Assembly: GCA_016195815.1 (NCBI GenBank)
Contig: JACPYX010000006.1
Coordinates: forward strand, 310,001-374,000
Length of the DNA: 64,000 nucleotides
From: Chloroflexota bacterium
Lineage (GTDB): Bacteria > Chloroflexota > Anaerolineae > Anaerolineales > Villigracilaceae
Direction of reading: 5' to 3'
The translations under genes and the position numbers were made by a program. The notes below the pieces were generated by a model. It worked only from the letters and a program-made list of their open reading frames with translations. It was not told the origin of the DNA and searched no databases. This document shows positions 1 through 64,000 of the stretch, one piece after another; the first letter of the stretch is position 1, and every line of letters starts with the position of its first letter.

Positions 1-2
1 TC

Positions 3-443
3 AGTTCGATCAAGGGAATGAACAGTCGTCTTGATGAATTACAGGCGGGCATATTGCGAGTCAAACTACGGCACTTGGACGAATGGAACGCGCGCCGCAA
101 AGCGCTTGCAAGCCATTACTTCAATCTGCTGGCAAACACGGAACTGGTATTACCGGCCCAGCCGCACGCTGACGGGCATGTATTTCATCAATTTGCAGTT
201 CGTCATCCGCGGCGAGACGCTTTAAGGGAATATTTGAAGCAGCAGGGCATTCACACTTTAATTCACTACCCTGTTCCAATCCATCTCCAACCCGCCTATG
301 CAAACCTTGGATACGCGGCAGATAGTTTTCCAAACGCAGAGTTGACAGCGCGCGAGATATTATCCATCCCGTTGTACCCGGAATTAAGCGAAGAAAATAT
401 AAATCTGGTTAGTCAGGCAATAATTGACTTCTTCAATCAATAA
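3..443 (+). CDS. DegT/DnrJ/EryC1/StrS-family PLP sugar aminotransferase, C-terminal part
   Basis: The frame is open to the left edge, so this is the last ~146 residues of a longer gene. It carries the family signature NSRLDELQAGILRVKL, followed by HLDEWNARR and the C-terminal block GIHTLIHYPVPIHLQPAY. Family members are PLP-dependent enzymes that transaminate nucleotide-linked keto-sugars for cell-surface glycans. The first in-frame ATG (18) lies inside the conserved motif and is not the true start. The catalytic lysine lies upstream of the window. The 300 bases after the gene hold no convincing ORF. Confidence 0.9.
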   Translation, partial: SSIKGMNSRLDELQAGILRVKLRHLDEWNARRKALASHYFNLLANTELVLPAQPHADGHVFHQFAVRHPRRDALREYLKQQGIHTLIHYPVPIHLQPAYANLGYAADSFPNAELTAREILSIPLYPELSEENINLVSQAIIDFFNQ

Positions 444-744
444 GCCGAATTTTTTCACAGGCCGTACTGGCTGGAGTATTGCCCGCGTATCCCGGCATTT
501 TTTCTGCGGCCTACAAATAGAAAGGCGCAAAAGAAGCGGTAATCATTCCGTTTGACCTGCTCTTTGCAAGAAACTGGCTGTATCTATAACGTCGAGTACC
601 GGATGAGGGCGGCGATTACCCTATGGCCGGTGAATTCTCCTGCTTATTTTTATAACCGCGCTTGAATTTATATCCATGACATTTGTCACTGGCTTGAGAA
701 TTGCCATCTGGATATGATGATTGAGGCCCGTTATGGAGGTCAAC
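444..744. other. Intergenic stretch without a supported gene
   Basis: About 300 bases with many stops in all frames and no long dyad. The only clear signal is the ribosome binding site GGAGG at 735-739 for the gene at 745. A promoter for the 745-4474 operon is presumably here, but I cannot assign one. Confidence 0.5.
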
Positions 745-1182
745 ATGAAAGCCCCCTGCAAATTTCTTTTTGCCTTGATCATTGTGGTTATGACGTTTGC
801 CGGTTTGTCAGCGTGTTCGTCTCAACAAACTATTGATTTGCGCATGATGCCGCTGGACACGCTGCCCTCGGATGTGCAATCTGCGTCTGCGGCGGTGCGG
901 GAATCATACCAATTTGCAGCAGCCAACCCAGGCGTAATGAAAAATATTCCCTGCTATTGTGGTTGTGGAAATATTGGACATACATCCAATTATGACTGCT
1001 ACGTTTCGGATGTGGACGCGCAAGGCAAGATCACATTCGATAATCACGCCCTTGGCTGTTCGATCTGCGTGGATATTACCCAGGATGTGATGCGAATGCT
1101 GCGCGAAGGGAAAAGCCCACAGGAAATTAGAACGTATATAGACGCAACCTATTCCAAATATGGACCATCCAACATTCCATAA
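745..1182 (+). CDS. PCYCGC-motif lipoprotein
   Basis: A 145-residue exported protein. Residues 1-25 form a lipoprotein signal ending LSAC, so it is probably anchored outside the membrane. The centre holds the PCYCGCG motif, then HTSNYDCYV and a second pair in LGCSICVDI, giving seven cysteines plus histidines suited to metal or redox chemistry. This is the PCYCGC family (Pfam DUF with that name), whose function is not settled. The upstream TTG at 721 is less likely because GGAGG sits 5 bases before the ATG at 745. It is first in an operon with two CuA-type proteins, so a role in copper delivery to CuA sites is a reasonable inference. Confidence 0.85.
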   Translation: MKAPCKFLFALIIVVMTFAGLSACSSQQTIDLRMMPLDTLPSDVQSASAAVRESYQFAAANPGVMKNIPCYCGCGNIGHTSNYDCYVSDVDAQGKITFDNHALGCSICVDITQDVMRMLREGKSPQEIRTYIDATYSKYGPSNIP

Positions 1183-1660
1183 TCTCATGCACTCCCGTTT
1201 CTTTCTCCTCATCCTCATAATAGCTGGACTGGTCGTGGCTTTTGTGCCATTATCATTTCGCCCCATTGCGCCTCAGGAGCGGACCTTTCGGATTGGCGCG
1301 CGGCAATTTGCATACTCTCCCTCCGAGCTTAAAGTCAACCCTGGCGATAAGGTGACCATTCAACTTGTCAGCACAGACGTGGTGCATGGGCTTTACATAG
1401 ATGGTTATGATATTTCCATCGAAGCCGACCCAGGCCAAACTGCGGCATTGAATTTTTTCGCTGATAAGCCGGGTTCCTTTCGTTTTCGATGTAACGTCAC
1501 CTGCGGCGCGATGCACCCGTTCATGATCGGAAAATTGACGGTCGGCTCGAATCAATGGCTTTATCGTTCCATTGGACTTTCCATCATCGCAGCCATCAGC
1601 CTATTCTTCATCCGCTCCACGCGCCCCTCTGACCGCCAATTACCAATTACCATTTACTGA
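1160..1660 (+). CDS. CuA-type cupredoxin (cytochrome c oxidase subunit II-like), membrane-anchored
   Basis: A 166-residue protein with an N-terminal membrane segment, a cupredoxin domain (residues ~45-130) and a second hydrophobic stretch near the C-terminus. The CuA ligand set is complete: the histidine in DVVHGLYI, and CNVTCGAMHPFM, which fits C-x3-C-x3-H-x2-M. It lacks the usual two N-terminal helices of a true oxidase subunit II. The start at 1160 overlaps the previous gene by 23 bases; an ATG at 1187 would give a 4-base gap, and neither has a strong ribosome binding site. It probably hands electrons to or from the iron-sulfur protein and cytochrome fusion downstream. Confidence 0.85.
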   Translation: MDHPTFHNLMHSRFFLLILIIAGLVVAFVPLSFRPIAPQERTFRIGARQFAYSPSELKVNPGDKVTIQLVSTDVVHGLYIDGYDISIEADPGQTAALNFFADKPGSFRFRCNVTCGAMHPFMIGKLTVGSNQWLYRSIGLSIIAAISLFFIRSTRPSDRQLPITIY

Positions 1661-1682
1661 TCACTGACCACTGGCCGCTGCC

Positions 1683-3005
1683 ATGGAACTCACCCGCCTG
1701 CCCATCCTCAAACCTGCCCTCAAAAGCCGCTATCCGCAACTGGCGGTATTTATCGTGATGCTGGCGGGATATATCTTTGCCATCCTCGCGGGATTCATCG
1801 GCACACCTGTTGGGAGCCGCAACTTCAGCATTGTCTTCGTGTGGATCGCATGGTGGGCGATCCTGATTCTCGTGGCTGTGCCATTTTTCGGGCGCGGCTG
1901 GTGCGCGGTCTGTCCCATCCCGCTTCCTGGCGAATGGCTGCAACGCGGCGCGGTATTAAATCCGCCAGATAAAAAACCAAAATGGCTTAACCTGCGCTGG
2001 CCGAAATTCCTGCGAAATATCTGGCTGCAAAATATATCCTTTCTTCTGCTTGCTCTCTTCAGTAGCGTGCTTCTCACGACACCAAACATAACCGCCATCA
2101 TTCTTGCCGCGATGCTCTTCGCCGCCATTGGACTCAGCATGGTTTTCGAGCGCCGCTCATTTTGCCGTTATCTCTGTCCCGTTGGCGGGTTCATCGGTTT
2201 GTATTCTCAAACAGCGCCGATTGAATTGCGGATCAAAGAAAAACAAGTTTGCGTGGTTTGCGATGGCAAACCTTGTTACAACGGATCGCAAACAGGCTAT
2301 GGTTGTCCGTGGGATGTCTTTCCTGGCGGCTTGAGGAAAAACACCTATTGCGGCTTGTGCATGGAATGTATCCGCACCTGCCCGCACGATAATATCGCCA
2401 TCAATCTTCGCCCGTTTTCGGCTGATCTTGCAAAACCATCAGCGCGAATAGACGAAGCATTCAAAGCCTTCATCATGCTCGCTTCGGCAATGATCTATGC
2501 GGGCGTATTGCTCGGTCCCTGGGGCGCGCTTAAGGACGCGGCTTACAATGTTGGCACAAGCGCATGGCTCATTTATGCCATCATTTTTCTGGCAATCATC
2601 TTTGCTGTTCTTCCTGGATTCTTTGCGCTTGGCATTCTAAAAACGAAAAGCGCTCTTCCATTGAAACAACGTTTTGCTTCTTTTGCAACCGCCCTCATTC
2701 CTCTCGGTCTGATGTTCTGGGTTGCATTCAGTTTATCTTTCGTGCTGACCAATGCAAGCTACATTCTTGCCTCATTATCCGATCCGCTCGGTCTCGGCTG
2801 GAATTTATTCGGCACAGCCAGCACCGCGTGGAAACCCATGCTCACGTCCATTCTCGCACCCGCGCAAACATTGGCACTCGTCGGCGGGTTGATCTGGTCG
2901 GCGCGCACCGCGCAAAAAGCCGCGAACGAAATAAAGTCATCTTCAATTCCTGTCATTACGTTTTGCTTCATCGTCACACTGGTCATGCTTTGGTTACTCC
3001 TATGA
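1683..3005 (+). CDS. NosR/NapH-like polytopic membrane protein with 4Fe-4S sites
   Basis: 440 residues with several transmembrane helices. An early CAVCP motif (~74-78) and FCRYLCPVGG (~160) are the CxxxCP elements of the NapH/NosR/RdxA group. They are followed by CVVC and by a ferredoxin-type cluster motif CGLCMECIRTCP (~223-234). Relatives move electrons between the quinone pool and periplasmic acceptors. No nosZ, nap or cco gene is present, so the partner is presumably the CuA proteins on either side. Its stop overlaps the next start by 4 bases (ATGA at 3002). The C-terminal half has further helices of unknown role. Confidence 0.85.
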   Translation: MELTRLPILKPALKSRYPQLAVFIVMLAGYIFAILAGFIGTPVGSRNFSIVFVWIAWWAILILVAVPFFGRGWCAVCPIPLPGEWLQRGAVLNPPDKKPKWLNLRWPKFLRNIWLQNISFLLLALFSSVLLTTPNITAIILAAMLFAAIGLSMVFERRSFCRYLCPVGGFIGLYSQTAPIELRIKEKQVCVVCDGKPCYNGSQTGYGCPWDVFPGGLRKNTYCGLCMECIRTCPHDNIAINLRPFSADLAKPSARIDEAFKAFIMLASAMIYAGVLLGPWGALKDAAYNVGTSAWLIYAIIFLAIIFAVLPGFFALGILKTKSALPLKQRFASFATALIPLGLMFWVAFSLSFVLTNASYILASLSDPLGLGWNLFGTASTAWKPMLTSILAPAQTLALVGGLIWSARTAQKAANEIKSSSIPVITFCFIVTLVMLWLLL

Positions 3006-3979
3006 AACGCCTGGAACTCCTCTCACGTATTTTGATAACGCTGGCAATTGTCGGTGCAGTTGGAACGCCGCTGTATTTTTGGTCGCGCACGCCGCTGATC
3101 CACGCCCGCATCGCGGAGAACGGCGGCTGGACTCCCGATGTCATCCGCGCCAATGTTGGCGAGCCGCTTCATTTGAAACTCACATCCGATGATGTTGTTC
3201 ACGGATTCGCCGTCGGTCAAATGGATATGCAAAGTGTGGATGTCCTGCCTGGCAAAGTCACCGACCTAACTTTGATTTTCGACAAGCCTGGGATTTACAC
3301 ATTTTATTGCACGCGCTGGTGCGGACTCAATCATTGGCGGATGCGCGGCACGATTGAAGTCGGCGGTTCATCTTCGGACACTCAACCTGCCTCTGCTCCG
3401 TTGTATGTGACTCTCAAAATCAACATTGACGCGCCGCATAACGCGCCAACCATCCCGGTCCAAAAACCCTCCGCCCTGCGCGGTCAATCTTTTTCAACTC
3501 AATTACCAATTACCAACTCAACCAATTACTACCGTGCAAATTCACCTTATCAAGTGTTCGATGAATTATCCAATACATCACTCACAGAAACAGAGCGCTG
3601 GGATGTGGCTGCTTATCTCTGGCAATCCAACACCACAGCCGAATCCCTCGCAAACGGACAGCGCCTCTACGCCCAGAATTGCGCGGCATGTCACGGCGAG
3701 AACGGTGCCGGCGATGGAGTCTTTGCGGACGATTTAACGGCATTGGGAGCAACTTTACAACGAAGCATGACGGGTGATAACAAAATGACAATGCAAACGC
3801 CCGCGGACTTTACCGATCCAAAACGGATGATGGGCGCAAGCCCCGCGCTGTTGCAGGGAAAAATCCTGCGCGGCGGCATGGGTACAGGAATGCCCATGTG
3901 GGGCTCGATTTTTACCGAAGAACAAATCTGGGACTTGATCGCGTATCTGTATTCATTCCAGTTTGAATATCAGAAGTGA
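3002..3979 (+). CDS. CuA cupredoxin fused to cytochrome c
   Basis: A 325-residue protein: N-terminal membrane anchor (~8-25), cupredoxin domain (~35-125) with VVHGFAV and CTRWCGLNHWRM (a full C-x3-C-x3-H-x2-M CuA motif), a linker, then a class I cytochrome c domain with the heme site CAACH at ~227-231 and a late GMGTGMPMWG segment that could supply the axial methionine. The order resembles caa3-type subunit II, but only one N-terminal helix is present and no catalytic subunit I adjoins it. The ATG at 3002 is chosen because it overlaps the upstream stop; the longer open frame upstream is a shadow of the previous gene. Confidence 0.88.
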   Translation: MKRLELLSRILITLAIVGAVGTPLYFWSRTPLIHARIAENGGWTPDVIRANVGEPLHLKLTSDDVVHGFAVGQMDMQSVDVLPGKVTDLTLIFDKPGIYTFYCTRWCGLNHWRMRGTIEVGGSSSDTQPASAPLYVTLKINIDAPHNAPTIPVQKPSALRGQSFSTQLPITNSTNYYRANSPYQVFDELSNTSLTETERWDVAAYLWQSNTTAESLANGQRLYAQNCAACHGENGAGDGVFADDLTALGATLQRSMTGDNKMTMQTPADFTDPKRMMGASPALLQGKILRGGMGTGMPMWGSIFTEEQIWDLIAYLYSFQFEYQK

Positions 3980-3988
3980 GGAGGCTTA

Positions 3989-4474
3989 ATGAGCAAAAAA
4001 CAGAACAAGCAAAAGCAAAAGCAGAAGCAGAAGCAGAAGCAGAAGAAAAATTTTCCCTGGGTTTTCGTCGCCTTTGGCGGCGTCCTGATTATTACCGCGA
4101 TATTTTTCTTCGCCAGGCAGAATGGCGGCGGAGGCGGGACTCCCGCGATTACCGTTGACCAGCAGAAAATTGACTATGGCTATGTCCAGTTTGGCAACAA
4201 TAAAACATTTACCATCAAAGTCACCAACGCTGGCAGCGGAGTGCTTCGTTTCAATGAGAAACCATATATCCAGGTTGTGGAGGGGTGCTGACCCCCTCAA
4301 TTAACCATCGGTTCGATGGTACTCAAGCCTGGTGAAAGCACAACTGTTGAATCCAGCATTTTCATGATGCACCCAGGTATGGACGGCCCGCATGATTATG
4401 CCGTGCATTTGAAAACAAATGACCCCGACAATCCCGATCTGATCGTGAGCGTCTTATCAAATTGGGGGCCATAA
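3989..4474 (+). CDS. Membrane-anchored DUF1573-like protein with in-frame TGA (candidate selenoprotein)
   Basis: The frame opens at 3989 with a Lys/Gln repeat, then a membrane helix (~22-40) and a beta-rich domain. At codon 101 (4289-4291) it meets TGA directly after a cysteine codon, and then continues open in the same frame for 60 codons to TAA at 4472. The join reads VVEGC-U-PPQLTIGSM. The part after the TGA (KPGESTTVESS, MHPGMDGPHDYAVHLKTNDP) is clearly the rest of the same domain. From memory, relatives have two adjacent cysteines here. A hairpin fitting the bacterial SECIS rules follows the TGA. The alternatives are a nonsense mutation or a sequencing error. Confidence 0.6.
4304..4320 (+). 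promoter_or_regulatory. Candidate bacterial SECIS hairpin
   Basis: ACCATC pairs with GATGGT around the 5-base loop GGTTC. The loop starts 18 bases after the in-frame TGA (4289-4291), and its first two bases are G. Published rules for bacterial SECIS elements ask for a loop 16-37 bases after UGA, a 4-16 bp upper stem, and a G in the first two loop positions; all are met. The hairpin lies inside the coding frame. Confidence 0.5.
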
Positions 4475-4486
4475 ATAAAATGCCAG

Positions 4487-4530
4487 GACAGAAACAGCCG
4501 CGTGTCCATGTGCGCTCCGCTGTTTTTGTC
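4487..4530. terminator. Bidirectional terminator-like hairpin
   Basis: GACAGAAACAGC pairs with GCTGTTTTTGTC (12 bp, one wobble) around a 20-base loop. It lies between the plus-strand operon ending at 4474 and the minus-strand sortase ending at 4642, where a terminator for converging transcription is expected. Confidence 0.55.
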
Positions 4531-4641
4531 TTGCTATCCTGTCAGTTTGAGTTGATGTTTTTGTGATAAGCAGGCGATAGCCTTAGTGAGTGTTTTGCCG
4601 GTATCTGGCACAGGCGAAATTTGGATTTTTAAAACACTTTC

Positions 4642-5541
4642 TTAAGGGTTTTGCAGAATGGCCGATATAATAATTCGATGAACATCCACAAGATAAGGGT
4701 GGCATGAAATAAGAGTTATTCTCGAATCCGTTGTTGGGGCCATGACCTCAACCGCTGTCGGTGCAACCATCTGTGTGCCTGTGATGACATAGGTATATTG
4801 TCTTCGGCTGGTGAATAAGATGACAACATCCCCGGGTTTGAGTTGGTCCAAATAACGAAAGACTTCCCCGAAGACATCATTATGGCCCGACAAGACGGTA
4901 TTGCCTTTTTCGCCCGGGTTGGGTGATCCGATATGTTGAGCAACGCCTTTCTTAAGTTGTTCCCATCCATCGCCCTGAACAATCGGAGCGTCCACATTGA
5001 TCGCCGGAATCTGGATTCGAATTGCCTGTTGACTGCTCGGTGTAGGTATGGGAATATTTGCCAGCGACTGCATCAATGGTCGAAGATTTTCCGGGATTTC
5101 GGCCTCATTCGGTCTCGCTCCGCCCGGACTATTTGGCGGTGTGTGACCATCTGGCAACACCACTTCCCGGATGATAGGGGTAGGTTCAGCAATAGGTTGT
5201 TGAAAAGTAGAAGCCGCGTTCTCATTTATTGTCCTTAACGAAGTCAATACTCCCCATATCACACTCACCAAAGCAACGACAGCCAGCAGTTCCACGACAA
5301 ACAGAAAACCATCCAGCCAGGTGCGGCGCCGATTTTTTATAGGCGCGGATGTTTCGTTCCCGCGCTCCGCGCCAGCATGTCCGTCCCAATCGCCGACAGG
5401 CGGCATAACCTGTCCGGTTTGACGGAAATGCTCCAGCCGCACATTGCGCGATACACGGCGCTTGTCCAGCATCAGGTAACGTATTTCTTTCAGCGAAAGA
5501 TCTTCCAGACGTTTAGCGCGCATGTTCTTCCACCCGCTCAT
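4642..5541 (-). CDS. Sortase family transpeptidase (class D/E-like)
   Basis: 299 residues: a basic cytoplasmic N-terminus (~1-85), one transmembrane helix (LLAVVALVSVIWGVL), a linker and a C-terminal sortase domain. The catalytic triad is visible as the His in VLSGHNDVF, the Cys in ITLISCHPY and the Arg in VHRIIISA. Sortases join proteins to each other or to the cell envelope. The long cytoplasmic extension is unusual. An internal Met at residue 8 (5520) is an alternative start. It is the last gene of the minus-strand run starting near 7987, after an L,D-transpeptidase, which suggests an envelope-crosslinking unit. Confidence 0.88.
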   Translation of the reverse strand: MSGWKNMRAKRLEDLSLKEIRYLMLDKRRVSRNVRLEHFRQTGQVMPPVGDWDGHAGAERGNETSAPIKNRRRTWLDGFLFVVELLAVVALVSVIWGVLTSLRTINENAASTFQQPIAEPTPIIREVVLPDGHTPPNSPGGARPNEAEIPENLRPLMQSLANIPIPTPSSQQAIRIQIPAINVDAPIVQGDGWEQLKKGVAQHIGSPNPGEKGNTVLSGHNDVFGEVFRYLDQLKPGDVVILFTSRRQYTYVITGTQMVAPTAVEVMAPTTDSRITLISCHPYLVDVHRIIISAILQNP

Positions 5542-5651
5542 TTATTTTGGCGCTTAAAGGGCTTGTTTTCTGACTGGATCGAAAAATCAGTTGTTTGACT
5601 CATGGGCGGATTCTTCAACCGAGAATCAACAGCGTCTTGCCGAGAGATTCA

Positions 5652-6797
5652 TCAATTGTCTACGACGGTGACTTTTGTGCCGCCCGGCATCCCTACGGTC
5701 ACATCACCCGGATCATACGCGACAATGGGCTGGGTCCAGCGAAAGACCCATTTTGCATCATCCGGGTTTGTATTGACACAACCGCGTGAGGAAGGCTCTC
5801 CGTAATTGTTATGCCAGTATGTGGAATGAATGGCAACGCCCGTTCCTACAAATAACTGCACCCAGCCATCGGCGGGCAAACTCCATCCGGCCGAGGCACT
5901 TCCGCCGGCCAAGGGCAGTGACACCGCCTTGCGCCAGATTGGAAATTCACCAAGCGGCGTTGCCCAGGCATCCACTTTGACTCCCTGGTTATTGTATAAA
6001 GCGCCGCTTGAAATGCGCGTAAAGAGGACTTCCTTATCCCCTTCAAAGCACGACATGGTTTGATCCCAAATTCTCACGAGAATGGTTTTGTTTTCCACTT
6101 CAGGGCTGATTGGAGACATCTCCTCCGCGGTTATTACACGGCAGGCTTCGGCTGGTGCCCAGAAAATATCGCCTGAACCGTATTTCTCATTGAGTCGATA
6201 CCATACCTGTCCTGTTTGATCCGCGCGTATCTGATCCACCCATACGATTTGACTGTAATAGAAACGCGCGGGCAGGTTAATGGAAACCGCATACTGCAAC
6301 CACGGCGCGCGGGCTGGCGGGTTATCCAGCGTTAAATCTACATAAGGTACCGATATCTCAACCCACATTCCCGGCCCCAAACTGGTTTGCGGGAGAGTCG
6401 TGATTGGAACAGCAGGCTGATTCCACACCGGCTGAACATAGCCTCCCCAGACGAAGCCATAAGGCGTTTCCACAAAACGCTGATTCACGCGGCCAGGCAT
6501 CGAGCCAACAACCTCGCGAATCCATGGAAAAACATTATCTTGATAAAACGCGCCTATAATCTGGCTGTTTGCGTCCGGCCGTATGTAAACATCCATTTTG
6601 CCCACTGTGATACGCCCCAATTTGTCGGCCTTCGGAAAATCGGTCAAGCCCGCCCCCTTGAGAGGGTTTAAAGCCAGTGCGCCGGCGCTCAACGCGGCCA
6701 GCTTGAGAAAATCGCGACGCGAGATAGGGCGGTTATTTGATATCATTTGCGGGTTCAGTGTGTGCATGAGCGGCATGTGATTCGTTTCCGTGTTCAT
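5652..6797 (-). CDS. L,D-transpeptidase (YkuD domain) with Tat-type signal
   Basis: 381 residues. A twin-arginine-like leader [18 protein letters not shown] lies at ~28-45. The C-terminal catalytic domain shows HSTYWHNN and the [10 protein letters not shown] motif, in which the cysteine is the nucleophile. Such enzymes form L,D-crosslinks or attach proteins to peptidoglycan. SH3-like repeats may fill the middle (paired blocks around PVPWIREV and YVQPVWNQ). The start is unsure: Met1 (6797) overlaps the next gene by 65 bases, whereas Met18 (6746) puts the Tat motif close to the N-terminus with only 14 bases of overlap. None has a strong ribosome binding site. Confidence 0.87.
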
Positions 6798-6960
6798 GAC
6801 CCATTTGTTTCATTATAAACAGATGGGAAAGCGGGCATAACAATATCAGCCCTGCAAGCAAAACAAAATTGAGCGGGATCTTGAAAAGAAACACTGCGGC
6901 CAGCCCCGCCAGCGGCAACAAACAACCAATCAACATAATGAGCATATGTTTCTTGTTCAT
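6733..6960 (-). CDS. Small membrane protein, DUF2933-like
   Basis: A 75-residue protein with two hydrophobic helices separated by FKIPLNF and a His-rich tail ([15 protein letters not shown]). This is the pattern of DUF2933 proteins, often found near metal-resistance genes. The start at 6960 is chosen for GGAG 8 bases upstream; the longer frame to 7017 would overlap the next gene. Two further members lie at 26585 and 51164. Metal binding by the tail is an inference. Confidence 0.75.
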
Positions 6961-7001
6961 GTCGAGTCTCCAATTCTGGGGTCTGTCTGAATGGTGCGAT
7001 C

Positions 7002-7499
7002 TTACTTCAACTGCCACTCAAAGACGCGTGAAGGCGCGTCCACATTGACGATGGTGAGGGTAAGCTTGCCCGCCCCTTCGAGAATGGACTTGCCGTCTTT
7101 CGCTGCGGGAAATATCAATTTGCCTTCCACATGATGGCCGCCGCGCGGCGCGTCCCATTTCGTGGCCTGGATAGCCGCGCCTGTATCGGTGGTAAGTGTG
7201 GCAAGCGTGGCAAGATCCATAGATAGATCAACGGAATGAGTATCCATGACAACTTCAAAATCCAATGTGTCGGTGGCAGAGTCGAGATTGAGCGGCGTGA
7301 CCTTGACGGTCACTGCGCCCTGTTGGTCGGAGCGGGCGGTAGAATCATTTGAAGCGGGGGCGGATGTCGTTGAAACGGAAGCAGGCTGAGGGGCGGTCTG
7401 CGAAGCCCCCGAAGAGGGATTCGAGGAGGAAGTCGCCGCGGAACAGGCCGCCAGGATGAAAGTCAGAGTCAAAATAAGAGGCAGGGCAAAACGTTTCAT
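7002..7499 (-). CDS. Lipoprotein of unknown function
   Basis: 165 residues with a lipoprotein signal ([14 protein letters not shown]), a low-complexity Ser/Ala/Pro linker (~22-60) and a beta-rich domain containing [14 protein letters not shown] and a Gly-His-His ([12 protein letters not shown]). I do not recognise a named family with certainty; the fold could be a small immunoglobulin-like or copper-chaperone-like domain. It overlaps the gene before it (7496) by 4 bases. The start at 7499 has GGAG 6 bases upstream. Confidence 0.75.
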
Positions 7500-7987
7500 T
7501 TGTTCTCCAGAACAGGTTGTAATTTTTGAACAGGTTGTAGTTTCTGCCGTTCGCGATAAAGCACGACAAGCATGATGATGATGCCGATGATTTCCGTGCC
7601 GAGACCAATCAGCATGAACGGGCGTTGGTAGCGCGTGAGGAAGGTGGCCGCCGCGCTCAAACCGAGGATGGGTAGGACATCCGTGACGTGATGAAGGCAA
7701 CAAACCACCATCGCAGTGGTGGAGGTCGCGCCGCTCGTTCCCATCACGACGCCCGTGTGACTTGTGTTCGTGGTTGGAATGAACAGGCGGAAGCGCAGAA
7801 TGGAATATAGCGCGGCCTGGATGCCAAAGGCGACCCAGATCGGCACAACGTACCAGCGATTGAGCGCGAACTGGCTGGAGGCATATTCCCAGCCTTGCGC
7901 CCAGGTGAGGATGCCGAAATAGACGCCGGCGATGAAGGTGGCACCCAGAAGAAACGTGCCAAAAGGAATTAGATAACGTTTCATCAT
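7496..7987 (-). CDS. Polytopic membrane protein with CCLHH motif
   Basis: 163 residues with about five transmembrane helices. The fourth region contains VVCCLHHVTDVLPILG, a Cys-Cys/His-His group at the membrane that recalls MerT/MerC-like or other small metal carriers, but I cannot name a family. The start at 7987 is set by GAGGAG just upstream; the longer frame to 8173 runs through the promoter. It is the first gene of the minus-strand run 7987 to 4642 and lies directly behind the operator at 8054-8071, so it is likely part of the metal/respiration regulon. Confidence 0.75.
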   Translation of the reverse strand: MMKRYLIPFGTFLLGATFIAGVYFGILTWAQGWEYASSQFALNRWYVVPIWVAFGIQAALYSILRFRLFIPTTNTSHTGVVMGTSGATSTTAMVVCCLHHVTDVLPILGLSAAATFLTRYQRPFMLIGLGTEIIGIIIMLVVLYRERQKLQPVQKLQPVLENK

Positions 7988-8002
7988 TGAACTCCTCACT
8001 CC

Positions 8003-8071
8003 ATGATAGTCTTTGTGTTTTGGAATGCCCTGCGCCAGATTGCGGTAAAAGCGATAGGCATTTTTGCCTAC
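8003..8071 (-). promoter_or_regulatory. Regulon promoter, site A (inverted repeat plus -35/-10)
   Basis: The inverted repeat ATAGGCA-TTTT-TGCCTAC lies at 8054-8071. Reading on the minus strand, 21 bases separate it from a poor -35 (CAGGGC, 8032-8027), then 18 bases lead to the -10 TATCAT (8008-8003). The gene starts at 7987. The geometry is the same as at sites B, C, D, F, G and H. Confidence 0.7.
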
Positions 8072-8165
8072 GAAACATTCCAAGCACGCCGCGCCTGCAT
8101 GATGAAAACCCGCTTCATTCCAGACCCTCTGGCGGGTGTATGTCCTGATTGGGTTGATCCTGAGT

Positions 8166-8234
8166 ATAGGCAATTCCGCCTACGTGCGGATGGGTCAAGT
8201 TGCTCTTTAAGGTGTGAAAAAGGATTTGTAGAAT
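8166..8234 (+). promoter_or_regulatory. Regulon promoter, site B
   Basis: The inverted repeat ATAGGCA-ATTC-CGCCTAC (8166-8183, one mismatch between arms) is followed after 21 bases by CTTTAA, then 18 bases, then the -10 TAGAAT (8229-8234). The gene begins at 8265. Sites A and B are back to back and serve divergent units. Confidence 0.7.
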
Positions 8235-8264
8235 GAAAGCATAATCTTTTATTCGAGGTCCGCT

Positions 8265-8624
8265 GTGAATTCGCTTCTTCCATTCTTCTCTACAAATCGT
8301 CCGTATGATGAAGTGCTCTCCTGGCTTAAGCAACAATTGAGTCACGCGGGCCTGCGCGTGATGCAGACTTTTGATTTGCGCCTCACAGCTTCTTTGAAGT
8401 TAGGGAATTGTGCTTGTCCTCATCATGGAACAGACACATGCGATTGCCAAATGATCGTGTTGCTCATTTATGGCAATGCGCCCGAACCTGCCACGTTGAT
8501 TCTGCATGGCAACGATGGACTGAGTTGGCTTTCGTTGATAGATCGACCCGGTCAGCAGGCAGACGTAAAAACGGTAAACGCCATTCATCAGGCGCTTGGA
8601 ATTCAGGCATCGGCCGGCATATAA
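8265..8624 (+). CDS. Small protein with CxCPHHGTxxCxC motif (paralogue of 38610)
   Basis: A 119-residue, probably cytosolic protein of no family I can name. The centre holds CACPHHGTDTCDCQMIVLL: four cysteines and two histidines that look like a metal or redox site. The flanks share QTFDLR, ILHGNDG and a final helix with the paralogue at 38610-39005. Both copies sit directly behind a regulon promoter next to copper/respiration genes. GTG at 8259 is possible, but ATG 8265 begins the block shared with the paralogue (LLPFFS / LIPFLA). Confidence 0.75.
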   Translation: MNSLLPFFSTNRPYDEVLSWLKQQLSHAGLRVMQTFDLRLTASLKLGNCACPHHGTDTCDCQMIVLLIYGNAPEPATLILHGNDGLSWLSLIDRPGQQADVKTVNAIHQALGIQASAGI

Positions 8625-8689
8625 GCAAGATTGCCTATATGCGTACTCTGGCATAAATTGGGGGATTTGTTTATATTGTAGGTAATAAT
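8621..8689 (+). promoter_or_regulatory. Regulon promoter, site C (cytochrome oxidase operon)
   Basis: The inverted repeat ATAAGCA-AGAT-TGCCTAT (8621-8638) overlaps the stop codon of the upstream gene. The -10 at the standard distance is AATAAT (8684-8689); TATATT at 8672 is an alternative. It lies upstream of the small ORF at 8712 and the oxidase genes. Confidence 0.65.
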
Positions 8690-8711
8690 TATCCTATTTC
8701 CGAGGACAAAC

Positions 8712-8798
8712 ATGAATCGAATATTGAGACGCATGTGTGATCCATGCGCAGACGTTGGCCTGTCAGGGCCAGCGTTGATATATGATGTGAATGAATAG
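8712..8798 (+). CDS. 28-codon leader ORF upstream of the oxidase operon
   Basis: ATG at 8712 has GAGGA 6 bases upstream, a better ribosome binding site than many genes here. The predicted peptide has a CxxC (MCDPCADVG) and ends at TAG 8796-8798. The AGGA that serves coxB at 8809 overlaps this stop, so coupled translation is possible. A hairpin, TGGCC pairing with GGCCA, lies inside it. It could be a regulatory leader, a small protein, or chance. Confidence 0.35.
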   Translation: MNRILRRMCDPCADVGLSGPALIYDVNE

Positions 8799-8808
8799 GA
8801 CTTCACTA

Positions 8809-9537
8809 ATGAAACGACACCTCCTTTATGCAGGTTTGTTATGGATCATCCTGACGGCCATAGGAGAATACGCGGCGTTCAATGCGAAGTTTTTCACCGC
8901 TGGGGCCGCCGCTGAGGCTGTCATCGTTGACGACGCGTTTCGCCTGCTTATGCTGCTTGGCACGCCGGTCTTCACCTTTGTTTTAGCCGGGCTGGTCTAT
9001 AGTGTGCTTGCGTTCCGCGCCCGAAGCGAGTCCATCGAAGACGGCCCGCCGATCCGCAGCAGCCGCACAGTGACGTGGCTGTGGCTGGTCATCACCTCCG
9101 GCCTGGCCATTTTCATCTTTTTCAATCCCGGTGTAAAAGGACTCAACGAACTGAATGCCAATCCCAATGCTGATCTCGTCGTGCAGGTGCAGGCGCGCAA
9201 GTGGGCCTGGAAGCTCACTTATCCGGAATACAACGTCACAATCGAGGACGCCTCCGAATTGGTCTTGCCGGTGAATCGGCGCGTGAAATTTGAGATTACA
9301 TCCGCAGATGTAATCCACGCCTTCTGGGTGCCAGCCTTTCGCATGAAGATTGACGCCATGCCGGGACAGACAAATGTGTTGTACATCACGCCCAACCAGT
9401 TGAGTGCGTCATCTCAAAACGATTTCAACCTGCGCGTCCAGTGCGCGGAACTGTGCGGCACCGGTCACGCGCGTATGAGGGCGCAAGTCCGCGTTGTGGA
9501 ACAATCCGAATTTGAAGCGTGGCTGGCCGGGCAATAA
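8809..9537 (+). CDS. coxB: Cytochrome c oxidase subunit II
   Basis: 242 residues with two N-terminal transmembrane helices after a short leader helix, then the periplasmic cupredoxin domain. CuA ligands are present: HAFWVPAF and CAELCGTGHARM. The aromatic patch ARKWAWKLTYPE, used for electron entry from cytochrome c, is also visible. No C-terminal heme c is fused. I prefer ATG 8809 (AGGA 9 bases upstream) over ATG 8791, which overlaps the leader ORF. It heads the genes for a heme-copper oxidase. Confidence 0.95.
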   Translation: MKRHLLYAGLLWIILTAIGEYAAFNAKFFTAGAAAEAVIVDDAFRLLMLLGTPVFTFVLAGLVYSVLAFRARSESIEDGPPIRSSRTVTWLWLVITSGLAIFIFFNPGVKGLNELNANPNADLVVQVQARKWAWKLTYPEYNVTIEDASELVLPVNRRVKFEITSADVIHAFWVPAFRMKIDAMPGQTNVLYITPNQLSASSQNDFNLRVQCAELCGTGHARMRAQVRVVEQSEFEAWLAGQ

Positions 9538-9580
9538 GCCCATCGCGATCAAGAATGCTTGGAATGGAGAGAGCATTGCA

Positions 9581-11398
9581 ATGAAACCAATATTGAAAGG
9601 CATCCTATGGGCTGTCATTGGGTTTACAGGTGGAGCAGGCTTACTGACGCTGGTCCGTCTCGCGCTGGGTATGTCGCTATGGGATTTGGAACCGGCGATC
9701 TCCGTCGGTTATATATTTGGATTGACCGGCTGGTTGTTGGGCGTGGGCGTTTGGGATTACTGGGCGCGCGCGTGGTTCGGCCTGCCGCTGAAGAAGTTTG
9801 AGGCAAACGGCTTGAGCCGTTACTTCAGTTTCAACCTGGATCACAAGGTGATTGGTTTGCAATACCTGGCGGTCTTCTTTTTTATGTTGCTGACGGGCGG
9901 GCTATTCGCCATGCTTATGCGTTTGGAACTCATGCGCCCGGGCCGCGAGTTTATGGACCCGGCAGTTTACAACCAGATCATGAGCCTGCACGGAATATTT
10001 ATGATCGCAGTGGCTGTGGCCGTCATCATCGGCTCGTTTGGCAATTACATCGTGCCGCTGATGATCGGCGCGGACGACATGGCTTTCCCACGTCTCAACG
10101 CGCTGAGTTTCTGGCTGACGCCGCTCGTGCCGCTCCTCCTGCTTTCGTCGTTATTCTTCGGCGGCTGGGACAGCGGCTGGACCGCGTATGCGCCCCTCAG
10201 CGTCACGAACAGAACCGGCCAGCTCTTCTACAATCTGGCCTTCATGACCCTCGGCTTGTCATCTATCGTTGGCGCGGTGAATTTCCTGACCACTGTCCTG
10301 ACCAAACGCGCGCCCGGCCTGACGTGGGGGCGACTGCCCATCTTCGTCTGGTCGATCATTGCTACCGCCATTCTGTCCCTGCTTGCCACAAACTTCATCT
10401 TCGTTGTCCTCCTGCTGGCCACCCTCGAACGCATCGCGGGCATGGCCTTCTTCAATCCGGCCGGAGGCGGGAACCCGATCCTGTATCAGCATCTCTTCTG
10501 GTTCTATTCGCATCCGGCAGTCTACGTCATGGCATTGCCCGGGCTGGGTGTGGTGCTGGAAGTGATCGCTCACTTCTCGCGCAAGCCGCTCTTCGCCTAC
10601 AAATGGGCGGTGGCCGGGTTCCTGGGTATCACCGCCTTGAGTTTCACCGTGTGGGCGCACCACATGTTTACAACCGGCATGCCCGAAAGCCGCACCGCGT
10701 TCATGTTCACAACTGAACTGATCTCCATCCCGACGGGTTTCATCTTCCTTTCAGCGCTCGGCACGATCTGGCAGGGGAGATTGCGACTCAACACGCCGAT
10801 GCTGTTCGGGCTGGCCGTGATCGTCAACTTTCTGATCGGCGGCATCACCGGCATCTTCCTGGCTGATGTGCCCACCGACATTCAATTGCAGGATACCTTC
10901 TGGGTGGTGGCGCATTTTCATTACACCATCGTCAGCACGCAGATCTTTGGCCTGGTCGCGGCCATCTACTATTGGTTGCCTAAATTTACAGGCCGCATGT
11001 ACAGCGAACGTCTCGGCAAGATTCACTTCTGGTGGATGTTCGTAACCTTCAATACCACGTTCCTGCCTATGTTCTGGTTGGGGTTGAACGGCATGAATCG
11101 CCGCGTTGCCCAATACCCGGCACCGCTGGGCGATGTCAATATGTGGGTGAGCCTGAATGCCTTTTTGCTGGGCGCGAGTTTCGCCTTCTTCGTTGTACTG
11201 ATAGCCCTCGCCTGGGTGCGCGGACCACGCGCGGTTTCTAACCCATGGGCCGCCCGCACGCTGGAATGGCAGACCGCCTCGCCGCCACCGCATGATAATT
11301 TCCCGCGCGAGCCTAAAGTGGTCGGCGCACCCTACGATTACGGCGTGCCAGATTCGACGCACGCCATAGTCCCGGCCGCGGACAGCGGCAATGACTAA
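9581..11398 (+). CDS. coxA: Cytochrome c oxidase subunit I (A2-type heme-copper oxidase)
   Basis: 605 residues, the catalytic subunit that reduces oxygen and pumps protons. Ligands seen are the low-spin heme histidines (LMSLHGIF and HFHYTI), CuB histidines in FYSHPAVYVMALPG and HHMFTTGMP, and the pair in VVAHFHYTI. The YSHPAVY form, without the glutamate of GHPEVY enzymes, marks an A2-type oxidase. Two extra hydrophobic segments precede the usual first helix. The start at 9581 is set by GGAGAGAG upstream; the frame extends further left without support. Confidence 0.96.
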   Translation: MKPILKGILWAVIGFTGGAGLLTLVRLALGMSLWDLEPAISVGYIFGLTGWLLGVGVWDYWARAWFGLPLKKFEANGLSRYFSFNLDHKVIGLQYLAVFFFMLLTGGLFAMLMRLELMRPGREFMDPAVYNQIMSLHGIFMIAVAVAVIIGSFGNYIVPLMIGADDMAFPRLNALSFWLTPLVPLLLLSSLFFGGWDSGWTAYAPLSVTNRTGQLFYNLAFMTLGLSSIVGAVNFLTTVLTKRAPGLTWGRLPIFVWSIIATAILSLLATNFIFVVLLLATLERIAGMAFFNPAGGGNPILYQHLFWFYSHPAVYVMALPGLGVVLEVIAHFSRKPLFAYKWAVAGFLGITALSFTVWAHHMFTTGMPESRTAFMFTTELISIPTGFIFLSALGTIWQGRLRLNTPMLFGLAVIVNFLIGGITGIFLADVPTDIQLQDTFWVVAHFHYTIVSTQIFGLVAAIYYWLPKFTGRMYSERLGKIHFWWMFVTFNTTFLPMFWLGLNGMNRRVAQYPAPLGDVNMWVSLNAFLLGASFAFFVVLIALAWVRGPRAVSNPWAARTLEWQTASPPPHDNFPREPKVVGAPYDYGVPDSTHAIVPAADSGND

Positions 11399-11435
11399 CG
11401 ATGTAAGCAATGCGCCACATAGGAGGAGTAAACGA

Positions 11436-11639
11436 ATGAAATCTTCAACCAAAACAATACAGGGCTGGCTGGTGCTGGCCGCGTTGGCCGCGTTGACGGC
11501 AGTGGAATTCTGGCTGAGTTCAGCCACACGTCCCGCGTTGCCATATCTGATTATCATCGCCATCGTAAAGGCAGTTCTGATCGTCCATTACTTCATGCGT
11601 ATCTCGCAACTCTGGGTGCGCGAGGACCAACACTCATGA
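11436..11639 (+). CDS. Cytochrome c oxidase subunit IV (small prokaryotic type)
   Basis: 67 residues with two helices, including the family pattern KAVLIVHYFMRIS. The strong ribosome binding site AGGAGGAG (11421-11428) decides the start at 11436. It sits between subunits I and III, overlapping the next start by 4 bases. The small subunit probably helps assembly or stability. Confidence 0.85.
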   Translation: MKSSTKTIQGWLVLAALAALTAVEFWLSSATRPALPYLIIIAIVKAVLIVHYFMRISQLWVREDQHS

Positions 11640-12199
11640 CCACCACTACGGTCCCTCACACGCGCTACAGCCGCCTGAATATCAATCGCATTGGGTTGTG
11701 GCTTTTCATTCTTTCCGAGTCCGGCATCTTTATCGCCCTGCTGGCTGTGCGCTTTTACCTGGAAGGCACCAGCCGTCCCGAAGCGTTGAACCAGACTCTC
11801 GGCCTGATCATCACAGCCATCCTGCTTCTCAGCAGTTTGACGGCCTACCGCGCCGAGACTGCCATTGCCCAAGGCGACCAGGCTGGGTTCCTCCGCAACA
11901 CGCTCGCGACACTTATCTTGGGATTGGTCTTTTTGGCTGGCGTCGGCATCGAATGGTCGCAGGCGTTTCGCGAATTTCCGCCGCAATCAGGATTTGGACG
12001 GGTGTTCTTTGCCATGACGGGTATGCACGCCTTCCACGTCCTGACCGGGCTAATCCTGTTCGGGCTGTTATACTTCAATGGGCGGCGCGGGGCTTATTCA
12101 GCGGAGAGTCATTGGGGGGTTGAGGCTATTGTTAAATACTGGCACTTCGTGGACGTGGTGTGGGTGTTCTTTTACCCGGCGCTTTATCTCCTTTCATAG
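11636..12199 (+). CDS. coxC: Cytochrome c oxidase subunit III
   Basis: 187 residues with five transmembrane helices. Typical blocks are LNINRIGLWLFILSESGIF, the HAFHVLTGLILF stretch and the C-terminal YWHFVDVVWVFFYPALYL. It is a core subunit of the oxidase. The length fits the short five-helix form. ATGA overlap with the small subunit IV gene points to one transcript from site C. Confidence 0.94.
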   Translation: MTTTTVPHTRYSRLNINRIGLWLFILSESGIFIALLAVRFYLEGTSRPEALNQTLGLIITAILLLSSLTAYRAETAIAQGDQAGFLRNTLATLILGLVFLAGVGIEWSQAFREFPPQSGFGRVFFAMTGMHAFHVLTGLILFGLLYFNGRRGAYSAESHWGVEAIVKYWHFVDVVWVFFYPALYLLS

Positions 12200-12267
12200 C
12201 GCCACACGAAATCCGTTCTACGCTAATTCAAACACATTTATTCCAATAATTTCTTCGGAGATAAACC

Positions 12268-12843
12268 ATGAAACGTTTGATCGTAATTTCCCTGCTGGGT
12301 ATCTTTACATTACTGGCGGCCGCCTGTAGCGGAGGCGGCCCTCAGGGTGCGCGTCCCGACTCGTCGGGCAACCTGACTATCTTACAGGAGGATAGCGAGG
12401 GCGGCAATATGAAGTTCTCGCCAAATTCGATTGTCCTCACCGTTGGACAGCGTGTCCGTCTGGTATTGGAAAACAAGGGCCAGAAGAATCATGAGTTCAT
12501 GATCGGGCGCGCAGTTGTCTACAATCCGGCTGGCGAGCCGGATGGGTTCAAAGAAGATTTCTTTGGCCCGATGGCCGACCAGGTCAAGGCACAAACGGGC
12601 ATGGGCGCGATGTTGGTCATGGATGGTAAGGTGATGCAAGGCATGGACATGAGCGGTGGCAACACGGCGGGCATGGATCATCCGGGCTGGATGGTGATGA
12701 ACAATACCGGCAGTGGGCAGACCGTCATCGAATTCACAGTGCCTGAAAGCGCGGTCGGCGAATGGGAGATGGGCTGTTTTCAGGATAAAGGCTCGCATTA
12801 TGACGACGGTATGCGCGGCAAGGTGATAGTGGTAAAACCATAA
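12268..12843 (+). CDS. Cupredoxin-domain lipoprotein (plastocyanin-like)
   Basis: 191 residues. A lipoprotein signal (LLGIFTLLAAACSG) is followed by a cupredoxin fold with KNHEFMIGR supplying the first histidine and MGCFQDKGSHYDDGM supplying Cys, His and Met of a type I-like site. A Met/Asp-Gly insert (MDGKVMQGMDMSGG) lies between. It stands 68 bases after the oxidase operon and may carry electrons to the oxidase or supply copper. Confidence 0.85.
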   Translation: MKRLIVISLLGIFTLLAAACSGGGPQGARPDSSGNLTILQEDSEGGNMKFSPNSIVLTVGQRVRLVLENKGQKNHEFMIGRAVVYNPAGEPDGFKEDFFGPMADQVKAQTGMGAMLVMDGKVMQGMDMSGGNTAGMDHPGWMVMNNTGSGQTVIEFTVPESAVGEWEMGCFQDKGSHYDDGMRGKVIVVKP

Positions 12844-13010
12844 TTGCACTCCCCGCGTCCCACTACGTATGAGGCGTAAGCCCGAACGTTTCTGCTGACC
12901 AGGCTTGAGATGTCGGGCATGAGTTGCACATGAAAGTTGACCACCTGCCTTCCTAAAGATGTGCGAAGTACAAATAAGGGATACAATTTCAAATTCGGTA
13001 ATATAATCGT

Positions 13011-13040
13011 ACAGGCGTCAAGGTTGACCTTGACGCCTGT
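13011..13040. terminator. Strong terminator-like hairpin
   Basis: Perfect 13-bp stem, ACAGGCGTCAAGG pairing with CCTTGACGCCTGT, loop TTGA, followed by ATTCTG. It lies 168 bases after the cupredoxin gene and before the gene at 13175, in a 331-base gap with no other clear feature. Confidence 0.7.
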
Positions 13041-13174
13041 ATTCTGATGATGGAAAATTTATGAGTTCAAGATTCAACTATTAACAAACGCCTGAGTGCA
13101 GTCACAGGCAACAGCCTGCTTCCGGCCTCAATCGTGCTTAAGAACTCAACATTCAACATGTGGTAAGGAGTAAT

Positions 13175-13948
13175 ATGTCAACTACAACAGCCGTCACTCG
13201 CCATCAATCTAAAAAGTCTTTCGCAGACTGGGTATCCAGTCATTGGCTGGAAATTTTCTTCGTGGTGTATGGAATATGGGTTTGGGCGCCCTGGCTGGCC
13301 CCAATCTTCATGCGCCTCGGCTGGGACGGAGCGGGTAGAACGGTATATTTCATATACTCGTTCTTCTGCCACCAACTGCCAGAGCGTTCTTATTTCTTGT
13401 TTGGGCAAAAAACGATGTATTCGCTGACAGAAGTTCAAGCCGCATGGCAGAACACCATTAACCCGCTCATCCTTAGAAAATTCATCGGTAACGATGTTAT
13501 GGGCTGGAAGGTGGCCTGGTCGGACCGCATGATTTCGTTCTACGGCAGCGTGTGGGTCTTCGCCGTGTTGTGGCTGCCGTTCCGCCGCAAAATCAAACCG
13601 TTGAAGTGGTGGGCATTCGCTTTGTTCCTGCTTCCCATCGCTATCGATGGCGGGACGCACGCCATCAGCGATATCGCCGGAATCGGCCAGGGATTCCGCG
13701 ACACAAATCAATGGCTGGTTGCGCTGACGAATAATGCTTTGCCCGCTTCTTTCTATGCAGGCGACGCGCTTGGCTCGTTCAATTCGTGGATGCGCAACAT
13801 CAGCGGCCTTTTGGCTGGGTTGGGCATTGTCTGGCTCGTGTTCCCATATTCGTTTGAGACAGAAGTATATAATCAAAAATTGGAAGAGTTAAATTATGGC
13901 AAAGTCCTTGAGCAAATCAAAAGCCAAAATCCACGTTCTTCTAGCTGA
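13175..13948 (+). CDS. DUF2085-family membrane protein
   Basis: 257 residues with several transmembrane helices. It shows the DUF2085 pattern of an early FFCHQLPERSYFLFG block and a later GNDVMGWKVAWSDRM stretch. The function is unknown. GGAG 6 bases upstream decides the start at 13175 rather than 13160. The gene overlaps the response regulator by 53 bases, so the two may be co-expressed. Confidence 0.82.
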   Translation: MSTTTAVTRHQSKKSFADWVSSHWLEIFFVVYGIWVWAPWLAPIFMRLGWDGAGRTVYFIYSFFCHQLPERSYFLFGQKTMYSLTEVQAAWQNTINPLILRKFIGNDVMGWKVAWSDRMISFYGSVWVFAVLWLPFRRKIKPLKWWAFALFLLPIAIDGGTHAISDIAGIGQGFRDTNQWLVALTNNALPASFYAGDALGSFNSWMRNISGLLAGLGIVWLVFPYSFETEVYNQKLEELNYGKVLEQIKSQNPRSSS

Positions 13949-14585
13949 CGACCATCACATTGTCCGCGCTGGAATTCGTCAACTCCTCGAAAGCGCGGGC
14001 GATTTACAGGTCATCGCTGAAGCGGGTGACGGCGAAGAAGCCCAGGCCCTCATCCAAAAACACAAGCCTGATGTCGCGGTGTTGGATATCCAAATGCCAA
14101 AAGCCAGCGGCATTGAAGTCACACGCTGGGTGCGCGCCCATTTGCCTGCGGTAGGCGTTTTGATTCTTACCGCCTATGATGACGATCCATACGTGATGGC
14201 CGTCTTACAGGCGGGCGCCAACGGGTACGTGCTTAAAACTGCCCAGGCCAGCGAACTCATTCAGGCCGTGCGCGATGTGAATGAAGGCAAGTCTGCGCTC
14301 GACCCTGAAGTCACGCGTAAACTTATGTCGAACCTGTTCAAACACCCTGAAACTTCCGCCGTCGAACCGCTTACCGACCGCGAACTGGATGTGCTGCGTC
14401 TGGCCGCCAAAGGCTATACCAACAAATCCATTGGGGTTCAACTCGGTATCAGCGACCGCACCGTGCAGGGACACCTGGCGCATATCTTCGCCAAAATGCA
14501 GGCCACCAGCCGTACCGAGGCGGTGATGCGCGCCGTTTCGCTTGGCTGGATTTCGCAAAGTACAACCTCCGTCACCGAAGAATAA
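13896..14585 (+). CDS. NarL/LuxR-type response regulator
   Basis: 229 residues: receiver domain with VLLADDHHIVRAG and phospho-acceptor Asp in VAVLDIQMPKASG, then a LuxR-type helix-turn-helix (LTDRELDVLRLAAKGYTNKSIGVQLGISD...). It is followed 8 bases later by its sensor kinase. The start at 13896 lies inside the upstream gene. It is one candidate for the factor that reads the regulon inverted repeats, but no regulon site precedes its own gene. Confidence 0.92.
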   Translation: MAKSLSKSKAKIHVLLADDHHIVRAGIRQLLESAGDLQVIAEAGDGEEAQALIQKHKPDVAVLDIQMPKASGIEVTRWVRAHLPAVGVLILTAYDDDPYVMAVLQAGANGYVLKTAQASELIQAVRDVNEGKSALDPEVTRKLMSNLFKHPETSAVEPLTDRELDVLRLAAKGYTNKSIGVQLGISDRTVQGHLAHIFAKMQATSRTEAVMRAVSLGWISQSTTSVTEE

Positions 14586-14593
14586 CGCGGCTG

Positions 14594-16336
14594 ATGAAAA
14601 AATTTCTGCCGAGCTGGCGCGGCCTCATACAATTATTCGCAGTCACAATATTGCCGCTTACAATCCTTTTGCTGATCATTGCCTTTGGCAGTGTGACTCT
14701 TCACCAAAGGGATATGCGCTCCCTGGTTGGCGAACGCGATGAACGCGCCGTTCGATCGGCGGCGGCCGCGCTCGAATCTGAATTGCACCATCGCGAGGCG
14801 ACCATGTCCAGCATAGCCATCTTTGCTGGCACATCCACAGGTTTGACGTTTGAAAATATTCTTGACATTTCAAACAAACTAACATCCGATTACGACGGCG
14901 GGATCGCTTTCATCAATTCAGATGGAGATCTGATTGCGAACGCGAATCCTCCTTCAGGGATTTCGCAAGCCGGACTTTGGGGCTGGATCGCTCAGAATGC
15001 GCGCAGCATCCGCCTGGCTTCTTCATCGGATTCTGGACCGGTTATCTCAAATCCATTCGTTGACCCAAACTCGAAGCGTACTTTTATTGTCATTTCGGCG
15101 TACTCCTCTGCGCGTGATGTGATCGCGGCCGGGGCATTCTCTCCCGAATCACTCGCCGCACAAACTTTGTCAGCTTTGTATCCTGTTGATAGTCAGGCAA
15201 CAATTTATCTTGTGGACACATCGCGCCAGGTGCTCTTCGTCAGCGGCACGCCCGCCACAGAAAGCCTGCCCGCCGATCATCCTGGCCTGACCGAATCCCT
15301 GCGCGGCGAAAGCGGGACGCGTTACGTCCAGGTGAACAACAAGGAACATGTGATTGCCTACAGCCCCATTTCCTCAACGGGCTGGGTGCTCATCACTGAA
15401 GAGGCCTGGCTGGCAGTAGTCAGCCCTTCGTTGCAGACAACCCAAATGGCCCCGCTCGTGCTTGTGCCTGCATTCATTCTTACATTATTTGCCTTATGGT
15501 TTGGCGCCAGGCAAATCGTCCAACCTTTGCAGCAGCTGGAATCAAAAGCCGCGGCTCTCGCCTGGGGTAATTTCGAGGCCATCAAAGAATCCGTCGGCGG
15601 CATTTCTGAAGTGCGCCACCTGCAAATGGAACTGACCGAAATGGCGCGTAAAGTGCAGGCCGCGCAGGATGGATTGCACGATTACATCGGCGCGATCACA
15701 TCTGCGCAGGAGGAAGAGCGGATGAGGCTGGCGCGCGAATTGCACGATGACACCATTCAGGCTGTGATCGCGCTCAAGCAGCGCCTGCAATTGGCGCACA
15801 AATCCGTCGCGACCAAGAGCGGGCATCAGGCTCTCAAGGAACTTGAAACACTTGCCGAACAAACGATTGAAAACCTGCGTCGTCTGACGCGCGCCCTGCG
15901 CCCGATTTATCTCGAAGATTTAGGCCTTGTCACCGCGCTGGAAATGCTGGCGCGCGAAACGAGCCAGGCCAATCACCTGGAAGTTGATTTTCATCAGTCG
16001 GGGCAGGAGCGCCGCCTGTCTCATGAAGTGGAACTGGCTTTATACCGCATCGCGCAGGAAGCATTGAACAACGTTGTACATCATGCGAAGGCAAGGCGCG
16101 CCGCGCTGTATATGGCCTTTGATACAGAAATTAAACTGGAGGTGGCGGACGACGGCATTGGCTTTAGTGTGCCGAAGAGTCCCACCGACTTCGCGCCGAG
16201 CGGACATTTTGGCCTGCTGGGGATGCGCGAGAGAGCCGATTTAATCGGGGCCAGGCTCGAGGTCCAAAGTGGAGCGGGAGGCGGCACGCGGCTCTTTGTT
16301 CATTTGCCAGTCCCGGTCAGTAATCCGCCCAAATAG
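14594..16336 (+). CDS. Sensor histidine kinase (NarX/DesK type)
   Basis: 580 residues: helix at ~13-35, an extracytoplasmic sensor domain of dCache style (~40-285), a second helix (LVLVPAFILTLFALWFG), HAMP, then the dimerisation block RLARELHDDTIQAVIALKQR with the phosphorylated His, and a C-terminal ATPase domain with EALNNVVHHAKA and DDGIGF. HisKA_3 kinases pair with LuxR-type regulators, as here. The ligand is not evident from the sequence. Confidence 0.92.
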   Translation: MKKFLPSWRGLIQLFAVTILPLTILLLIIAFGSVTLHQRDMRSLVGERDERAVRSAAAALESELHHREATMSSIAIFAGTSTGLTFENILDISNKLTSDYDGGIAFINSDGDLIANANPPSGISQAGLWGWIAQNARSIRLASSSDSGPVISNPFVDPNSKRTFIVISAYSSARDVIAAGAFSPESLAAQTLSALYPVDSQATIYLVDTSRQVLFVSGTPATESLPADHPGLTESLRGESGTRYVQVNNKEHVIAYSPISSTGWVLITEEAWLAVVSPSLQTTQMAPLVLVPAFILTLFALWFGARQIVQPLQQLESKAAALAWGNFEAIKESVGGISEVRHLQMELTEMARKVQAAQDGLHDYIGAITSAQEEERMRLARELHDDTIQAVIALKQRLQLAHKSVATKSGHQALKELETLAEQTIENLRRLTRALRPIYLEDLGLVTALEMLARETSQANHLEVDFHQSGQERRLSHEVELALYRIAQEALNNVVHHAKARRAALYMAFDTEIKLEVADDGIGFSVPKSPTDFAPSGHFGLLGMRERADLIGARLEVQSGAGGGTRLFVHLPVPVSNPPK

Positions 16337-16367
16337 GGAGTATCAAAGAAACGACCGCGCTCAATCT

Positions 16368-16406
16368 TAAGCAGGAATCGTTCCTCAATCCAAGAACGAT
16401 TGCTTA
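16368..16406. terminator. Hairpin after the two-component genes
   Basis: TAAGCA and ATCGTTC on the left pair with GAACGAT and TGCTTA on the right, with a 3-base bulge (GGA) and a 10-base loop. There is no U-run, so it may be a terminator or an RNA-stabilising element. Its arms resemble regulon half-sites but the spacing is wrong. Confidence 0.4.
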
Positions 16407-16461
16407 GCACTGGCTTAGAAGTTTTAAAAAATGATACCTGCTCATGTATAATAACCACGTC

Positions 16462-16803
16462 ATGGATAGAAAAACTCCGATTTTGTGGTTCTTACAGATA
16501 GAGTTGGGTTTGATGCTCTTGATCGCGCTTTTTCTACTCTCCCAAGTCCCGTCCATGCAGACCAGACTCATGCGTATGTCTGCCGAGGCGGGCGGGTTGC
16601 TGAACGACACCCCGGCTGTATGGCAGGATATGCCTGTTTCAGGTTGTAGTAATTTCGGTTCTTCATCCTTGATGTGCGGTGGTTTTGTCATTTCGTATTC
16701 TGCGTGCAAAACTCACCCGGCAGGGACTTGCCATGTTGCGTTCCCGATTTTTTACGTTCAGGTTAATAGCCGCAAAATCATAACCCCTCCACCCAAAATT
16801 TAA
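16462..16803 (+). CDS. Hypothetical protein, one membrane helix
   Basis: 113 residues. The N-terminus has a hydrophobic segment (LWFLQIELGLMLLIALFLLSQV); the rest is Cys-containing and matches no family I know. The second half has an unusual composition, and the real gene may be shorter or frameshifted after ~residue 50. A TATAAT lies just upstream at 16447. No clear ribosome binding site is seen. The next 395 bases (16804-17198) hold no supported gene. Confidence 0.35.
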   Translation: MDRKTPILWFLQIELGLMLLIALFLLSQVPSMQTRLMRMSAEAGGLLNDTPAVWQDMPVSGCSNFGSSSLMCGGFVISYSACKTHPAGTCHVAFPIFYVQVNSRKIITPPPKI

Positions 16804-17198
16804 GACGCTGCAAAACATCTGCTTCCGGTTGGGTTTAGCATTGACAGATTTGACTGCTTTTAATTGTGCGATATTCCAATCGGCTGTCAGACGTAAAGCG
16901 GTCGGTGTGGTTTTTGATCCTCGATGCGACCTTCCTGCACTTTGCGCGCATCGGCCAGTGATGATTGATCGAATTACTGTTCCGCCCCGCCTATCATTCA
17001 AAAAAGCCCCCTTTCAAGATCAACTCAGCCGAGAGGAGACCGCCTCCATGTTTGAATTCATCGAGTGCAAATGAGGCTGCAAGAAGCGTGAGGTTCAATG
17101 GCGGATTACCGCCGGATCAAATTCGCAATAAGCAAAGTTTTTCAAAATGGCTCGTACGATTTGGCCGATACACAATATCTTCTTGAGGAGTAGAGACA
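16804..17198. other. Gene-poor stretch
   Basis: Several short ORFs but none with a ribosome binding site or family resemblance. An ATAAGCA half-site at 17129 lacks its partner arm. A GAGGAG at 17185-17190 serves the gene at 17199. Confidence 0.4.
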
Positions 17199-17780
17199 AT
17201 GACCCAAAAATCAAGTAAACGCGAGCAGATGCGCTCCCGCCAGCGCCGACAAAAAAAGATACAAGGCATTCTTCTCTGGGGCGGGCTGGGACTGGTGGTT
17301 CTTGCCATCGTTGGTCTAAACGTTTGGCAGGCTGCGCGTCCGAGTGTCGGCGAAGCGGTGCCGGTCACGGGAGCCAATCATGTGGCCGTTGACAGCGACC
17401 CTGGCACATACAATTCCAACCCGCCAACATCGGGACAGCATTATCCCAACGAATTAAATACCGGGTTTTACGAGACCAACAATTATAAATATCCACAGGC
17501 ATACCTGTTACATAATATGGAGCATGGCTACGTTATCTTCTGGTACAACTGCGCCAATCTCAGCGCGAGTGCCTGCTCCGAATTGAAGGCGCAAATAAAA
17601 GCCGTCATGGATAAAGTCAATAATATCAAAGTGATTGCCTACCCCTGGGATTCGATAGATGTGCCCGTCGCGATGACCTCTTGGGGACGCTTGCTGAAAA
17701 TGAAGACCTTTGATGCCGCCCAGGCGCTTGCGTTCTACAAGGCCAATCTCAACAAAGCTCCCGAACCCGATGCCCCATAG
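17199..17780 (+). CDS. DUF3105 domain protein, membrane-anchored
   Basis: 193 residues: a basic N-terminus, one helix (~25-42), then the DUF3105 domain with SGQHYPNELNTGFYE, LLHNMEHGYVIFWYNC and two further cysteines. The His-Asn-x-Glu-His pattern suggests a metal site. Function is unknown; in other genomes it is often near thiol-redox genes, as here. GAGGAG upstream supports the start. It begins the cluster that runs to 21449. Confidence 0.85.
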   Translation: MTQKSSKREQMRSRQRRQKKIQGILLWGGLGLVVLAIVGLNVWQAARPSVGEAVPVTGANHVAVDSDPGTYNSNPPTSGQHYPNELNTGFYETNNYKYPQAYLLHNMEHGYVIFWYNCANLSASACSELKAQIKAVMDKVNNIKVIAYPWDSIDVPVAMTSWGRLLKMKTFDAAQALAFYKANLNKAPEPDAP

Positions 17781-17788
17781 GAAATTAG

Positions 17789-18577
17789 ATGGCTGAGCCA
17801 ATTGCTGTTTCTCAATTACAAGCAGTGCCGCACCGTCGGGAAGTCTTCGTCCATGCACTGTTATTCGTACTTGGCTTTTCACTGATATTCATCGTTGGCT
17901 GGGGCGGAACAATGACGGTCCTTGGCCAGCTCTTCGGCGAATATAAATTTATCCTGGGACGCATCGGCGGTGTGATCGTGATCCTGTTCGGGCTGGCGAC
18001 GCTGGACATCATCAGGATTCCCTGGTTCTATGCCGACACGCGCACACAATACACGGGTCGGCGCGGGACGTATGGTGGCTCGGCCCTCATGGGCATCTTC
18101 TTCGCTGCGGGCTGGAGTCCGTGCATCGGCGCGACCCTCGGCGCGATACTGACCCTCGGCATGAGTCAGCAAACGGTGGGCCAGGCCATGTGGTTATCTT
18201 CGGGTTATTCGCTGGGTCTCGGCATTCCCTTCCTGATCCTGGCGCTGGGACTCGAACGCGCCACCGGCTGGGTCAAGCGAATGAGGCGTTATCAGCGCGC
18301 CTTCCAGATTGCGAGCGGTGTGTTCATTCTCATCATCGGCGTCATGTTGCTTACAAACACGATGAGCCGCATCGCCATCTGGGCTTTCCAGAACGGATTA
18401 TTCATTGACTTTTCTGCATATACTGCCGCACCGACTTACATAACAGCTGTGCTGGCGGGATTGCTTTCATTTCTTTCGCCGTGCGTCCTGCCGCTTGTGC
18501 CCGCTTATCTCGGTTATCTGGGCGGACATGTCTTTAGAATTACAGAAGAAAGGAATAATCCAGGAGCAACCTCATGA
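17789..18577 (+). CDS. CcdA-like thiol-disulfide membrane protein, with circularly permuted order
   Basis: 262 residues, six helices. CcdA proteins carry electrons across the membrane with two conserved cysteines, normally with SFLSPCVLPLVPAYLGYLGG in the first helix at the N-terminus. Here the protein opens with the block usual after helix 1 (HALLFVLGFSLIFIV...), has the second motif AAGWSPCIGATLGAIL mid-way (~105-120), and carries the helix 1 module LLSFLSPCVLPLVPAYLGYL at ~226-247, its C-terminus. Both catalytic cysteines are kept. It overlaps the rhodanese gene by 4 bases. Confidence 0.85.
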   Translation: MAEPIAVSQLQAVPHRREVFVHALLFVLGFSLIFIVGWGGTMTVLGQLFGEYKFILGRIGGVIVILFGLATLDIIRIPWFYADTRTQYTGRRGTYGGSALMGIFFAAGWSPCIGATLGAILTLGMSQQTVGQAMWLSSGYSLGLGIPFLILALGLERATGWVKRMRRYQRAFQIASGVFILIIGVMLLTNTMSRIAIWAFQNGLFIDFSAYTAAPTYITAVLAGLLSFLSPCVLPLVPAYLGYLGGHVFRITEERNNPGATS

Positions 18578-18993
18578 AACGATTTCTTATCCTCCTATTC
18601 ATATTTGGCTTAACTTTGGCCGCATGCCAGAACAAGCCTGCTCAAATCGTGGAACAAAAAATCAGCGTACCGGGCGGTTCGTATACCAACGTCAGCGCAG
18701 ACGAATTGAATACAATGTTGAAGAATAAAGACTTTGTGTTCATCAACGTCCATACTCCCTTCGCAGGGAATATCGCCGGAACGGACTTGTCCATTCCGTA
18801 CGACCAGATCGGACAGAATCTTTCGCAATTGCCAGCAGATAAAAACGCGAAGCTCGTCCTCTATTGCCGCAGCGGGCGCATGAGCGCCATCGCCGCCGAG
18901 ACACTGGTAAAGCTGGGTTACACAAACGTCTTGAATCTCAATGGGGGCATGGATGGCTGGGAACAAGCCGGTTATCTGCTCGAAGGAAAGTAA
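18574..18993 (+). CDS. Rhodanese-domain lipoprotein
   Basis: 139 residues: lipoprotein signal (LLFIFGLTLAACQN) followed by a single rhodanese domain with active loop VLYCRSGRMSA and LNLNGGMDGWEQAG. Rhodaneses transfer sulfane sulfur; outside the membrane such a protein may handle persulfides alongside the DsbA/TlpA/CcdA partners of this cluster. ATGA overlap with the upstream gene sets the start. Confidence 0.9.
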   Translation: MKRFLILLFIFGLTLAACQNKPAQIVEQKISVPGGSYTNVSADELNTMLKNKDFVFINVHTPFAGNIAGTDLSIPYDQIGQNLSQLPADKNAKLVLYCRSGRMSAIAAETLVKLGYTNVLNLNGGMDGWEQAGYLLEGK

Positions 18994-19026
18994 ACGACCC
19001 ATTTTGTATTAAAGGAGATTAGTAAC

Positions 19027-19905
19027 ATGGCAACTCCGAAACGAAAGCAGGGCGAAGCAACGCCAGAGCGGCCCAAGACGATTACGAAACGAAAGCCCAA
19101 ACAGGAAGAAACAAAATTGGATGTGCCGCAGGAGATTGAAAGCAAAACCCGGCCAGCCGTGACATTCAGTATTCAATCGTGGGCGACCCCGATTGTTGGA
19201 TTGATTATGTTGGTGATCGGGCTGTTGGTCGGTTACTATGTGCGCCCGTTAACACTGGCCCAGTCATCCAGCGCGACGACTGCTTCGCTCGCCGCTTCAC
19301 CGGCCCCATCCCTCGTCACGCCGCCTGTTGTCCTCCCCACAACCGATCAGGCCGCCGCGCAGAAAATTCTAATGGACTCTGTTGTCGCCAAGGTGCGCCA
19401 CTTCAAAGGCGATGCGAATGCGCCGGTCACCATTATCGAATTTGGCGATTTCCAATGTCCGTTTTGTGGCCGGTTTTTCGCTCAGACGGAACCCCAAATG
19501 AATGAGCAATACATCAAGAGCGGTAAAGTTCGCTTCGCATATTTTAACTTCTCGTTTCTTGGGCCAGAATCGAACTGGGCCGCGGAAGCCGCCGAATGTG
19601 CCTCGGATCAAAATAAGTTTTGGGAGTATCACGACAAACTGTATAACAGTCAGTCTGGAGAAAACCAGGGCGCGTTCAATAAAGATAACTTGAAAAAGTT
19701 TGCGCAAGATCTTGGCTTAGATACTCAGGCTTTCAATAATTGCCTAGATTCGGGTAAATACACATCTTTGGTACAGGCAGATACCCAGGCATCGAGCGCA
19801 CTTGGCGTTCAAAGCACGCCGACGTTCTTGATCAACGGCCAGACAGTCATCGGCGCCCAGCCTTTCCAGGTTTTTCAACAGGCCATTGATCCGCTTCTGA
19901 AATAA
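19027..19905 (+). CDS. DsbA-like thioredoxin-fold protein, membrane-anchored
   Basis: 292 residues. A Lys-rich cytoplasmic tail (~1-50), one helix (IVGLIMLVIGLLVGYYV), an Ala/Ser/Pro linker and a C-terminal thioredoxin fold with active site FGDFQCPFCGRFF and the cis-proline segment GVQSTPTFLING. DsbA-type proteins oxidise or isomerise exported thiols. AAAGGAG precedes the start. It probably takes electrons from, or gives them to, the CcdA-like protein two genes upstream. Confidence 0.9.
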   Translation: MATPKRKQGEATPERPKTITKRKPKQEETKLDVPQEIESKTRPAVTFSIQSWATPIVGLIMLVIGLLVGYYVRPLTLAQSSSATTASLAASPAPSLVTPPVVLPTTDQAAAQKILMDSVVAKVRHFKGDANAPVTIIEFGDFQCPFCGRFFAQTEPQMNEQYIKSGKVRFAYFNFSFLGPESNWAAEAAECASDQNKFWEYHDKLYNSQSGENQGAFNKDNLKKFAQDLGLDTQAFNNCLDSGKYTSLVQADTQASSALGVQSTPTFLINGQTVIGAQPFQVFQQAIDPLLK

Positions 19906-19929
19906 TATCTGGGATTGGAGAAATTTGAT

Positions 19930-20505
19930 ATGACGGAATCCGCTTCCTCGTCCCGAAAGAGGCGCTGGGAAATTATCATGGCGTTGAGCCTCGCCGCAGG
20001 CATTTTATGGACTATGTTCTCGCGCGTCCCTTCGGCAATTGGCGCTCCTCTTTCTGTTGCGCCGAGTCCGCGCGAAGGATTTCTGGCTCCCGACTTCACG
20101 CTCGATACGCTGGATGGAAACAAGGTCACGCTTTCGGGGCTGCGCGGCAAGATCGTGGTGGTCAATCTATGGGCGACGTGGTGTCTTCCGTGCCGGCAGG
20201 AAACGCCAGCCCTGGAAAAAGCCTATGAGCAATATAAGGATTCTGGTGTGGTGATACTTGGCGTGGACCTGACCAACCAGGATTTAGTGAGCGATGTAGA
20301 GTCTTTTGTTCAGGAATTCAAATTGACCTACCCCATCCTGCTGGATCGAGACGGGAGCGTCGGCTACCAGTATCAGATAAAGGGCATACCGACAACGTTT
20401 TTTATCAATCGTGTGGGGATCATTCGCACGATGGTGGTTGGCGGGCCAATGAGCGAAACTTTCATCCGCTCGAAAATTGAGGCGCTCTTGAAAGAGAGTC
20501 AATAA
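19930..20505 (+). CDS. TlpA/ResA-like thiol-disulfide oxidoreductase
   Basis: 191 residues: an N-terminal anchor helix (~17-35), then a thioredoxin fold with APDFTLDTLDG, WATWCLPCRQETP (WCxxC) and GIPTTFFINR. Proteins of this group reduce apocytochrome c or copper-site thiols outside the cell, using CcdA as electron source. GGAG lies 9 bases before ATG 19930; the TTG at 19915 is less likely. The next gene starts directly after the stop. Confidence 0.92.
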   Translation: MTESASSSRKRRWEIIMALSLAAGILWTMFSRVPSAIGAPLSVAPSPREGFLAPDFTLDTLDGNKVTLSGLRGKIVVVNLWATWCLPCRQETPALEKAYEQYKDSGVVILGVDLTNQDLVSDVESFVQEFKLTYPILLDRDGSVGYQYQIKGIPTTFFINRVGIIRTMVVGGPMSETFIRSKIEALLKESQ

Positions 20506-21270
20506 ATGTATCCTTATCTCCGACTTGGACCTTTTCTCCTGCAATTGCCCCTTCTGGCTTTGCTGGCCGGGCTATACATTGGCATGTCGCTTGTGGAACG
20601 CGAGTCTGCAAGGCTCAAATTAAACCCGTCTGTCATTGGCAATATGATCTTCTATAGTTTACTGGCAGGATTGGTCGGCGGGCGCCTGGGATACGCGCTG
20701 GAGTTTCCTGGTTTGTACTCATCCAATCCACTCAGCTTGCTGGCGCTAACTCCAAGTACGCTTTCGCCTTCCATGGGATTGACCGTGGGGCTGATTACCT
20801 TCGTGATTTTCCTTCAGCGCAACAGACTGCCGTTGCGCCCAACCCTTGACGCCCTCGCGCCGGGGCTGGCGTTGTTCATGGTCTTCACGGGCCTGGCTCA
20901 TATTCTGAGCGGCGATGCGTACGGCACGCCGACCAGCGTTCCGTGGGCAATTCGGCTGTGGAACGATTACCGCCATCCCTCGCAGTTTTACGAGACATTC
21001 TCTGCTTTGATGATCTTTCTCGTTATCCGCGAGCGGTTTCCGAAGCCGGAAGGCGCGGGACTGAATTTTTTGTTGACGGTTGCACTTTCCTCTGCGTCCA
21101 GGGTTTTCCTCGAATCTTTTCGCGGCGACAGCATCTTCTGGCCCGGTGGTTTTCGCGAGGCGCAAGTCATCGCGCTTGTCATTATGGCAATTAGTCTTTA
21201 TTGGATGAGGAAATGGATGTGGCTGGATTCGGCATCTGAGGTAAAATCACTTAAAGGAGTTAATCCATGA
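20506..21270 (+). CDS. Lgt-like membrane protein, divergent
   Basis: 254 residues with about seven helices and the layout of prolipoprotein diacylglyceryl transferase: GGRLGYALEF, HPSQFYETFSAL and FLESFR are recognisable. The key GRxGNFxNGE loop is replaced by LAHILSGDAYG, losing its conserved Arg. A second, more typical copy is at 33958. This one may have a different or lost activity. It starts directly after the tlpA-like stop and overlaps the YHS gene by 4 bases. Confidence 0.75.
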   Translation: MYPYLRLGPFLLQLPLLALLAGLYIGMSLVERESARLKLNPSVIGNMIFYSLLAGLVGGRLGYALEFPGLYSSNPLSLLALTPSTLSPSMGLTVGLITFVIFLQRNRLPLRPTLDALAPGLALFMVFTGLAHILSGDAYGTPTSVPWAIRLWNDYRHPSQFYETFSALMIFLVIRERFPKPEGAGLNFLLTVALSSASRVFLESFRGDSIFWPGGFREAQVIALVIMAISLYWMRKWMWLDSASEVKSLKGVNP

Positions 21271-21449
21271 TCAAAGACCCCGTGTGCGGCATGGCTTTAT
21301 CTGAAAATACGGCCAAAGAAAAACTGGTTTACCAAGGACGGACGCATTATTTCTGTTCGACACTCTGCAAACAGATGTTTGAGAGAGAACCGGATAGATA
21401 TGCTCTGTCCGCTAAGAAAAATGAAAAGAAATCATCAACATTATCCTGA
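21267..21449 (+). CDS. YHS-domain small protein
   Basis: 60 residues. The YHS pattern DPVCGMAL, then YFCSTLCKQMFEREPDRY gives the four cysteines of a treble-clef-like metal site. YHS domains often occur in copper and mercury handling proteins. ATGA overlap with the Lgt-like gene. It is one of five YHS-domain genes in the window. Confidence 0.9.
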   Translation: MIKDPVCGMALSENTAKEKLVYQGRTHYFCSTLCKQMFEREPDRYALSAKKNEKKSSTLS

Positions 21450-21491
21450 AATCCGGGTTGGAGATGGCGGACGATTTATGCAGGTATAGAA

Positions 21492-21959
21492 ATGCAATCA
21501 ACATTAACAATCAAACGGTTTCGATTTGAATGGATATTTTATATCCTGGTGGCAATAGCTTTGATCGGGTTGCTGATTTGGTCAACGCTGGGCGAGATTG
21601 CGCGTAATCCGTCGCGTAATGCCATCGCGGATATGGGCCCATACGGGCCGGTCACGGTTCAGCTTCAAACGAATCCCTACCCTGCCAGGCCGACAGGAAC
21701 CGTGAAGTTGAGTTTCATGCTCATGAATTCGAATCGCGTTATCATTCAACCGGATTCTTTGTCGTTTGAGTACGGCCGCGAAGGAAGCGACCAGCCTGTT
21801 GGTTCGGGAATCGCTCAACCAATGTCGGATGGAAGCGGCATGTTTATGGCCGGCGCGCAATTTCCATCTGTGGGGACCTGGTGGCTGCGCGTCAACCTTG
21901 CCCAAGGCGGCTATCAAGGCAATGTACAGTTTATAATTGAAGTCAGGCCGGCACAATGA
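21492..21959 (+). CDS. Membrane-anchored FixH/YtkA-like protein
   Basis: 155 residues: one helix near the N-terminus (~15-32) and an extracytoplasmic beta-sandwich with VTVQLQTNPYPARPTG and GTWWLRVNLAQGGYQG. The layout resembles YtkA-like/FixH domains linked to oxidase or copper functions; the assignment is tentative. It lies between two YHS genes. Confidence 0.6.
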   Translation: MQSTLTIKRFRFEWIFYILVAIALIGLLIWSTLGEIARNPSRNAIADMGPYGPVTVQLQTNPYPARPTGTVKLSFMLMNSNRVIIQPDSLSFEYGREGSDQPVGSGIAQPMSDGSGMFMAGAQFPSVGTWWLRVNLAQGGYQGNVQFIIEVRPAQ

Positions 21960-22051
21960 TGGGCCAAACTGCCTATTGATTAGCAGGCAGGTTGGCGCTC
22001 GTGCTGTCAATGTTTAACGGACATAATCAAAACAAAAGGAGAAAATAAATA

Positions 22052-22234
22052 ATGGCAACTACAGTAAAAGACCTCGTATGCGGTATGGATATTGATCCGG
22101 CGACCGCGGCTGGCAAGTCTGAGTACAAAGGCCAGACCTATTACTTCTGCTCGCCCGGCTGCAAGAAATCCTTCGATAAAGAACCCGAAAAGTATATCGG
22201 CAAAGGCGAAGACGAGCACGCACACCATCACTAA
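22052..22234 (+). CDS. YHS-domain small protein with His-rich tail
   Basis: 60 residues: KDLVCGMDIDP and YYFCSPGCKKSFDKEPEKY form the YHS site, and the tail ends DEHAHHH. AAAGGAGAAAA precedes the start. It is just upstream of regulon site D and the YHS-fused ATPase. Confidence 0.9.
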   Translation: MATTVKDLVCGMDIDPATAAGKSEYKGQTYYFCSPGCKKSFDKEPEKYIGKGEDEHAHHH

Positions 22235-22270
22235 ACCGCTTCACGTTACATCGAATGGCCTGTCCAAAAG

Positions 22271-22339
22271 ATAGGCCATTCCGCTTATATTCATGTAAGC
22301 ACTATTCTTCTGGCACATTGCTTTTGAACTTTATATACT
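22271..22339 (+). promoter_or_regulatory. Regulon promoter, site D (YHS-copper ATPase)
   Basis: The inverted repeat ATAGGCC-ATTC-CGCTTAT (22271-22288), 21 bases, -35 CTGGCA, 18 bases, -10 TATACT (22334-22339). The gene starts at 22371. One arm mismatch. Confidence 0.7.
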
Positions 22340-22370
22340 TCCTGCATCTTATTTGTTGGAAGGTGATTCT

Positions 22371-25019
22371 ATGACAATACATGATCCTGTTTGTGGAATG
22401 GAAATTAATCCCAAGAGTGCTTTCGCTACGCGTCAGCACATGGGGCGGACATTCTATCTTTGCTCCCAATCCTGCGCCGAAAAATTCGACGCAGACCCGC
22501 ATCGCTACGCCTCGGTGGTTTCATCCGCGACGACCGGCATTGCTTCTGATGCGAGCGGACCTGTCCGCATCGCACTGCCCGTAGGCGGACTCAAAAAATC
22601 GGGCGGACCGGCGCTGGAAGGTGCCCTGCGCGCGTTATCCGGCGTGAGTAAAGTAACTGCTAACACGAAGGAGGGCCGCGTCTTCGTCGAGTACGATCCA
22701 GCGCGCGTCACCGTCACAGATCTGCTGGACGCGGTACGCAGCGCCGGTTTCATTGCCGACGGCCAAAGCATGAGACTGAAAATTAGCGGTATTTACTGCG
22801 CTGAATGTGTGGTGAAAATCGAAGATGCTCTCAAAGCTGTGCCTGGCGTGTTGAACGCCACCATGAACGCGGCAACCAACGAAGTTAAAGTTGAATACTC
22901 ACCCGTGATTGGCGATTTAGGCCAATTGACGAAAGCCGTCGAAAGTGTCGGGCCATACAAAGCGGCACGCGCCGCCGAAGCCAGCGAGCCTGAAATGGAT
23001 AAGGAAGCGCAGGCGATGGAAAAGGAATATCGCTCGCTCATGCGCAAGTGGTGGTTTGGCGCGGCAGTCGGCGTACCGACCATGTTGCTTTCCTATCCCT
23101 GGCTCTTCCCTGTTTTGCGCGATTGGTTCCCGCGCGGCAGTTCGCAGTTGATGTACATCTGGTATGGCATGGGTATTGCCAGCCTGGCCGTGCTGATCTA
23201 TTCAGGCAATCAGTTCTTTACCGGTATGTGGGAGGGCCTCAAACATCGCTCTGCCAACATGCACACGCTCATTGCCGTCGGCACCGGCGTGGCATGGCTT
23301 TATTCCACGATTGCCATGATCTTCCCGCAGCTATTCCCATCGCAGGAATTTACCGATGTGTACTACGACGTGACAGTAGTGGTGACGGCGCTCGTGGTTC
23401 TTGGCCTCGCCATGGAACTCAAAGCCAAGGGCCGCACTTCGGAAGCCATCAAGAAATTGATTGGCCTGCAAGCCAAGACCGCGCGCGTCGTTCGTGATGG
23501 AAAAGAAATTGACATTGCAGTGGAAGAAGTGCTGGTCAACGACATTGTGATCGTGCGCCCCGGCGAGAAGATCCCTGTGGATGGTGAAGTGATCGAAGGC
23601 CAGTCGGCAGTGGATGAGTCCATGATTACCGGCGAATCGCTTCCCGTTTCAAAGAAAATTGGTGACGAGGTCATCGGCGCGACAATCAACAAGACCGGTG
23701 CGTTCAAGTTTCGCACCACCAAAGTCGGCAAAGATACCGCGCTCTCGAACATCATCCGCCTGGTGCAGGACGCGCAGGGCAGTAAAGTGCCCATCCAGAA
23801 AATCGTGGACCGCGTGTCGGCATACTTCACGCCTTCGGTGATGATTCTCGCCATCCTCGGCTTCGTGATCTGGTATGACTTCGGTCCGTCTCCCGCGTTG
23901 ACGTATGGCTTGATCGTGGCGGTCACTACGCTGATCATTGCCTGCCCGTGCGCGCTCGGCATGGCGACGCCCATGAGCCTGACAACCGGCATCGGTCTCG
24001 GCGCGCAGAACGGCATCCTCATCCGCTCTGGTGACGCCTTGCAAGCCGCTGAAAAACTCAACGCCATCATCCTCGACAAGACCGGCACGATCACATTCGG
24101 CAAGCCGTCGCTCACAGATGTGGTGCTGGCTGCGGGCCAGAACGAAGCGGACGTGCTGCGGCTGGCGGCTTCGGTCGAGAAATCCTCCGAGCATCCGCTG
24201 GCGCTGGCAATTGTCGAAGGCGCGCAGGCGCGCGGCGTCAAGCTAAGCAACATCGAAACCTTCGACGCGATCCCCGGTCACGGCGTTTCGGCAAAAGTCG
24301 AGGGACGAAGTATATTGATTGGCAACCTCAAGTTGATGAACCGCGAAGGCATCGCGCTTGGTGACCTTGAAGAAAAGTCGAAGTCGCTGGCTGACAATGG
24401 CAAGACCCCGATGTACATCGCGCTGGACGACAAAGCGGCGGGCATCATCGCCGTGGCAGACACCGTAAAGGAAGACTCAAAAACTGCCATCGCGGCAATG
24501 AAGAAAATGGGATTGGAAGTGGTGATGATCACCGGCGATAATGAGCGCACCGCCAATGCGATTGCCCGCCAGGTCGGCGTGGATCGCGTGCTGGCCGAAG
24601 TCCTGCCGCAGGATAAAGCCTTCAATGTGCAGAAACTGCAGCTCGAAGGCAAAAGAGTCGCAATGGTCGGAGATGGCATCAACGACGCGCCCGCCCTCGC
24701 CCAGGCCGACATCGGCATGGCGATCGGCACCGGCACGGACGTTGCCATCGAAGCCTCGGACATTACTCTCATCAAGGGCAGTCTGATGGGTGTGGTGACG
24801 GCCATCCAGTTGAGCCGCGCTACGATGCGCAATGTGTACCAGAACCTGGTCGGCGCGTTCGTCTACAACAGTGCGGGCCTGCCCATTGCGCTGGGTGTGT
24901 TGTATCCGTTCTTCGGCATTTTGCTCTCGCCCCTGCTGGCGGCACTGGCGATGTCCTTTAGCAGTGTAACTGTGATAGCCAATGCCAACCGGCTGAAGAG
25001 TTGGAAACCCGTTCACTAA
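22371..25019 (+). CDS. Copper-type P1B ATPase with N-terminal YHS domain
   Basis: 882 residues. Order: YHS domain ([20 protein letters not shown]; ~1-45), a first HMA-like domain without its CxxC (GGLKKSGG), a second HMA domain with [13 protein letters not shown] (~145), then the ATPase core: TGES (~420), [13 protein letters not shown] (~523), DKTGTITFG (~568), HP in EHPLAL and GDGINDAPA. This is the copper-exporting P1B-1 pattern. GGAAGG upstream sets the start. The fusion to YHS mirrors the free-standing YHS proteins nearby. Expression is probably from site D. Confidence 0.94.
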
Positions 25020-25026
25020 ATTGACG

Positions 25027-25118
25027 CAGCCTACCCTCACCCTGTCCCCTCTCCCATTGGGAGAGGGGTGAAGAGAGGAAACTCCCTTCCCCTTTCGGGA
25101 GAAGGGTTGGGGATGATG
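25027..25118. repeat. REP-like double hairpin
   Basis: Two adjacent G/C-rich hairpins: CCCCTCTCCC-ATT-GGGAGAGGGG (25046-25068) and CCCTTC...GAAGGG (25084-25106). They resemble the dispersed intergenic repeats common in many bacterial genomes. A related hairpin is at 41885. Confidence 0.6.
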
Positions 25119-25209
25119 GGGAGGCTTGCATAACCTCGCTAACGAAATCAAAGGGATGACGATGGTTGGGCAACCTTCTGCCTTCATCCCTCTAAATTGG
25201 AGATTACCT

Positions 25210-25587
25210 ATGACCCCCGACAAAATTATAGTAACAGTACTTGGCCTTGTGTTTATCGCATTCATCGTCTGGTTTTTCTGGATGGTGAAGAAGGCCGGCG
25301 TAAAAGCCACCTTGTCCAGCAGTGGATATCAGGAATTGATGGTGCTTGTAAAAGGCGGCTACACCCCCGATGTGATCGTCGTAGAAAAGGGCAAGCCTGT
25401 GAGGCTCAACTTTGTACGCAGTGAATCCGCCTCCTGCTCCGAGCTGTTGCTTATCCCGGATTTCAACAAAAGCGCCAAACTTCCCGAAGGCGAAACCGTC
25501 CCCGTTGAATTCATGCCCGATAAAGTTGGCGAGTTCGAGTTTCAGTGCCAGATGGGCATGCTGCGCGGCAAGTTGATTGTTGAATGA
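25210..25587 (+). CDS. Membrane-anchored cupredoxin
   Basis: 125 residues: one helix (~8-25), then a cupredoxin domain with GYTPDVIVVEKGKPVRL and FQCQMGMLRGKL. The normal first histidine is replaced by the Cys-containing ESASCSELLLIP, and the last loop has Cys and Met but no His, so the copper site is not standard. GGAG 8 bases upstream decides the start. It overlaps the methyltransferase by 4 bases. Such domains are often fused to or paired with copper ATPases. Confidence 0.8.
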   Translation: MTPDKIIVTVLGLVFIAFIVWFFWMVKKAGVKATLSSSGYQELMVLVKGGYTPDVIVVEKGKPVRLNFVRSESASCSELLLIPDFNKSAKLPEGETVPVEFMPDKVGEFEFQCQMGMLRGKLIVE

Positions 25588-26195
25588 AGCTCAACGGCCT
25601 TGAGTTCATCTTGGTGAACAATGCGCTGCGCGCGGCCTTACAGCGGCAATTTGAAACCCCGCGGCTGATCGGTGCGCGCGGCTCGCTGGCCGGGAAACGC
25701 GTGCTCGAAATCGGCTGCGGGCGCGGTGTTGGAATGGAAATCCTGCTATCGCTCGGCGCAGAGCACGTTACGGGCTTTGATCTTGATCCAAAGATGATCA
25801 CTCTGGCGCAAAAACGCCTGGCAAAATATGGTGACCGCACCCGAGTCTTCGTTGGCGATGCCGAAGCCATTGATGCACCCGATGCCAGTTTCGACGCAGT
25901 GGTGGATTACGGCGTCATCCATCACATCCCTGGCTGGCCGCAGGCGCTGAAAGAAATCGCCCGTGTACTTAAGCCGGGCGGCATGTTCTACTTTGAAGAT
26001 TTGCTCAAAGGCCTCATCTCAACCTGGCCCGCGCCGGTCTTCTTCGACCATCCGCAGGCCACTCAATTCCATGGCCGTGAATTCCGCTCGCAATTGGAAT
26101 CCGCCGGACTGAGCATAAAAAAGTGGCGTCAATTGAGCGAATGGGCAATCGCTGGACGCGCGAGCAAATCTCCGCGACCAGTGTCATCAAGCTGA
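25584..26195 (+). CDS. Class I SAM-dependent methyltransferase
   Basis: 203 residues with motif I VLEIGCGRGVGMEIL, FDLDPKMI and GDAEAIDAPDASFDAVVDYG. The substrate is unknown. The position between a cupredoxin and a YHS gene, and a second methyltransferase at 27572, suggest a lipid or small-molecule target linked to this cluster, but this is a guess. Confidence 0.88.
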   Translation: MKLNGLEFILVNNALRAALQRQFETPRLIGARGSLAGKRVLEIGCGRGVGMEILLSLGAEHVTGFDLDPKMITLAQKRLAKYGDRTRVFVGDAEAIDAPDASFDAVVDYGVIHHIPGWPQALKEIARVLKPGGMFYFEDLLKGLISTWPAPVFFDHPQATQFHGREFRSQLESAGLSIKKWRQLSEWAIAGRASKSPRPVSSS

Positions 26196-26237
26196 TTGAC
26201 AACGGTCATCAGCATTCAATCTCGAAAGGAGACAACC

Positions 26238-26429
26238 ATGAAAGTCAAAGATCCAGTTTGTGGCATGGAAATCGAGTCAGAGAAAGCATTTGCAAAACGC
26301 GAACACGAAGGCCGGACGTTCTATTTCTGCTCGCAGGATTGCGTCAGCAAATTCGACGCTGATCCGCATAAATATGGTCATCCGAAGGATCACGAGCATC
26401 ACGACGAGCATGGCGCGCACCATCACTAG
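26238..26429 (+). CDS. YHS-domain small protein with His-rich tail
   Basis: 63 residues: [15 protein letters not shown] and FYFCSQDCVSKFDADPHKY, then a tail with HEHHDEHGAHHH. It is closely similar to the YHS part of the ATPase at 22371. AAAGGAG before the ATG sets the start. Confidence 0.9.
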   Translation: MKVKDPVCGMEIESEKAFAKREHEGRTFYFCSQDCVSKFDADPHKYGHPKDHEHHDEHGAHHH

Positions 26430-26584
26430 GTCGCTCCTGTTCAATCAAGCGCGATAAAGTCGCGGGCTTTGAACTCCAACATAGATGGGCATGATGCACA
26501 CGCCAGATTGGCTGTCGGCTGGTCTGGTATTGTGTATCGTGCCCAATGCTCTTCTGCAATACGCAAATCAAGGTAAAAAAATAT

Positions 26585-26824
26585 ATGGATAACCTCGGAA
26601 AATCCCGATTTGGCAAATGGTTGCTCTCTGGAAGTGGATTGGTTTTTATTGCCTTCATGATCATTGCCGCTTTCTTTTTGATCGTTGAACACAGGGTGTA
26701 TCTCTTCGGCTTCCTGCCATACGCGTTATTGTTCCTGTCCCTGCTTTTGTTCCTGTTCCTGCTTCGAGGTGCTGGCGGCAATGGCACATCGAATGAACAA
26801 TCGCAGGCCAAGGACGAAAAATGA
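26585..26824 (+). CDS. Small membrane protein, DUF2933-like
   Basis: 79 residues, two helices (SGLVFIAFMIIAAFFLIVEH and a Leu/Phe-rich one) joined by VYLFGFLPY. This matches the DUF2933 layout, but the His-rich tail is missing. The ribosome binding site is weak (CAAGG). It overlaps the next gene by 4 bases. Confidence 0.65.
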   Translation: MDNLGKSRFGKWLLSGSGLVFIAFMIIAAFFLIVEHRVYLFGFLPYALLFLSLLLFLFLLRGAGGNGTSNEQSQAKDEK

Positions 26825-27477
26825 ACACGGACGTACCCGCCTATGGACTTTGGCCGCTGGTTATTATCAACGTAGCCATCTTCGTCATCTTCGCCCTCAG
26901 CTTCTTCAAACCGCGTACCGTGCGCGACTGGCGTTCTTTTGGAGCGTTCTCAGCCTTTCTCATCGCGCTGTTCACCGAAATGTACGGTTTTCCGCTGACC
27001 ATCTACCTGCTCTCCGGCTGGCTCGTAAGCCGCTACCCGGGCATTGACCTCTTGGCGCACAACACCGGGCATTTATGGCAAACGCTGCTGGGCTTGAAAG
27101 GCGACCCTCATTTCACACTGCTTCACTGGTTGAGCGATGGGCTGGTCGGGGGCGGGTTCATTCTAATTGGAGCTGCGTGGCGCATACTCTACCAGGCTCA
27201 ACATACTCATCAGGTTGCTACTGACGGGCCCTATGCCCATTTTCGTCATCCGCAGTATATTGGTTTTATCCTGATCATGCTGGGATTCCTGGTTCAGTGG
27301 CCGACATTGATCACCCTGGTTATGTTTCCCTTTTTGGTCATCATGTATATTCGGCTGTCACACAAGGAAGAAAAAGATTCTCTGGCGCAGTTTGGAGAGA
27401 TATATGCAAAGTATGCCGCCAGAACGCCCGCCTTCCTGCCGCGCTTGCTTCCAGGCGGAACAAATCGAGATTCGTGA
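26821..27477 (+). CDS. ICMT/PEMT-type membrane methyltransferase
   Basis: 218 residues with four to five helices and the family C-terminal motif GPYAHFRHPQYIGFILIMLG followed by KEEKDSLAQFGEIYAKY. The family methylates isoprenylcysteine or phospholipids; the bacterial substrate is unclear. ATGA overlap with the DUF2933 gene points to co-expression. Confidence 0.87.
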   Translation: MNTDVPAYGLWPLVIINVAIFVIFALSFFKPRTVRDWRSFGAFSAFLIALFTEMYGFPLTIYLLSGWLVSRYPGIDLLAHNTGHLWQTLLGLKGDPHFTLLHWLSDGLVGGGFILIGAAWRILYQAQHTHQVATDGPYAHFRHPQYIGFILIMLGFLVQWPTLITLVMFPFLVIMYIRLSHKEEKDSLAQFGEIYAKYAARTPAFLPRLLPGGTNRDS

Positions 27478-27571
27478 CGACGCCGAAGCAATGCGTTCCA
27501 GGTTTCCCGGCTGGCCGTCTTTCCGCGCCGACGGGCAGAAAAAATCGAGAGAGAAACAGAGTTGAGGTAGT

Positions 27572-28234
27572 ATGGTTAAAGAAAATAAATACATTCCCGC
27601 CTTGAGTTTTCGCTGGCTTACGCCGCTGTATGACCCTCTGCTCAAGTGGGGAATGCGCGAGGAAAATTTCAAACGCCGCTTGATCGAACGAGCCGGCGTC
27701 CAGCCTGGTCAACATGTGCTCGATCTGGGCTGCGGCACAGGCACGCTGACGGTCATGCTCAAACAGTCCGCGCCTGAAGCGCACATCACAGGCGTTGATG
27801 GCGATGAAGAAGTGCTTGCTATTGCCAAAACTAAAGCCGAACAAGCCCGCGTTGATATAAAATGGGATTACGGCCTCGCTTATAATCTGCCCTATCCTGA
27901 CCGTTCATTTGACGTGGTCGTGAGCAGTCTCGTCATTCATCACCTGACCAGCGCGGATAAGGTGCGCGCCTTTCAGGAAGTGCGCCGCGTCCTTCGACCC
28001 GCTGGCGGATTCTACATCCTCGATTTTGGCCGGCCCTTTAGCCTTCTTACAAAGATTCAGGGCGCGGTCATGAAAAATCTCGAAGAGGCCGCTGACAACT
28101 TTGGCGGGCGTATCCTGCCCATGTTGAAAGAAGCGGGGTTTGATTCCGCATCCGAAGCCGAACACATGTATACCCTTTTCGGGCCGGTCTGGTTTTATGA
28201 AAGCATCAAAGCGAAAAAGATAGAAGGAGAATAG
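27572..28234 (+). CDS. Class I SAM-dependent methyltransferase (UbiE-like)
   Basis: 220 residues: VLDLGCGTGTLTVML, GVDGDEEVL, the LPYPDRSFDVVVSSLVIHHL acceptor block and RRVLRPAGGFYILDFG. This is the UbiE/COQ5 style of methyltransferase; the neighbourhood does not reveal the substrate. It lies one base before the next gene. Confidence 0.88.
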   Translation: MVKENKYIPALSFRWLTPLYDPLLKWGMREENFKRRLIERAGVQPGQHVLDLGCGTGTLTVMLKQSAPEAHITGVDGDEEVLAIAKTKAEQARVDIKWDYGLAYNLPYPDRSFDVVVSSLVIHHLTSADKVRAFQEVRRVLRPAGGFYILDFGRPFSLLTKIQGAVMKNLEEAADNFGGRILPMLKEAGFDSASEAEHMYTLFGPVWFYESIKAKKIEGE

Positions 28235-28235
28235 T

Positions 28236-29366
28236 ATGTCGGAATCTGATTTGAAGAAAAAATCTGCAACACGCCGAGCAACTCCGCGAACCACGAGTAA
28301 GAAGCCTGCAACTCCACGAACCACGAGCAAGAGAGTTGCGGTTCCGCGAACTGTAAGTAAGAAACCTGCAGTTCCACGAACAAAGAGCACAGCCACTCTG
28401 CTTCCGATGCAGAAGACGCCGCGCCCAATCACATCCTGGCTGTATCCATCTTTGGTTTTGGCATCCTTCTTGCTGGGAATTCTGAGCGGTTACGCGGCTT
28501 GGGGACGCCCGCCGCAAAACACCGCCGCAGTTCAACCTCCTGCCGCGCCCACCGAAGCCGCCAGCAATAACGGCAATGGGATGGATTTTGCGGCCATGAT
28601 GAAACAGGTCAACCCGCCAGAAGGATACAAACTTAACGTTCGCTATGGCGACCTCGGACCGCGCTTGCTGGAAAGCGGCGCGATCAACTACGACGCGTTT
28701 GCCGCAGTGTATCAACAGGCCGGGGATCCATTGACCCCGGCCCAGGTCGGGATAGTGAAGCGGGGAAGCGATGAGCAGATTGTCATCACACCGGAAAATG
28801 CCCATTTCCTGCTCAACTTTTTCTGGGCAGTTGGTCTGGCCAATAAGAATCCGATTCTGACAGAAGGAGCCATGATCCGAAATAGCGGCGGTCAGGTAGA
28901 CCGCTTTGCATCCACAGGCGGATGGACTCTTGGAACAAAACCCGTCACAGAGTTATATGCCGGCACTGAGTTGATCTCATTAACTCCTGAACAACAAGCG
29001 CGGGTGGAAGAGGTGGCTGCGGCTGTATATCGTCCGTGCTGCGATAACCCGACGATTTTCCCTGACTGCAATCACGGCATGGCCATGCTTGGCCTGCTCG
29101 AATTGCTCGCTTCGCAGAATGCCAGCGTTGACGAGATGTTTATAGCGGCCAAATATGCGAACGCTTACTGGTTTCCTCAACAGGCGCTGCAAAGCGCCAT
29201 TTATCTCAAGGCCAAACAGAATATTGATTTTGTTCAGTCCGACCCGCGCGTGGTCATGGGCAAAGAGTTCTTTTCGGCTTCTGGATCGGGCCAGGTCTAT
29301 GCTTCGCTTCAAGCCGGCGGCCTGCTCCCCAAAGCGCCCAGTAACGGCAGCAATTGTGGTAGTTAA
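28236..29366 (+). CDS. Anchored protein with basic N-terminal repeats, unknown function
   Basis: 376 residues. The first 60 contain repeats of the kind TPRTTSKKPA / VPRTVSKKPA, coded by ~30-base DNA repeats (28275-28395). Then come one helix (YPSLVLASFLLGILSGYAAWG), a linker and a large extracytoplasmic domain with PCCDNPTIFPDCNHGMAML near residue 265, a possible metal or cofactor site. I do not recognise the family. It may be linked with the small repeat protein 24 bases downstream, which shares the Lys-rich repeat style. Confidence 0.75.
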   Translation: MSESDLKKKSATRRATPRTTSKKPATPRTTSKRVAVPRTVSKKPAVPRTKSTATLLPMQKTPRPITSWLYPSLVLASFLLGILSGYAAWGRPPQNTAAVQPPAAPTEAASNNGNGMDFAAMMKQVNPPEGYKLNVRYGDLGPRLLESGAINYDAFAAVYQQAGDPLTPAQVGIVKRGSDEQIVITPENAHFLLNFFWAVGLANKNPILTEGAMIRNSGGQVDRFASTGGWTLGTKPVTELYAGTELISLTPEQQARVEEVAAAVYRPCCDNPTIFPDCNHGMAMLGLLELLASQNASVDEMFIAAKYANAYWFPQQALQSAIYLKAKQNIDFVQSDPRVVMGKEFFSASGSGQVYASLQAGGLLPKAPSNGSNCGS

Positions 29367-29390
29367 TTTTACAAATGAATGGAGAAGATG

Positions 29391-29669
29391 ATGAGTAATA
29401 AACCTGCAAAGACCAGCAAGAAACCCGCAAAAATCAGTAAGAAACCTGAAAAGATCAGCAAGAAACCCGAGAAGAAAAAACAAAAGGATTGGCCGGTAGT
29501 CGTCTACATTTGGGCATTTGGGCTTGGCTTTCTCAGCTATCTTGTTGCAGAGGCTGTTTTTCGTACTTCACAGCCGCACCCCATTCACTGGCTATCCGGG
29601 CTGGTTGGCGGAATCGTTGGTATCGGCATAGGCTGGCTGTGGTTCCGCTGGCGCGGCGATGTCTTTTAG
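29391..29669 (+). CDS. Small membrane protein with Lys-Pro repeats
   Basis: 92 residues: an N-terminal run of ISKKPEK-type repeats (~3-30) followed by two helices (VVYIWAFGLGFLSYLVAEAV and GLVGGIVGIGIGWLWF). GGAG 6 bases before ATG 29391 sets the start. The repeat resembles that of the upstream protein; both could bind an acidic partner or the lipid surface. Function unknown. Confidence 0.65.
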   Translation: MSNKPAKTSKKPAKISKKPEKISKKPEKKKQKDWPVVVYIWAFGLGFLSYLVAEAVFRTSQPHPIHWLSGLVGGIVGIGIGWLWFRWRGDVF

Positions 29670-29705
29670 ATCAAGATATTATCTTGCGGCGAGGAGAAAC
29701 TGGAC

Positions 29706-30575
29706 ATGTGGGCTTTTTTAGCCCTTGGCGCGGCGGTGTTGACATCCTTCAACCCCATCCTCTACAAACGAATGTTGAAAGATGCAGACCCGATCATCGT
29801 GGTGTGGGCAGTTACTTTGCTTTCCCTGCCATTGCTCGCTCTGTTTACATTTGCGTTCACGCCGCGATTTCCGGCCTTTGATTGGTTATTCGTCGTTGGC
29901 GTGATGGGTTCGGCAATATTCAATGTAGTCGCGCAAGTTGCTTCCACACGGGCGCTGAAATTAGCAGACGCGTCGTTCGTTACGCCTCTTCTAATTTTCA
30001 GCCCGGTGTTCACTGTGTTGATTTCCGCTCTCTTTTTAGATGAGATACCTTCGGCGCGAGGCTTGGCAGGCGTGGGCTTGGTGCTGATCGGGGCGTATTG
30101 GCTGAATCGCGGTTCAGAGGCTGGCTGGCTTGCTCCTTTCAAGTCGCTGGCGTTCACACCCGGTGTCACGCTTGTTTTACTGGCAGGCTTGCTGTGGGCC
30201 ATTACGCCGCTGTTTGAAAAAACAGCCATTCTGCACACGAACCCGGAAAGCCCACGCTTCACAGCCTTCATGGCAACCGCATTCCTGACCCTTCTGCTTA
30301 CTCCATGGGTTATGGCGCGAGGCAAATCTGTTATCACCAAGCTGTCTCTGCATCGCCGGGAATTATTTTTTGCGGGATTAATAGCGGGTATTGCGCCTGT
30401 GTTAGCCTACACCGCTTATAGTCTCGGGCTTGTCGGATACGTGACAACACTTTTTAAACTCAGTACGTTATTGACCGTGATCTGGAGTTTCTACTTTCTC
30501 AAAGAGCATGGATTGGCGCAACGCCTGCCTGGTTCGCTGGTGATGGTTATGGGTGCGATCCTTATCGCTGTTTGA
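29706..30575 (+). CDS. EamA/DMT-family transporter
   Basis: 289 residues with ten helices in two EamA repeats, including ASTRALKLADASFVTPLL and the C-terminal LLTVIWSFYFLKEHG. These are drug/metabolite exporters; the substrate is unknown. Together with the stretch to 30945 (no supported gene; regulon site E) it separates the two respiratory blocks. Confidence 0.88.
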   Translation: MWAFLALGAAVLTSFNPILYKRMLKDADPIIVVWAVTLLSLPLLALFTFAFTPRFPAFDWLFVVGVMGSAIFNVVAQVASTRALKLADASFVTPLLIFSPVFTVLISALFLDEIPSARGLAGVGLVLIGAYWLNRGSEAGWLAPFKSLAFTPGVTLVLLAGLLWAITPLFEKTAILHTNPESPRFTAFMATAFLTLLLTPWVMARGKSVITKLSLHRRELFFAGLIAGIAPVLAYTAYSLGLVGYVTTLFKLSTLLTVIWSFYFLKEHGLAQRLPGSLVMVMGAILIAV

Positions 30576-30826
30576 ATCCGCGCATCAGTCCAATGAACGC
30601 GGCGATCGTTTTGGAACACATTGCGATTATGGATGAAAAACCCACCAGCTTTATGTTGCAAAAACTGCTTGTGGATGCAGGCTAAGGTGGGAAGAATTAT
30701 CTCAGTCATCCATCGCGGCAGGCGAGATCGCGTACCCAAGCCGTCAAGACAATGCGCAACACGCTGGTTGGAAAAACGAATCTTAATTTGTCACGCCCTG
30801 GTCATATCCAGAATGTGACATTTTAC

Positions 30827-30894
30827 ACAAGCAAAAATACCCATTCAATGATGCTACAAATAGCGCTGGACGGATTGCAAAAGACTCCTATACT
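30827..30894 (+). promoter_or_regulatory. Regulon promoter, site E (DoxX-like gene)
   Basis: The inverted repeat ACAAGCA-AAAA-TACCCAT (30827-30844) is the weakest right arm of the set. 44 bases (one less than elsewhere) lead to the -10 TATACT (30889-30894). The 25 bases before it match those before site F almost exactly. Confidence 0.55.
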
Positions 30895-30945
30895 TGGGGG
30901 TGATCGAACAAAATAAACGAACTTAAAAAAAGGAGACAATAAATC

Positions 30946-31578
30946 ATGACAGTATCTAAAGATAAAGCAACATTAAATCAGACGAAATCGAAGCTACAGG
31001 CGCTCCGCGAGCAGCCCACCCTGGCAATGACCGCGTTCCTGGTTTTACAGATGATCCTGGGATTTGAGTGGCTTTGGTCGGGACTCGGCAAGGTCATCAT
31101 GCCGGAGGGTTTTCCGGCTTCTCTTCCCGGGCAGTTGGAAGCGATGATGGATGGCGCGCCTGCCTGGTACGCAAACTTCCTGAGCGGTTTCGTGATCCCC
31201 AACTCGACGCTCTTTGCTTACGTGATCGAGTATGCCGAAATTTTGATCGGGATCGCTTTCCTCTTCGGACCCCTTATCTGGTTCTTTGTCTGGAATCGTA
31301 TGCCTGGTTTCATAAAGTCGGCTTTATTTTCCCTGACGGCCGCGGCAGCCATCGGCGGCTTTTTCATGGCGGTTAATTTCCACTTTGCCGCGGGGGCGGC
31401 TCACCCGTGGCTTTTGCCGACCGACGGCCTAGAAGAAAGCGTTGATTTCGACAGCATGGTGGCGGCAATGCAAATTGTCATTGCTTGGGTGTACATCGTC
31501 GCTTTCGGCTATCTGCGGCAGGAAACCCTTGCGTCGGGCCGCATCGCTTCGTCGGTGAAACAAGCGCCTGCGGCCTAA
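30946..31578 (+). CDS. DoxX-like membrane protein
   Basis: 210 residues, about five helices with the DoxX-type blocks FEWLWSGLGKVIMP, YAEILIGIAFLFG and NFHFAAGAAHPW. DoxX/DoxD proteins include a subunit of thiosulfate:quinone oxidoreductase, but many have other or unknown roles, so I leave the reaction open. AAAGGAG upstream. It is a single-gene unit controlled from site E. Confidence 0.78.
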   Translation: MTVSKDKATLNQTKSKLQALREQPTLAMTAFLVLQMILGFEWLWSGLGKVIMPEGFPASLPGQLEAMMDGAPAWYANFLSGFVIPNSTLFAYVIEYAEILIGIAFLFGPLIWFFVWNRMPGFIKSALFSLTAAAAIGGFFMAVNFHFAAGAAHPWLLPTDGLEESVDFDSMVAAMQIVIAWVYIVAFGYLRQETLASGRIASSVKQAPAA

Positions 31579-31764
31579 CAGGAATATAAATAAAACCCCT
31601 GGAAAATTCTAGCGGACTTTCCAACCCGTCTACGAGATGACGCGGCCCGAGCGATGAAACTGCCCGGCCGCGTCACATTTCCGGATGAGAGTGGGCGAAA
31701 TGAATCGCAATTTATTATGAGCAATAGGCATGAATTTAGTCATATCCAGAGCCTGACATTTTGC

Positions 31765-31833
31765 ACAAGCCAAAATGCTTATATTAGGATACGATAAACG
31801 GCGCTTAGGACTCCTGATTCAAAGCCATACAAT
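31765..31833 (+). promoter_or_regulatory. Regulon promoter, site F (cytochrome b)
   Basis: The inverted repeat ACAAGCC-AAAA-TGCTTAT (31765-31782), 21 bases, -35 CTTAGG, 18 bases, -10 TACAAT (31828-31833). The segment between repeat and -35 is nearly the same as at site G. Confidence 0.7.
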
Positions 31834-31869
31834 GAGGAAGATTAAATAAGAATTTTCAGGAGGCTCTTT

Positions 31870-32940
31870 ATGAAGACCACCGCGTCACAACAACGGCCAC
31901 CTCAACGGGAAACGTTTAGCGAATGGCTGGTCGAACGCACAGGTTGGAAAGGGTTGACCTACCCCGTGCCTGCCCACGCAAATAAGATCTGGTATTTGCT
32001 GGGCGGTATTTCGTTTGTGGGGTTTCTGATTTTGTTTGCCACCGGCATTTATATGGCTCAGTTCTACAACGCCCAGCCGAGTGAAGCCCGGCAAAGCGTC
32101 GTGTATTTGATTACCGGCGTTCCGTTGGGCGAATTGATCCGCTCCATTCATTTCTGGACGGCGCAAATCGTCACTGCAACAGTGATCCTGCATTTCCTGA
32201 GAATTCTGTTCACTGCTGCGTATAAGAAGCCGCGCGAACTCAACTGGTTCATCGGGCTTGGTTTATTATTGGTCACGTTTGGCGCAGTCTATACCGGCTC
32301 GGCGCTCAAATACGACCAGGAAGGCGTGGAAGCGCTTCAACATGCCACAGACGCAGGCGGATTAATGGGAGCGCTGGGCGCTTTCTTTAGTTCGGAATTC
32401 AGCCGCAGTGTTTCATTGTTAACCCGCTTCTTCACAGTTCACACATCAATTCTTCCGTTGGCATTCGCGGCGCTGATCGGCATACATATCTATCTGATCA
32501 ATCAGCACGGCATCTCTCCCAAGGTCGACGCAGACGCAACTGCCCACAATACCAAGGGCGAGGGCGAATCGCGCTTTGACGTTCATCTGCGAAGCATGGC
32601 TGGTTACGGCCTGCTTCTCTTCGCAATCGTTCTGATTCTTGGCCTGTTCTTCCCAGCCCCGCTTGGACAGCCCGGCATACCCGGCGAGGAATTAACCAAG
32701 CCCTGGTGGATGTTCGTCTGGCTTTTCCCGGCTGAGGCGGCGTGGGGCGCGTGGGCATTGATCATCATCCCGTCCATCCTGGCTGGTCTCCTGTTCCTCG
32801 TCCCAATTGTTGACCGCAGTCCGTATCTCAGCCCGCTGAAAAGAAAATGGGTGTTGATCCTAGCCGGCATCATTCTGCTGGTCATTATCGTCAGCGGAGT
32901 TGTTGCAACATTACAACCCGTCTCCGGTCATCTTAAATGA
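31870..32940 (+). CDS. Cytochrome b of a bc-type complex, atypical
   Basis: 356 residues, seven or eight helices. The four heme-binding histidines are present in two helices: SIHFWTAQIVTATVILHFLR and RFFTVHTSILPLAFAALIGIHIYL. GSALKYDQEG matches the cd-helix region. The C-terminal part has KPWWMFVWLFP where quinol-oxidising cytochrome b has PEWY, so the Glu used in Qo-site proton transfer is absent. No Rieske or cytochrome c1 gene adjoins. AGGAGGCT before the ATG sets the start. Confidence 0.9.
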   Translation: MKTTASQQRPPQRETFSEWLVERTGWKGLTYPVPAHANKIWYLLGGISFVGFLILFATGIYMAQFYNAQPSEARQSVVYLITGVPLGELIRSIHFWTAQIVTATVILHFLRILFTAAYKKPRELNWFIGLGLLLVTFGAVYTGSALKYDQEGVEALQHATDAGGLMGALGAFFSSEFSRSVSLLTRFFTVHTSILPLAFAALIGIHIYLINQHGISPKVDADATAHNTKGEGESRFDVHLRSMAGYGLLLFAIVLILGLFFPAPLGQPGIPGEELTKPWWMFVWLFPAEAAWGAWALIIIPSILAGLLFLVPIVDRSPYLSPLKRKWVLILAGIILLVIIVSGVVATLQPVSGHLK

Positions 32941-33377
32941 TTTATGTTATGAAAACGACCCTCTCGAGAGTTTTTTGACCGTTGACTCTTGGCCTTCATG
33001 CTCTCTCGCGCTTGATGCCCGCTCTTCCCTTATGCTGTGTCGTTGAGCACGGGCAATCTTCACAGCACACAATCATTTCTTCTTCTGGTCAGATAAACGC
33101 TCAGCCCATGGTAGCCAGCGCAAAACTACCAGGACTGAGCGCGTTTCAAGCCACCGCTGTTGGTCAATTTGATCGTTGCACTTGCCCTTTGAGCGCAGTA
33201 AGTATGCCTGTGTGAGTAATTGAAATAATGACAGACTGTCTGCACGTCTCAAATAGGACCTTGAGCCTTTCATGACAGGCAAGATTGCATGTCCAAAAAT
33301 GGATATATGGTATTCTGTTCGGAATATATGGATATCATTCTGTCAGGCCCTGATGATGACCGAACCTGATGATTTAA
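32941..33377. other. Gene-poor stretch with short direct repeats
   Basis: No ORF has support. A Ser/Lys-rich minus-strand frame (33073-33282) could be a decayed transposase fragment, but I cannot show it. Two near-copies of GGATATATGG...ATTCTGT lie at 33302-33350. Confidence 0.35.
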
Positions 33378-33446
33378 ATAAGCAGAAATGCTTATTGTGC
33401 CATGCGATAAACGGCGCTTAGGAGTCTTCAAGCAAAGTTCTACAAT
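33378..33446 (+). promoter_or_regulatory. Regulon promoter, site G (perfect repeat)
   Basis: ATAAGCA-GAAA-TGCTTAT (33378-33395) has perfect arms and is the best match to the consensus. Then 21 bases, CTTAGG, 18 bases, -10 TACAAT (33441-33446). It lies upstream of the small ORFs at 33538 and 33743 and the Lgt/Sdh genes. Confidence 0.75.
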
Positions 33447-33537
33447 GAGACATATTACACAATATCTGATTTTGATTATTGAAGCACAAGAAGCTGCAAT
33501 AAGTCAAGATAATAAATCAAATATGAAGGGAAAGTAA

Positions 33538-33699
33538 ATGACAAAAAATGCAACAACTCGGTTGGGGATACAAACAGACAAACGGGTAAATGACATCGCG
33601 ATGGAATCCTGGCGTGTTGTTGGGTTTCCTGGGCTCTGCTACCGTTTCTCAATAGTCAGAGGAGCAAAGGCAGTGCCATATATGAGATCGCAAGTTTAG
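33538..33699 (+). CDS. Short ORF downstream of site G
   Basis: 53 codons with AAGGGAAAG just before the ATG. The first 25 residues (TKNATTRLGIQTDKRVNDIA) look protein-like; the rest reads better in a neighbouring frame (GFLGSATVSQ), so a frameshift after codon ~30 is possible. No family is recognised. Confidence 0.35.
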   Translation: MTKNATTRLGIQTDKRVNDIAMESWRVVGFPGLCYRFSIVRGAKAVPYMRSQV

Positions 33700-33742
33700 G
33701 TTTTCGTATGAGCATTAAACGGGCCTGCCAGAGAGGAGAGTC

Positions 33743-33943
33743 ATGTTGAGACGATTTGCAAGTCGCTTTGATGATATGGTTCTTGCCCTCGTGATCTGGA
33801 TGTGCACTCTTCCTCTGGTAGGCCTGTTGGTTTTCCCGTTCTTCGGATTGAAGATCAGTCTCCTGGTTGCAACGGGGTTGCTGATTGCCATTCTGGTTGT
33901 TTGTGCGGGCATCTGCTCTTGGAAAATATTTAATAAGTCGTGA
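33743..33943 (+). CDS. Small membrane protein
   Basis: 66 residues, two hydrophobic helices (MVLALVIWMCTLPLVGLLVF and a second one ending CAGICSWKIF). No family is recognised. GAGGAG lies 8 bases before the ATG. It is followed after 14 bases by lgt. Confidence 0.6.
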   Translation: MLRRFASRFDDMVLALVIWMCTLPLVGLLVFPFFGLKISLLVATGLLIAILVVCAGICSWKIFNKS

Positions 33944-33957
33944 GGTTTCAGACAATT

Positions 33958-34749
33958 ATGTTTACAATTTCCATTGATCCAATCATCTTCAACATCGGTC
34001 ACTTCGCTGTGCGTTGGTATAGTTTGATTCTGACATTTGCAATCATCGTTGGCGTCTGGTTGACGGCGCGTGAGGCCGAACGCAAGGGCTTTAAGAAGGA
34101 TGATGTTTACGATGCCGCCGTCTGGATCGTCGTCGGCGGATTGATCGGGGCGCGCTTGTTCCATGTGCTCGACCATTGGTCACATGAATACGCGGCCAAT
34201 CCCATCCGCGTGTTCTACATCTGGGAGGGCGGGCTGGCGATCTGGGGTGCGATCCTCGGTGGGCTGGTAGCAGGTGCTGCGATTGCCTGGCGGCGCGGCT
34301 GGCGCTTTCCCAAATTCCTGGATGCGGCCGCGCCGGGCCTGGTACTCGCGCAGGCCATTGGACGCATTGCATGTGTAATTACCGGCGATGCAATGGGCAA
34401 GCCAACCACCGGCCCGTTCGGATTTGCCTACACCAGCCCGAATGCGATGGTGCCTCAACTCGGCGTATACTATACACCGATGCCTGTTTATGAACTTGTG
34501 ATCAACGTTGGGATTTTCGCCCTGCTCTGGCAATTGCGGAAACGCAACTGGCCGGACGGGAGGCTGTTCCTCGTCTATTTGACTCTCTACAGCCTCGAAC
34601 GTTTCTTCCTGGCCTTCACCAGTTCATATCAAATCCTTGCTTTCGGAATGACACAATCACAGATCGTTGCCCTACTTGGGTTTGTGATTGGCCTGGCTTT
34701 GCTGGTATGGATGCCGCGCGGGTTGGACGCGCGTCCGCGCGAGGCCTGA
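33958..34749 (+). CDS. lgt: Prolipoprotein diacylglyceryl transferase
   Basis: 263 residues, seven helices, with GGLIGARLFHVLDHW, the signature-like AQAIGRIACVITGDAMG, and YTPMPVYELVINV. Lgt adds diacylglycerol to lipoprotein cysteines, and many lipoproteins are seen in this window. Compared with the usual GRxGNFxNGE loop, Asn and Glu are changed, but the Arg is kept. GAGG before ATG 33958 supports the start. The divergent copy is at 20506. Confidence 0.85.
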   Translation: MFTISIDPIIFNIGHFAVRWYSLILTFAIIVGVWLTAREAERKGFKKDDVYDAAVWIVVGGLIGARLFHVLDHWSHEYAANPIRVFYIWEGGLAIWGAILGGLVAGAAIAWRRGWRFPKFLDAAAPGLVLAQAIGRIACVITGDAMGKPTTGPFGFAYTSPNAMVPQLGVYYTPMPVYELVINVGIFALLWQLRKRNWPDGRLFLVYLTLYSLERFFLAFTSSYQILAFGMTQSQIVALLGFVIGLALLVWMPRGLDARPREA

Positions 34750-34788
34750 GAAAAGGCCTGTTTGACCGAAGCCATCAAGAGGTCTAAT

Positions 34789-35193
34789 ATGAATGTAAAA
34801 GCAACAATGACAAACCTGGTCAAATATCGCGGGCTGGAAGGACAGTGGAGTTTCATCCTGCACCGCCTGACGGGATTGGGTGTTCTGGCGTTTCTGATTT
34901 TTCATGTATTGGATACGTCCACGGTTTTCTTTTTTCCATCCTTGTATGCGGATGCGATCGGGCTGTATCGAACCGTGCCTTTCATGATCGGCGAAATCTT
35001 TCTTGTCTTCAGTGTGATCTATCACGGCGTGAACGGAGCCAGAATCGCTATCCTGGACCTGTACCTGGTGAAGAACTGGGAAATCAAATTTCAGCGCAAC
35101 TCAGTTCTCTGGACGCTGGTGATCGCTATTGTGTTGTGGCTTCCTGCGGCGTTCGTTATGGGACGCAACGTGCTGGAGAAATTGGGTATCTAA
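34789..35193 (+). CDS. sdhC: Succinate dehydrogenase cytochrome b subunit (SdhC-like)
   Basis: 134 residues, three helices. WSFILHRLTGLGVLAFLIFH and the later VIYHGVNGARIAI carry the conserved Arg and heme-b histidines. ATG 34789 has AGAGG upstream. It overlaps no gene and is directly followed by the SdhD-like gene. No sdhA or sdhB is in this window. Confidence 0.85.
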   Translation: MNVKATMTNLVKYRGLEGQWSFILHRLTGLGVLAFLIFHVLDTSTVFFFPSLYADAIGLYRTVPFMIGEIFLVFSVIYHGVNGARIAILDLYLVKNWEIKFQRNSVLWTLVIAIVLWLPAAFVMGRNVLEKLGI

Positions 35194-35194
35194 A

Positions 35195-35563
35195 ATGACC
35201 CGCTTGATTGCTTTTCCAAAGAATTTTGAAATAACAGCCTGGAAATGGATGCGTTACAGCGGCCTTCTGCTCATCCCGCTGGCTTGGGGCCACGTATTGA
35301 TCCAGGATGTGTTGGTGGGCGTGGACCGCATTGACCTGAATTACGTTTCGATGCGTTGGGCTTATCTCGGCTGGCGCGCCTACGACCTCTTCCTGCTGGT
35401 GTTTGCTCTGGCGCATGGCATCAATGGCCTGCGGCAGGTTGTTTTGGATTTTCTCTCGACCAGAAAGAATATCCGCTGGTTGAATCAAACACTGCTTGCG
35501 TTATGGCTTGTGCTGGTGCTGGCAGGCATTGCCGCTCTTGTGGGCGGCGTGCGGAAACCCTAA
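35195..35563 (+). CDS. sdhD: Succinate dehydrogenase membrane anchor (SdhD-like)
   Basis: 122 residues with three helices. Conserved points are the WKWMRYSGLLLIPLAWGHVL block and FALAHGINGLRQVVLDF. It begins 1 base after the SdhC-like stop, so the two form one unit. The catalytic subunits must be encoded elsewhere. Confidence 0.83.
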   Translation: MTRLIAFPKNFEITAWKWMRYSGLLLIPLAWGHVLIQDVLVGVDRIDLNYVSMRWAYLGWRAYDLFLLVFALAHGINGLRQVVLDFLSTRKNIRWLNQTLLALWLVLVLAGIAALVGGVRKP

Positions 35564-35614
35564 ACAAGATTGGTAGAGTAATGGATATTGAAGAAAAACA
35601 ATAAGGAGAAAAAA

Positions 35615-35914
35615 GTGGACGAGAATTGTTACGTTGAACCGATCGATAAGACCACACCTGAGGATCAGATTCGAAAAGCAGATAGCGCGCTGCTGGCCGT
35701 ATCGGGGATGGGTTGTGAGAACTGCGCAACGCGCGTTCACAACAGCCTGCTTTCGCTGGATGGCGTGTATGAGGCGGAAGTTTATCTGAATATGGCCATG
35801 GCGGAGATCAGTTATGACGGTAAGAAAATTGCAAAAGAAATGCTGGTAGAGGCAGTGGCTCGCGCTGGCAACGATGGCCGCCATGAATACCGTGCCGAAC
35901 TCGTTGCGGCATAA
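35615..35914 (+). CDS. Heavy-metal-associated (HMA) domain protein
   Basis: 99 residues, GTG start with AAGGAG 7 bases upstream. After a ~25-residue lead comes one HMA domain with AVSGMGCENCATRVHNSL (CxxC) and the usual beta-alpha-beta layout. This is likely a cytosolic copper chaperone or regulator of one of the ATPases. It sits between SdhD and a cupredoxin. Confidence 0.85.
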   Translation: MDENCYVEPIDKTTPEDQIRKADSALLAVSGMGCENCATRVHNSLLSLDGVYEAEVYLNMAMAEISYDGKKIAKEMLVEAVARAGNDGRHEYRAELVAA

Positions 35915-35950
35915 ATTTCAATCTCTTGTAGGTAAAAAGGAAAAGAACAA

Positions 35951-36409
35951 ATGAAACAATCAACCCGCTCAACTCGCAAAGAGGCGCGTCTCAAAAAACA
36001 GCGCATACGCTCGACGATCTTTATCGTGATCGTGATTGGCGTACTCGGCCTGGCAGGCTTTTACATCAAGTCTGCTTTCTTTCGCCCGCCGCCCGCGCCG
36101 CTGGCCGGCAATGTAATTGATGTGTCTGCTTCCATGGGCGGCTTTGATAAGACCGAGATCCGCGTCAAAGTTGGACAGCCCGTCACCATCCGCCTGACCA
36201 GCATGGATAATTCGGCTCATACCGACGGCGGCGGAAAGCATCAATGGGCCATAGATGAACTGGCATTGGACATGGTCGCCCAGCCGGAAGGCTCCAATAC
36301 CGTCACTTTCACACCGACCAAGACAGGCAGTTACAACTATTATTGCAATATCTGCTGTGGCGGACGTGCCAACCCCAGCATGAATGGCACACTGATTGTC
36401 GAAGGATAG
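35951..36409 (+). CDS. Membrane-anchored cupredoxin with altered CuA-like loop
   Basis: 152 residues: one helix (~18-37), then a cupredoxin domain with MDNSAHTDGGGKHQWAIDEL and the C-terminal loop YYCNICCGGRANPSMNG. The C-x3-C spacing of CuA is kept, but the following His is missing and a third Cys is present, so the copper centre should differ from standard CuA. Three bases separate it from the CcdA-like gene. Confidence 0.82.
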   Translation: MKQSTRSTRKEARLKKQRIRSTIFIVIVIGVLGLAGFYIKSAFFRPPPAPLAGNVIDVSASMGGFDKTEIRVKVGQPVTIRLTSMDNSAHTDGGGKHQWAIDELALDMVAQPEGSNTVTFTPTKTGSYNYYCNICCGGRANPSMNGTLIVEG

Positions 36410-36412
36410 TGG

Positions 36413-37237
36413 ATGACCACCACATCGCAATTTCGCCGCGTCGTTATTCTTTCCGCACTAGCTGTCGTGGCTTTGGGCGCCATTGCCTTGACCGGTTTAT
36501 GGCATCCCAACGCGCCGACTGAAGCCATGCAAGCTTATCTGCCCAAGATCACGCTTCCCACCGTCATCGTGGCCGCGGCAGTGGATGGCATTAATCCGTG
36601 CGCGTTCACCGTTCTGTTGCTCTTCATCACAGCCATGTTGGCGTCCATGCAGGCCGGCGAACAAAGCATGAATTCCATTCGATTGCGGATGCTCGGCCAG
36701 GGCGGCATTTATATCGCCGCTGTGTTTTTAACTTACCTCGCGCTGGGCGTGGGTTTGCTCAAGACGCTGGATATCTTCACGCGCCAACACCTCCCCGCCA
36801 GGTTTGGCGCGCTGGCTGCCATTCTTTTCGGCCTATGGATGCTCAAGGATTTCTTTCTCCCGGAATTGGGCTGGCGTCTGCAAGCCCCGCCTCAGATCGG
36901 GGATACGGCGCGGGAGATGGCGAAAAAGGCCACCGTCCCCGCCCTGATCGTGGGAGGTTTTCTGATCGGTCTTTGCACTGTGCCATGCAGCGGCGCAGTT
37001 TATCTCGGCGTGTTAAGTCTGCTGGCGCTCCAACCCTCGGCCTTGCTCGGATATAGTTACCTTGTGCTTTACAACCTGATCTTTGTCCTGCCGCTGGTGG
37101 TGATTCTTATCGCCGCTTCAGCCCGCCCAACTTTGAATCGTCTGGCGCATTGGAATCTGCATCACAAAGAGTGGGTAAGGCTTGCGCTGGGTGGGGGTGT
37201 GGTGGTGATGGGATTGCTGATCCTGGCAACAGTTTAA
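36413..37237 (+). CDS. CcdA/DsbD-like membrane protein, usual domain order
   Basis: 274 residues, six or seven helices. Motifs DGINPCAFTVLLLF (first pair helix, ~55-70) and IGLCTVPCSGAVYLGV (~185-200) carry the redox cysteines in the normal order. It probably supplies reducing power to extracytoplasmic copper or heme proteins such as the cupredoxin just upstream. An extra N-terminal helix may act as a signal anchor. It ends at the terminator at 37258. Confidence 0.85.
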   Translation: MTTTSQFRRVVILSALAVVALGAIALTGLWHPNAPTEAMQAYLPKITLPTVIVAAAVDGINPCAFTVLLLFITAMLASMQAGEQSMNSIRLRMLGQGGIYIAAVFLTYLALGVGLLKTLDIFTRQHLPARFGALAAILFGLWMLKDFFLPELGWRLQAPPQIGDTAREMAKKATVPALIVGGFLIGLCTVPCSGAVYLGVLSLLALQPSALLGYSYLVLYNLIFVLPLVVILIAASARPTLNRLAHWNLHHKEWVRLALGGGVVVMGLLILATV

Positions 37238-37257
37238 GTGGATCTTCTACCAAATGA

Positions 37258-37292
37258 AAACGTCTCCTTCAATTTGATTGAAGGAGACGTTT
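37258..37292. terminator. Bidirectional terminator
   Basis: Perfect 15-bp stem (AAACGTCTCCTTCAA with its complement) and loop TTTGA, with T-rich sequence on the plus side and A-rich on the other. It separates the plus-strand gene ending at 37237 from the minus-strand gene ending at 37314. Confidence 0.85.
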
Positions 37293-37313
37293 GATTTCTT
37301 GATTCCATGTAAC

Positions 37314-38063
37314 TTAACCGCCGAAGAAAGCCGGCAAAACACCTCCTTTACCGAGCAGAAAAATTGTCCCCACGGCCAGGCTAAAGATCGCAACCGAGCC
37401 TCCTATTATCATTATGAGCGGTGTGTTTTTGCGAGCGCCGATAAAACCAAAAGTTGACATCGCCGTGATGATTGAATTAGAGATCAGCAGGCCGGCGATA
37501 AAAGTTAATACGAGTATTATGCCCAGCCTGTTGCCGGCCACCCCGGCTGCTGCAATAAACAGCAATAACTGAGTGGGCGTTTCGGCGCCTACACCGTGGA
37601 TGACACCTATGAGATAGGCCGAAGTGAAACCGTAATTGCGCTGGCGCGCAGAGGGAATGGTTTCGATACCCGTTATCCTGCTCATCAATTTGTGATAACC
37701 GATTTCAGCCCATTCAAAAATGAGCATCCAACGGCTGCGCATCCGGAAATTCCCGCCGTCTTTCGCCAGCGAATAAATCACGTATATGCCCAATAACACA
37801 AGCGTGATTCCAACAACACGTTCCATAACCCCGTCCACCCAGCCTGGCAGGAACGTACCGAACAGAACAGCAAGCATACCAAGAATTGTTACGACGGTGC
37901 CATGTCCGAGCGCATAGACCGTTCCCAGCCATAGCGATTGCCGCACCGACTCTTGCGCGCCGGTAATATCGGTGATCGCCGCGATATGATCCCAGTCAAT
38001 CCCATGGCGCAGGCCGAAGACGAGCGCCGAAAGAATGAGTAAAAATTCAGCTGTAAAAGTCAT
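37314..38063 (-). CDS. Nickel/cobalt (NicO/HoxN-like) transporter or sensor-like permease
   Basis: 249 residues with six or seven helices. The signature GLRHGIDWDHIAAITDITG fits the H-x4-DHI motif of the nickel/cobalt permease group. The start at 38063 is set by AGGAG on the minus strand; the longer frame is unsupported. The metal could be nickel, cobalt or another. It is transcribed against the surrounding genes. Confidence 0.85.
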   Translation of the reverse strand: MTFTAEFLLILSALVFGLRHGIDWDHIAAITDITGAQESVRQSLWLGTVYALGHGTVVTILGMLAVLFGTFLPGWVDGVMERVVGITLVLLGIYVIYSLAKDGGNFRMRSRWMLIFEWAEIGYHKLMSRITGIETIPSARQRNYGFTSAYLIGVIHGVGAETPTQLLLFIAAAGVAGNRLGIILVLTFIAGLLISNSIITAMSTFGFIGARKNTPLIMIIGGSVAIFSLAVGTIFLLGKGGVLPAFFGG

Positions 38064-38338
38064 TTGTAATTCTCCTGGAGAAAAGTTGGAATGGTCGTCA
38101 CGCATCCGCATAGTGCGGCGGACTTTCCGCAAGAATTCCCAAAGCGATGTCAACATGCGCGCACAGCCACAAACTTTGAAGCCGCGTGGACAGTGAATAT
38201 TACATGCGGATTTTAACACGTCCCCTTCAACACATAAACATGCGGTTCTTCAATAAACCTTATTCCCAATTTTATCAATGCTTTACATAGCCAGGCTATA
38301 TTGGAATCAAATAAACACGAAAGGAGACATATACCATA

Positions 38339-38431
38339 ATGGGCTTCGGGTTTCTATTCATGCTTGCACTGATCGCTCTGCCGGTTCTCCTGGCACTGGC
38401 TCTGGTGATCAAATTTAGCGGCAACAAATAA
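38339..38431 (+). CDS. 30-residue membrane microprotein
   Basis: A very short ORF with AAGGAG upstream, one long hydrophobic helix (LFMLALIALPVLLALALVI) and the end KFSGNK. A terminator follows within 30 bases, so it looks like its own small transcript. Small single-helix proteins often modulate a larger membrane complex; the partner is unknown. Confidence 0.55.
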   Translation: MGFGFLFMLALIALPVLLALALVIKFSGNK

Positions 38432-38456
38432 CACAATCGCATCTTCTTCTCCCGCG

Positions 38457-38477
38457 GGCTGTCTAAAAAAGACAGCC
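38457..38477 (+). terminator. Terminator after the microprotein
   Basis: GGCTGTCT pairs with AGACAGCC around a loop of five A, followed by TGTGTTTCATTT. It insulates the microprotein from the regulon promoter at site H. Confidence 0.65.
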
Positions 38478-38518
38478 TGTGTTTCATTTCCGCGGGAAGT
38501 AGATCAGTTTTGCGTGCG

Positions 38519-38587
38519 ATAAGCGAAAATGCCTATCTCTGAACGGGGGATTTAGCGCTATGGCTTTAACACCTGCCCGCCTATACT
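38519..38587 (+). promoter_or_regulatory. Regulon promoter, site H (CxC protein, CsoR-like, copper ATPase)
   Basis: The inverted repeat ATAAGCG-AAAA-TGCCTAT (38519-38536), 21 bases, CTATGG, 18 bases, -10 TATACT (38582-38587). Gene 38610 follows and overlaps into the next two, so this promoter likely drives the whole run to the ATPase. Confidence 0.7.
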
Positions 38588-38609
38588 TTTGACCAACAGG
38601 ATGTACAGA

Positions 38610-39005
38610 ATGAGCGCACTAATTCCGTTTTTGGCTCTCGATCAAAACTGGGAGCAGGTTCAGGAATGGGTCAGCCAACAGCTGGCCAGTGTTCACTTGC
38701 GCGCAGTGCAGACCTTTGACCTGCGGGTGGCCCGCCTGGCTCATCCTGATTGTCATTGCCCGCACCACGGAACCGCGAATTGCAACTGCCAAATGATCGT
38801 CCTCCTTGTTTATCAAAAGAAGGAGGAACCTGTCACACTGGTGATCCATGGACAGGATGGCAGAACCTGGCTTTCGTTCGCCAGTCCGATGGGGCAGCGC
38901 CCCAACCAGCATTTGGAGATCGCCATCCGACGGGCACTTGTGCCTGGCCTCTCCAATGCGTCCTCTCTTGTCGAGGTGCCTTATGAAACACACGCAACAG
39001 TCTGA
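38610..39005 (+). CDS. Small protein with CxCPHHGTxxCxC motif (paralogue of 8265)
   Basis: 131 residues. The centre CHCPHHGTANCNCQMIVLLV and flanks QTFDLRVA, VIHGQDGRTWLSF repeat the layout of the protein at 8265-8624. The conserved Cys/His set suggests metal binding. It overlaps the CsoR-like gene by 23 bases and is first in the operon with a copper ATPase, so a copper-linked role is plausible. No known family is recognised. Confidence 0.75.
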   Translation: MSALIPFLALDQNWEQVQEWVSQQLASVHLRAVQTFDLRVARLAHPDCHCPHHGTANCNCQMIVLLVYQKKEEPVTLVIHGQDGRTWLSFASPMGQRPNQHLEIAIRRALVPGLSNASSLVEVPYETHATV

Positions 39006-39288
39006 AATTGTCAACCGTTTACACTGTGCGGCGGGACACCTGAACGCAGTCATCAAAATGGCTGAAGAAGACCAACCCTGCGAACAAGTGCTCCATCAAC
39101 TCGGCGCAGTTGAGGCGGCTTTGCGTGCGGCAGGGGTCAGGCTGCTCATTTGCCAGGCCCAATCCAGTCAGGCTGTCATCCTGGACAGTCCCTCTCCAAA
39201 ACAGCGAATGGCCGAACTTAAGCGGCTCCAATCGTTGTACACAACTTTCGTAAAATATTCCAATCATATAAGTGAGGTTAACCCATGA
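38983..39288 (+). CDS. CsoR/RcnR-family regulator, divergent metal site
   Basis: 101 residues, three-helix CsoR fold: [33 protein letters not shown] is the family core (only partly quoted: [25 protein letters not shown]). CsoR senses Cu(I) with Cys-His-Cys. Aligned to the Mycobacterium protein by eye, Cys36 is kept, but the His61 and Cys65 places hold Gln and Ser, with a Cys next to the first. Extra Cys occurs in RLHC. The sensed signal may not be copper. It overlaps the ATPase start by 4 bases. Confidence 0.82.
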
Positions 39289-41873
39289 CTCAAACTCTAT
39301 CAGATCTAACTTTGCCTATCTCGGGCATGACCTGTGCCTCGTGCGTGTCTCACGTCGAAGACGCGCTTAAGGAAGTGCCAGGCGTCTCGAACGTGACCGT
39401 CAACCTGGCTACCAATAAAGCAAATCTCTCGTACGACCCACAGCGCGCCAACCTGACCGATATGCAGCGCGCCGTAGACGGCGTGGGCTACGCGGTAGCG
39501 ACCGCCGAACTGACCTTCGATGTGAGCGGCATGACCTGCGCCTCCTGCGTGGATCATGTGGAAGGCGCGCTCAAGGATCTGCGCGGCGTAACGGATGCGG
39601 TCGTCAACCTGGGACTCAATACCGCGCGCGTGACTTATATCCCCGGAGTGGTTTCCACCTCTGGCATGAAGCGTGCCGTGCGCGAAGTTGGTTACGAAGC
39701 GCAGGAACGCAGTGAGGGCGCAGACGCCCTTGACCGCGAGCGCCAGGCGCGTGAAGACGAATTGAAGCGTCAGGGCCGCAACTTGATCATTGCCGTGGCG
39801 ATTGGCGTGTTTGTCATTGTCGGCACGTTCTATGATGCGCTTGGTCCATTGAAGAATATTATCCCTGTGTGGTTATCATATAAATGGGTGATTGGTATCC
39901 TGACCACGCCCATCGTGTTCGGGCCTGGGCGGCAGTTCTTTACTAACTCCTGGCGCGGACTCAAGCACGGCGTCACCGATATGAACCTGCTCTATGCCAC
40001 CGGCATCGGCGCGGCCTATGGCATCGCCGTGATCAATACGGTGTTCCCGAAAGCGGGCTTCGGCGGCGAAGGCGCGACCTTCTTCGAGAGCGCGGCGCTG
40101 CTGACCGGATTTATCATCCTGGGCCGCTGGCTCGAAGCGTTGACGCGCGGGCGAACGTCAGAGGCGATCCGCAAATTGATGAAGCTCCAGCCCAAAGTCG
40201 CGCGCGTGATGCGAAATGGCGAGGAGCAGGAAATTCCCGCGGACGAAGTCGAATTGGATGATGTCATCCTGGTGCGTCCCGGCGAATCTATCGCAGTGGA
40301 CGGCGAAGTCGTGGACGGTTATTCGGCAGTGGATGAGTCCATGCTGACCGGCGAGAGCCTGCCCGTGGAAAAGAAGGCGGGCGACGCGGTCATCGGCGGG
40401 ACGATCAACAAGACTGGCGCGTTCAAGTTCAAGGCCACGCGCGTGGGCAAAGAGACCGCGCTGGCGCAGATCATCAAACTGGTAGAAGACGCGCAAGCCA
40501 GCAAGGCCCCGATCCAAAAGTTGGCAGACTGGGTGGCCGGGCATTTTATCCTGGGCGTGCACCTGCTGGCAGTGGCGGTATTCCTGTTCTGGTTCTTCTT
40601 CGGCTTCAACTGGTTCTTCGACCCGAATTCCAGTTTTATCCTCTCGCCTTACAAGCTGGGTGAGATCGGCGTGTTCGGCTTCTCTCTGTTGCTGAGCGTC
40701 ACCGTGTTGGTCATTTCCTGCCCATGCGCGGTGGGGTTGGCCACGCCATCAGCCATGATGGCTGGCACAGGCAAAGCCGCCGAGTTCGGCGTACTCTTCA
40801 AGGGCGCCGAAGCCATCGAATACACCAGTAAATTGCAGACCATCGTGTTCGACAAGACCGGCACATTAACGAAAGGCCAGCCGTCGGTGACGGATGTGGT
40901 AACCAATCCTCAATCATCGGTCAGCACTGATCAACTGCTGAGGGTTGCCGCGATGGCGGAGAAGAACAGCGAACATCCGCTCGGCGAAGCCATTGTACAT
41001 GGCGCTGAGGAACGCGGTTTGAAATTGAGCGAGGCTGAGTCATTCAACTCCATTCCGGGTCACGGCGTGGAAGCGAAGGTCGAAGGTTCTGAAATCCTGC
41101 TGGGCAACCGCAAGTTGATGAAGGAACGCGGCGTGGATTTCTCAGCTCTGATGTCTCAAGCCGAAGCATTGGAAGTTGACGGCAAGACAGTTATGTTTGT
41201 AGCCTTGAACAGGCAGGCGGCTGGCCTGATCGCGGTGGCGGATACGCTCAAGGAATTTTCGGCTGATGCGATTAAGCGCTTGCACAAACTGGGACTCGAA
41301 GTCGCCATGATCACCGGCGATAACCGCCGCACGGCGGATGCGATTGCCCGCAAGGTGGGTATTGATCGTGTGTTAGCCGAAGTCCTGCCGCAGGATAAGG
41401 CGGAAGAAGTCAAGAAATTACAAGCGCAAGGCAAGAAGGTTGCAATGGTCGGCGACGGTGTGAACGACGCGCCGGCGCTGGCTCAGGCCGAAGTCGGCAT
41501 GGCGATTGGCTCAGGCACTGACGTAGCCAAAGAAACCGGCGACATTATCCTGATCAAGGACGACATCCGCGATGTGGTTGTGGCTTTGGAAATTGCTAAG
41601 GCTACCATGCGCAAGGTCAGGCAGAATCTGTTCTGGGCGTTCATCTACAACGTGCTCGGTATTCCGCTGGGCGCCGGGCTGTTCTACCCGCTCGTTGCGC
41701 TCATCATCAGCCCGGAATTGGCAGGCCTGCTCATGGCCGTCAGTTCGGTCACGGTCACACTCAATACCCTGTTGCTGAAAGGCTTCAAGCCCTCGATTGC
41801 GCGCGAACATAAATCCAAGGGCGCTGACAGTGCGGCATTGTCTTCTGCGGCAGTTGCAGTCGGAAATGATTAA
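39285..41873 (+). CDS. copA: Copper-translocating P1B ATPase with two HMA domains
   Basis: 862 residues: two HMA domains, both with GMTCASC (~15 and ~82), eight helices, LTGESLPVE (~354), [12 protein letters not shown] (~478), DKTGTLTKG (~523), SEHPLG and GDGVNDAPA. All catalytic motifs are intact. This is the standard Cu(I) exporter. It is coupled to the CsoR-like gene and followed by a REP-like hairpin and the multicopper oxidase, forming a copper-defence unit. Confidence 0.95.
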
Positions 41874-41884
41874 CTCACCTTACG

Positions 41885-41921
41885 TCCCCCACCCTTCTCC
41901 CTTTGAGGGAAGGGTGGGGGA
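41885..41921. repeat. REP-like hairpin
   Basis: CCCCCACCCTT pairs with AAGGGTGGGGG around an inner CCCT/AGGG pair. It resembles the repeats at 25046-25106. Lying just after the ATPase gene, it may also end or stabilise the transcript. Confidence 0.55.
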
Positions 41922-41989
41922 AAGCACCCATAGGGTATGAGGGAAATTTTGCGTAAGGTCACCGATTAATGACAAAAAGGTTAATTGAA

Positions 41990-43183
41990 ATGGAACATGA
42001 AAATATCAGAAAAGAAGCGAGGCAGAAGCGCGTGCTAAAGTACCTGCCAGTCTCTATTCTTGCAACCCTGCTATTCCTGCTGGTCTCGGCTTGCAGCGGA
42101 GCGGTGACAACGTCGCCGACATCGAAGCCTACGGACATACCCTCCACAATGCCCGGCATGGACATGGGCAATGTTGCCCAACCAACTGCCATGCCTTCTA
42201 CAATGCCCGGCATGGACATGGGCGGCGCGGCACAACAGCCAACCGCCATGCCGGGGATGGGCAGCGGCTTAATGCAGGACGAACCGATTCCCTCCGAGGG
42301 CGCGGTTCCTGCCACCGAAACACAAGGCGGACAACTCCTGCCTTACACACTCGATGGCGATGTCAAAGTGTTCGAACTCACCGCAAAGCCGATGCTGTGG
42401 AAGATCAATGCCGATACGCAAGTTACCGCCCTGACCTACAACGGCACGGTGCCCGGCCCGCTCATTCGCGTCACCGAGGGCGATAAAGTGCGCGTGATCT
42501 TCAAGAACACGCTCACCACGCCGACCAGTATTCATTGGCACGGGATGCCGGTGCCGACCAACATGGACGGCGTCTCCCAGCCGGAACTTTCACAGACGCC
42601 CGTCAAGCCTGGCGAAACCTATACCTATGAATTCGTAGCCAAACCCGCCGGCACGTACATGTATCACTCGCATTACGATACCGACACGCAGATCAATCCC
42701 GGACTCTTCGGCGGCTTTATCGTCGAACCGAAAAATTGGGCGGCGGTCAAACCGGACGTGGATGTGACTCTGATCCTGAACGAATGGCGCGTGATTGACG
42801 GCGTGACCTATCCCGCTATGCCGAGCATGGGCGAACCGAACTTCTTCACGATCAACGGCAAGACCTACCCGGACATTCCAACCATCAACGTCAAGCAGGG
42901 CCAGCGCGTGCGGCTTCGCTTTGTCGGCGCGGGACAGTTCGAACATCCCATGCACTTGCACGGCGCATCGTTCAAGATCGTCGCCACCGACGGCAACCCC
43001 GTGCCGGAGATCGCCCAGTTGACGAAGGACACACTGCCCGTTCATCCGGGCGAGCGCTTCGATATTGAGTTCGTCGCGGATAATCCCGGCCAGTGGGCTG
43101 TGCATTGCCACATCGTCCATCACACTACCAACAACGATGTCGAACCGGGCGGCTTGCTGTTCGTCGTCAACGTCCAGCCTTAA
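41990..43183 (+). CDS. Multicopper oxidase with Met-rich leader region
   Basis: 397 residues. A membrane/lipoprotein-like segment (LLFLLVSACSG) is followed by two TMPGMDMG repeats and a Met-rich tail likely to hold Cu(I). Copper motifs then follow: HWHGMPVP, YMYHSHYD, HPMHLHGASF and AVHCHIVHH. The domains match Cu-oxidase_3 and Cu-oxidase_2. It probably oxidises Cu(I) or organic substrates outside the membrane. I prefer ATG 41990 because the MEHE N-terminus matches that of the next gene; ATG 41969 is possible. Confidence 0.92.
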   Translation: MEHENIRKEARQKRVLKYLPVSILATLLFLLVSACSGAVTTSPTSKPTDIPSTMPGMDMGNVAQPTAMPSTMPGMDMGGAAQQPTAMPGMGSGLMQDEPIPSEGAVPATETQGGQLLPYTLDGDVKVFELTAKPMLWKINADTQVTALTYNGTVPGPLIRVTEGDKVRVIFKNTLTTPTSIHWHGMPVPTNMDGVSQPELSQTPVKPGETYTYEFVAKPAGTYMYHSHYDTDTQINPGLFGGFIVEPKNWAAVKPDVDVTLILNEWRVIDGVTYPAMPSMGEPNFFTINGKTYPDIPTINVKQGQRVRLRFVGAGQFEHPMHLHGASFKIVATDGNPVPEIAQLTKDTLPVHPGERFDIEFVADNPGQWAVHCHIVHHTTNNDVEPGGLLFVVNVQP

Positions 43184-43248
43184 TGTAATTATTCGTGGGC
43201 CGGGGCCTGCCTGAATTGATCCCGGCCCGTAACCAAAAGGAGATTATT

Positions 43249-43479
43249 ATGGAACATGAACAAGTTGAAAAAGAAGTGGCTCTGAAGAGCGCATTGATCT
43301 ACCTGCCGATCTCTATCGGCGCAGCGTTGTTGTTTCTCTTAGCCGCCACACTGACCGGTGATTACACGTTGGTCGCTCGTGTCGGGGGAACAGTCTGGGT
43401 TGGAACGCTCAGTCTGATTGTCGCGATGCCGGTTGTCATCTCGCGTGTCAAGAAGCAGTTTCAAAAAACGCAACAATGA
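43249..43479 (+). CDS. Small membrane protein sharing the oxidase N-terminal module
   Basis: 76 residues, two helices. The N-terminus (MEHEQVEKE...YLPISI.A.LLFLL) closely follows that of the multicopper oxidase (MEHENIRKE...YLPVSI.A.LLFLL), suggesting duplication of the module. The rest (ARVGGTVWVGTLSLIVAMPVV) is a second helix. AAAAGGAG before the ATG. It overlaps the FTR1 gene by 4 bases. Confidence 0.7.
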   Translation: MEHEQVEKEVALKSALIYLPISIGAALLFLLAATLTGDYTLVARVGGTVWVGTLSLIVAMPVVISRVKKQFQKTQQ

Positions 43480-44306
43480 TCGCTGGTACACTCATCACCA
43501 TTCGGGAAGGCCTGGAGGCCTTCCTGATTGTTGGTATCCTGCTTGGCTACCTGACCAAGATCAAACGCGCACAGTTCAAAATCCATATTTGGATCGGCAC
43601 GCTGGCGGCGCTGGCTGTCAGTGCATTGCTGGCAATCCTTTTCCAGTATGCGGCCTTTCAATTCGAGGGCGCGTCCGCCAAGATTTTTGAGGCGGTCGTG
43701 GCTTTGCTGGCAGTTGGTGTATTGACATGGATGGTCTTATGGATGCAGAGACAGAGCCGCGGCATCAAGGGCGAACTTGAACAAAAAGCCGACGCGGCAA
43801 TCTCCAGCGGACAGGCGTTTGCTTTGGGCAGTTTGGCATTCGTTTCAGTTCTGCGTGAGGGCGTGGAAACGGCTTTATTCCTGAGCGCGTTGATAGCCAC
43901 TTCTCGAGATAAACAGCTGCTTCCGGGCGCGATTCTCGGACTCGTCTTGGCGGCGGGCATCACATACCTGCTCTTCCGTTCCGCCATTCGCCTCAATCTG
44001 CGGAACTTCTTCATCGCGACCGGGATTTTCCTGATCCTAATCGCGGCAGGACTCATTGGACATAGCGTGATGGCTCTGCAGGATATTGGATGGCTCCCGA
44101 TTGGAACAACGATTGCCTGGAACTTACAGGGATTCATTTCAAATGAGGGCCTCGCCGGACGCTTACTGCACGCTTTCTTTGGGTATGAAGCGGCGCCGAC
44201 CATCCTAACGATCATTGCTTATGCCATCTATGTAATTTTCTTCGGCGGACAGTTCTACAATGCCATACGTCAAGGGGATTCGAATCTCAAACCCCATCAT
44301 GCTTAA
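43476..44306 (+). CDS. FTR1-family iron permease
   Basis: 276 residues, seven helices, with two REGxE motifs (IREGLEAFLIVGIL and LREGVETALFLSAL) that form the iron path. Fungal and bacterial FTR1 proteins work with a multicopper ferroxidase; the multicopper oxidase two genes upstream could play this role, tying copper to iron uptake. Confidence 0.92.
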   Translation: MIAGTLITIREGLEAFLIVGILLGYLTKIKRAQFKIHIWIGTLAALAVSALLAILFQYAAFQFEGASAKIFEAVVALLAVGVLTWMVLWMQRQSRGIKGELEQKADAAISSGQAFALGSLAFVSVLREGVETALFLSALIATSRDKQLLPGAILGLVLAAGITYLLFRSAIRLNLRNFFIATGIFLILIAAGLIGHSVMALQDIGWLPIGTTIAWNLQGFISNEGLAGRLLHAFFGYEAAPTILTIIAYAIYVIFFGGQFYNAIRQGDSNLKPHHA

Positions 44307-44460
44307 AAGCCGCCTGTGGATACCAACAACTCAGCCCGGTTTCTTCATCAAATCTTTACAATGGCTTGAACAAGGCTTCATCATCGCCTGATAAGATACA
44401 AGCATCAATCATCTTTCAAGGATGCATAAACTTCAGAAAGAAATGAAAGGAGAAATAACT

Positions 44461-44715
44461 ATGATGGGCACTGGGATGGACGGCTTGGGCGGCTTCGGCC
44501 TGCTTGGAGGTTTGCTTGGCCTAATCTTCAACCTCGCGATTATCATTGGGATTGTGATTCTGATTGTCTGGGCCGTCAAGCGCTTCACGAGCGGGACGGC
44601 GAATTTGAATCAGCCTTCGGGCAGTCAGTCTCCGCGTGATATTTTGCAGGCGCGCTACGCGCGCGGCGAAATCACCCGAGACCAGTATCAGCAGATGTTA
44701 CAAGACCTGAATTGA
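44461..44715 (+). CDS. SHOCT-domain small membrane protein
   Basis: 84 residues: a Gly-rich start, one helix (GLIFNLAIIIGIVILIVWAV) and a C-terminal SHOCT motif (ILQARYARGEITRDQYQQML). SHOCT domains are short oligomerisation modules. AAAGGAG upstream sets the start at 44461. The strong terminator at 44728 follows directly. Confidence 0.85.
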   Translation: MMGTGMDGLGGFGLLGGLLGLIFNLAIIIGIVILIVWAVKRFTSGTANLNQPSGSQSPRDILQARYARGEITRDQYQQMLQDLN

Positions 44716-44727
44716 AATAGCGCTAAT

Positions 44728-44773
44728 AAAGCAGAACTGCGGATGGCAATCATGCCATCCGCAGTTCTGCTTT
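44728..44773. terminator. Strong bidirectional terminator
   Basis: A 21-bp perfect stem starting AAAGCAGAACTGCGG with loop ATCA, bordered by A and T runs. It ends both the SHOCT gene (plus) and the zinc ribbon gene (minus, end 44789). Confidence 0.9.
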
Positions 44774-44788
44774 CCCAAGTGTTTTCAA

Positions 44789-45298
44789 TCAATTTTTATC
44801 ATCGGGAAGACAATAGTCTATATTGTCTGTTGCGCCAAAGTCGCCAACTAGAATCGCGCGCTTGAACGCGCCGCCGCGTGGAATTTCTTCGGCGCTGATG
44901 TCGAGCGTGAACTGCTGGCCGCGTTTCAAACGAGTGTCGCCGATTTTCAGATCGCGATTGACACTATAGATGGGCGACCAGGGACAGCAATAATAATATG
45001 AGTCGTTGCGGGTCAGCGAACCGCTGGACAGCGCCTCGTCAATTTGCTGTTGGATTTCGCGCGTGCGGCCATGATCGGTATCGTTGCGCCAGGTATTCAC
45101 CAGCGCACGCACGGCCTCGTTGTCGCCTTGAAACTGTTGTTTGGCTGACGGCGCAGTAATGATCCACGGGTCGAGCTGCAAACCGACCGCGCTGCCTTTC
45201 GGTTTGTAGACCTGCGGCCCACCGCATTTTCCGCAATACGGATTGCCGTCTGGAACGAGCTGGTTGCAGTAGGAACAATTGTGCATAGGTGTGGACAT
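44789..45298 (-). CDS. Zinc-ribbon protein of unknown function
   Basis: 169 residues. An N-terminal zinc ribbon (CSYCNQLVPDGNPYCGKCGG) is followed by a domain with YYYCCPWSPIYSV and GDTRLKRGQQF that I cannot assign. GGAGG lies upstream on the minus strand. No functional link to neighbours is evident. Confidence 0.75.
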   Translation of the reverse strand: MSTPMHNCSYCNQLVPDGNPYCGKCGGPQVYKPKGSAVGLQLDPWIITAPSAKQQFQGDNEAVRALVNTWRNDTDHGRTREIQQQIDEALSSGSLTRNDSYYYCCPWSPIYSVNRDLKIGDTRLKRGQQFTLDISAEEIPRGGAFKRAILVGDFGATDNIDYCLPDDKN

Positions 45299-45716
45299 GG
45301 AATTATCTCCTCCGGGGGGCGCGTGCTGAATTTTGGTCTCTGCCGAATAAAAACATCACGCCCAAATCGATTCTGGATCATGCAGACTTCTCGTCCAACT
45401 CCTGCATTTAGGATAAATTAAATCAGAATGATGAAGATTTGTGAAGAGGCAAAAAATCCCCCTTTCCAAACGTGAAGATCGGCGGAAATGATGGCGGGAT
45501 TAATTCGCCTGTGTTGCCATGCGCCAAATGGCGCTGACTTTAAAAGCCATTGTTTGAATATAATCAGCAGATCACGATCTTGGAGTCAGGAAGCCTGCCT
45601 CTGACGTTTTGGGCCGCAGGCCGTCCGCTTCCAAAACCATTTTCATGAAAGACCGATATAATTCTTCCACCAAGAAAAAAAGCATTGCTTTATCTGTTGA
45701 ATAGCGAGGAATCCAA
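45299..45716. other. Intergenic region with degenerate regulon-like promoter
   Basis: No supported gene. A TATAAT at 45559-45564 is preceded by sequence (GCCATGCG...GGCGCT) very like that of site G, but the inverted repeat is poor: only CGCCTGT (45506-45512) remains. A hairpin with GTTTTGG/CCAAAAC lies at 45608-45639. Confidence 0.4.
45580..45598 (+). repeat. Direct repeat, left copy
   Basis: TTGGAGTCAGGAAGCCTGC matches 17 of 19 bases with 46932-46950. The two copies flank the reductase gene. Each may be the remains of a GGAGTCAGG-type hairpin repeat. Confidence 0.5.
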
Positions 45717-46901
45717 ATGAACAAAAAATTCGACGCGATCGTTGTCGGCGGCGGCCCGGCTGGGGGAACGGCCGCTTATTTTCTCGGTCAGGCCGGGATG
45801 CGGGTGCTGGTGCTTGAAAAAGAAACCTTGCCGCGCTATAAGGCCTGCGGCGGCGGCATCTCTGCTCGCGTACTGGAACAGTTTCCCTTTTCGTTTGACT
45901 CTGTAATCGAATCAAAAGTAAATTCCATCTCTTATGTGCTTGGAAAACATAACGTCACATTTCCTCTGCCCAATCAATCCATTTGCATGGTCATGCGCGA
46001 TAAATTCGATACGTATCTCCTGGAACACGCGCAGGCGGAGATCCGCCAGGGTGTCGCGGCGCGCGCTGTGGAGGAAAAAGAAGACGGCGTGATCGTTGAA
46101 ACTGCTGAAGGGGAGCGCATCGAAGGCGATTACCTGATCGCTGCGGACGGCGCTAATTCTCTCACAGCGCGTTCGCTGGGGTTGCGGCCAAAGAAATTGA
46201 TGGCCGGCGCCATCGAGGTCGAGGCCTCGGTTCCGGCGCACGTGTTCACCCGCTTTGCCGATAAGCCGATGTTCATTTTCGGCGAAGTCAAGACTGGCTA
46301 TCTTTGGATCTTTCCAAAGTCCGATCATTTATCCGTCGGCATCGGCGCGCTCAATCCCGGACCGGGCGCTTTGCAATCCACATTGGAGCGTGTCATGGCC
46401 CGCTTCGACATTTCCATCGAAGGCCAGCCGCGTAAAGGGCATCCCCTGCCTGTGTACGATCATCGCGAGCCGATCAACACGCCCCGAGCTTTTTTGGTTG
46501 GCGATGCGGCCGGGCTTGTGGATCCTTTTTCCGGGGAAGGCATCCGCTTCGCGATCAAAAGTGGACGGTTGGCGGCTGAGGCGATTCTCTCCGGTCATCC
46601 GGAGCGATATGCCGTTTCGGTGGATCGCAAAATTGGCCGCAACCACAGGCTGGCAGTCACGATGACAAACATTTTCTATAACCATCCGCGCTCAAGCTTT
46701 CAGTTGGGCGTACGTAACCCTTTTGTAACGCGCGTGCTGGTGGATATGCTTGCCGATCAAGTCGGTTACGGAAAAGTGCTCGCGCACATATTTGGCACGC
46801 TGCCTTTGTTCCTGTTGACGGAAACGGCCGCGGGTCTAAGCGGATTGGTCGGCGGGCGCAAGGCGGCGGAAAAAGTGAGAGAGAGCGTTTATTCGATTTA
46901 G
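45717..46901 (+). CDS. Geranylgeranyl reductase family flavoprotein
   Basis: 394 residues, FAD-binding: VGGGPAGGTAAYFLGQAG (dinucleotide motif), YKACGGGIS, ADGANSLTAR and FLVGDAAGLVDPFSGEG. The family reduces isoprenoid double bonds, for example of geranylgeranyl or menaquinone side chains, or acts on lipids. In a respiring Chloroflexota bacterium menaquinone saturation is a possible role. It is a stand-alone gene flanked by direct repeats. Confidence 0.9.
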   Translation: MNKKFDAIVVGGGPAGGTAAYFLGQAGMRVLVLEKETLPRYKACGGGISARVLEQFPFSFDSVIESKVNSISYVLGKHNVTFPLPNQSICMVMRDKFDTYLLEHAQAEIRQGVAARAVEEKEDGVIVETAEGERIEGDYLIAADGANSLTARSLGLRPKKLMAGAIEVEASVPAHVFTRFADKPMFIFGEVKTGYLWIFPKSDHLSVGIGALNPGPGALQSTLERVMARFDISIEGQPRKGHPLPVYDHREPINTPRAFLVGDAAGLVDPFSGEGIRFAIKSGRLAAEAILSGHPERYAVSVDRKIGRNHRLAVTMTNIFYNHPRSSFQLGVRNPFVTRVLVDMLADQVGYGKVLAHIFGTLPLFLLTETAAGLSGLVGGRKAAEKVRESVYSI

Positions 46902-46931
46902 CGCCTATCCGAATCGCAGATGACAATCAGT

Positions 46932-46950
46932 TTGGAGTCAGGGAGCTTGC
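46932..46950 (+). repeat. Direct repeat, right copy
   Basis: TTGGAGTCAGGGAGCTTGC, the partner of 45580-45598. Confidence 0.5.
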
Positions 46951-46984
46951 TCGCGTTATTTCGATGGAAATCAGATGAAGCGAT

Positions 46985-47884
46985 CTAGCGCGGATCAAAG
47001 GCATCGCGCAAACCATCGCCGATGAAATTGATGGCGATGCTGACGAGAAAGATCATCAGGCCGGGAAAGATGGCCGTCCAGGGGGCAACCGCCATCTGGT
47101 CCTGGGCGAAGCGAAGCATATTGCCCCAGGTGGCCTGCGGCGGCTGAATTCCCAATCCAAGATAACTGAGCGCGGACTCGGTCAGGATGGCGCCCGAAAC
47201 GTCAATTGTGGCGGCGACGATGATTGGGCCAAGCGAATTGGGCAGCAGATGACCAAAGACCATGCGTGAGGAACTGCTTCCCAAAGCACGGGCGGCCATA
47301 ATAAAATCGCGCTCCTTGATGGAGATGAAGCCGGCGCGCACCAGGCGCGCCACGCGCATCCATGAGAGCAGGCCAATCACGAGAATCACGATGACTATGT
47401 TCGAACCGAGGAAAGATGCCAGCATGATTAACAGGAAGAGGGTCGGGAAGGAAATGATGATGTCAATGATCCGCATAATGGCCGTATCGACGCGCCCGCC
47501 AAAGTAACCGCTGATGGAACCAATCAGCGTCCCAACGCTGACGCTTACTGCCATGGCAGAAAGGCCGATGAGAAGGGAAATCCGCCCGCCGAACAATACG
47601 CGGGAAAAGACGTCGCGGCCCAGTTCGTCTGTGCCCATGAAGTGAGCCAAGTCGGGCGCGGCAAGACGATGTTTGAGATCCTGTTTGTTGGGCAGGTTGG
47701 GGGTAAAGACCGGAGCAAAGATGACCATGGCGAAAATCAGGCTTGCCAAAACAACTCCCGCCATTGCCAGACGATGACGCCGAAAGCGCCGCCAGACGCG
47801 CCGCGCCGGGCTGTTTTCAGGCACAAATGAGGCCGCTTCCAAAGAAGAAGACAGGGTGGAATAAGAAAGAGTTCCGCGTTTCAT
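46985..47884 (-). CDS. ABC transporter permease, DppC/OppC type
   Basis: 299 residues: N-terminal OppC-type helix (HRLAMAGVVLASLIFAMVIF), core permease with the EAA-like loop RALGSSSSRMVFGHLLPNS and six helices. It works with the DppB-type permease whose gene ends 3 bases upstream on this strand. ATPase genes are not in the window. Confidence 0.93.
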   Translation of the reverse strand: MKRGTLSYSTLSSSLEAASFVPENSPARRVWRRFRRHRLAMAGVVLASLIFAMVIFAPVFTPNLPNKQDLKHRLAAPDLAHFMGTDELGRDVFSRVLFGGRISLLIGLSAMAVSVSVGTLIGSISGYFGGRVDTAIMRIIDIIISFPTLFLLIMLASFLGSNIVIVILVIGLLSWMRVARLVRAGFISIKERDFIMAARALGSSSSRMVFGHLLPNSLGPIIVAATIDVSGAILTESALSYLGLGIQPPQATWGNMLRFAQDQMAVAPWTAIFPGLMIFLVSIAINFIGDGLRDAFDPR

Positions 47885-47887
47885 AAA

Positions 47888-48853
47888 TCAGGCTTTTCCT
47901 GCGGTCAGCCGCACGCGTGGGTCTGCAAAAGCATATAGCACGTCGGCGATCAGGTTGCATGCGATAACCAGGAGCGCGGTTGTGATGATGATGCCCATCA
48001 GGACCGGGTAATCGAAGCGCGTGGCTGAATTCCAAAATAGCCGTCCCATGCCGGGCCAGGCGAAGACGGTTTCGATCAACAGGGCCCCTGAAAACAGGGC
48101 GGGTAGATCGAGAGCGACCACAGTAATCAGCGGTATCAGGGCATTGCGCAGGGCGTGAATATAGATCACATTACGCTCGTTTTGCCCCTTAGCGCGTGCG
48201 GTGGTGATGTAATCCTGGCGGATGACTTCGAGCATGGAGGCGCGCACATAGCGGCTGTATTGTGCCGCGGAGTGAAACGCCATCAGCGAAGCGGGGAGGA
48301 TCAGATAGCGCAAACGGTCTATGAAAGAGAACTCGGCATTGATCGTGCGCATTCCTCCGGCTGGCAGCCATCTCAGCCATACGGCAAAGACGATGATGGC
48401 AACTAGTCCCAGCCAGAAGATAGGCACTGAAAATCCGAGGAAGGAAAACAGGGTGGCGGTGTGATCAAAAAAGGAATATCGTTTTACTGCTGACAATACG
48501 CCGATGGGGATGGCAATCAGCATGGTAAGAATAAAAGCGGTGCCCATTAGATAGAATGTATTCCCAATTCGCTCGCTGATCATTTGTGTAACAGGCAGGC
48601 CGGATGCCAGTGATCGTCCCCAGTTGCCGGTGGCTAAATTCCGCAGCCAGATGGCGTATTGGGTGACCATAGGTTTATCCAGGCCGAGTTGTTTTTCCAG
48701 GCGGGCCAAGTCCGCGGCGCGAACGTTTGGATTGTTGCGATAAATTGCCAGCGGGCCGCCCGGCACGCTCTGCATGATGGCGAAGCTGACGAAACTGATT
48801 GCCAGAAGCATGGGAATAGCCAGCAAGATTCTTCTTAAGAGAAAAGACCACAT
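47888..48853 (-). CDS. ABC transporter permease, DppB/OppB type
   Basis: 321 residues with six helices. LLRRILLAIPMLLAISFVSF, the long ectodomain and RAKGQNERNVIYIHALRNAL (EAA loop) fit the DppB family. It is the second gene of the minus-strand transporter operon, behind the binding protein and a hairpin. Confidence 0.93.
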   Translation of the reverse strand: MWSFLLRRILLAIPMLLAISFVSFAIMQSVPGGPLAIYRNNPNVRAADLARLEKQLGLDKPMVTQYAIWLRNLATGNWGRSLASGLPVTQMISERIGNTFYLMGTAFILTMLIAIPIGVLSAVKRYSFFDHTATLFSFLGFSVPIFWLGLVAIIVFAVWLRWLPAGGMRTINAEFSFIDRLRYLILPASLMAFHSAAQYSRYVRASMLEVIRQDYITTARAKGQNERNVIYIHALRNALIPLITVVALDLPALFSGALLIETVFAWPGMGRLFWNSATRFDYPVLMGIIITTALLVIACNLIADVLYAFADPRVRLTAGKA

Positions 48854-48897
48854 AACGACTCCTCACGGATGATTGGCAACATCGTGAAAACCCAGTG

Positions 48898-48929
48898 AGG
48901 CGGGCAGACAATATTTTGCCTGCCCGCCT
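48898..48929 (-). terminator. Intercistronic hairpin
   Basis: AGGCGGGCAG pairs with CTGCCCGCCT around a 12-base loop, between the binding-protein gene and the permease genes. Such hairpins commonly lower expression of permeases relative to the binding protein; no U-run follows on the minus strand. Confidence 0.6.
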
Positions 48930-48966
48930 TCTTAATCAAGTAGGGCCAAAGTCTTAATCCGGCCTG

Positions 48967-50694
48967 TTACTTATGTGCCCACTTGGCCGCGTCCCAGGTG
49001 AAGTCGCGCCAGGGGTTGGGCGTCCAGCCGGACACATCATTGGTAAAAGCGTTGATGATGAGCCGGTTATAGAGCGGGATGTAAGCGTAGGTATCGTTGA
49101 CCAGCCGGGCCACCTCACTGTAGGCCTGCTTGCGGGCCGCGATATCCAAGGTCGAACGACCGGCCTTAATTGCCGCGTCGATCTTGGGATCGTTGATGCG
49201 GAAGTAGTTCCAGCCGCCGCCCGCCTCGGTGGGGATGGACGCGGACTCGAAGAGGATTGAGACGAAGTCGTTCGGGTCAATATCCGGTCCCCAGGTGTCC
49301 ATGCTGATGTCGAAGTTGCCGCGCTGGAGCGGGCCGCTGGAGGCCCAGTTGCCGAAGAGCGTGGAAGAGGGCACGTTGTTGATCTTCAACTCAATGCCTA
49401 CCGCCTTTAGTTGTTCCTGAATGACTTGTTCGGCCAGTTCGCGCAATTTGTTGCCGGAAGTGGATGTGATCTCCAGGCTCAGGCGCTGGCCGCCTTTCAT
49501 ACGAATCCCATCGGAGCCTGGCTTCCAGCCCGCCTCATCCAGCAGGGACTTGGCCTTTTCTGGATCATAGGGCGCAATGGAGATGGTCGGATCAGAAGCC
49601 CAACCCAGGCCAATGGCTGAGGTTGCAATGGTGGACTTTCCATACATTAGATCGTTCACCAGCACGCTTCGGTCAATCGCCAAACTGAGGGCCTGCCGCA
49701 CCTTGATGTCGCCGAGGATGGCATGGGGCTTGGTGGGGTCGGCGGGGTTGCCGCGCTGGGCCAGGTTAAGGCCGAGGTATTCTACATTGGATGATGGCGT
49801 GGTCCACAGGGTCGCATCGGCGTTGCCTTCGAAATCCGGGATGGAAGCCTCAATCAAATCCCAAACAGCCTCAACTTCACCCGACTTAAGTAGAAGCACA
49901 CTTTCCTCACGGCTGGGGGTGATGCGGAAGACCAGCCCGCTCACGAGCGGCGCCGGGTTGGCATTGGGATTGTAGTCCAGCACAATGCTTTCACCCGAGG
50001 TCCATTCCTTGACAAAGAACGGGCCGGTACCGAAGGGCTTGCGATTGAAGTCAGCGCCGGTCATGGCCGTGCCGCCACCAAAGCCGTGCGCGGGCAACAC
50101 ATAGCGCCACAGTGTGAGGGCTGGCGCGTACAGTTTCTTGAACTTGACCACGGCAGTCAAATCGTTGGGCGTCTCGACGGTATCAATATCTTCCCATCCG
50201 GCGCGGCTGACAACGGCATTGCTGTTGTCCATCAGCGCCTGCCAGGTGAACTTTACATCGGCAGAGGTGAAGGGCTTGCCATCAGCCCACTTTACGCCCT
50301 CGCGCAGTTTATAGGTAATGGTCAGGCCGTCTGCCGAAAGCCCGCCATTGGCGATGGATGGCACTTCGGTGGCCAGTACCGGAATGAACTCGCCATCTGG
50401 CCCGACGGTCAGCAGGCCATCATACACGGCGGTTGATAAAACGTTGACGACTGTCTGCACAGATAGGTATGGGTTGATCGACTCCGGCTCCTGATACATT
50501 GCAATCACGATTGGCGCGCCCATTTGCATTGACATTGCGGTTGGAGCCTCGGTAGCTGCGGGAGGAGGCTGAGTGGCCGCTGGCGGTTGGGTAGCTGCCG
50601 GCGGCTGGGCGGCTTGAGCGCCGCATGCAGCCAGGATCAGGCCGGCGGCGAGTGTAAGGCTTAGAACAAGCCAGATGGAACGGGTGTGTTTCAT
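48967..50694 (-). CDS. ABC transporter substrate-binding lipoprotein (SBP_bac_5)
   Basis: 575 residues: lipoprotein signal (LSLTLAAGLILAACGAQ), a Pro/Ala/Thr linker, then the family 5 binding fold (SINPYLSVQTVVNVLSTAVYD, PFTSADVKFTWQ, the mid-protein HAILGDIKVRQALSLAIDR). Substrates are typically peptides, but nickel or sugars occur. It is first in a three-gene operon. AAGGAG upstream. Confidence 0.93.
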   Translation of the reverse strand: MKHTRSIWLVLSLTLAAGLILAACGAQAAQPPAATQPPAATQPPPAATEAPTAMSMQMGAPIVIAMYQEPESINPYLSVQTVVNVLSTAVYDGLLTVGPDGEFIPVLATEVPSIANGGLSADGLTITYKLREGVKWADGKPFTSADVKFTWQALMDNSNAVVSRAGWEDIDTVETPNDLTAVVKFKKLYAPALTLWRYVLPAHGFGGGTAMTGADFNRKPFGTGPFFVKEWTSGESIVLDYNPNANPAPLVSGLVFRITPSREESVLLLKSGEVEAVWDLIEASIPDFEGNADATLWTTPSSNVEYLGLNLAQRGNPADPTKPHAILGDIKVRQALSLAIDRSVLVNDLMYGKSTIATSAIGLGWASDPTISIAPYDPEKAKSLLDEAGWKPGSDGIRMKGGQRLSLEITSTSGNKLRELAEQVIQEQLKAVGIELKINNVPSSTLFGNWASSGPLQRGNFDISMDTWGPDIDPNDFVSILFESASIPTEAGGGWNYFRINDPKIDAAIKAGRSTLDIAARKQAYSEVARLVNDTYAYIPLYNRLIINAFTNDVSGWTPNPWRDFTWDAAKWAHK

Positions 50695-51163
50695 AATATG
50701 TATTCTCCTTGGCGAAGGGTGGAATTACTAAAACACTAAAAGAATTGCTCTTTTGTTTGGTGGGCGGCCACAACCTCCTTTCCAGAGTCATGCGTAGAAG
50801 TTCGGCCTCCGAGGGAATCAAAAAGACGTCTCTAGCTAAACGCCTTGGCCGCAAGGCATGACTTTGCTAAATATGTATATTTAGACCCATTAAATCAGAT
50901 TTGAAGGGAATTGACACGCGCTAAATGGCCTATTTGCCAACCGATTTTGTTCAGCCCGGGCTTGGCAGTGAAAAGGTTTTTTCGGCGCAATCACAGCCTT
51001 TGCGCGTGAACGAGGTAAACATTCAAGACGCTTGCATCAACTTAACAAAGTCATCAGCCAAACAGCGTATTCCCAGACAGGCCAAACGCCTCTCACACCT
51101 CGACGTGGAAGTGGCTTAGAGTTATCATAAAATCGAAACAATCGAGAGGAGCAACTAATTCGT
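50695..51163. other. Divergent intergenic region with dyads
   Basis: No gene is supported; the frame 50925-51119 lacks a ribosome binding site. Two dyads stand out: GCCTTG-GCCG-CAAGGC (50842-50857), and CTAAATA-TGTA-TATTTAG (50867-50884), a perfect 7-4-7 inverted repeat that may be the operator for the transporter operon. Confidence 0.45.
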
Positions 51164-51463
51164 ATGGAACAAAATACCGATATAACTCAGCGTTCACGGC
51201 GCATCCCACGCATCGTCTGGTTTCTGGCGATTGGCCTGGTCATTGCCCTGATTGCCATCTTCGTTTTTAATGTGGCAGTCAATATTGTTGCGTATTATGG
51301 ATTCATTGTAGTTATGGTTGGAAGCCACTTTTTCATGCACGGCTCACATGGCGGACACGGCAATCATGCCGAACAACAGCCCGGCGCGGCATCAAACCTT
51401 GCCGAAGCGGATAAGGACAAGAACAAGAACGAACATGCCGGACATTCCGGCGGCTGCCACTAA
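51164..51463 (+). CDS. DUF2933-like small membrane protein with His-rich tail
   Basis: 99 residues: two helices (VWFLAIGLVIALIAIFVFNV and VAYYGFIVVMVGSHFFMHG) then HGGHGNHAEQQ and a Lys/Asp tail ending HAGHSGGCH. The His content suggests metal binding. The third and longest copy of this type in the window. GAGAGGAG upstream. Confidence 0.78.
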   Translation: MEQNTDITQRSRRIPRIVWFLAIGLVIALIAIFVFNVAVNIVAYYGFIVVMVGSHFFMHGSHGGHGNHAEQQPGAASNLAEADKDKNKNEHAGHSGGCH

Positions 51464-51521
51464 AAGAAAGGCTTTTGTATACCCATGCTTCTTGGCCTGC
51501 AAAGGAAGAAAGGAAAATACC

Positions 51522-51971
51522 ATGAATGAACGGTTTCAATTTGATCCTGTTGCCAACTTGAGTGCCTGGCGCGAAGCCATGCGCCAGTTCCTCGATGAAG
51601 GTTGGGTTGGCCCGCGCGATCTTCTGCCCTCCGCGCTGGCCTCGATGTTTGTCCCGCTGGATGTCCTGGATACCGGCGACGATATCCTCGTCCGCGCGGC
51701 CATGCCCGGCGTTAAGCCCGAGAATCTCAAGATCACGCTGAATGGGAATACGCTCACCCTCAAAGGCGAGGTCGAGGCCGATGCCGAACTGGAGGGCGCG
51801 GCCTACCTGCGCCGCGAGCGGCATGCTTCAGCATACACCCGCTCAATTACTTTGCCTGTGGCGGTGGATGCCAATAAAGCGCAAGCTATTTTCCGAGATG
51901 GCGTACTCTCTCTGACTCTGCCCAAAAACGAGAAGGCCCGGCCCAAGACCATCAAGGTAACCACAAGCTGA
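51522..51971 (+). CDS. Small heat shock protein (Hsp20/alpha-crystallin)
   Basis: 149 residues with the alpha-crystallin domain: LDTGDDILVRAAMPGVKPENLKI, GEVEADAEL, the YLRRERHASAYTRSITLP block and FRDGVLSLTLPK. It holds unfolding proteins under stress. The frame extends upstream, but AAAGGAAAAT and the family N-terminus set the start at 51522. Confidence 0.93.
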   Translation: MNERFQFDPVANLSAWREAMRQFLDEGWVGPRDLLPSALASMFVPLDVLDTGDDILVRAAMPGVKPENLKITLNGNTLTLKGEVEADAELEGAAYLRRERHASAYTRSITLPVAVDANKAQAIFRDGVLSLTLPKNEKARPKTIKVTTS

Positions 51972-51974
51972 TTC

Positions 51975-53666
51975 ATGGCTGGAATCCTGTTTACGTCCAG
52001 GCGGACGCGCAGTCAGATCTTGCGGCGCTCGCGCGAAATCGCCTCGGCGTTGACGCGCCATGGCCTTGGCTGGCTGATGGTGCGCGTCGGCTTGGGCGGT
52101 TTTGTCCCATTTGAACGCGGCTGGTTTGGTCATGAGGCGCGCGAGACCCCTTACACTCGGGCTGAACATTTGCGCATGGCTCTCTCGGAACTGGGCGGGG
52201 CGTTCATCAAACTTGGGCAGGCGCTCAGCACGCGGCCTGACTTCATCCCTCCTGAATATGTGGTGGAACTCAGCAAACTTCAGGACTCTGCCTCACCCGT
52301 GCCTTTCGATGATATTTGCCAGGTGTTCTGCGATGAACTTGGGCAATCGCCTGAAAAAATCTTCGACGAATTCGACCCACAGCCGCTGGCTTCCGCCTCG
52401 ATTGGACAGGTTCACACAGGTAAACTGAAAAACGGACAACCTGTCATTGTCAAAATTCAGCGTCCCGATGTTGCCGGACAGATCGAAGAAGATCTCGAAA
52501 TCCTTTCCGGCATGGCTGAATGGGCCGAGGCTCACACCGCTTTCGGGCGCAATTACAACCTGCCCGCGCTGGTGGATGAATTTGCTTTCACCCTCCGCAA
52601 CGAATTGGACTACCAGCGCGAAGGCCAGAATGCGGACCGCTTCCGCCGCAACTTTGCCGGCGACCCCAGCATTTCCATTCCGCGCGTTTACTGGGAATTT
52701 ACAACCGATCGCGTTCTGACCCTGCAACGCGTCGGCGGAATCAAAGTCGCGGATATGTCCGCGCTGGATGCGGCGGGGATTGATCGTCACATCGTCGCCG
52801 AAAATTCCGTGCGGATCATGTTGCGCGAAGTGTTCGAGTTCGGCTTCTTTCACGCCGATCCGCATCCCGGCAACTTCTTCGTCCAGCCGGATGGTTCGAT
52901 TGCCATGATTGACTTTGGCATGGTAGGCCGCCTGGATGTAAACATGATGGAGTCGCTCCTGCGGATCGGAATGGCGGTGGGCCGCCAGGATGCGGAGCGT
53001 ATTACCGATGAATTTTTCGCGATTGGCATGGCTAATGCGAACGTCAAACGCAAAGCGCTCCAACGCGATCTCGACCACTTCATCAGCCGCTATGCCGGGC
53101 GTTCGATCAAGGACCTGGCCGCCACAAAAACCGTGGATGAAGTCATGGCGATTGCACTACGTCATCACCTGCAAATGCCCGCCGAACTGGTAATGCTCTT
53201 CCGCGTGGTGGGTATCAGCGAAGGACTCGGCGCGCAACTCGATCCAAACTTTAAGCTGTTCGAGTTTGCGACTCCATATATGCAGGAATTCTGGCTTAAG
53301 CATCGTTCTCCCAAAGCCATTGCCCTGCGCGTAGGACAGACTGCTTTAGACGCGGCCGAACTCGGCCTGACTTTGCCTCAGCATATTTCACGTTTGATCG
53401 GACAGGTCGAGCGCGGCGAGTTGGAACTGAACGTTAATCACGAGGGACTGCGGGATTTCGCGCATCGGCTTCAGCAGATGGTCAACCGGCTGGCTCTCGC
53501 GCTCCTGCTGGCGGCGACGATTGTGGCGCTGGGTTTCATGATGATTGTTTACCATCCGCCTTTCTGGGACATCTATGGCGGCTGGCTGTTTGGCCTCGGC
53601 TTCCTGCTTGCGCTGGGGCTTGGCGCGTGGATGATGTGGATGATCTGGCGCTCCGGGCGAGGCTAA
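51975..53666 (+). CDS. ABC1/UbiB-family atypical kinase
   Basis: 563 residues: KxGQ motif GGAFIKLGQALSTRPDFIP, ATP-binding SASIGQVHTGKL, NELDYQREGQNADRF, FHADPHPGNFF and MIDFGMVGR, then two C-terminal helices. UbiB-like proteins support quinone synthesis or lipid trafficking; in this menaquinone-type organism the exact role is unknown. It begins 3 bases after the Hsp20 stop. Confidence 0.94.
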   Translation: MAGILFTSRRTRSQILRRSREIASALTRHGLGWLMVRVGLGGFVPFERGWFGHEARETPYTRAEHLRMALSELGGAFIKLGQALSTRPDFIPPEYVVELSKLQDSASPVPFDDICQVFCDELGQSPEKIFDEFDPQPLASASIGQVHTGKLKNGQPVIVKIQRPDVAGQIEEDLEILSGMAEWAEAHTAFGRNYNLPALVDEFAFTLRNELDYQREGQNADRFRRNFAGDPSISIPRVYWEFTTDRVLTLQRVGGIKVADMSALDAAGIDRHIVAENSVRIMLREVFEFGFFHADPHPGNFFVQPDGSIAMIDFGMVGRLDVNMMESLLRIGMAVGRQDAERITDEFFAIGMANANVKRKALQRDLDHFISRYAGRSIKDLAATKTVDEVMAIALRHHLQMPAELVMLFRVVGISEGLGAQLDPNFKLFEFATPYMQEFWLKHRSPKAIALRVGQTALDAAELGLTLPQHISRLIGQVERGELELNVNHEGLRDFAHRLQQMVNRLALALLLAATIVALGFMMIVYHPPFWDIYGGWLFGLGFLLALGLGAWMMWMIWRSGRG

Positions 53667-53694
53667 CCTTTCGCATTCATCGGGAGCATCTCAC

Positions 53695-53898
53695 ATGATA
53701 TTCAAAGATCCTGTCTGTGGCAAATATATTCAACGCGGCAAAGCCCATGTCGTCATCGAGTATGAGGGTGTGAATTACTTCCTTTGCTGTCCGCGCTGTC
53801 AAACGGAATTCGAACATAATCTGAAACTATATGCCAGGCCCGAACTGGGCGAGAAAACCAGGAAATTAACTCAAGTGCCTCATCATCATTATAATTAG
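53695..53898 (+). CDS. YHS-domain small protein
   Basis: 67 residues: FKDPVCGKYI and YFLCCPRCQTEFEHNLKLY, with an extra Cys beside the usual pair, and a tail ending PHHHYN. It is less similar to the other YHS copies. CGGGAGCA upstream may be the ribosome binding site. Confidence 0.85.
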   Translation: MIFKDPVCGKYIQRGKAHVVIEYEGVNYFLCCPRCQTEFEHNLKLYARPELGEKTRKLTQVPHHHYN

Positions 53899-53930
53899 GT
53901 AATATCATTATTAATAGTTTGGAGGTTTAA

Positions 53931-54989
53931 ATGTCAAATCAAAAAGTCCGCGTATTGGTTAATGGTTATGGCGTGATCGGCAAGCGTATTGCCGATGCAG
54001 TCGCCGCGCAGGATGATATGGAACTGGTCGGCGTGGCCGATGTGGTCAGCGACTGGCGTATCATGGTCGCTGCTGAAAAAGGTTACCCGATCTTTGCATC
54101 CAGCGCGGAATCGCAGGCGCAAATGCGCGCCGGTGGTGTTCCGCTGGCCGGAAATTTGGATGACGCATTGGGCAGGATTGATGTGGTCGCGGACGCGACG
54201 CCCAAGAAAGTCGCGACGGCCAACTTCGAGAAATACAAGGGAGCGAAAGTTAAATCCATATTTCAGGGCGGTGAGAAACACAGTCTTACCGGTCATTCGT
54301 TTGTAGCGCAGGCCAACTATGAAACTGCCATTGGCCGAAGCTCGACTCGCGTGGTTTCGTGCAACACAACCAGTATCGTCCGCACACTGGGCGCGCTTAA
54401 GAACGCCGGGCTGTTGAAGAAGGCGCGCGGAGTGCTCATTCGCCGCGCGACTGATCCGTGGGAGTCCGACCACGGCGGTGTGATGAACACGGTCGTTCCG
54501 GAAAAGAGTATCCCTTCGCATCAAGGCCCCGACGCGCAAACAATCATTCCTGATCTCGACGTGATGACGATTGCGGTGGTGGCTGCGCATACCACGAGTC
54601 ACCTCCATGCCTGGAGCGTGGAACTGACCCGCCCTGCCGGCAAAGATGAAGTCCTGGCGGCTTTTCGTGCCGCACCGCGCATTGCGTTTTTGCGAATGTC
54701 TGAGGGCGTGGTCGCCCTAAACAGCACCCTGGAGATGATGTCCGATCTGGGCCGCCCGCGCGGTGATATGTGGGAAGTGGGCCTATGGGAAGACGGCTTG
54801 ACGGTTGTTGGAAACGAGTTGTTCTATAACTATCAAGTTTATAATCAAGCTATCGTCGTGCCAGAGACGATTGACGCCATCCGGGCGCTGACCGGCGTTG
54901 AGAAAAACGGCGCAGCGTCCATCGCCAGGACCGATGCAGCACTCGGCCTGGTGCGCGAATTTCTGATTCGCAAACCCGCACTGGCCTAG
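53931..54989 (+). CDS. Type II (archaeal-type) glyceraldehyde-3-phosphate dehydrogenase
   Basis: 352 residues: Rossmann start VRVLVNGYGVIGKRIADAV and catalytic Cys in VVSCNTTSIVRTLGAL, followed by HTTSHLHAWSVEL. This is the GAPDH form mostly known from Archaea; it makes or uses 1,3-bisphosphoglycerate with NAD(P). Bacterial cases exist. Transfer from Archaea is an inference. GGAGG upstream; the MgtC gene follows 1 base after the stop. Confidence 0.92.
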   Translation: MSNQKVRVLVNGYGVIGKRIADAVAAQDDMELVGVADVVSDWRIMVAAEKGYPIFASSAESQAQMRAGGVPLAGNLDDALGRIDVVADATPKKVATANFEKYKGAKVKSIFQGGEKHSLTGHSFVAQANYETAIGRSSTRVVSCNTTSIVRTLGALKNAGLLKKARGVLIRRATDPWESDHGGVMNTVVPEKSIPSHQGPDAQTIIPDLDVMTIAVVAAHTTSHLHAWSVELTRPAGKDEVLAAFRAAPRIAFLRMSEGVVALNSTLEMMSDLGRPRGDMWEVGLWEDGLTVVGNELFYNYQVYNQAIVVPETIDAIRALTGVEKNGAASIARTDAALGLVREFLIRKPALA

Positions 54990-54990
54990 T

Positions 54991-55464
54991 ATGGATTGGC
55001 TTGCCCAGGCAAATATCATGAACTTGAACACCACTTCACTGGAACTCGACGTACAAATGTTTCTGCGCCTGCTGATCGCCGTGGTGCTGGGTGCGCTGGT
55101 TGGTTATGAACGCGAGCGCGCCGGCAAACCGGCCGGCGTGCGCACACATGGCATGGTCAGTTTGGGCGCGGCGCTTTTTGCTGTTGTCTCTTTGCATGGA
55201 TTTGGCGGTGTTGGCGACCCGGGCCGTATTGCGGCACAGATCGTGACCGGCATTGGCTTCCTCGGCGCGGGCGCCATTTTGCATCAGCGCGGAAGCGTTC
55301 ACGGACTGACGACTGCCGCCAGTCTGTGGGTCACAGCCGCGATCGGGCTCGCGGTTGGAGTCGGCATGATTTTCATGTCGCTTGCGACTGCCATCCTGGT
55401 TTTTCTGCTTTTACACTTCGGCCCGCGCCCCAGGCCTAAAGGTGCCGATAACGAAGCCGAATAA
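54991..55464 (+). CDS. MgtC/SapB-family membrane protein
   Basis: 157 residues, four or five helices. LLIAVVLGALVGYERERAGKPA, VRTHGMVSLGAALFAVVS and GIGFLGAGAIL are the family signatures. Roles include magnesium stress and ATP synthase modulation in other bacteria. The start at 54991 directly follows the GAPDH stop; ATG 55018 is an alternative. Confidence 0.9.
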   Translation: MDWLAQANIMNLNTTSLELDVQMFLRLLIAVVLGALVGYERERAGKPAGVRTHGMVSLGAALFAVVSLHGFGGVGDPGRIAAQIVTGIGFLGAGAILHQRGSVHGLTTAASLWVTAAIGLAVGVGMIFMSLATAILVFLLLHFGPRPRPKGADNEAE

Positions 55465-55504
55465 ATTCACCGCATACCCCATACTTTTTAAACAGGAGAC
55501 ACTG

Positions 55505-56845
55505 ATGACACAAACTATTTCACTTTCAAGCGCCGAGCCTGCAATCCAACGCGCGGCAGATTTACTAGAACGCCTCTTTCCCTCGCCGCGCCGTTTTGGG
55601 ATCCGTCTGTGGGATAAAACGGAATTGCCTGTTGATGGCCGTCCATTATTCCAACTCGTGCTGAATCATGCCGGCGCGCTGAGACGCATGTTCAAACCGC
55701 CCATCGAACTCTCGCTTGGCGAGGCCTTCATCTTGAACGATTTTGACATCGAAGGCGACATCTTTTCCGCGCTTCCGCTGATGGAGACCATTGCGACGCG
55801 ATCTTTTTCAACGGGAGAAATCGTCAGCATTGGACTCGGCTTGTCCGCGCTGCCCGCTTCGGGTCCCGCGCGAGCGCAGGGGCGCGGACCTGCTCAATTG
55901 AGCGGCGCAGTCCATTCGCGTGAACGCGATCTCGTCGCGGTTCAATATCATTATGATGTCGGCAATGATTTCTATTCTTTGTGGCTTGATCGTAACCTGC
56001 AATACTCGTGCGGTTATTTTCCCAGCGGTGCGGAAGACCTCGATGCCGCGCAGGAACGCAAGATGGAACACATTTGCCGCAAATTGCGCTTGCAGCGCGG
56101 CGAGCGATTGCTCGACATCGGCTGCGGTTGGGGCGGGCTGGCGCGTTACGCCGCGAAGAATTACGGCGTGAATGTGCTCGGTGTGACGTTGAGCAAGAAT
56201 CAAAAAGCTTACGCGGATCAGGAGATCGCTCGTGCCGGACTCCAGGACCGGGTCGCCGTTGAACTGAAAGATTACCGCGACCTCGGCGACGCGTCCTTTG
56301 ACAAGATTGTGAGCGTGGGCATGTTCGAGCATGTGGGACGTTCACATCTGCCCGAATATTTTGCCCAGGTTTATCGCCTGCTCAAGCCCGGTGGGTTGTT
56401 CCTCAATCACGGCATTTCACGCCGCGCGGGAACGGAAGAAGATAAGCAGGGCTTTGTTCAGCAGCGTATCTTTGGGCGCGGCACGTTCCTGCAAAAATAT
56501 ATTTTCCCCGATGGCGAACTGACGCCGGTCAGCGACGTGAATGTGATGGCTGAGAACGCGGGCTTTGAAGTGCGCGATGTGGAAAACCTGCGCGAGCATT
56601 ACGCGCTTACGCTGCGTAATTGGGTCAATCGCCTGGCGGCGCGCCGTGAGGAGGCCGTGAAAGTATCTGATGAAGTTACCTACCGCACATGGCGGCTGTA
56701 CATGTCCGCTTCGGTGTTTGGATTCGAATCGGGCAACATCAACGTCAATCAAACCCTGCTGTCAAAGATGACGCGCGAGGGCAAAAGCAGTGTGCCATTC
56801 AGCCGCGCTGATTTGTACGAGGAGTTGTGCGCAAGGGAATTGTAA
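55505..56845 (+). CDS. Cyclopropane-fatty-acyl-phospholipid synthase family methyltransferase
   Basis: 446 residues: an N-terminal domain for the lipid (GIRLWDKTELPVD...), then the SAM-binding domain with LLDIGCGWGGLARYAAKNYG, GVTLSKNQKAYA, VSVGMFEHVG and LFLNHGISR. It adds methylene or methyl groups to membrane lipid double bonds. AGGAGA before ATG 55505 decides the start; the longer frame is the mgtC shadow. The stop overlaps the regulator start (TAATG). Confidence 0.93.
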   Translation: MTQTISLSSAEPAIQRAADLLERLFPSPRRFGIRLWDKTELPVDGRPLFQLVLNHAGALRRMFKPPIELSLGEAFILNDFDIEGDIFSALPLMETIATRSFSTGEIVSIGLGLSALPASGPARAQGRGPAQLSGAVHSRERDLVAVQYHYDVGNDFYSLWLDRNLQYSCGYFPSGAEDLDAAQERKMEHICRKLRLQRGERLLDIGCGWGGLARYAAKNYGVNVLGVTLSKNQKAYADQEIARAGLQDRVAVELKDYRDLGDASFDKIVSVGMFEHVGRSHLPEYFAQVYRLLKPGGLFLNHGISRRAGTEEDKQGFVQQRIFGRGTFLQKYIFPDGELTPVSDVNVMAENAGFEVRDVENLREHYALTLRNWVNRLAARREEAVKVSDEVTYRTWRLYMSASVFGFESGNINVNQTLLSKMTREGKSSVPFSRADLYEELCAREL

Positions 56846-57495
56846 TGTCACCTCCCTTTCAAAGAACAATTACCGTGCTATTGGCAGATCGTCAATCTCT
56901 ATTCTGCGCAGGCTTGCAAACATCACTGACTTCGGCAAAGGATATACAAATTGTCGGCGAAGCGCAGGATGGCTTTGAAACGCAAAAGTTGGTTGCAGAA
57001 CTTCGCCCGCAAATCCTTTTGTTTGAGATCAACATGCCGGGACCGCATCCTCTTGAACTTCAGGAATGGGTGCGAAAACATGCTCCTGAAACGATTACGC
57101 TGGTGTTGACTGCCCAAGACCGCGATAATGATTTAGCGATGATGATGGAGGCCGGTGTCGCAGGCTACTTATACAAACATGAATCAGCCGAAGAACTGGA
57201 GAACGCAATCCGCCGCGCAGCGCAGGGAGAGATCCTTTTCGATCAGGCTCAATTAGCAAGGGCAAGGCAATGGCAGGAAGAAGTAGGGAGCAAGCTGAAG
57301 CAATTGACCCACCGCGAACGGGACTTATTGCAGTTGGTGGTAATGGGTAAAACAGACAAGCAAATCAGCCTGGAATTAGGCCTTGTTGAGCGCACCGTAC
57401 GCTATCACTTGCAGAAGATCTATGAAAAACTGGGAGTGAGCACGCGAGTAGAAGCCGCGGTGCAGGCTGTCAAGTGGGGGTTGATACAAAAGTAA
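56845..57495 (+). CDS. Orphan LuxR-type response regulator with Glu at the phosphorylation site
   Basis: 216 residues. The receiver begins VLLADRQSLFCAGLQ. The usual phospho-acceptor stretch reads ILLFEINMPGPHP, with Glu where Asp is expected. A LuxR-type helix-turn-helix follows (LTHRERDLLQLVVMGKTDKQ). Glu at this place can mimic the phosphorylated state. No kinase adjoins. It may be co-transcribed with the CFA-type gene (overlap of 1 base). GTG 56827 is an alternative start. Confidence 0.88.
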   Translation: MSPPFQRTITVLLADRQSLFCAGLQTSLTSAKDIQIVGEAQDGFETQKLVAELRPQILLFEINMPGPHPLELQEWVRKHAPETITLVLTAQDRDNDLAMMMEAGVAGYLYKHESAEELENAIRRAAQGEILFDQAQLARARQWQEEVGSKLKQLTHRERDLLQLVVMGKTDKQISLELGLVERTVRYHLQKIYEKLGVSTRVEAAVQAVKWGLIQK

Positions 57496-57528
57496 AAGCT
57501 GTATCACGATGAGAACTCTGAAAGATAG

Positions 57529-57546
57529 ATTGCCGGATCCGGCAAT
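57529..57546. repeat. Perfect 18-bp palindrome
   Basis: ATTGCCGGATCCGGCAAT, 33 bases after the regulator gene, with a half copy AATTGCCGGA at 57573. It could be a binding site, for example for the orphan regulator. Confidence 0.5.
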
Positions 57547-57830
57547 TCCACATTGCCTAAAGTGGCAGTCAGAATTGCCGGAACTGACAGTTACAGAGAG
57601 AGGAAGGCTGTGCTATTGTAAAAATGTGGGGGCTGGGAAAAAACCATTGAGATTTTCTTGATTGTTCTATAAGGATGTCAACAAAGCCAGACGCCTTCCA
57701 ATACACACAAGTTCAACGCTATTTTGCAGGTCATCTTCGGATGTTTTTTTATCGCTTAATACGCCTTTTTCTCGATCTTGAATAAGCAAAGAGGAAGGAG
57801 GCAAAGCAACTTGACAAGAACAAGATACAA

Positions 57831-57860
57831 ACTTTTTGAATTCCGACTTTTTGAATTCCG
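57831..57860 (+). repeat. Tandem 15-base repeat
   Basis: ACTTTTTGAATTCCG occurs twice in direct tandem, just upstream of the gene at 57884. It may be recent slippage or a regulatory site. Confidence 0.6.
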
Positions 57861-57883
57861 AAATTCGTTCTAAGGAGGTTAAT

Positions 57884-58381
57884 ATGTTCAATCGTATCCG
57901 GCCTGTAATGATGAAAGTCTCGTATGCTACCTTGTTAGCAATTCTCATGTTTGCGCTGACCGGGAGTTTTCCTACCAAGGTTCTCGCATCATGTTATGGT
58001 AAAACCTGTGATGGAAAGGATCCAGCCGCCAATGGTTGCAGCGCAGTGACAAAGCTGTCTCTTGATTTGTCCACAACGGGCTTATCATATCCTGGGCTCG
58101 ACGAGCTTCGCTACGCTTCAAATTGTAATGCTGAGTGGGCAAGAGTCACGAATCAAGGATGTTGCTGGTGGTACATGGGCGCCACTGCTTGGTCGTATGA
58201 AAATTACTCATACTCGTACTCAGGCGGAGGCTATCCAAACAATTCGGGATACACTCCAATGGTGAGCCACGTCACTGAGACAGGTGCTAACAATCCAGGC
58301 AAAGCCTGCGCGAAGGTGTGGGGTGATCCAGTGTCAGTGCCCATTTCGAAAAGCTCGGGGCTTTGTACAGGTTGGTGGTAG
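57884..58381 (+). CDS. Secreted DUF2690-like protein
   Basis: 165 residues with a signal peptide (ATLLAILMFALTGSFPTKVLA) and a mature part SCYGKTCDGKDPAANGC, the start pattern of DUF2690 proteins, then several Cys and a Tyr/Ser-rich stretch (SYENYSYSYSGGG). Function unknown; probably an exported structural or adhesive protein. Very strong ribosome binding site (TAAGGAGGTTAAT). Confidence 0.8.
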   Translation: MFNRIRPVMMKVSYATLLAILMFALTGSFPTKVLASCYGKTCDGKDPAANGCSAVTKLSLDLSTTGLSYPGLDELRYASNCNAEWARVTNQGCCWWYMGATAWSYENYSYSYSGGGYPNNSGYTPMVSHVTETGANNPGKACAKVWGDPVSVPISKSSGLCTGWW

Positions 58382-58420
58382 TTGGGCCTGAGATTAGCCT
58401 AAAAAGTGAAAAGGAGACGA

Positions 58421-59317
58421 ATGTACATGCGTAACAGATTCTCTCGGAATACGAGACGGATCGTCATAAATATAGTGGCCGTCATCCTGCCACTGATGGT
58501 TGTGCTAATCATCGGTGCAGTTGCGAAATCCCTTGTAACAAACTCTGTTGCTTGGGCGGCCGCGCCCGCAAACGGGAGTACGGGCAACTCATCAGCTAAT
58601 GCCCCGAAGATATCGCCTACTCCTACTCAGGCGATTCCCGACGATTCCTTTGCTTCTTCTACTGTAAACGGCATCACGATCTACGCCGGAAATTTCAAGG
58701 TGGTGCAGAGCAACGAGTGGCCAACGTTTCCAAATGGCACATTTCTGACTACAGATGTTTGCTTCGACCTGCCGGATAATCGCGATTGGGAGGATTATCC
58801 GGGACCTACAATTATAAATAGTGAACAACAGGTTCTTAAGCCCTTCGCAATGGAGGCGATCGAAGTTCGTTGGCCGCCTGTGATGGCGAATGGCAAAGCC
58901 GTGCAGGAGATCCTTGATCTTCGAGCCGGCGCGTCCGGAACGACTTATGAACGAGAAGCCGCGCCTGGGCAAACCATGGGGCAACGTTGTGAGACCTGGT
59001 ATTATAATCTTCCATCAGACTACGATACCTCTCACTTTACCCTCACCATGGCGAGCATAGCCCCGCGTCCGAGGGAAGGCGAGCTGTGCTCGGACAGTTC
59101 TCAGTATGTGCAGAAAATGCAAGAAGCATTAGACAAGAAAGGCACTGGGATCAAAATACGAGGCAAATGCGGGCAGGGATCCGATGGGTTTGAAGTAATT
59201 GGAAAACCCAATGGCATGACGGATCAACAGGCTTATGCCATTCTCGCAAACCCGGATTTTCATGTGGATGTATTCGGAATTCGAGGGCCTTGGGTGTTGG
59301 AAGGAAGCGTTCAGTGA
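58421..59317 (+). CDS. Exported protein of unknown function
   Basis: 298 residues: N-terminal membrane helix (INIVAVILPLMVVLIIGAVA), a Ser/Asn/Pro linker, then an extracellular domain with NGITIYAGNFKVVQSNEW and two or more cysteines (TDVCFDLPD, GELCSDS). No family recognised. It lies 39 bases after the DUF2690-like gene and is probably co-expressed. AAAGGAG precedes ATG 58421; 58427 is nearly as likely. Confidence 0.7.
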   Translation: MYMRNRFSRNTRRIVINIVAVILPLMVVLIIGAVAKSLVTNSVAWAAAPANGSTGNSSANAPKISPTPTQAIPDDSFASSTVNGITIYAGNFKVVQSNEWPTFPNGTFLTTDVCFDLPDNRDWEDYPGPTIINSEQQVLKPFAMEAIEVRWPPVMANGKAVQEILDLRAGASGTTYEREAAPGQTMGQRCETWYYNLPSDYDTSHFTLTMASIAPRPREGELCSDSSQYVQKMQEALDKKGTGIKIRGKCGQGSDGFEVIGKPNGMTDQQAYAILANPDFHVDVFGIRGPWVLEGSVQ

Positions 59318-59422
59318 ACGCACTGGGTCGAGAGTGACAGTTTTTAAAATGACTCACCCCGAACTTAAGGAAGGCAGGGAGTGAGGGCGAAAAGCGAACC
59401 ACAGGGAAGAAATCGCTAAACG

Positions 59423-59470
59423 CAATCGGTAAAGTGGAGCCGTGATATCACGGCTCCACTTTACCGATTG
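59423..59470. repeat. Perfect 48-bp palindrome
   Basis: Each half starts CAATCGGTAAAGTGGAGCCG; the centre is GATATC, with no unpaired loop. It could fold as a cruciform or a long RNA hairpin. There is no U-run beyond it, so a terminator role is not certain. Confidence 0.8.
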
Positions 59471-59658
59471 AGAAACGTCATGTTCATCAGGCGGTTGGGG
59501 TGGACAGTTATGTTGCTTATGTAAAGACACAGAACCTGCCCTACCGGAGGTCGGTAGAGCAGTGCCACGTTTTACCTCACTGATCATCGGATAGCGCCAG
59601 ATTTTAGATCAATCAGCCCAGTAGTCAGGCAAATCCCCATTTCACCCATGTTGTCCAG

Positions 59659-59740
59659 TGCCACAATATTCGTTGCGGACAATACCACACTTTATGTATG
59701 CTAGTGCCAAACTTTACGCGCTCAATGCCATACTCTATGG
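59659..59740 (+). repeat. Four imperfect direct repeats
   Basis: TGCCACAATATTCG, TACCACACTTTATG, TGCCAAACTTTACG and TGCCATACTCTATG start at 59659, 59683, 59705 and 59726, spaced 24, 22 and 21 bases (about two helix turns). They lie upstream of the third copper ATPase and may bind a regulator. Confidence 0.5.
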
Positions 59741-59952
59741 GATCCGACAACCCCCAACCGCAAAGAACGCGAAGGAACACGGTAAATTTTTTGTCGCGCT
59801 CATTACGGCTTTTGCTCAGTCAGGCTGTGTGTCATCGCGGTGAAAGACTTTTTTTGCGGCAGAGTGGAAGAGAACTGTTTGCAATTCACGCTGGCGGTTA
59901 TAATAATAGAGTAAGCCGCGCGTTTTGCTTGCCTGGAGACAAAGGAGACAAC

Positions 59953-62439
59953 ATGAAAACCACAGTCATTCATCTCGAAGGAATCGAATCAGTTCTTTCC
60001 GGCGCCGGGGTCGAAAAGAAAATGTGCAAACATCCCGGCATCCACAAAGTGGAAACGAACTTTATGACCGGCACAGCCACTGTCTATCACGATGACTCTG
60101 TAACGCTGGCAGAGATCAAACAATGTGTGACCGATTGCGGCTATGGATGCGCCGGCGAAGCCATGCCGGAGAACATCGTCAAGCCGGGTGATCCGCCTGC
60201 GGCGATGGCACACGCGGGACACGATACACCGGCACCTGCGTCCGGTGCAGGTGTGAGTGCGCATGCTGGGCATGCGATGCCTACCGCCAAAGCAGATGAA
60301 CACGCTGGTCATGTAATGCCTGCCACTAAAGCAGACGAACACGCCGGGCACGACATGTCTGCAATGGGCGCTGAGAGCGGCGAAATGGATGCCATGGCGC
60401 ACGAGATGGGTCACGGCGGCGGGATGAACATGGAAGGCATGGTGCGCGACATGCGTAACCGCTTCTATGTCACTTTCCTGCTTGCCATCCCCGTTTTCCT
60501 CTACTCGCCGCTTTTCACCGATGTCTTCAAGATTCAACTGCCGCTGCCCTTTGGGTTGTCCAACGCAATCTTGTCATTCCTTCTCGCAACGCCTGCCATT
60601 TTCTATGGCGGATGGGTCTTCTACATCGGTGCATGGCGCGGGCTTCAGAATCGCGTGTTGAACATGGCTGTGCTGGTCACGCTTTCAGTGCTGGCTGGTT
60701 ACATCTTCAGCGTCGCCGCCACGTTCTTTTTCAAAGGCGAAGTATTCTACGAAGCCGCAGTATTATTGCTGGCTTTCGTGCTTTTCGGCCACTGGATGGA
60801 AATGCGCGCCCGCTCCGGCGCCTCGCAGGCAATCCAGGCGCTGATGAATCTCGCGCCGCCCACAGCTATTGTCATTCGAAACGGCGAACCGGTCGAAATC
60901 CCGACCTCGGACGTGCTGCAGGACGATATCGTCCTCATCCGCCCCGGCAACAAAATCCCGGTGGACGGCGTGGTGACCGAGGGCTCGTCGAGCGTGGACG
61001 AATCCATGCTGACCGGTGAAAGTTTGCCAGTCAAGAAAGAAGTTGGCTCCGCGGTTGCAGGCGCAACCATCAACAAGACCGGCACGTTCAAATTCCGCGC
61101 CACAAAAGTCGGCGCAGATACCGCGCTGGCGCAGATCGTCAAACTGGTGCAAATGGCGCAGAACTCCAAAGCCCCGTCACAGCGTTTGGCTGACCGCGCC
61201 GCTCAATGGCTGGTTGCCGCCGCTGTTATTTTTGGAGTGGCGACCTTCTTCGGCTGGTATTTCTTCGGCGGCGTGTATGTGCCAGCGGCGATGAGTCCTG
61301 CCGTGTGGGCATTGACGCTGGCGATCACCGTCGTGGTCATCGCCTGCCCGGATGCGCTGGGTCTCGCCACGCCGACTGCGGTGATGGTCGGCACCGGGCT
61401 GGGCGCGCAAAATGGCATTCTCTACAAAAACGCCACCGCGCTCGAACAAGCCGCGAAACTGCAAGCCATCATCTTCGACAAGACCGGCACGCTCACCGAG
61501 GGCAAGCCGCAGGTGGTCGAGATTGTTGCGACAGGCAATCCATTGACAGAGAATGAACTCTTGCGCCTCGTTGCCTCCGCCGAGCAATCGTCCGAGCATC
61601 CATTGGCGCAGGCGATTGTGGACAAAGCCAAAGCGCAAAATCAAAAACTCGAAGATGCCACCGGTTTCGATGCCATTCCTGGTCACGGCATGAAAGCAAA
61701 TGTGGCAGGCAGGACCCTACTGGTGGGCAATCGCAAACTCATGCGCGACAATAAGATCGCTATGACTGATTATGAAGCGCGCGGCGACGCGCTCGAAGGC
61801 GCGGGACGCACAGTGGTCTATGCCGCGGCGGACGGCAAGTTTGCAGGCATGATCGCCATCGCTGACGCGGTGCGTGCCAACGCCAAGCTCGCTGTCGAAA
61901 AACTGACGAAGATGGGCGTGCAGGTCGCCATGCTGACCGGCGATAATCGCGCCACTGCCGAACGCATCGCGGGCGAACTGGGAATCACAACCGTCTTTGC
62001 CGAAGTCCTGCCGGGGCAGAAGGCGGATAAAGTCAAAGAGCTGCAAGCGCAGGGCAAGCTGGTTGCGATGGTGGGTGACGGCATCAACGACGCGCCCGCG
62101 CTGGCGCAAGCCGACGTGGGCATCGCCATCGGCGCCGGCACGGATGTGGCAATGGAAACTGCGGATGTTGTGCTGATGAAGTCCGACCCGTTCGACGTGA
62201 TCGGCGTGATCACGCTCAGCCGCGCGACCCTGCGAAAGATGCACCAAAACTTGTGGTGGGCGGCGGGCTACAACACCATCGCCTTCCCCATTGCGGCCGG
62301 GCTGTTCTATCCGGCTTTTGGGTTGATCCTGCGCCCGGAGATCGCGGCCATTTCGATGTCCGGCTCGTCGCTGATTGTGGCTGTCAATGCGCTGATGCTG
62401 AAGAACACGAAACTGGAAGGGATCAAGGCGAAAGCATAA
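59953..62439 (+). CDS. P1B ATPase with His/Met-rich N-terminus and CPD motif
   Basis: 828 residues. The N-terminus has a degenerate HMA-like fold without CxxC ([18 protein letters not shown]) and a His/Met-rich region of [13 protein letters not shown]-type repeats, a CopB-like layout. The core has [23 protein letters not shown] (CPD at ~465), DKTGTLTEG (~509), SSEHPLAQ and [12 protein letters not shown] or CPH is usual here, so metal specificity is uncertain; copper is likely. GGAGACAAAGGAG upstream sets the start; the longer frame is unsupported. Confidence 0.93.
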
Positions 62440-62583
62440 GGCGACTTTCAAGTCGCAACCGAAACCTCCCATCACTGAGCGCACGGAGAACATGGAGAAA
62501 ACCTTTAAAAATCTCCGTGGACTCCGTGTTCTCTGTAGTAAAAACCCTCGCGGTTGGCGCGCTTTTCACGGAGTAATACCATA

Positions 62584-63150
62584 ATGCCGAAACGTATTAT
62601 TGAACCGAACACCACGCTGTATCCCGTGCCGGTCGTATTGATCACCACCGGCGGGAGCAAGCCGAACGTGATGAACTGCAATCGTATCTCATCCTGTTCC
62701 GCCGAGCCGCCGCGCCTGGCGATCTCCATCCGCCCGGGACGTTATTCCCATTCGCTCCTGCATGAGAGCCGCGAGTTCGTCGTCAACATTCCCATGCCAG
62801 AACAGTCCACGCTTGTGGATTACATCGGCGTTGTGACCGGCCGCAAGGAAGACAAGATCGCGATTGCAGGGCTGAAACTCGCGCCCGCGCTTAAATTGAA
62901 GACACCACTCCTCGCCGATTGCCCGGTCAACATTGAGTGCATCGTCGAACAAGAGATCGCGCTGGATTCGCATACGATGTTCATCGGGTTGGTGCAGGCG
63001 GTACACGCCGAAGAGTCCCTGCTCGATGAACACGGCGATGTAGATGTGAAGCGCGCGCTAGGCATTATCTATGACAATGGCACGGTGCGCGAGAAACCCA
63101 ATTACAAATTCCGCGTGGAAGATTTGCGCCGCGCGGTGCGTCGGACGTAA
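62584..63150 (+). CDS. Flavin reductase family (FMN-binding split barrel) protein
   Basis: 188 residues. TLYPVPVVLITTGGSKPNVM, RISSCSAEPPRLAISIRPGRYS and FVVNIPMPEQS are the flavin-binding blocks of this family. The partner or substrate is unknown. GGAG precedes ATG 62584. It lies between the ATPase and a ZIP-like gene. Confidence 0.88.
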   Translation: MPKRIIEPNTTLYPVPVVLITTGGSKPNVMNCNRISSCSAEPPRLAISIRPGRYSHSLLHESREFVVNIPMPEQSTLVDYIGVVTGRKEDKIAIAGLKLAPALKLKTPLLADCPVNIECIVEQEIALDSHTMFIGLVQAVHAEESLLDEHGDVDVKRALGIIYDNGTVREKPNYKFRVEDLRRAVRRT

Positions 63151-63172
63151 GAAAGGAGTTCACTGATCCTAG

Positions 63173-63871
63173 ATGATCCCATTTCTTTACGCACTGGTCA
63201 CTTCCGCCGCAACGCTGACAGGCGGCGTGTTGCCCATGTACACGCGCCTGCGTCTCGTCGAACAGCGCTACCTGGTCGGCTTTGCGGGCGGGGCGATGGT
63301 TGCCATCGCGCTGTTCGACCTCATCCCACAGATGGGAACTCATAATGCCTTTGCGTTGTTGATTGGCTTCTTCTCAATCTATCTGCTCGAAAAATCGGTG
63401 ATGATCCACGCCTGCGGCGAGGCCGAATGTGAATCTGAAACCCACTCCATTGGCTGGACGGCGATGATCGGCATTGCCGCCGAAAGCCTGATTGACGGCG
63501 TGGCAATTGCTGTGGGCTACCGCGCCGCGCCCGCGTTGGGATTGCTGGTTGCCCTGGCTGTATTCGCTCACGAAGTGCCGCGCGGGCTGACGACCACCGT
63601 CATCATGCAGGAGGCGGGTTACAGCCGCGGCAGAGTCTGGGCCGCGCTGGCAGTGGATGCCGGCTTTGCGCCGTTGGGCGTCCTGTTTGCAGGCTTGGTG
63701 CCCGCCTCGTCCTTCGATTGGCTGATAGGCTTCACCGCCGGGGTCTTTCTGTACATTGGCGCCAGCGACCTCCTGCCGGACGCGCATCGCCGATTCAATT
63801 TGCGCGTGGTGCTGTCCACGCTGAGCGGCGGCGGATTGGTCACGCTTCTGGGAATCCTGTTAGGCAAATGA
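63173..63871 (+). CDS. ZIP-family metal transporter-like protein
   Basis: 232 residues, eight helices. ESLIDGVAIAVGY and FAHEVPRGLTT correspond to the two ZIP metal-site helices (usual HNxxDG and HEIPHE patterns); the first His is replaced by Glu and the second motif is partly kept. It may carry zinc, iron or another divalent metal. GAAAGGAG lies well upstream (63151) and the start is the first ATG. Confidence 0.85.
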   Translation: MIPFLYALVTSAATLTGGVLPMYTRLRLVEQRYLVGFAGGAMVAIALFDLIPQMGTHNAFALLIGFFSIYLLEKSVMIHACGEAECESETHSIGWTAMIGIAAESLIDGVAIAVGYRAAPALGLLVALAVFAHEVPRGLTTTVIMQEAGYSRGRVWAALAVDAGFAPLGVLFAGLVPASSFDWLIGFTAGVFLYIGASDLLPDAHRRFNLRVVLSTLSGGGLVTLLGILLGK

Positions 63872-63900
63872 GTAGGAATTCAAACAAAGGAAAAAATATA

Positions 63901-64000
63901 ATGACAACCGATATTGGAATTCGCGTCACGCTGAAAACATCTTTCGAGCAGGCCATTCAGAAAACCACAGATGCGCTCAAGGCAGAAGGCTTTGGCGTGT
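63901..64000 (+). CDS. DUF302-domain protein, N-terminal part
   Basis: The frame opens at 63901 (AAAGGAAAAAATAT upstream) and runs off the right edge. The 33 visible residues (GIRVTLKTSFEQAIQKTTDA, LKAEGFGV) match the start of DUF302 domains, found in small proteins and near sulfur- or metal-related genes. Function unknown. Confidence 0.75.
   Translation, partial: MTTDIGIRVTLKTSFEQAIQKTTDALKAEGFGV

Follow-up and report, generated by a model that had tools for sequence, protein, structure and literature searches.

A predicted selenoprotein family with a GC-U-P site, encoded beside CuA-protein genes in Chloroflexota

The 64,000-nucleotide stretch of Chloroflexota DNA analysed here (the window) carries an open reading frame with a TGA codon directly after a cysteine codon. 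Is this TGA a stop, an error or a codon for selenocysteine (Sec), and, if it is read as Sec, what might the product do? Comparison of homologous genes and of the RNA hairpin that follows the TGA indicates that it is decoded as Sec, a reading to which a probability of roughly 0.97 is attached on computational grounds.

The interrupted frame and its homologues

The original prediction described a frame open on both sides of the TGA, with 100 codons before it and 60 after, and these coordinates were confirmed (Table 1). It holds a single in-frame TGA, and the translation reads MSKK...VVEGC-TGA-PPQLTIG...LSNWGP. Standard annotation would cut the gene in two at this point, and such genes are presumably annotated as truncated. 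The AlphaFold model of the product has a pLDDT above 90 over most of residues 51-161 (whole-chain mean 83.6). Across 45 diverse members of the family, the invariant residues are G64, N80, G82, L86, G99, C100, U/C101, P102, G115, M127, M131, G133 and H135.

Table 1. Features of the selenoprotein locus (positions within the window)
Feature	Position (strand)	Description
PCYCGC protein (PF13798)	721..1182 (+)	conserved neighbour
Membrane-anchored cupredoxin	1160..1660 (+)	CuA-type CxxxCxxxH..M motif (COX2 domain); conserved neighbour
Fer4_5 membrane polyferredoxin	1683..3005 (+)	conserved neighbour
CuA domain fused to cytochrome c	3002..3979 (+)	directly upstream of selenoprotein gene; TGA stop 3977-3979
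Ribosome-binding site GGAGG	3980..3984 (+)	between CuA-cytochrome c gene stop and selenoprotein ATG
Selenoprotein gene (predicted)	3989..4474 (+)	161 aa; ATG 3989; Sec = residue 101; motif EGC-U-PP; TAA stop 4472-4474
Predicted transmembrane helix	4058..4120 (+)	residues 24-44, after Lys/Gln-rich N-terminus; topology predicted from sequence
Ig/ASH-like beta-sandwich domain	4148..4471 (+)	residues 54-161; DUF1573-related
Cys100 codon TGC	4286..4288 (+)	directly 5' of TGA; invariant Sec partner
Sec101 codon TGA	4289..4291 (+)	predicted to encode Sec, from homologue comparison
SECIS hairpin (predicted)	4304..4320 (+)	arms 4304-4309/4315-4320; inner G-C pair 4310/4314; apical loop GUU 4311-4313
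M127-x3-M131-x3-H135	4367..4393 (+)	candidate Cu(I) ligands (putative metal binding); H128 also in most members

Of 396 genomes sampled from the class, 94 gave matches to the protein, and almost every match with E below 1e-12 contains exactly one TGA. Named Chloroflexi/Anaerolineae MAGs supplied 19 more loci, and sampling across the phylum added genomes from outside the class, in which the copies readable at the site all have TGA. Removal of duplicates left 101 TGA genes and 8 Cys genes, from Chloroflexota. No homologues were detected among the plasmids or the viral contigs searched. A scan of genome contigs with the patterns of one sequence, which leaves room for members in other phyla, returned matches from Chloroflexota only. 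At one locus (L131, G213:C1:4125080-4125534), close to a contig end, the frame is shifted soon after the hairpin, and this copy is either a pseudogene or an assembly error.

The residue at the recoded site is Sec or Cys only, and always in the context GC-[U/C]-P (GC-TGA-P, n = 101; GC-C-P, n = 8; other residues, 0); no other sense codon occurs there. Two signs by which selenoproteins are recognised are both found, namely an in-frame UGA with protein conserved on either side of it (101 distinct homologues) and exchange of Sec for Cys (8 homologues). A TGC or TGT codon is one base away from TGA, and a sequencing error or a recent nonsense mutation could in principle have given rise to the interruption. 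The recurrence of TGA in 101 distinct homologues, which represent many independent assemblies and several classes, refutes this explanation and makes it vanishingly improbable, so that the base error raised as a concern in the original prediction is excluded. A recoded genetic code was also rejected, since TGA serves as a normal stop in the upstream CuA-cytochrome gene.

Selenocysteine machinery and the downstream hairpin

The selenocysteine genes, which lie outside the window and were to be sought elsewhere in the genome, are all four present in the same assembly (3.16 Mb, 23 contigs, 97.9% complete). SelA scores 538 bits, SelB and SelD score above their profile cut-offs, and selC specifies a tRNA-Sec (69.8 bits) with the anticodon UCA. 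The selD gene of this genome (L021, G000:C5:18226-19158, minus strand) is itself a selenoprotein gene, with an in-frame TGA in AGUASK. Among genomes with the family, selA is present in 35 of 37 that carry TGA forms compared with 2 of 5 that carry only Cys forms (small numbers); that it was not found in two of the TGA genomes is possibly due to incomplete drafts.

A hairpin with a 6-bp stem starts 12 bases 3' of the TGA, and its geometry agrees with that published for bacterial SECIS elements, as had been proposed. The bSECIS criteria call for a loop 16-37 nt after the UGA, a G in the first two loop positions and an MFE of -7.5 or lower; here the loop lies 19 nt after the UGA, consists of GUU closed by a G-C pair, and the energy is -10.3 kcal/mol. 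Taken by itself, the hairpin of the window sequence does not exceed shuffled versions in stability (z -0.5), and its significance is apparent only by comparison across homologous sequences. All six stem pairs are present in 93 of the 101 TGA genes and five of six in another 6, the position being fixed in these 99. In two further loci (L096 and L105) an extra codon after the TGA places the SECIS 3 nt further away, and the hairpin is intact. The eight Cys genes all lack the hairpin, retaining between one and three of the six pairs. Since the stem is kept in TGA genes and absent from Cys genes, selection at the RNA level acts only where TGA is present.

The stem also shows compensatory changes, with switches between U-A and C-G and between G-C and A-U. 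In genomes outside the class the innermost pair changes from C-G to G-C (L143, L154) or to A-U (L148, L150, L151), for example from GTC GGT TCG to GTA GGT CCT or GTG AGT TCC, and across the family the loop begins with G-G-U or A-G-U. The covariation score is 0.472 compared with 0.235 (sd 0.017) in shuffled alignments, none of 500 shuffles reaching the observed value, and it is at most 0.257 when the stem is slid along the alignment. Resampling of synonymous codons with the protein kept gives a full stem in 12.6% of cases on average (maximum 24%) compared with 93.9% in the actual genes. In codons +5 to +9, fixation of the third base reaches 95-100%, where 40-48% would be expected, and at +10 it is back at the background level.

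These comparisons bear on the simplest reading of the locus, in which translation truly ends at the TGA to give a functional 100-aa product, and the sequence beyond it is either decayed or translated from an in-frame ATG at 4316. TGA does end other genes in this genome. Under this reading, however, the residues after the TGA should not be conserved as protein in more than 100 homologues, including the GCCP forms that are read straight through, nor should the point of division always replace a Cys codon, and the covariation of the hairpin would have no place; a true stop is therefore extremely improbable. The preferred reading, of a selenoprotein, is strongly supported by the 101 TGA and 8 Cys homologues, the hairpin comparison and the Sec genes. 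In mechanistic terms, SelB carrying Sec-tRNA(UCA) would decode the UGA as Sec under the direction of the hairpin that begins 12 nt after it.

Relation to DUF1573 proteins and to known selenoproteins

The window protein scores above the gathering threshold of PF22544, a HYDIN/VesB-like Ig domain (28.2 bits vs 25.5), and below that of PF07610, DUF1573 (19.9 bits vs 26.1). The proposed likeness to DUF1573 is borne out at the level of the family: 44 of the 45 members match DUF1573 at E <= 0.01 (best 1.3e-10), and profile-profile alignment (hhalign) with ordinary DUF1573 proteins gives a probability of 99.3%, placing Cys100 on the first Cys of the CGC motif and Sec101 on its Gly. The two groups have an Ig-like fold in common. 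Ordinary DUF1573 proteins (PF07610, SCGCT motif) differ in having no TGA, CGC in place of CU-P, and no invariant M-x3-M-x3-H motif. The Cys-Cys pair that the original prediction expected in relatives is found in a minority of the family itself (the 8 Cys forms), whereas ordinary DUF1573 proteins have C-G-C with Sec falling on the Gly. The best structural match, PDB 2qsv (Z 13.2 over 104 residues, rmsd 2.1), is a Porphyromonas gingivalis protein of unknown function with a similar domain fold and 19% identity.

A selenoprotein of the DUF1573 superfamily, OS_HP2, has been described before, reportedly by Zhang and Gladyshev in 2007. It is represented by NCBIfam NF041425 (OS_HP2 family (seleno)protein) and corresponds to the entry 'DUF1573 domain-containing protein, UGC' (PMC9312934, PMC13188914, PMC2398784). 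Besides the common superfamily, OS_HP2 has its Sec near the same loop, and 37 of the 45 members match NF041425 weakly, which could place the new proteins in this catalogued family. The scores among the matches listed, which do not include the window protein, are however about 16-38 bits where the cut-off is 100, and DUF1573 proteins of the ordinary, TGA-free kind from the same class outscore the members, reaching 76 bits. In OS_HP2 the Sec takes the place of the first Cys of C-x-C (UxC/UGC), whereas in the new family it follows a Cys (C-U-P) at the Gly position of CGC, no Cys lies two residues after it, and the Met/His motif belongs to the new family. Membership of OS_HP2 was rejected on score and on the motif as described for that family, and is improbable.

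A review of May 2026 lists 119 prokaryotic selenoprotein families, in which DUF1573 'UGC' is the sole entry of the DUF1573 superfamily. The GC-U-P family is absent from this catalogue (the literature covered being open-access papers), and none of the NCBI family models names it. By the rule of that review, proteins with the same domain but a different Sec position or motif belong to different subfamilies, and the GC-U-P proteins therefore constitute a new family or subfamily. The original claim of novelty stands as to the Sec site and the sequence, but a DUF1573 selenoprotein as such (OS_HP2, UxC) was already known. Homology-based selenoprotein predictors depend on Cys homologues, the rarity of which may be the reason that this family was missed.

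Copper-related neighbours, possible function and evolution

The gene order in the window is PCYCGC protein, cupredoxin/CuA protein, polyferredoxin, CuA-cytochrome c and selenoprotein, and positions 8791-12199 hold a cytochrome oxidase cluster (coxB, coxA and a coxC-like frame). In 88 of 106 loci, many of them just a few kb in length, one or more of PCYCGC, CuA-cupredoxin, polyferredoxin, CuA-cytochrome and CopA is encoded nearby. Some of the 106 loci also carry FTR1 or a histidine kinase, and a few have TlpA-like genes. The CYCXC/PCYCGC family (PF13798) includes Sec members in other bacteria; its sequence is unrelated to that of the new selenoprotein, and all 47 copies found in the loci have Cys, none having Sec.

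A selenoprotein with a general role in a copper module is likely, and the invariant residues and gene neighbours suggest that the protein probably handles copper for respiratory enzymes outside the cytoplasm. In the proposed model, the single helix would anchor the product in the cytoplasmic membrane with the Ig/ASH-like domain outside, as the predicted topology suggests, where the domain would present the vicinal Cys100-Sec101 pair together with the M-x3-M-x3-H motif. Most probably this site would bind Cu(I), or maintain the cysteine ligands of CuA sites in the reduced state, while the CuA proteins encoded nearby are being assembled or repaired. Selenolate is a good Cu(I) ligand and resists irreversible over-oxidation, properties that would suit it to such a role. 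Copper binding or delivery in particular, to which the conserved residues and neighbours point, is given slightly less than even odds.

A selenoprotein with a purely thiol/selenol redox function and no copper is somewhat unlikely. In this case the Cys-Sec pair would reduce disulfides (in PCYCGC or among the CuA cysteines, for instance) or methionine oxides, as might be expected from its vicinal arrangement, from the TlpA-like genes in a few neighbourhoods and from the catalogued selenoproteins, which are mostly thought to be redox proteins. A pure redox role would not, however, need M127, M131 and H135, which show the same invariance as the Cys-Sec pair, and CopA, CuA and FTR1 as neighbours suggest metals. 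The copper-related role is preferred.

A tree for which the Sec/Cys residue was masked, with DUF1573 proteins of the ordinary kind serving as outgroup, has Sec forms on the deepest branches and Cys forms nested among them, about five changes being needed; many of its forks are weak. Sec thus looks to be the ancestral state of the family in this sequence comparison, with Cys having arisen about five times, and the distribution of selA fits this direction, of Sec loss. Since Cys can replace Sec, selenium is not strictly required. Two genomes (G247 and G129, loci L121 and L038) carry Sec and Cys paralogues near each other on one contig and would be suited to comparing the two forms.

The fullest interpretation, put forward tentatively, is of a phylum-wide family in which Sec is ancestral and an extracytoplasmic copper site of Cys-Sec and Met/His residues serves to build or repair CuA centres and so connects selenium with copper respiration. 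The predicted selenoprotein family is widespread in the class, with Sec as the usual form and Cys as the exceptional one, and its gene context ties selenium to the copper enzymes of respiration.
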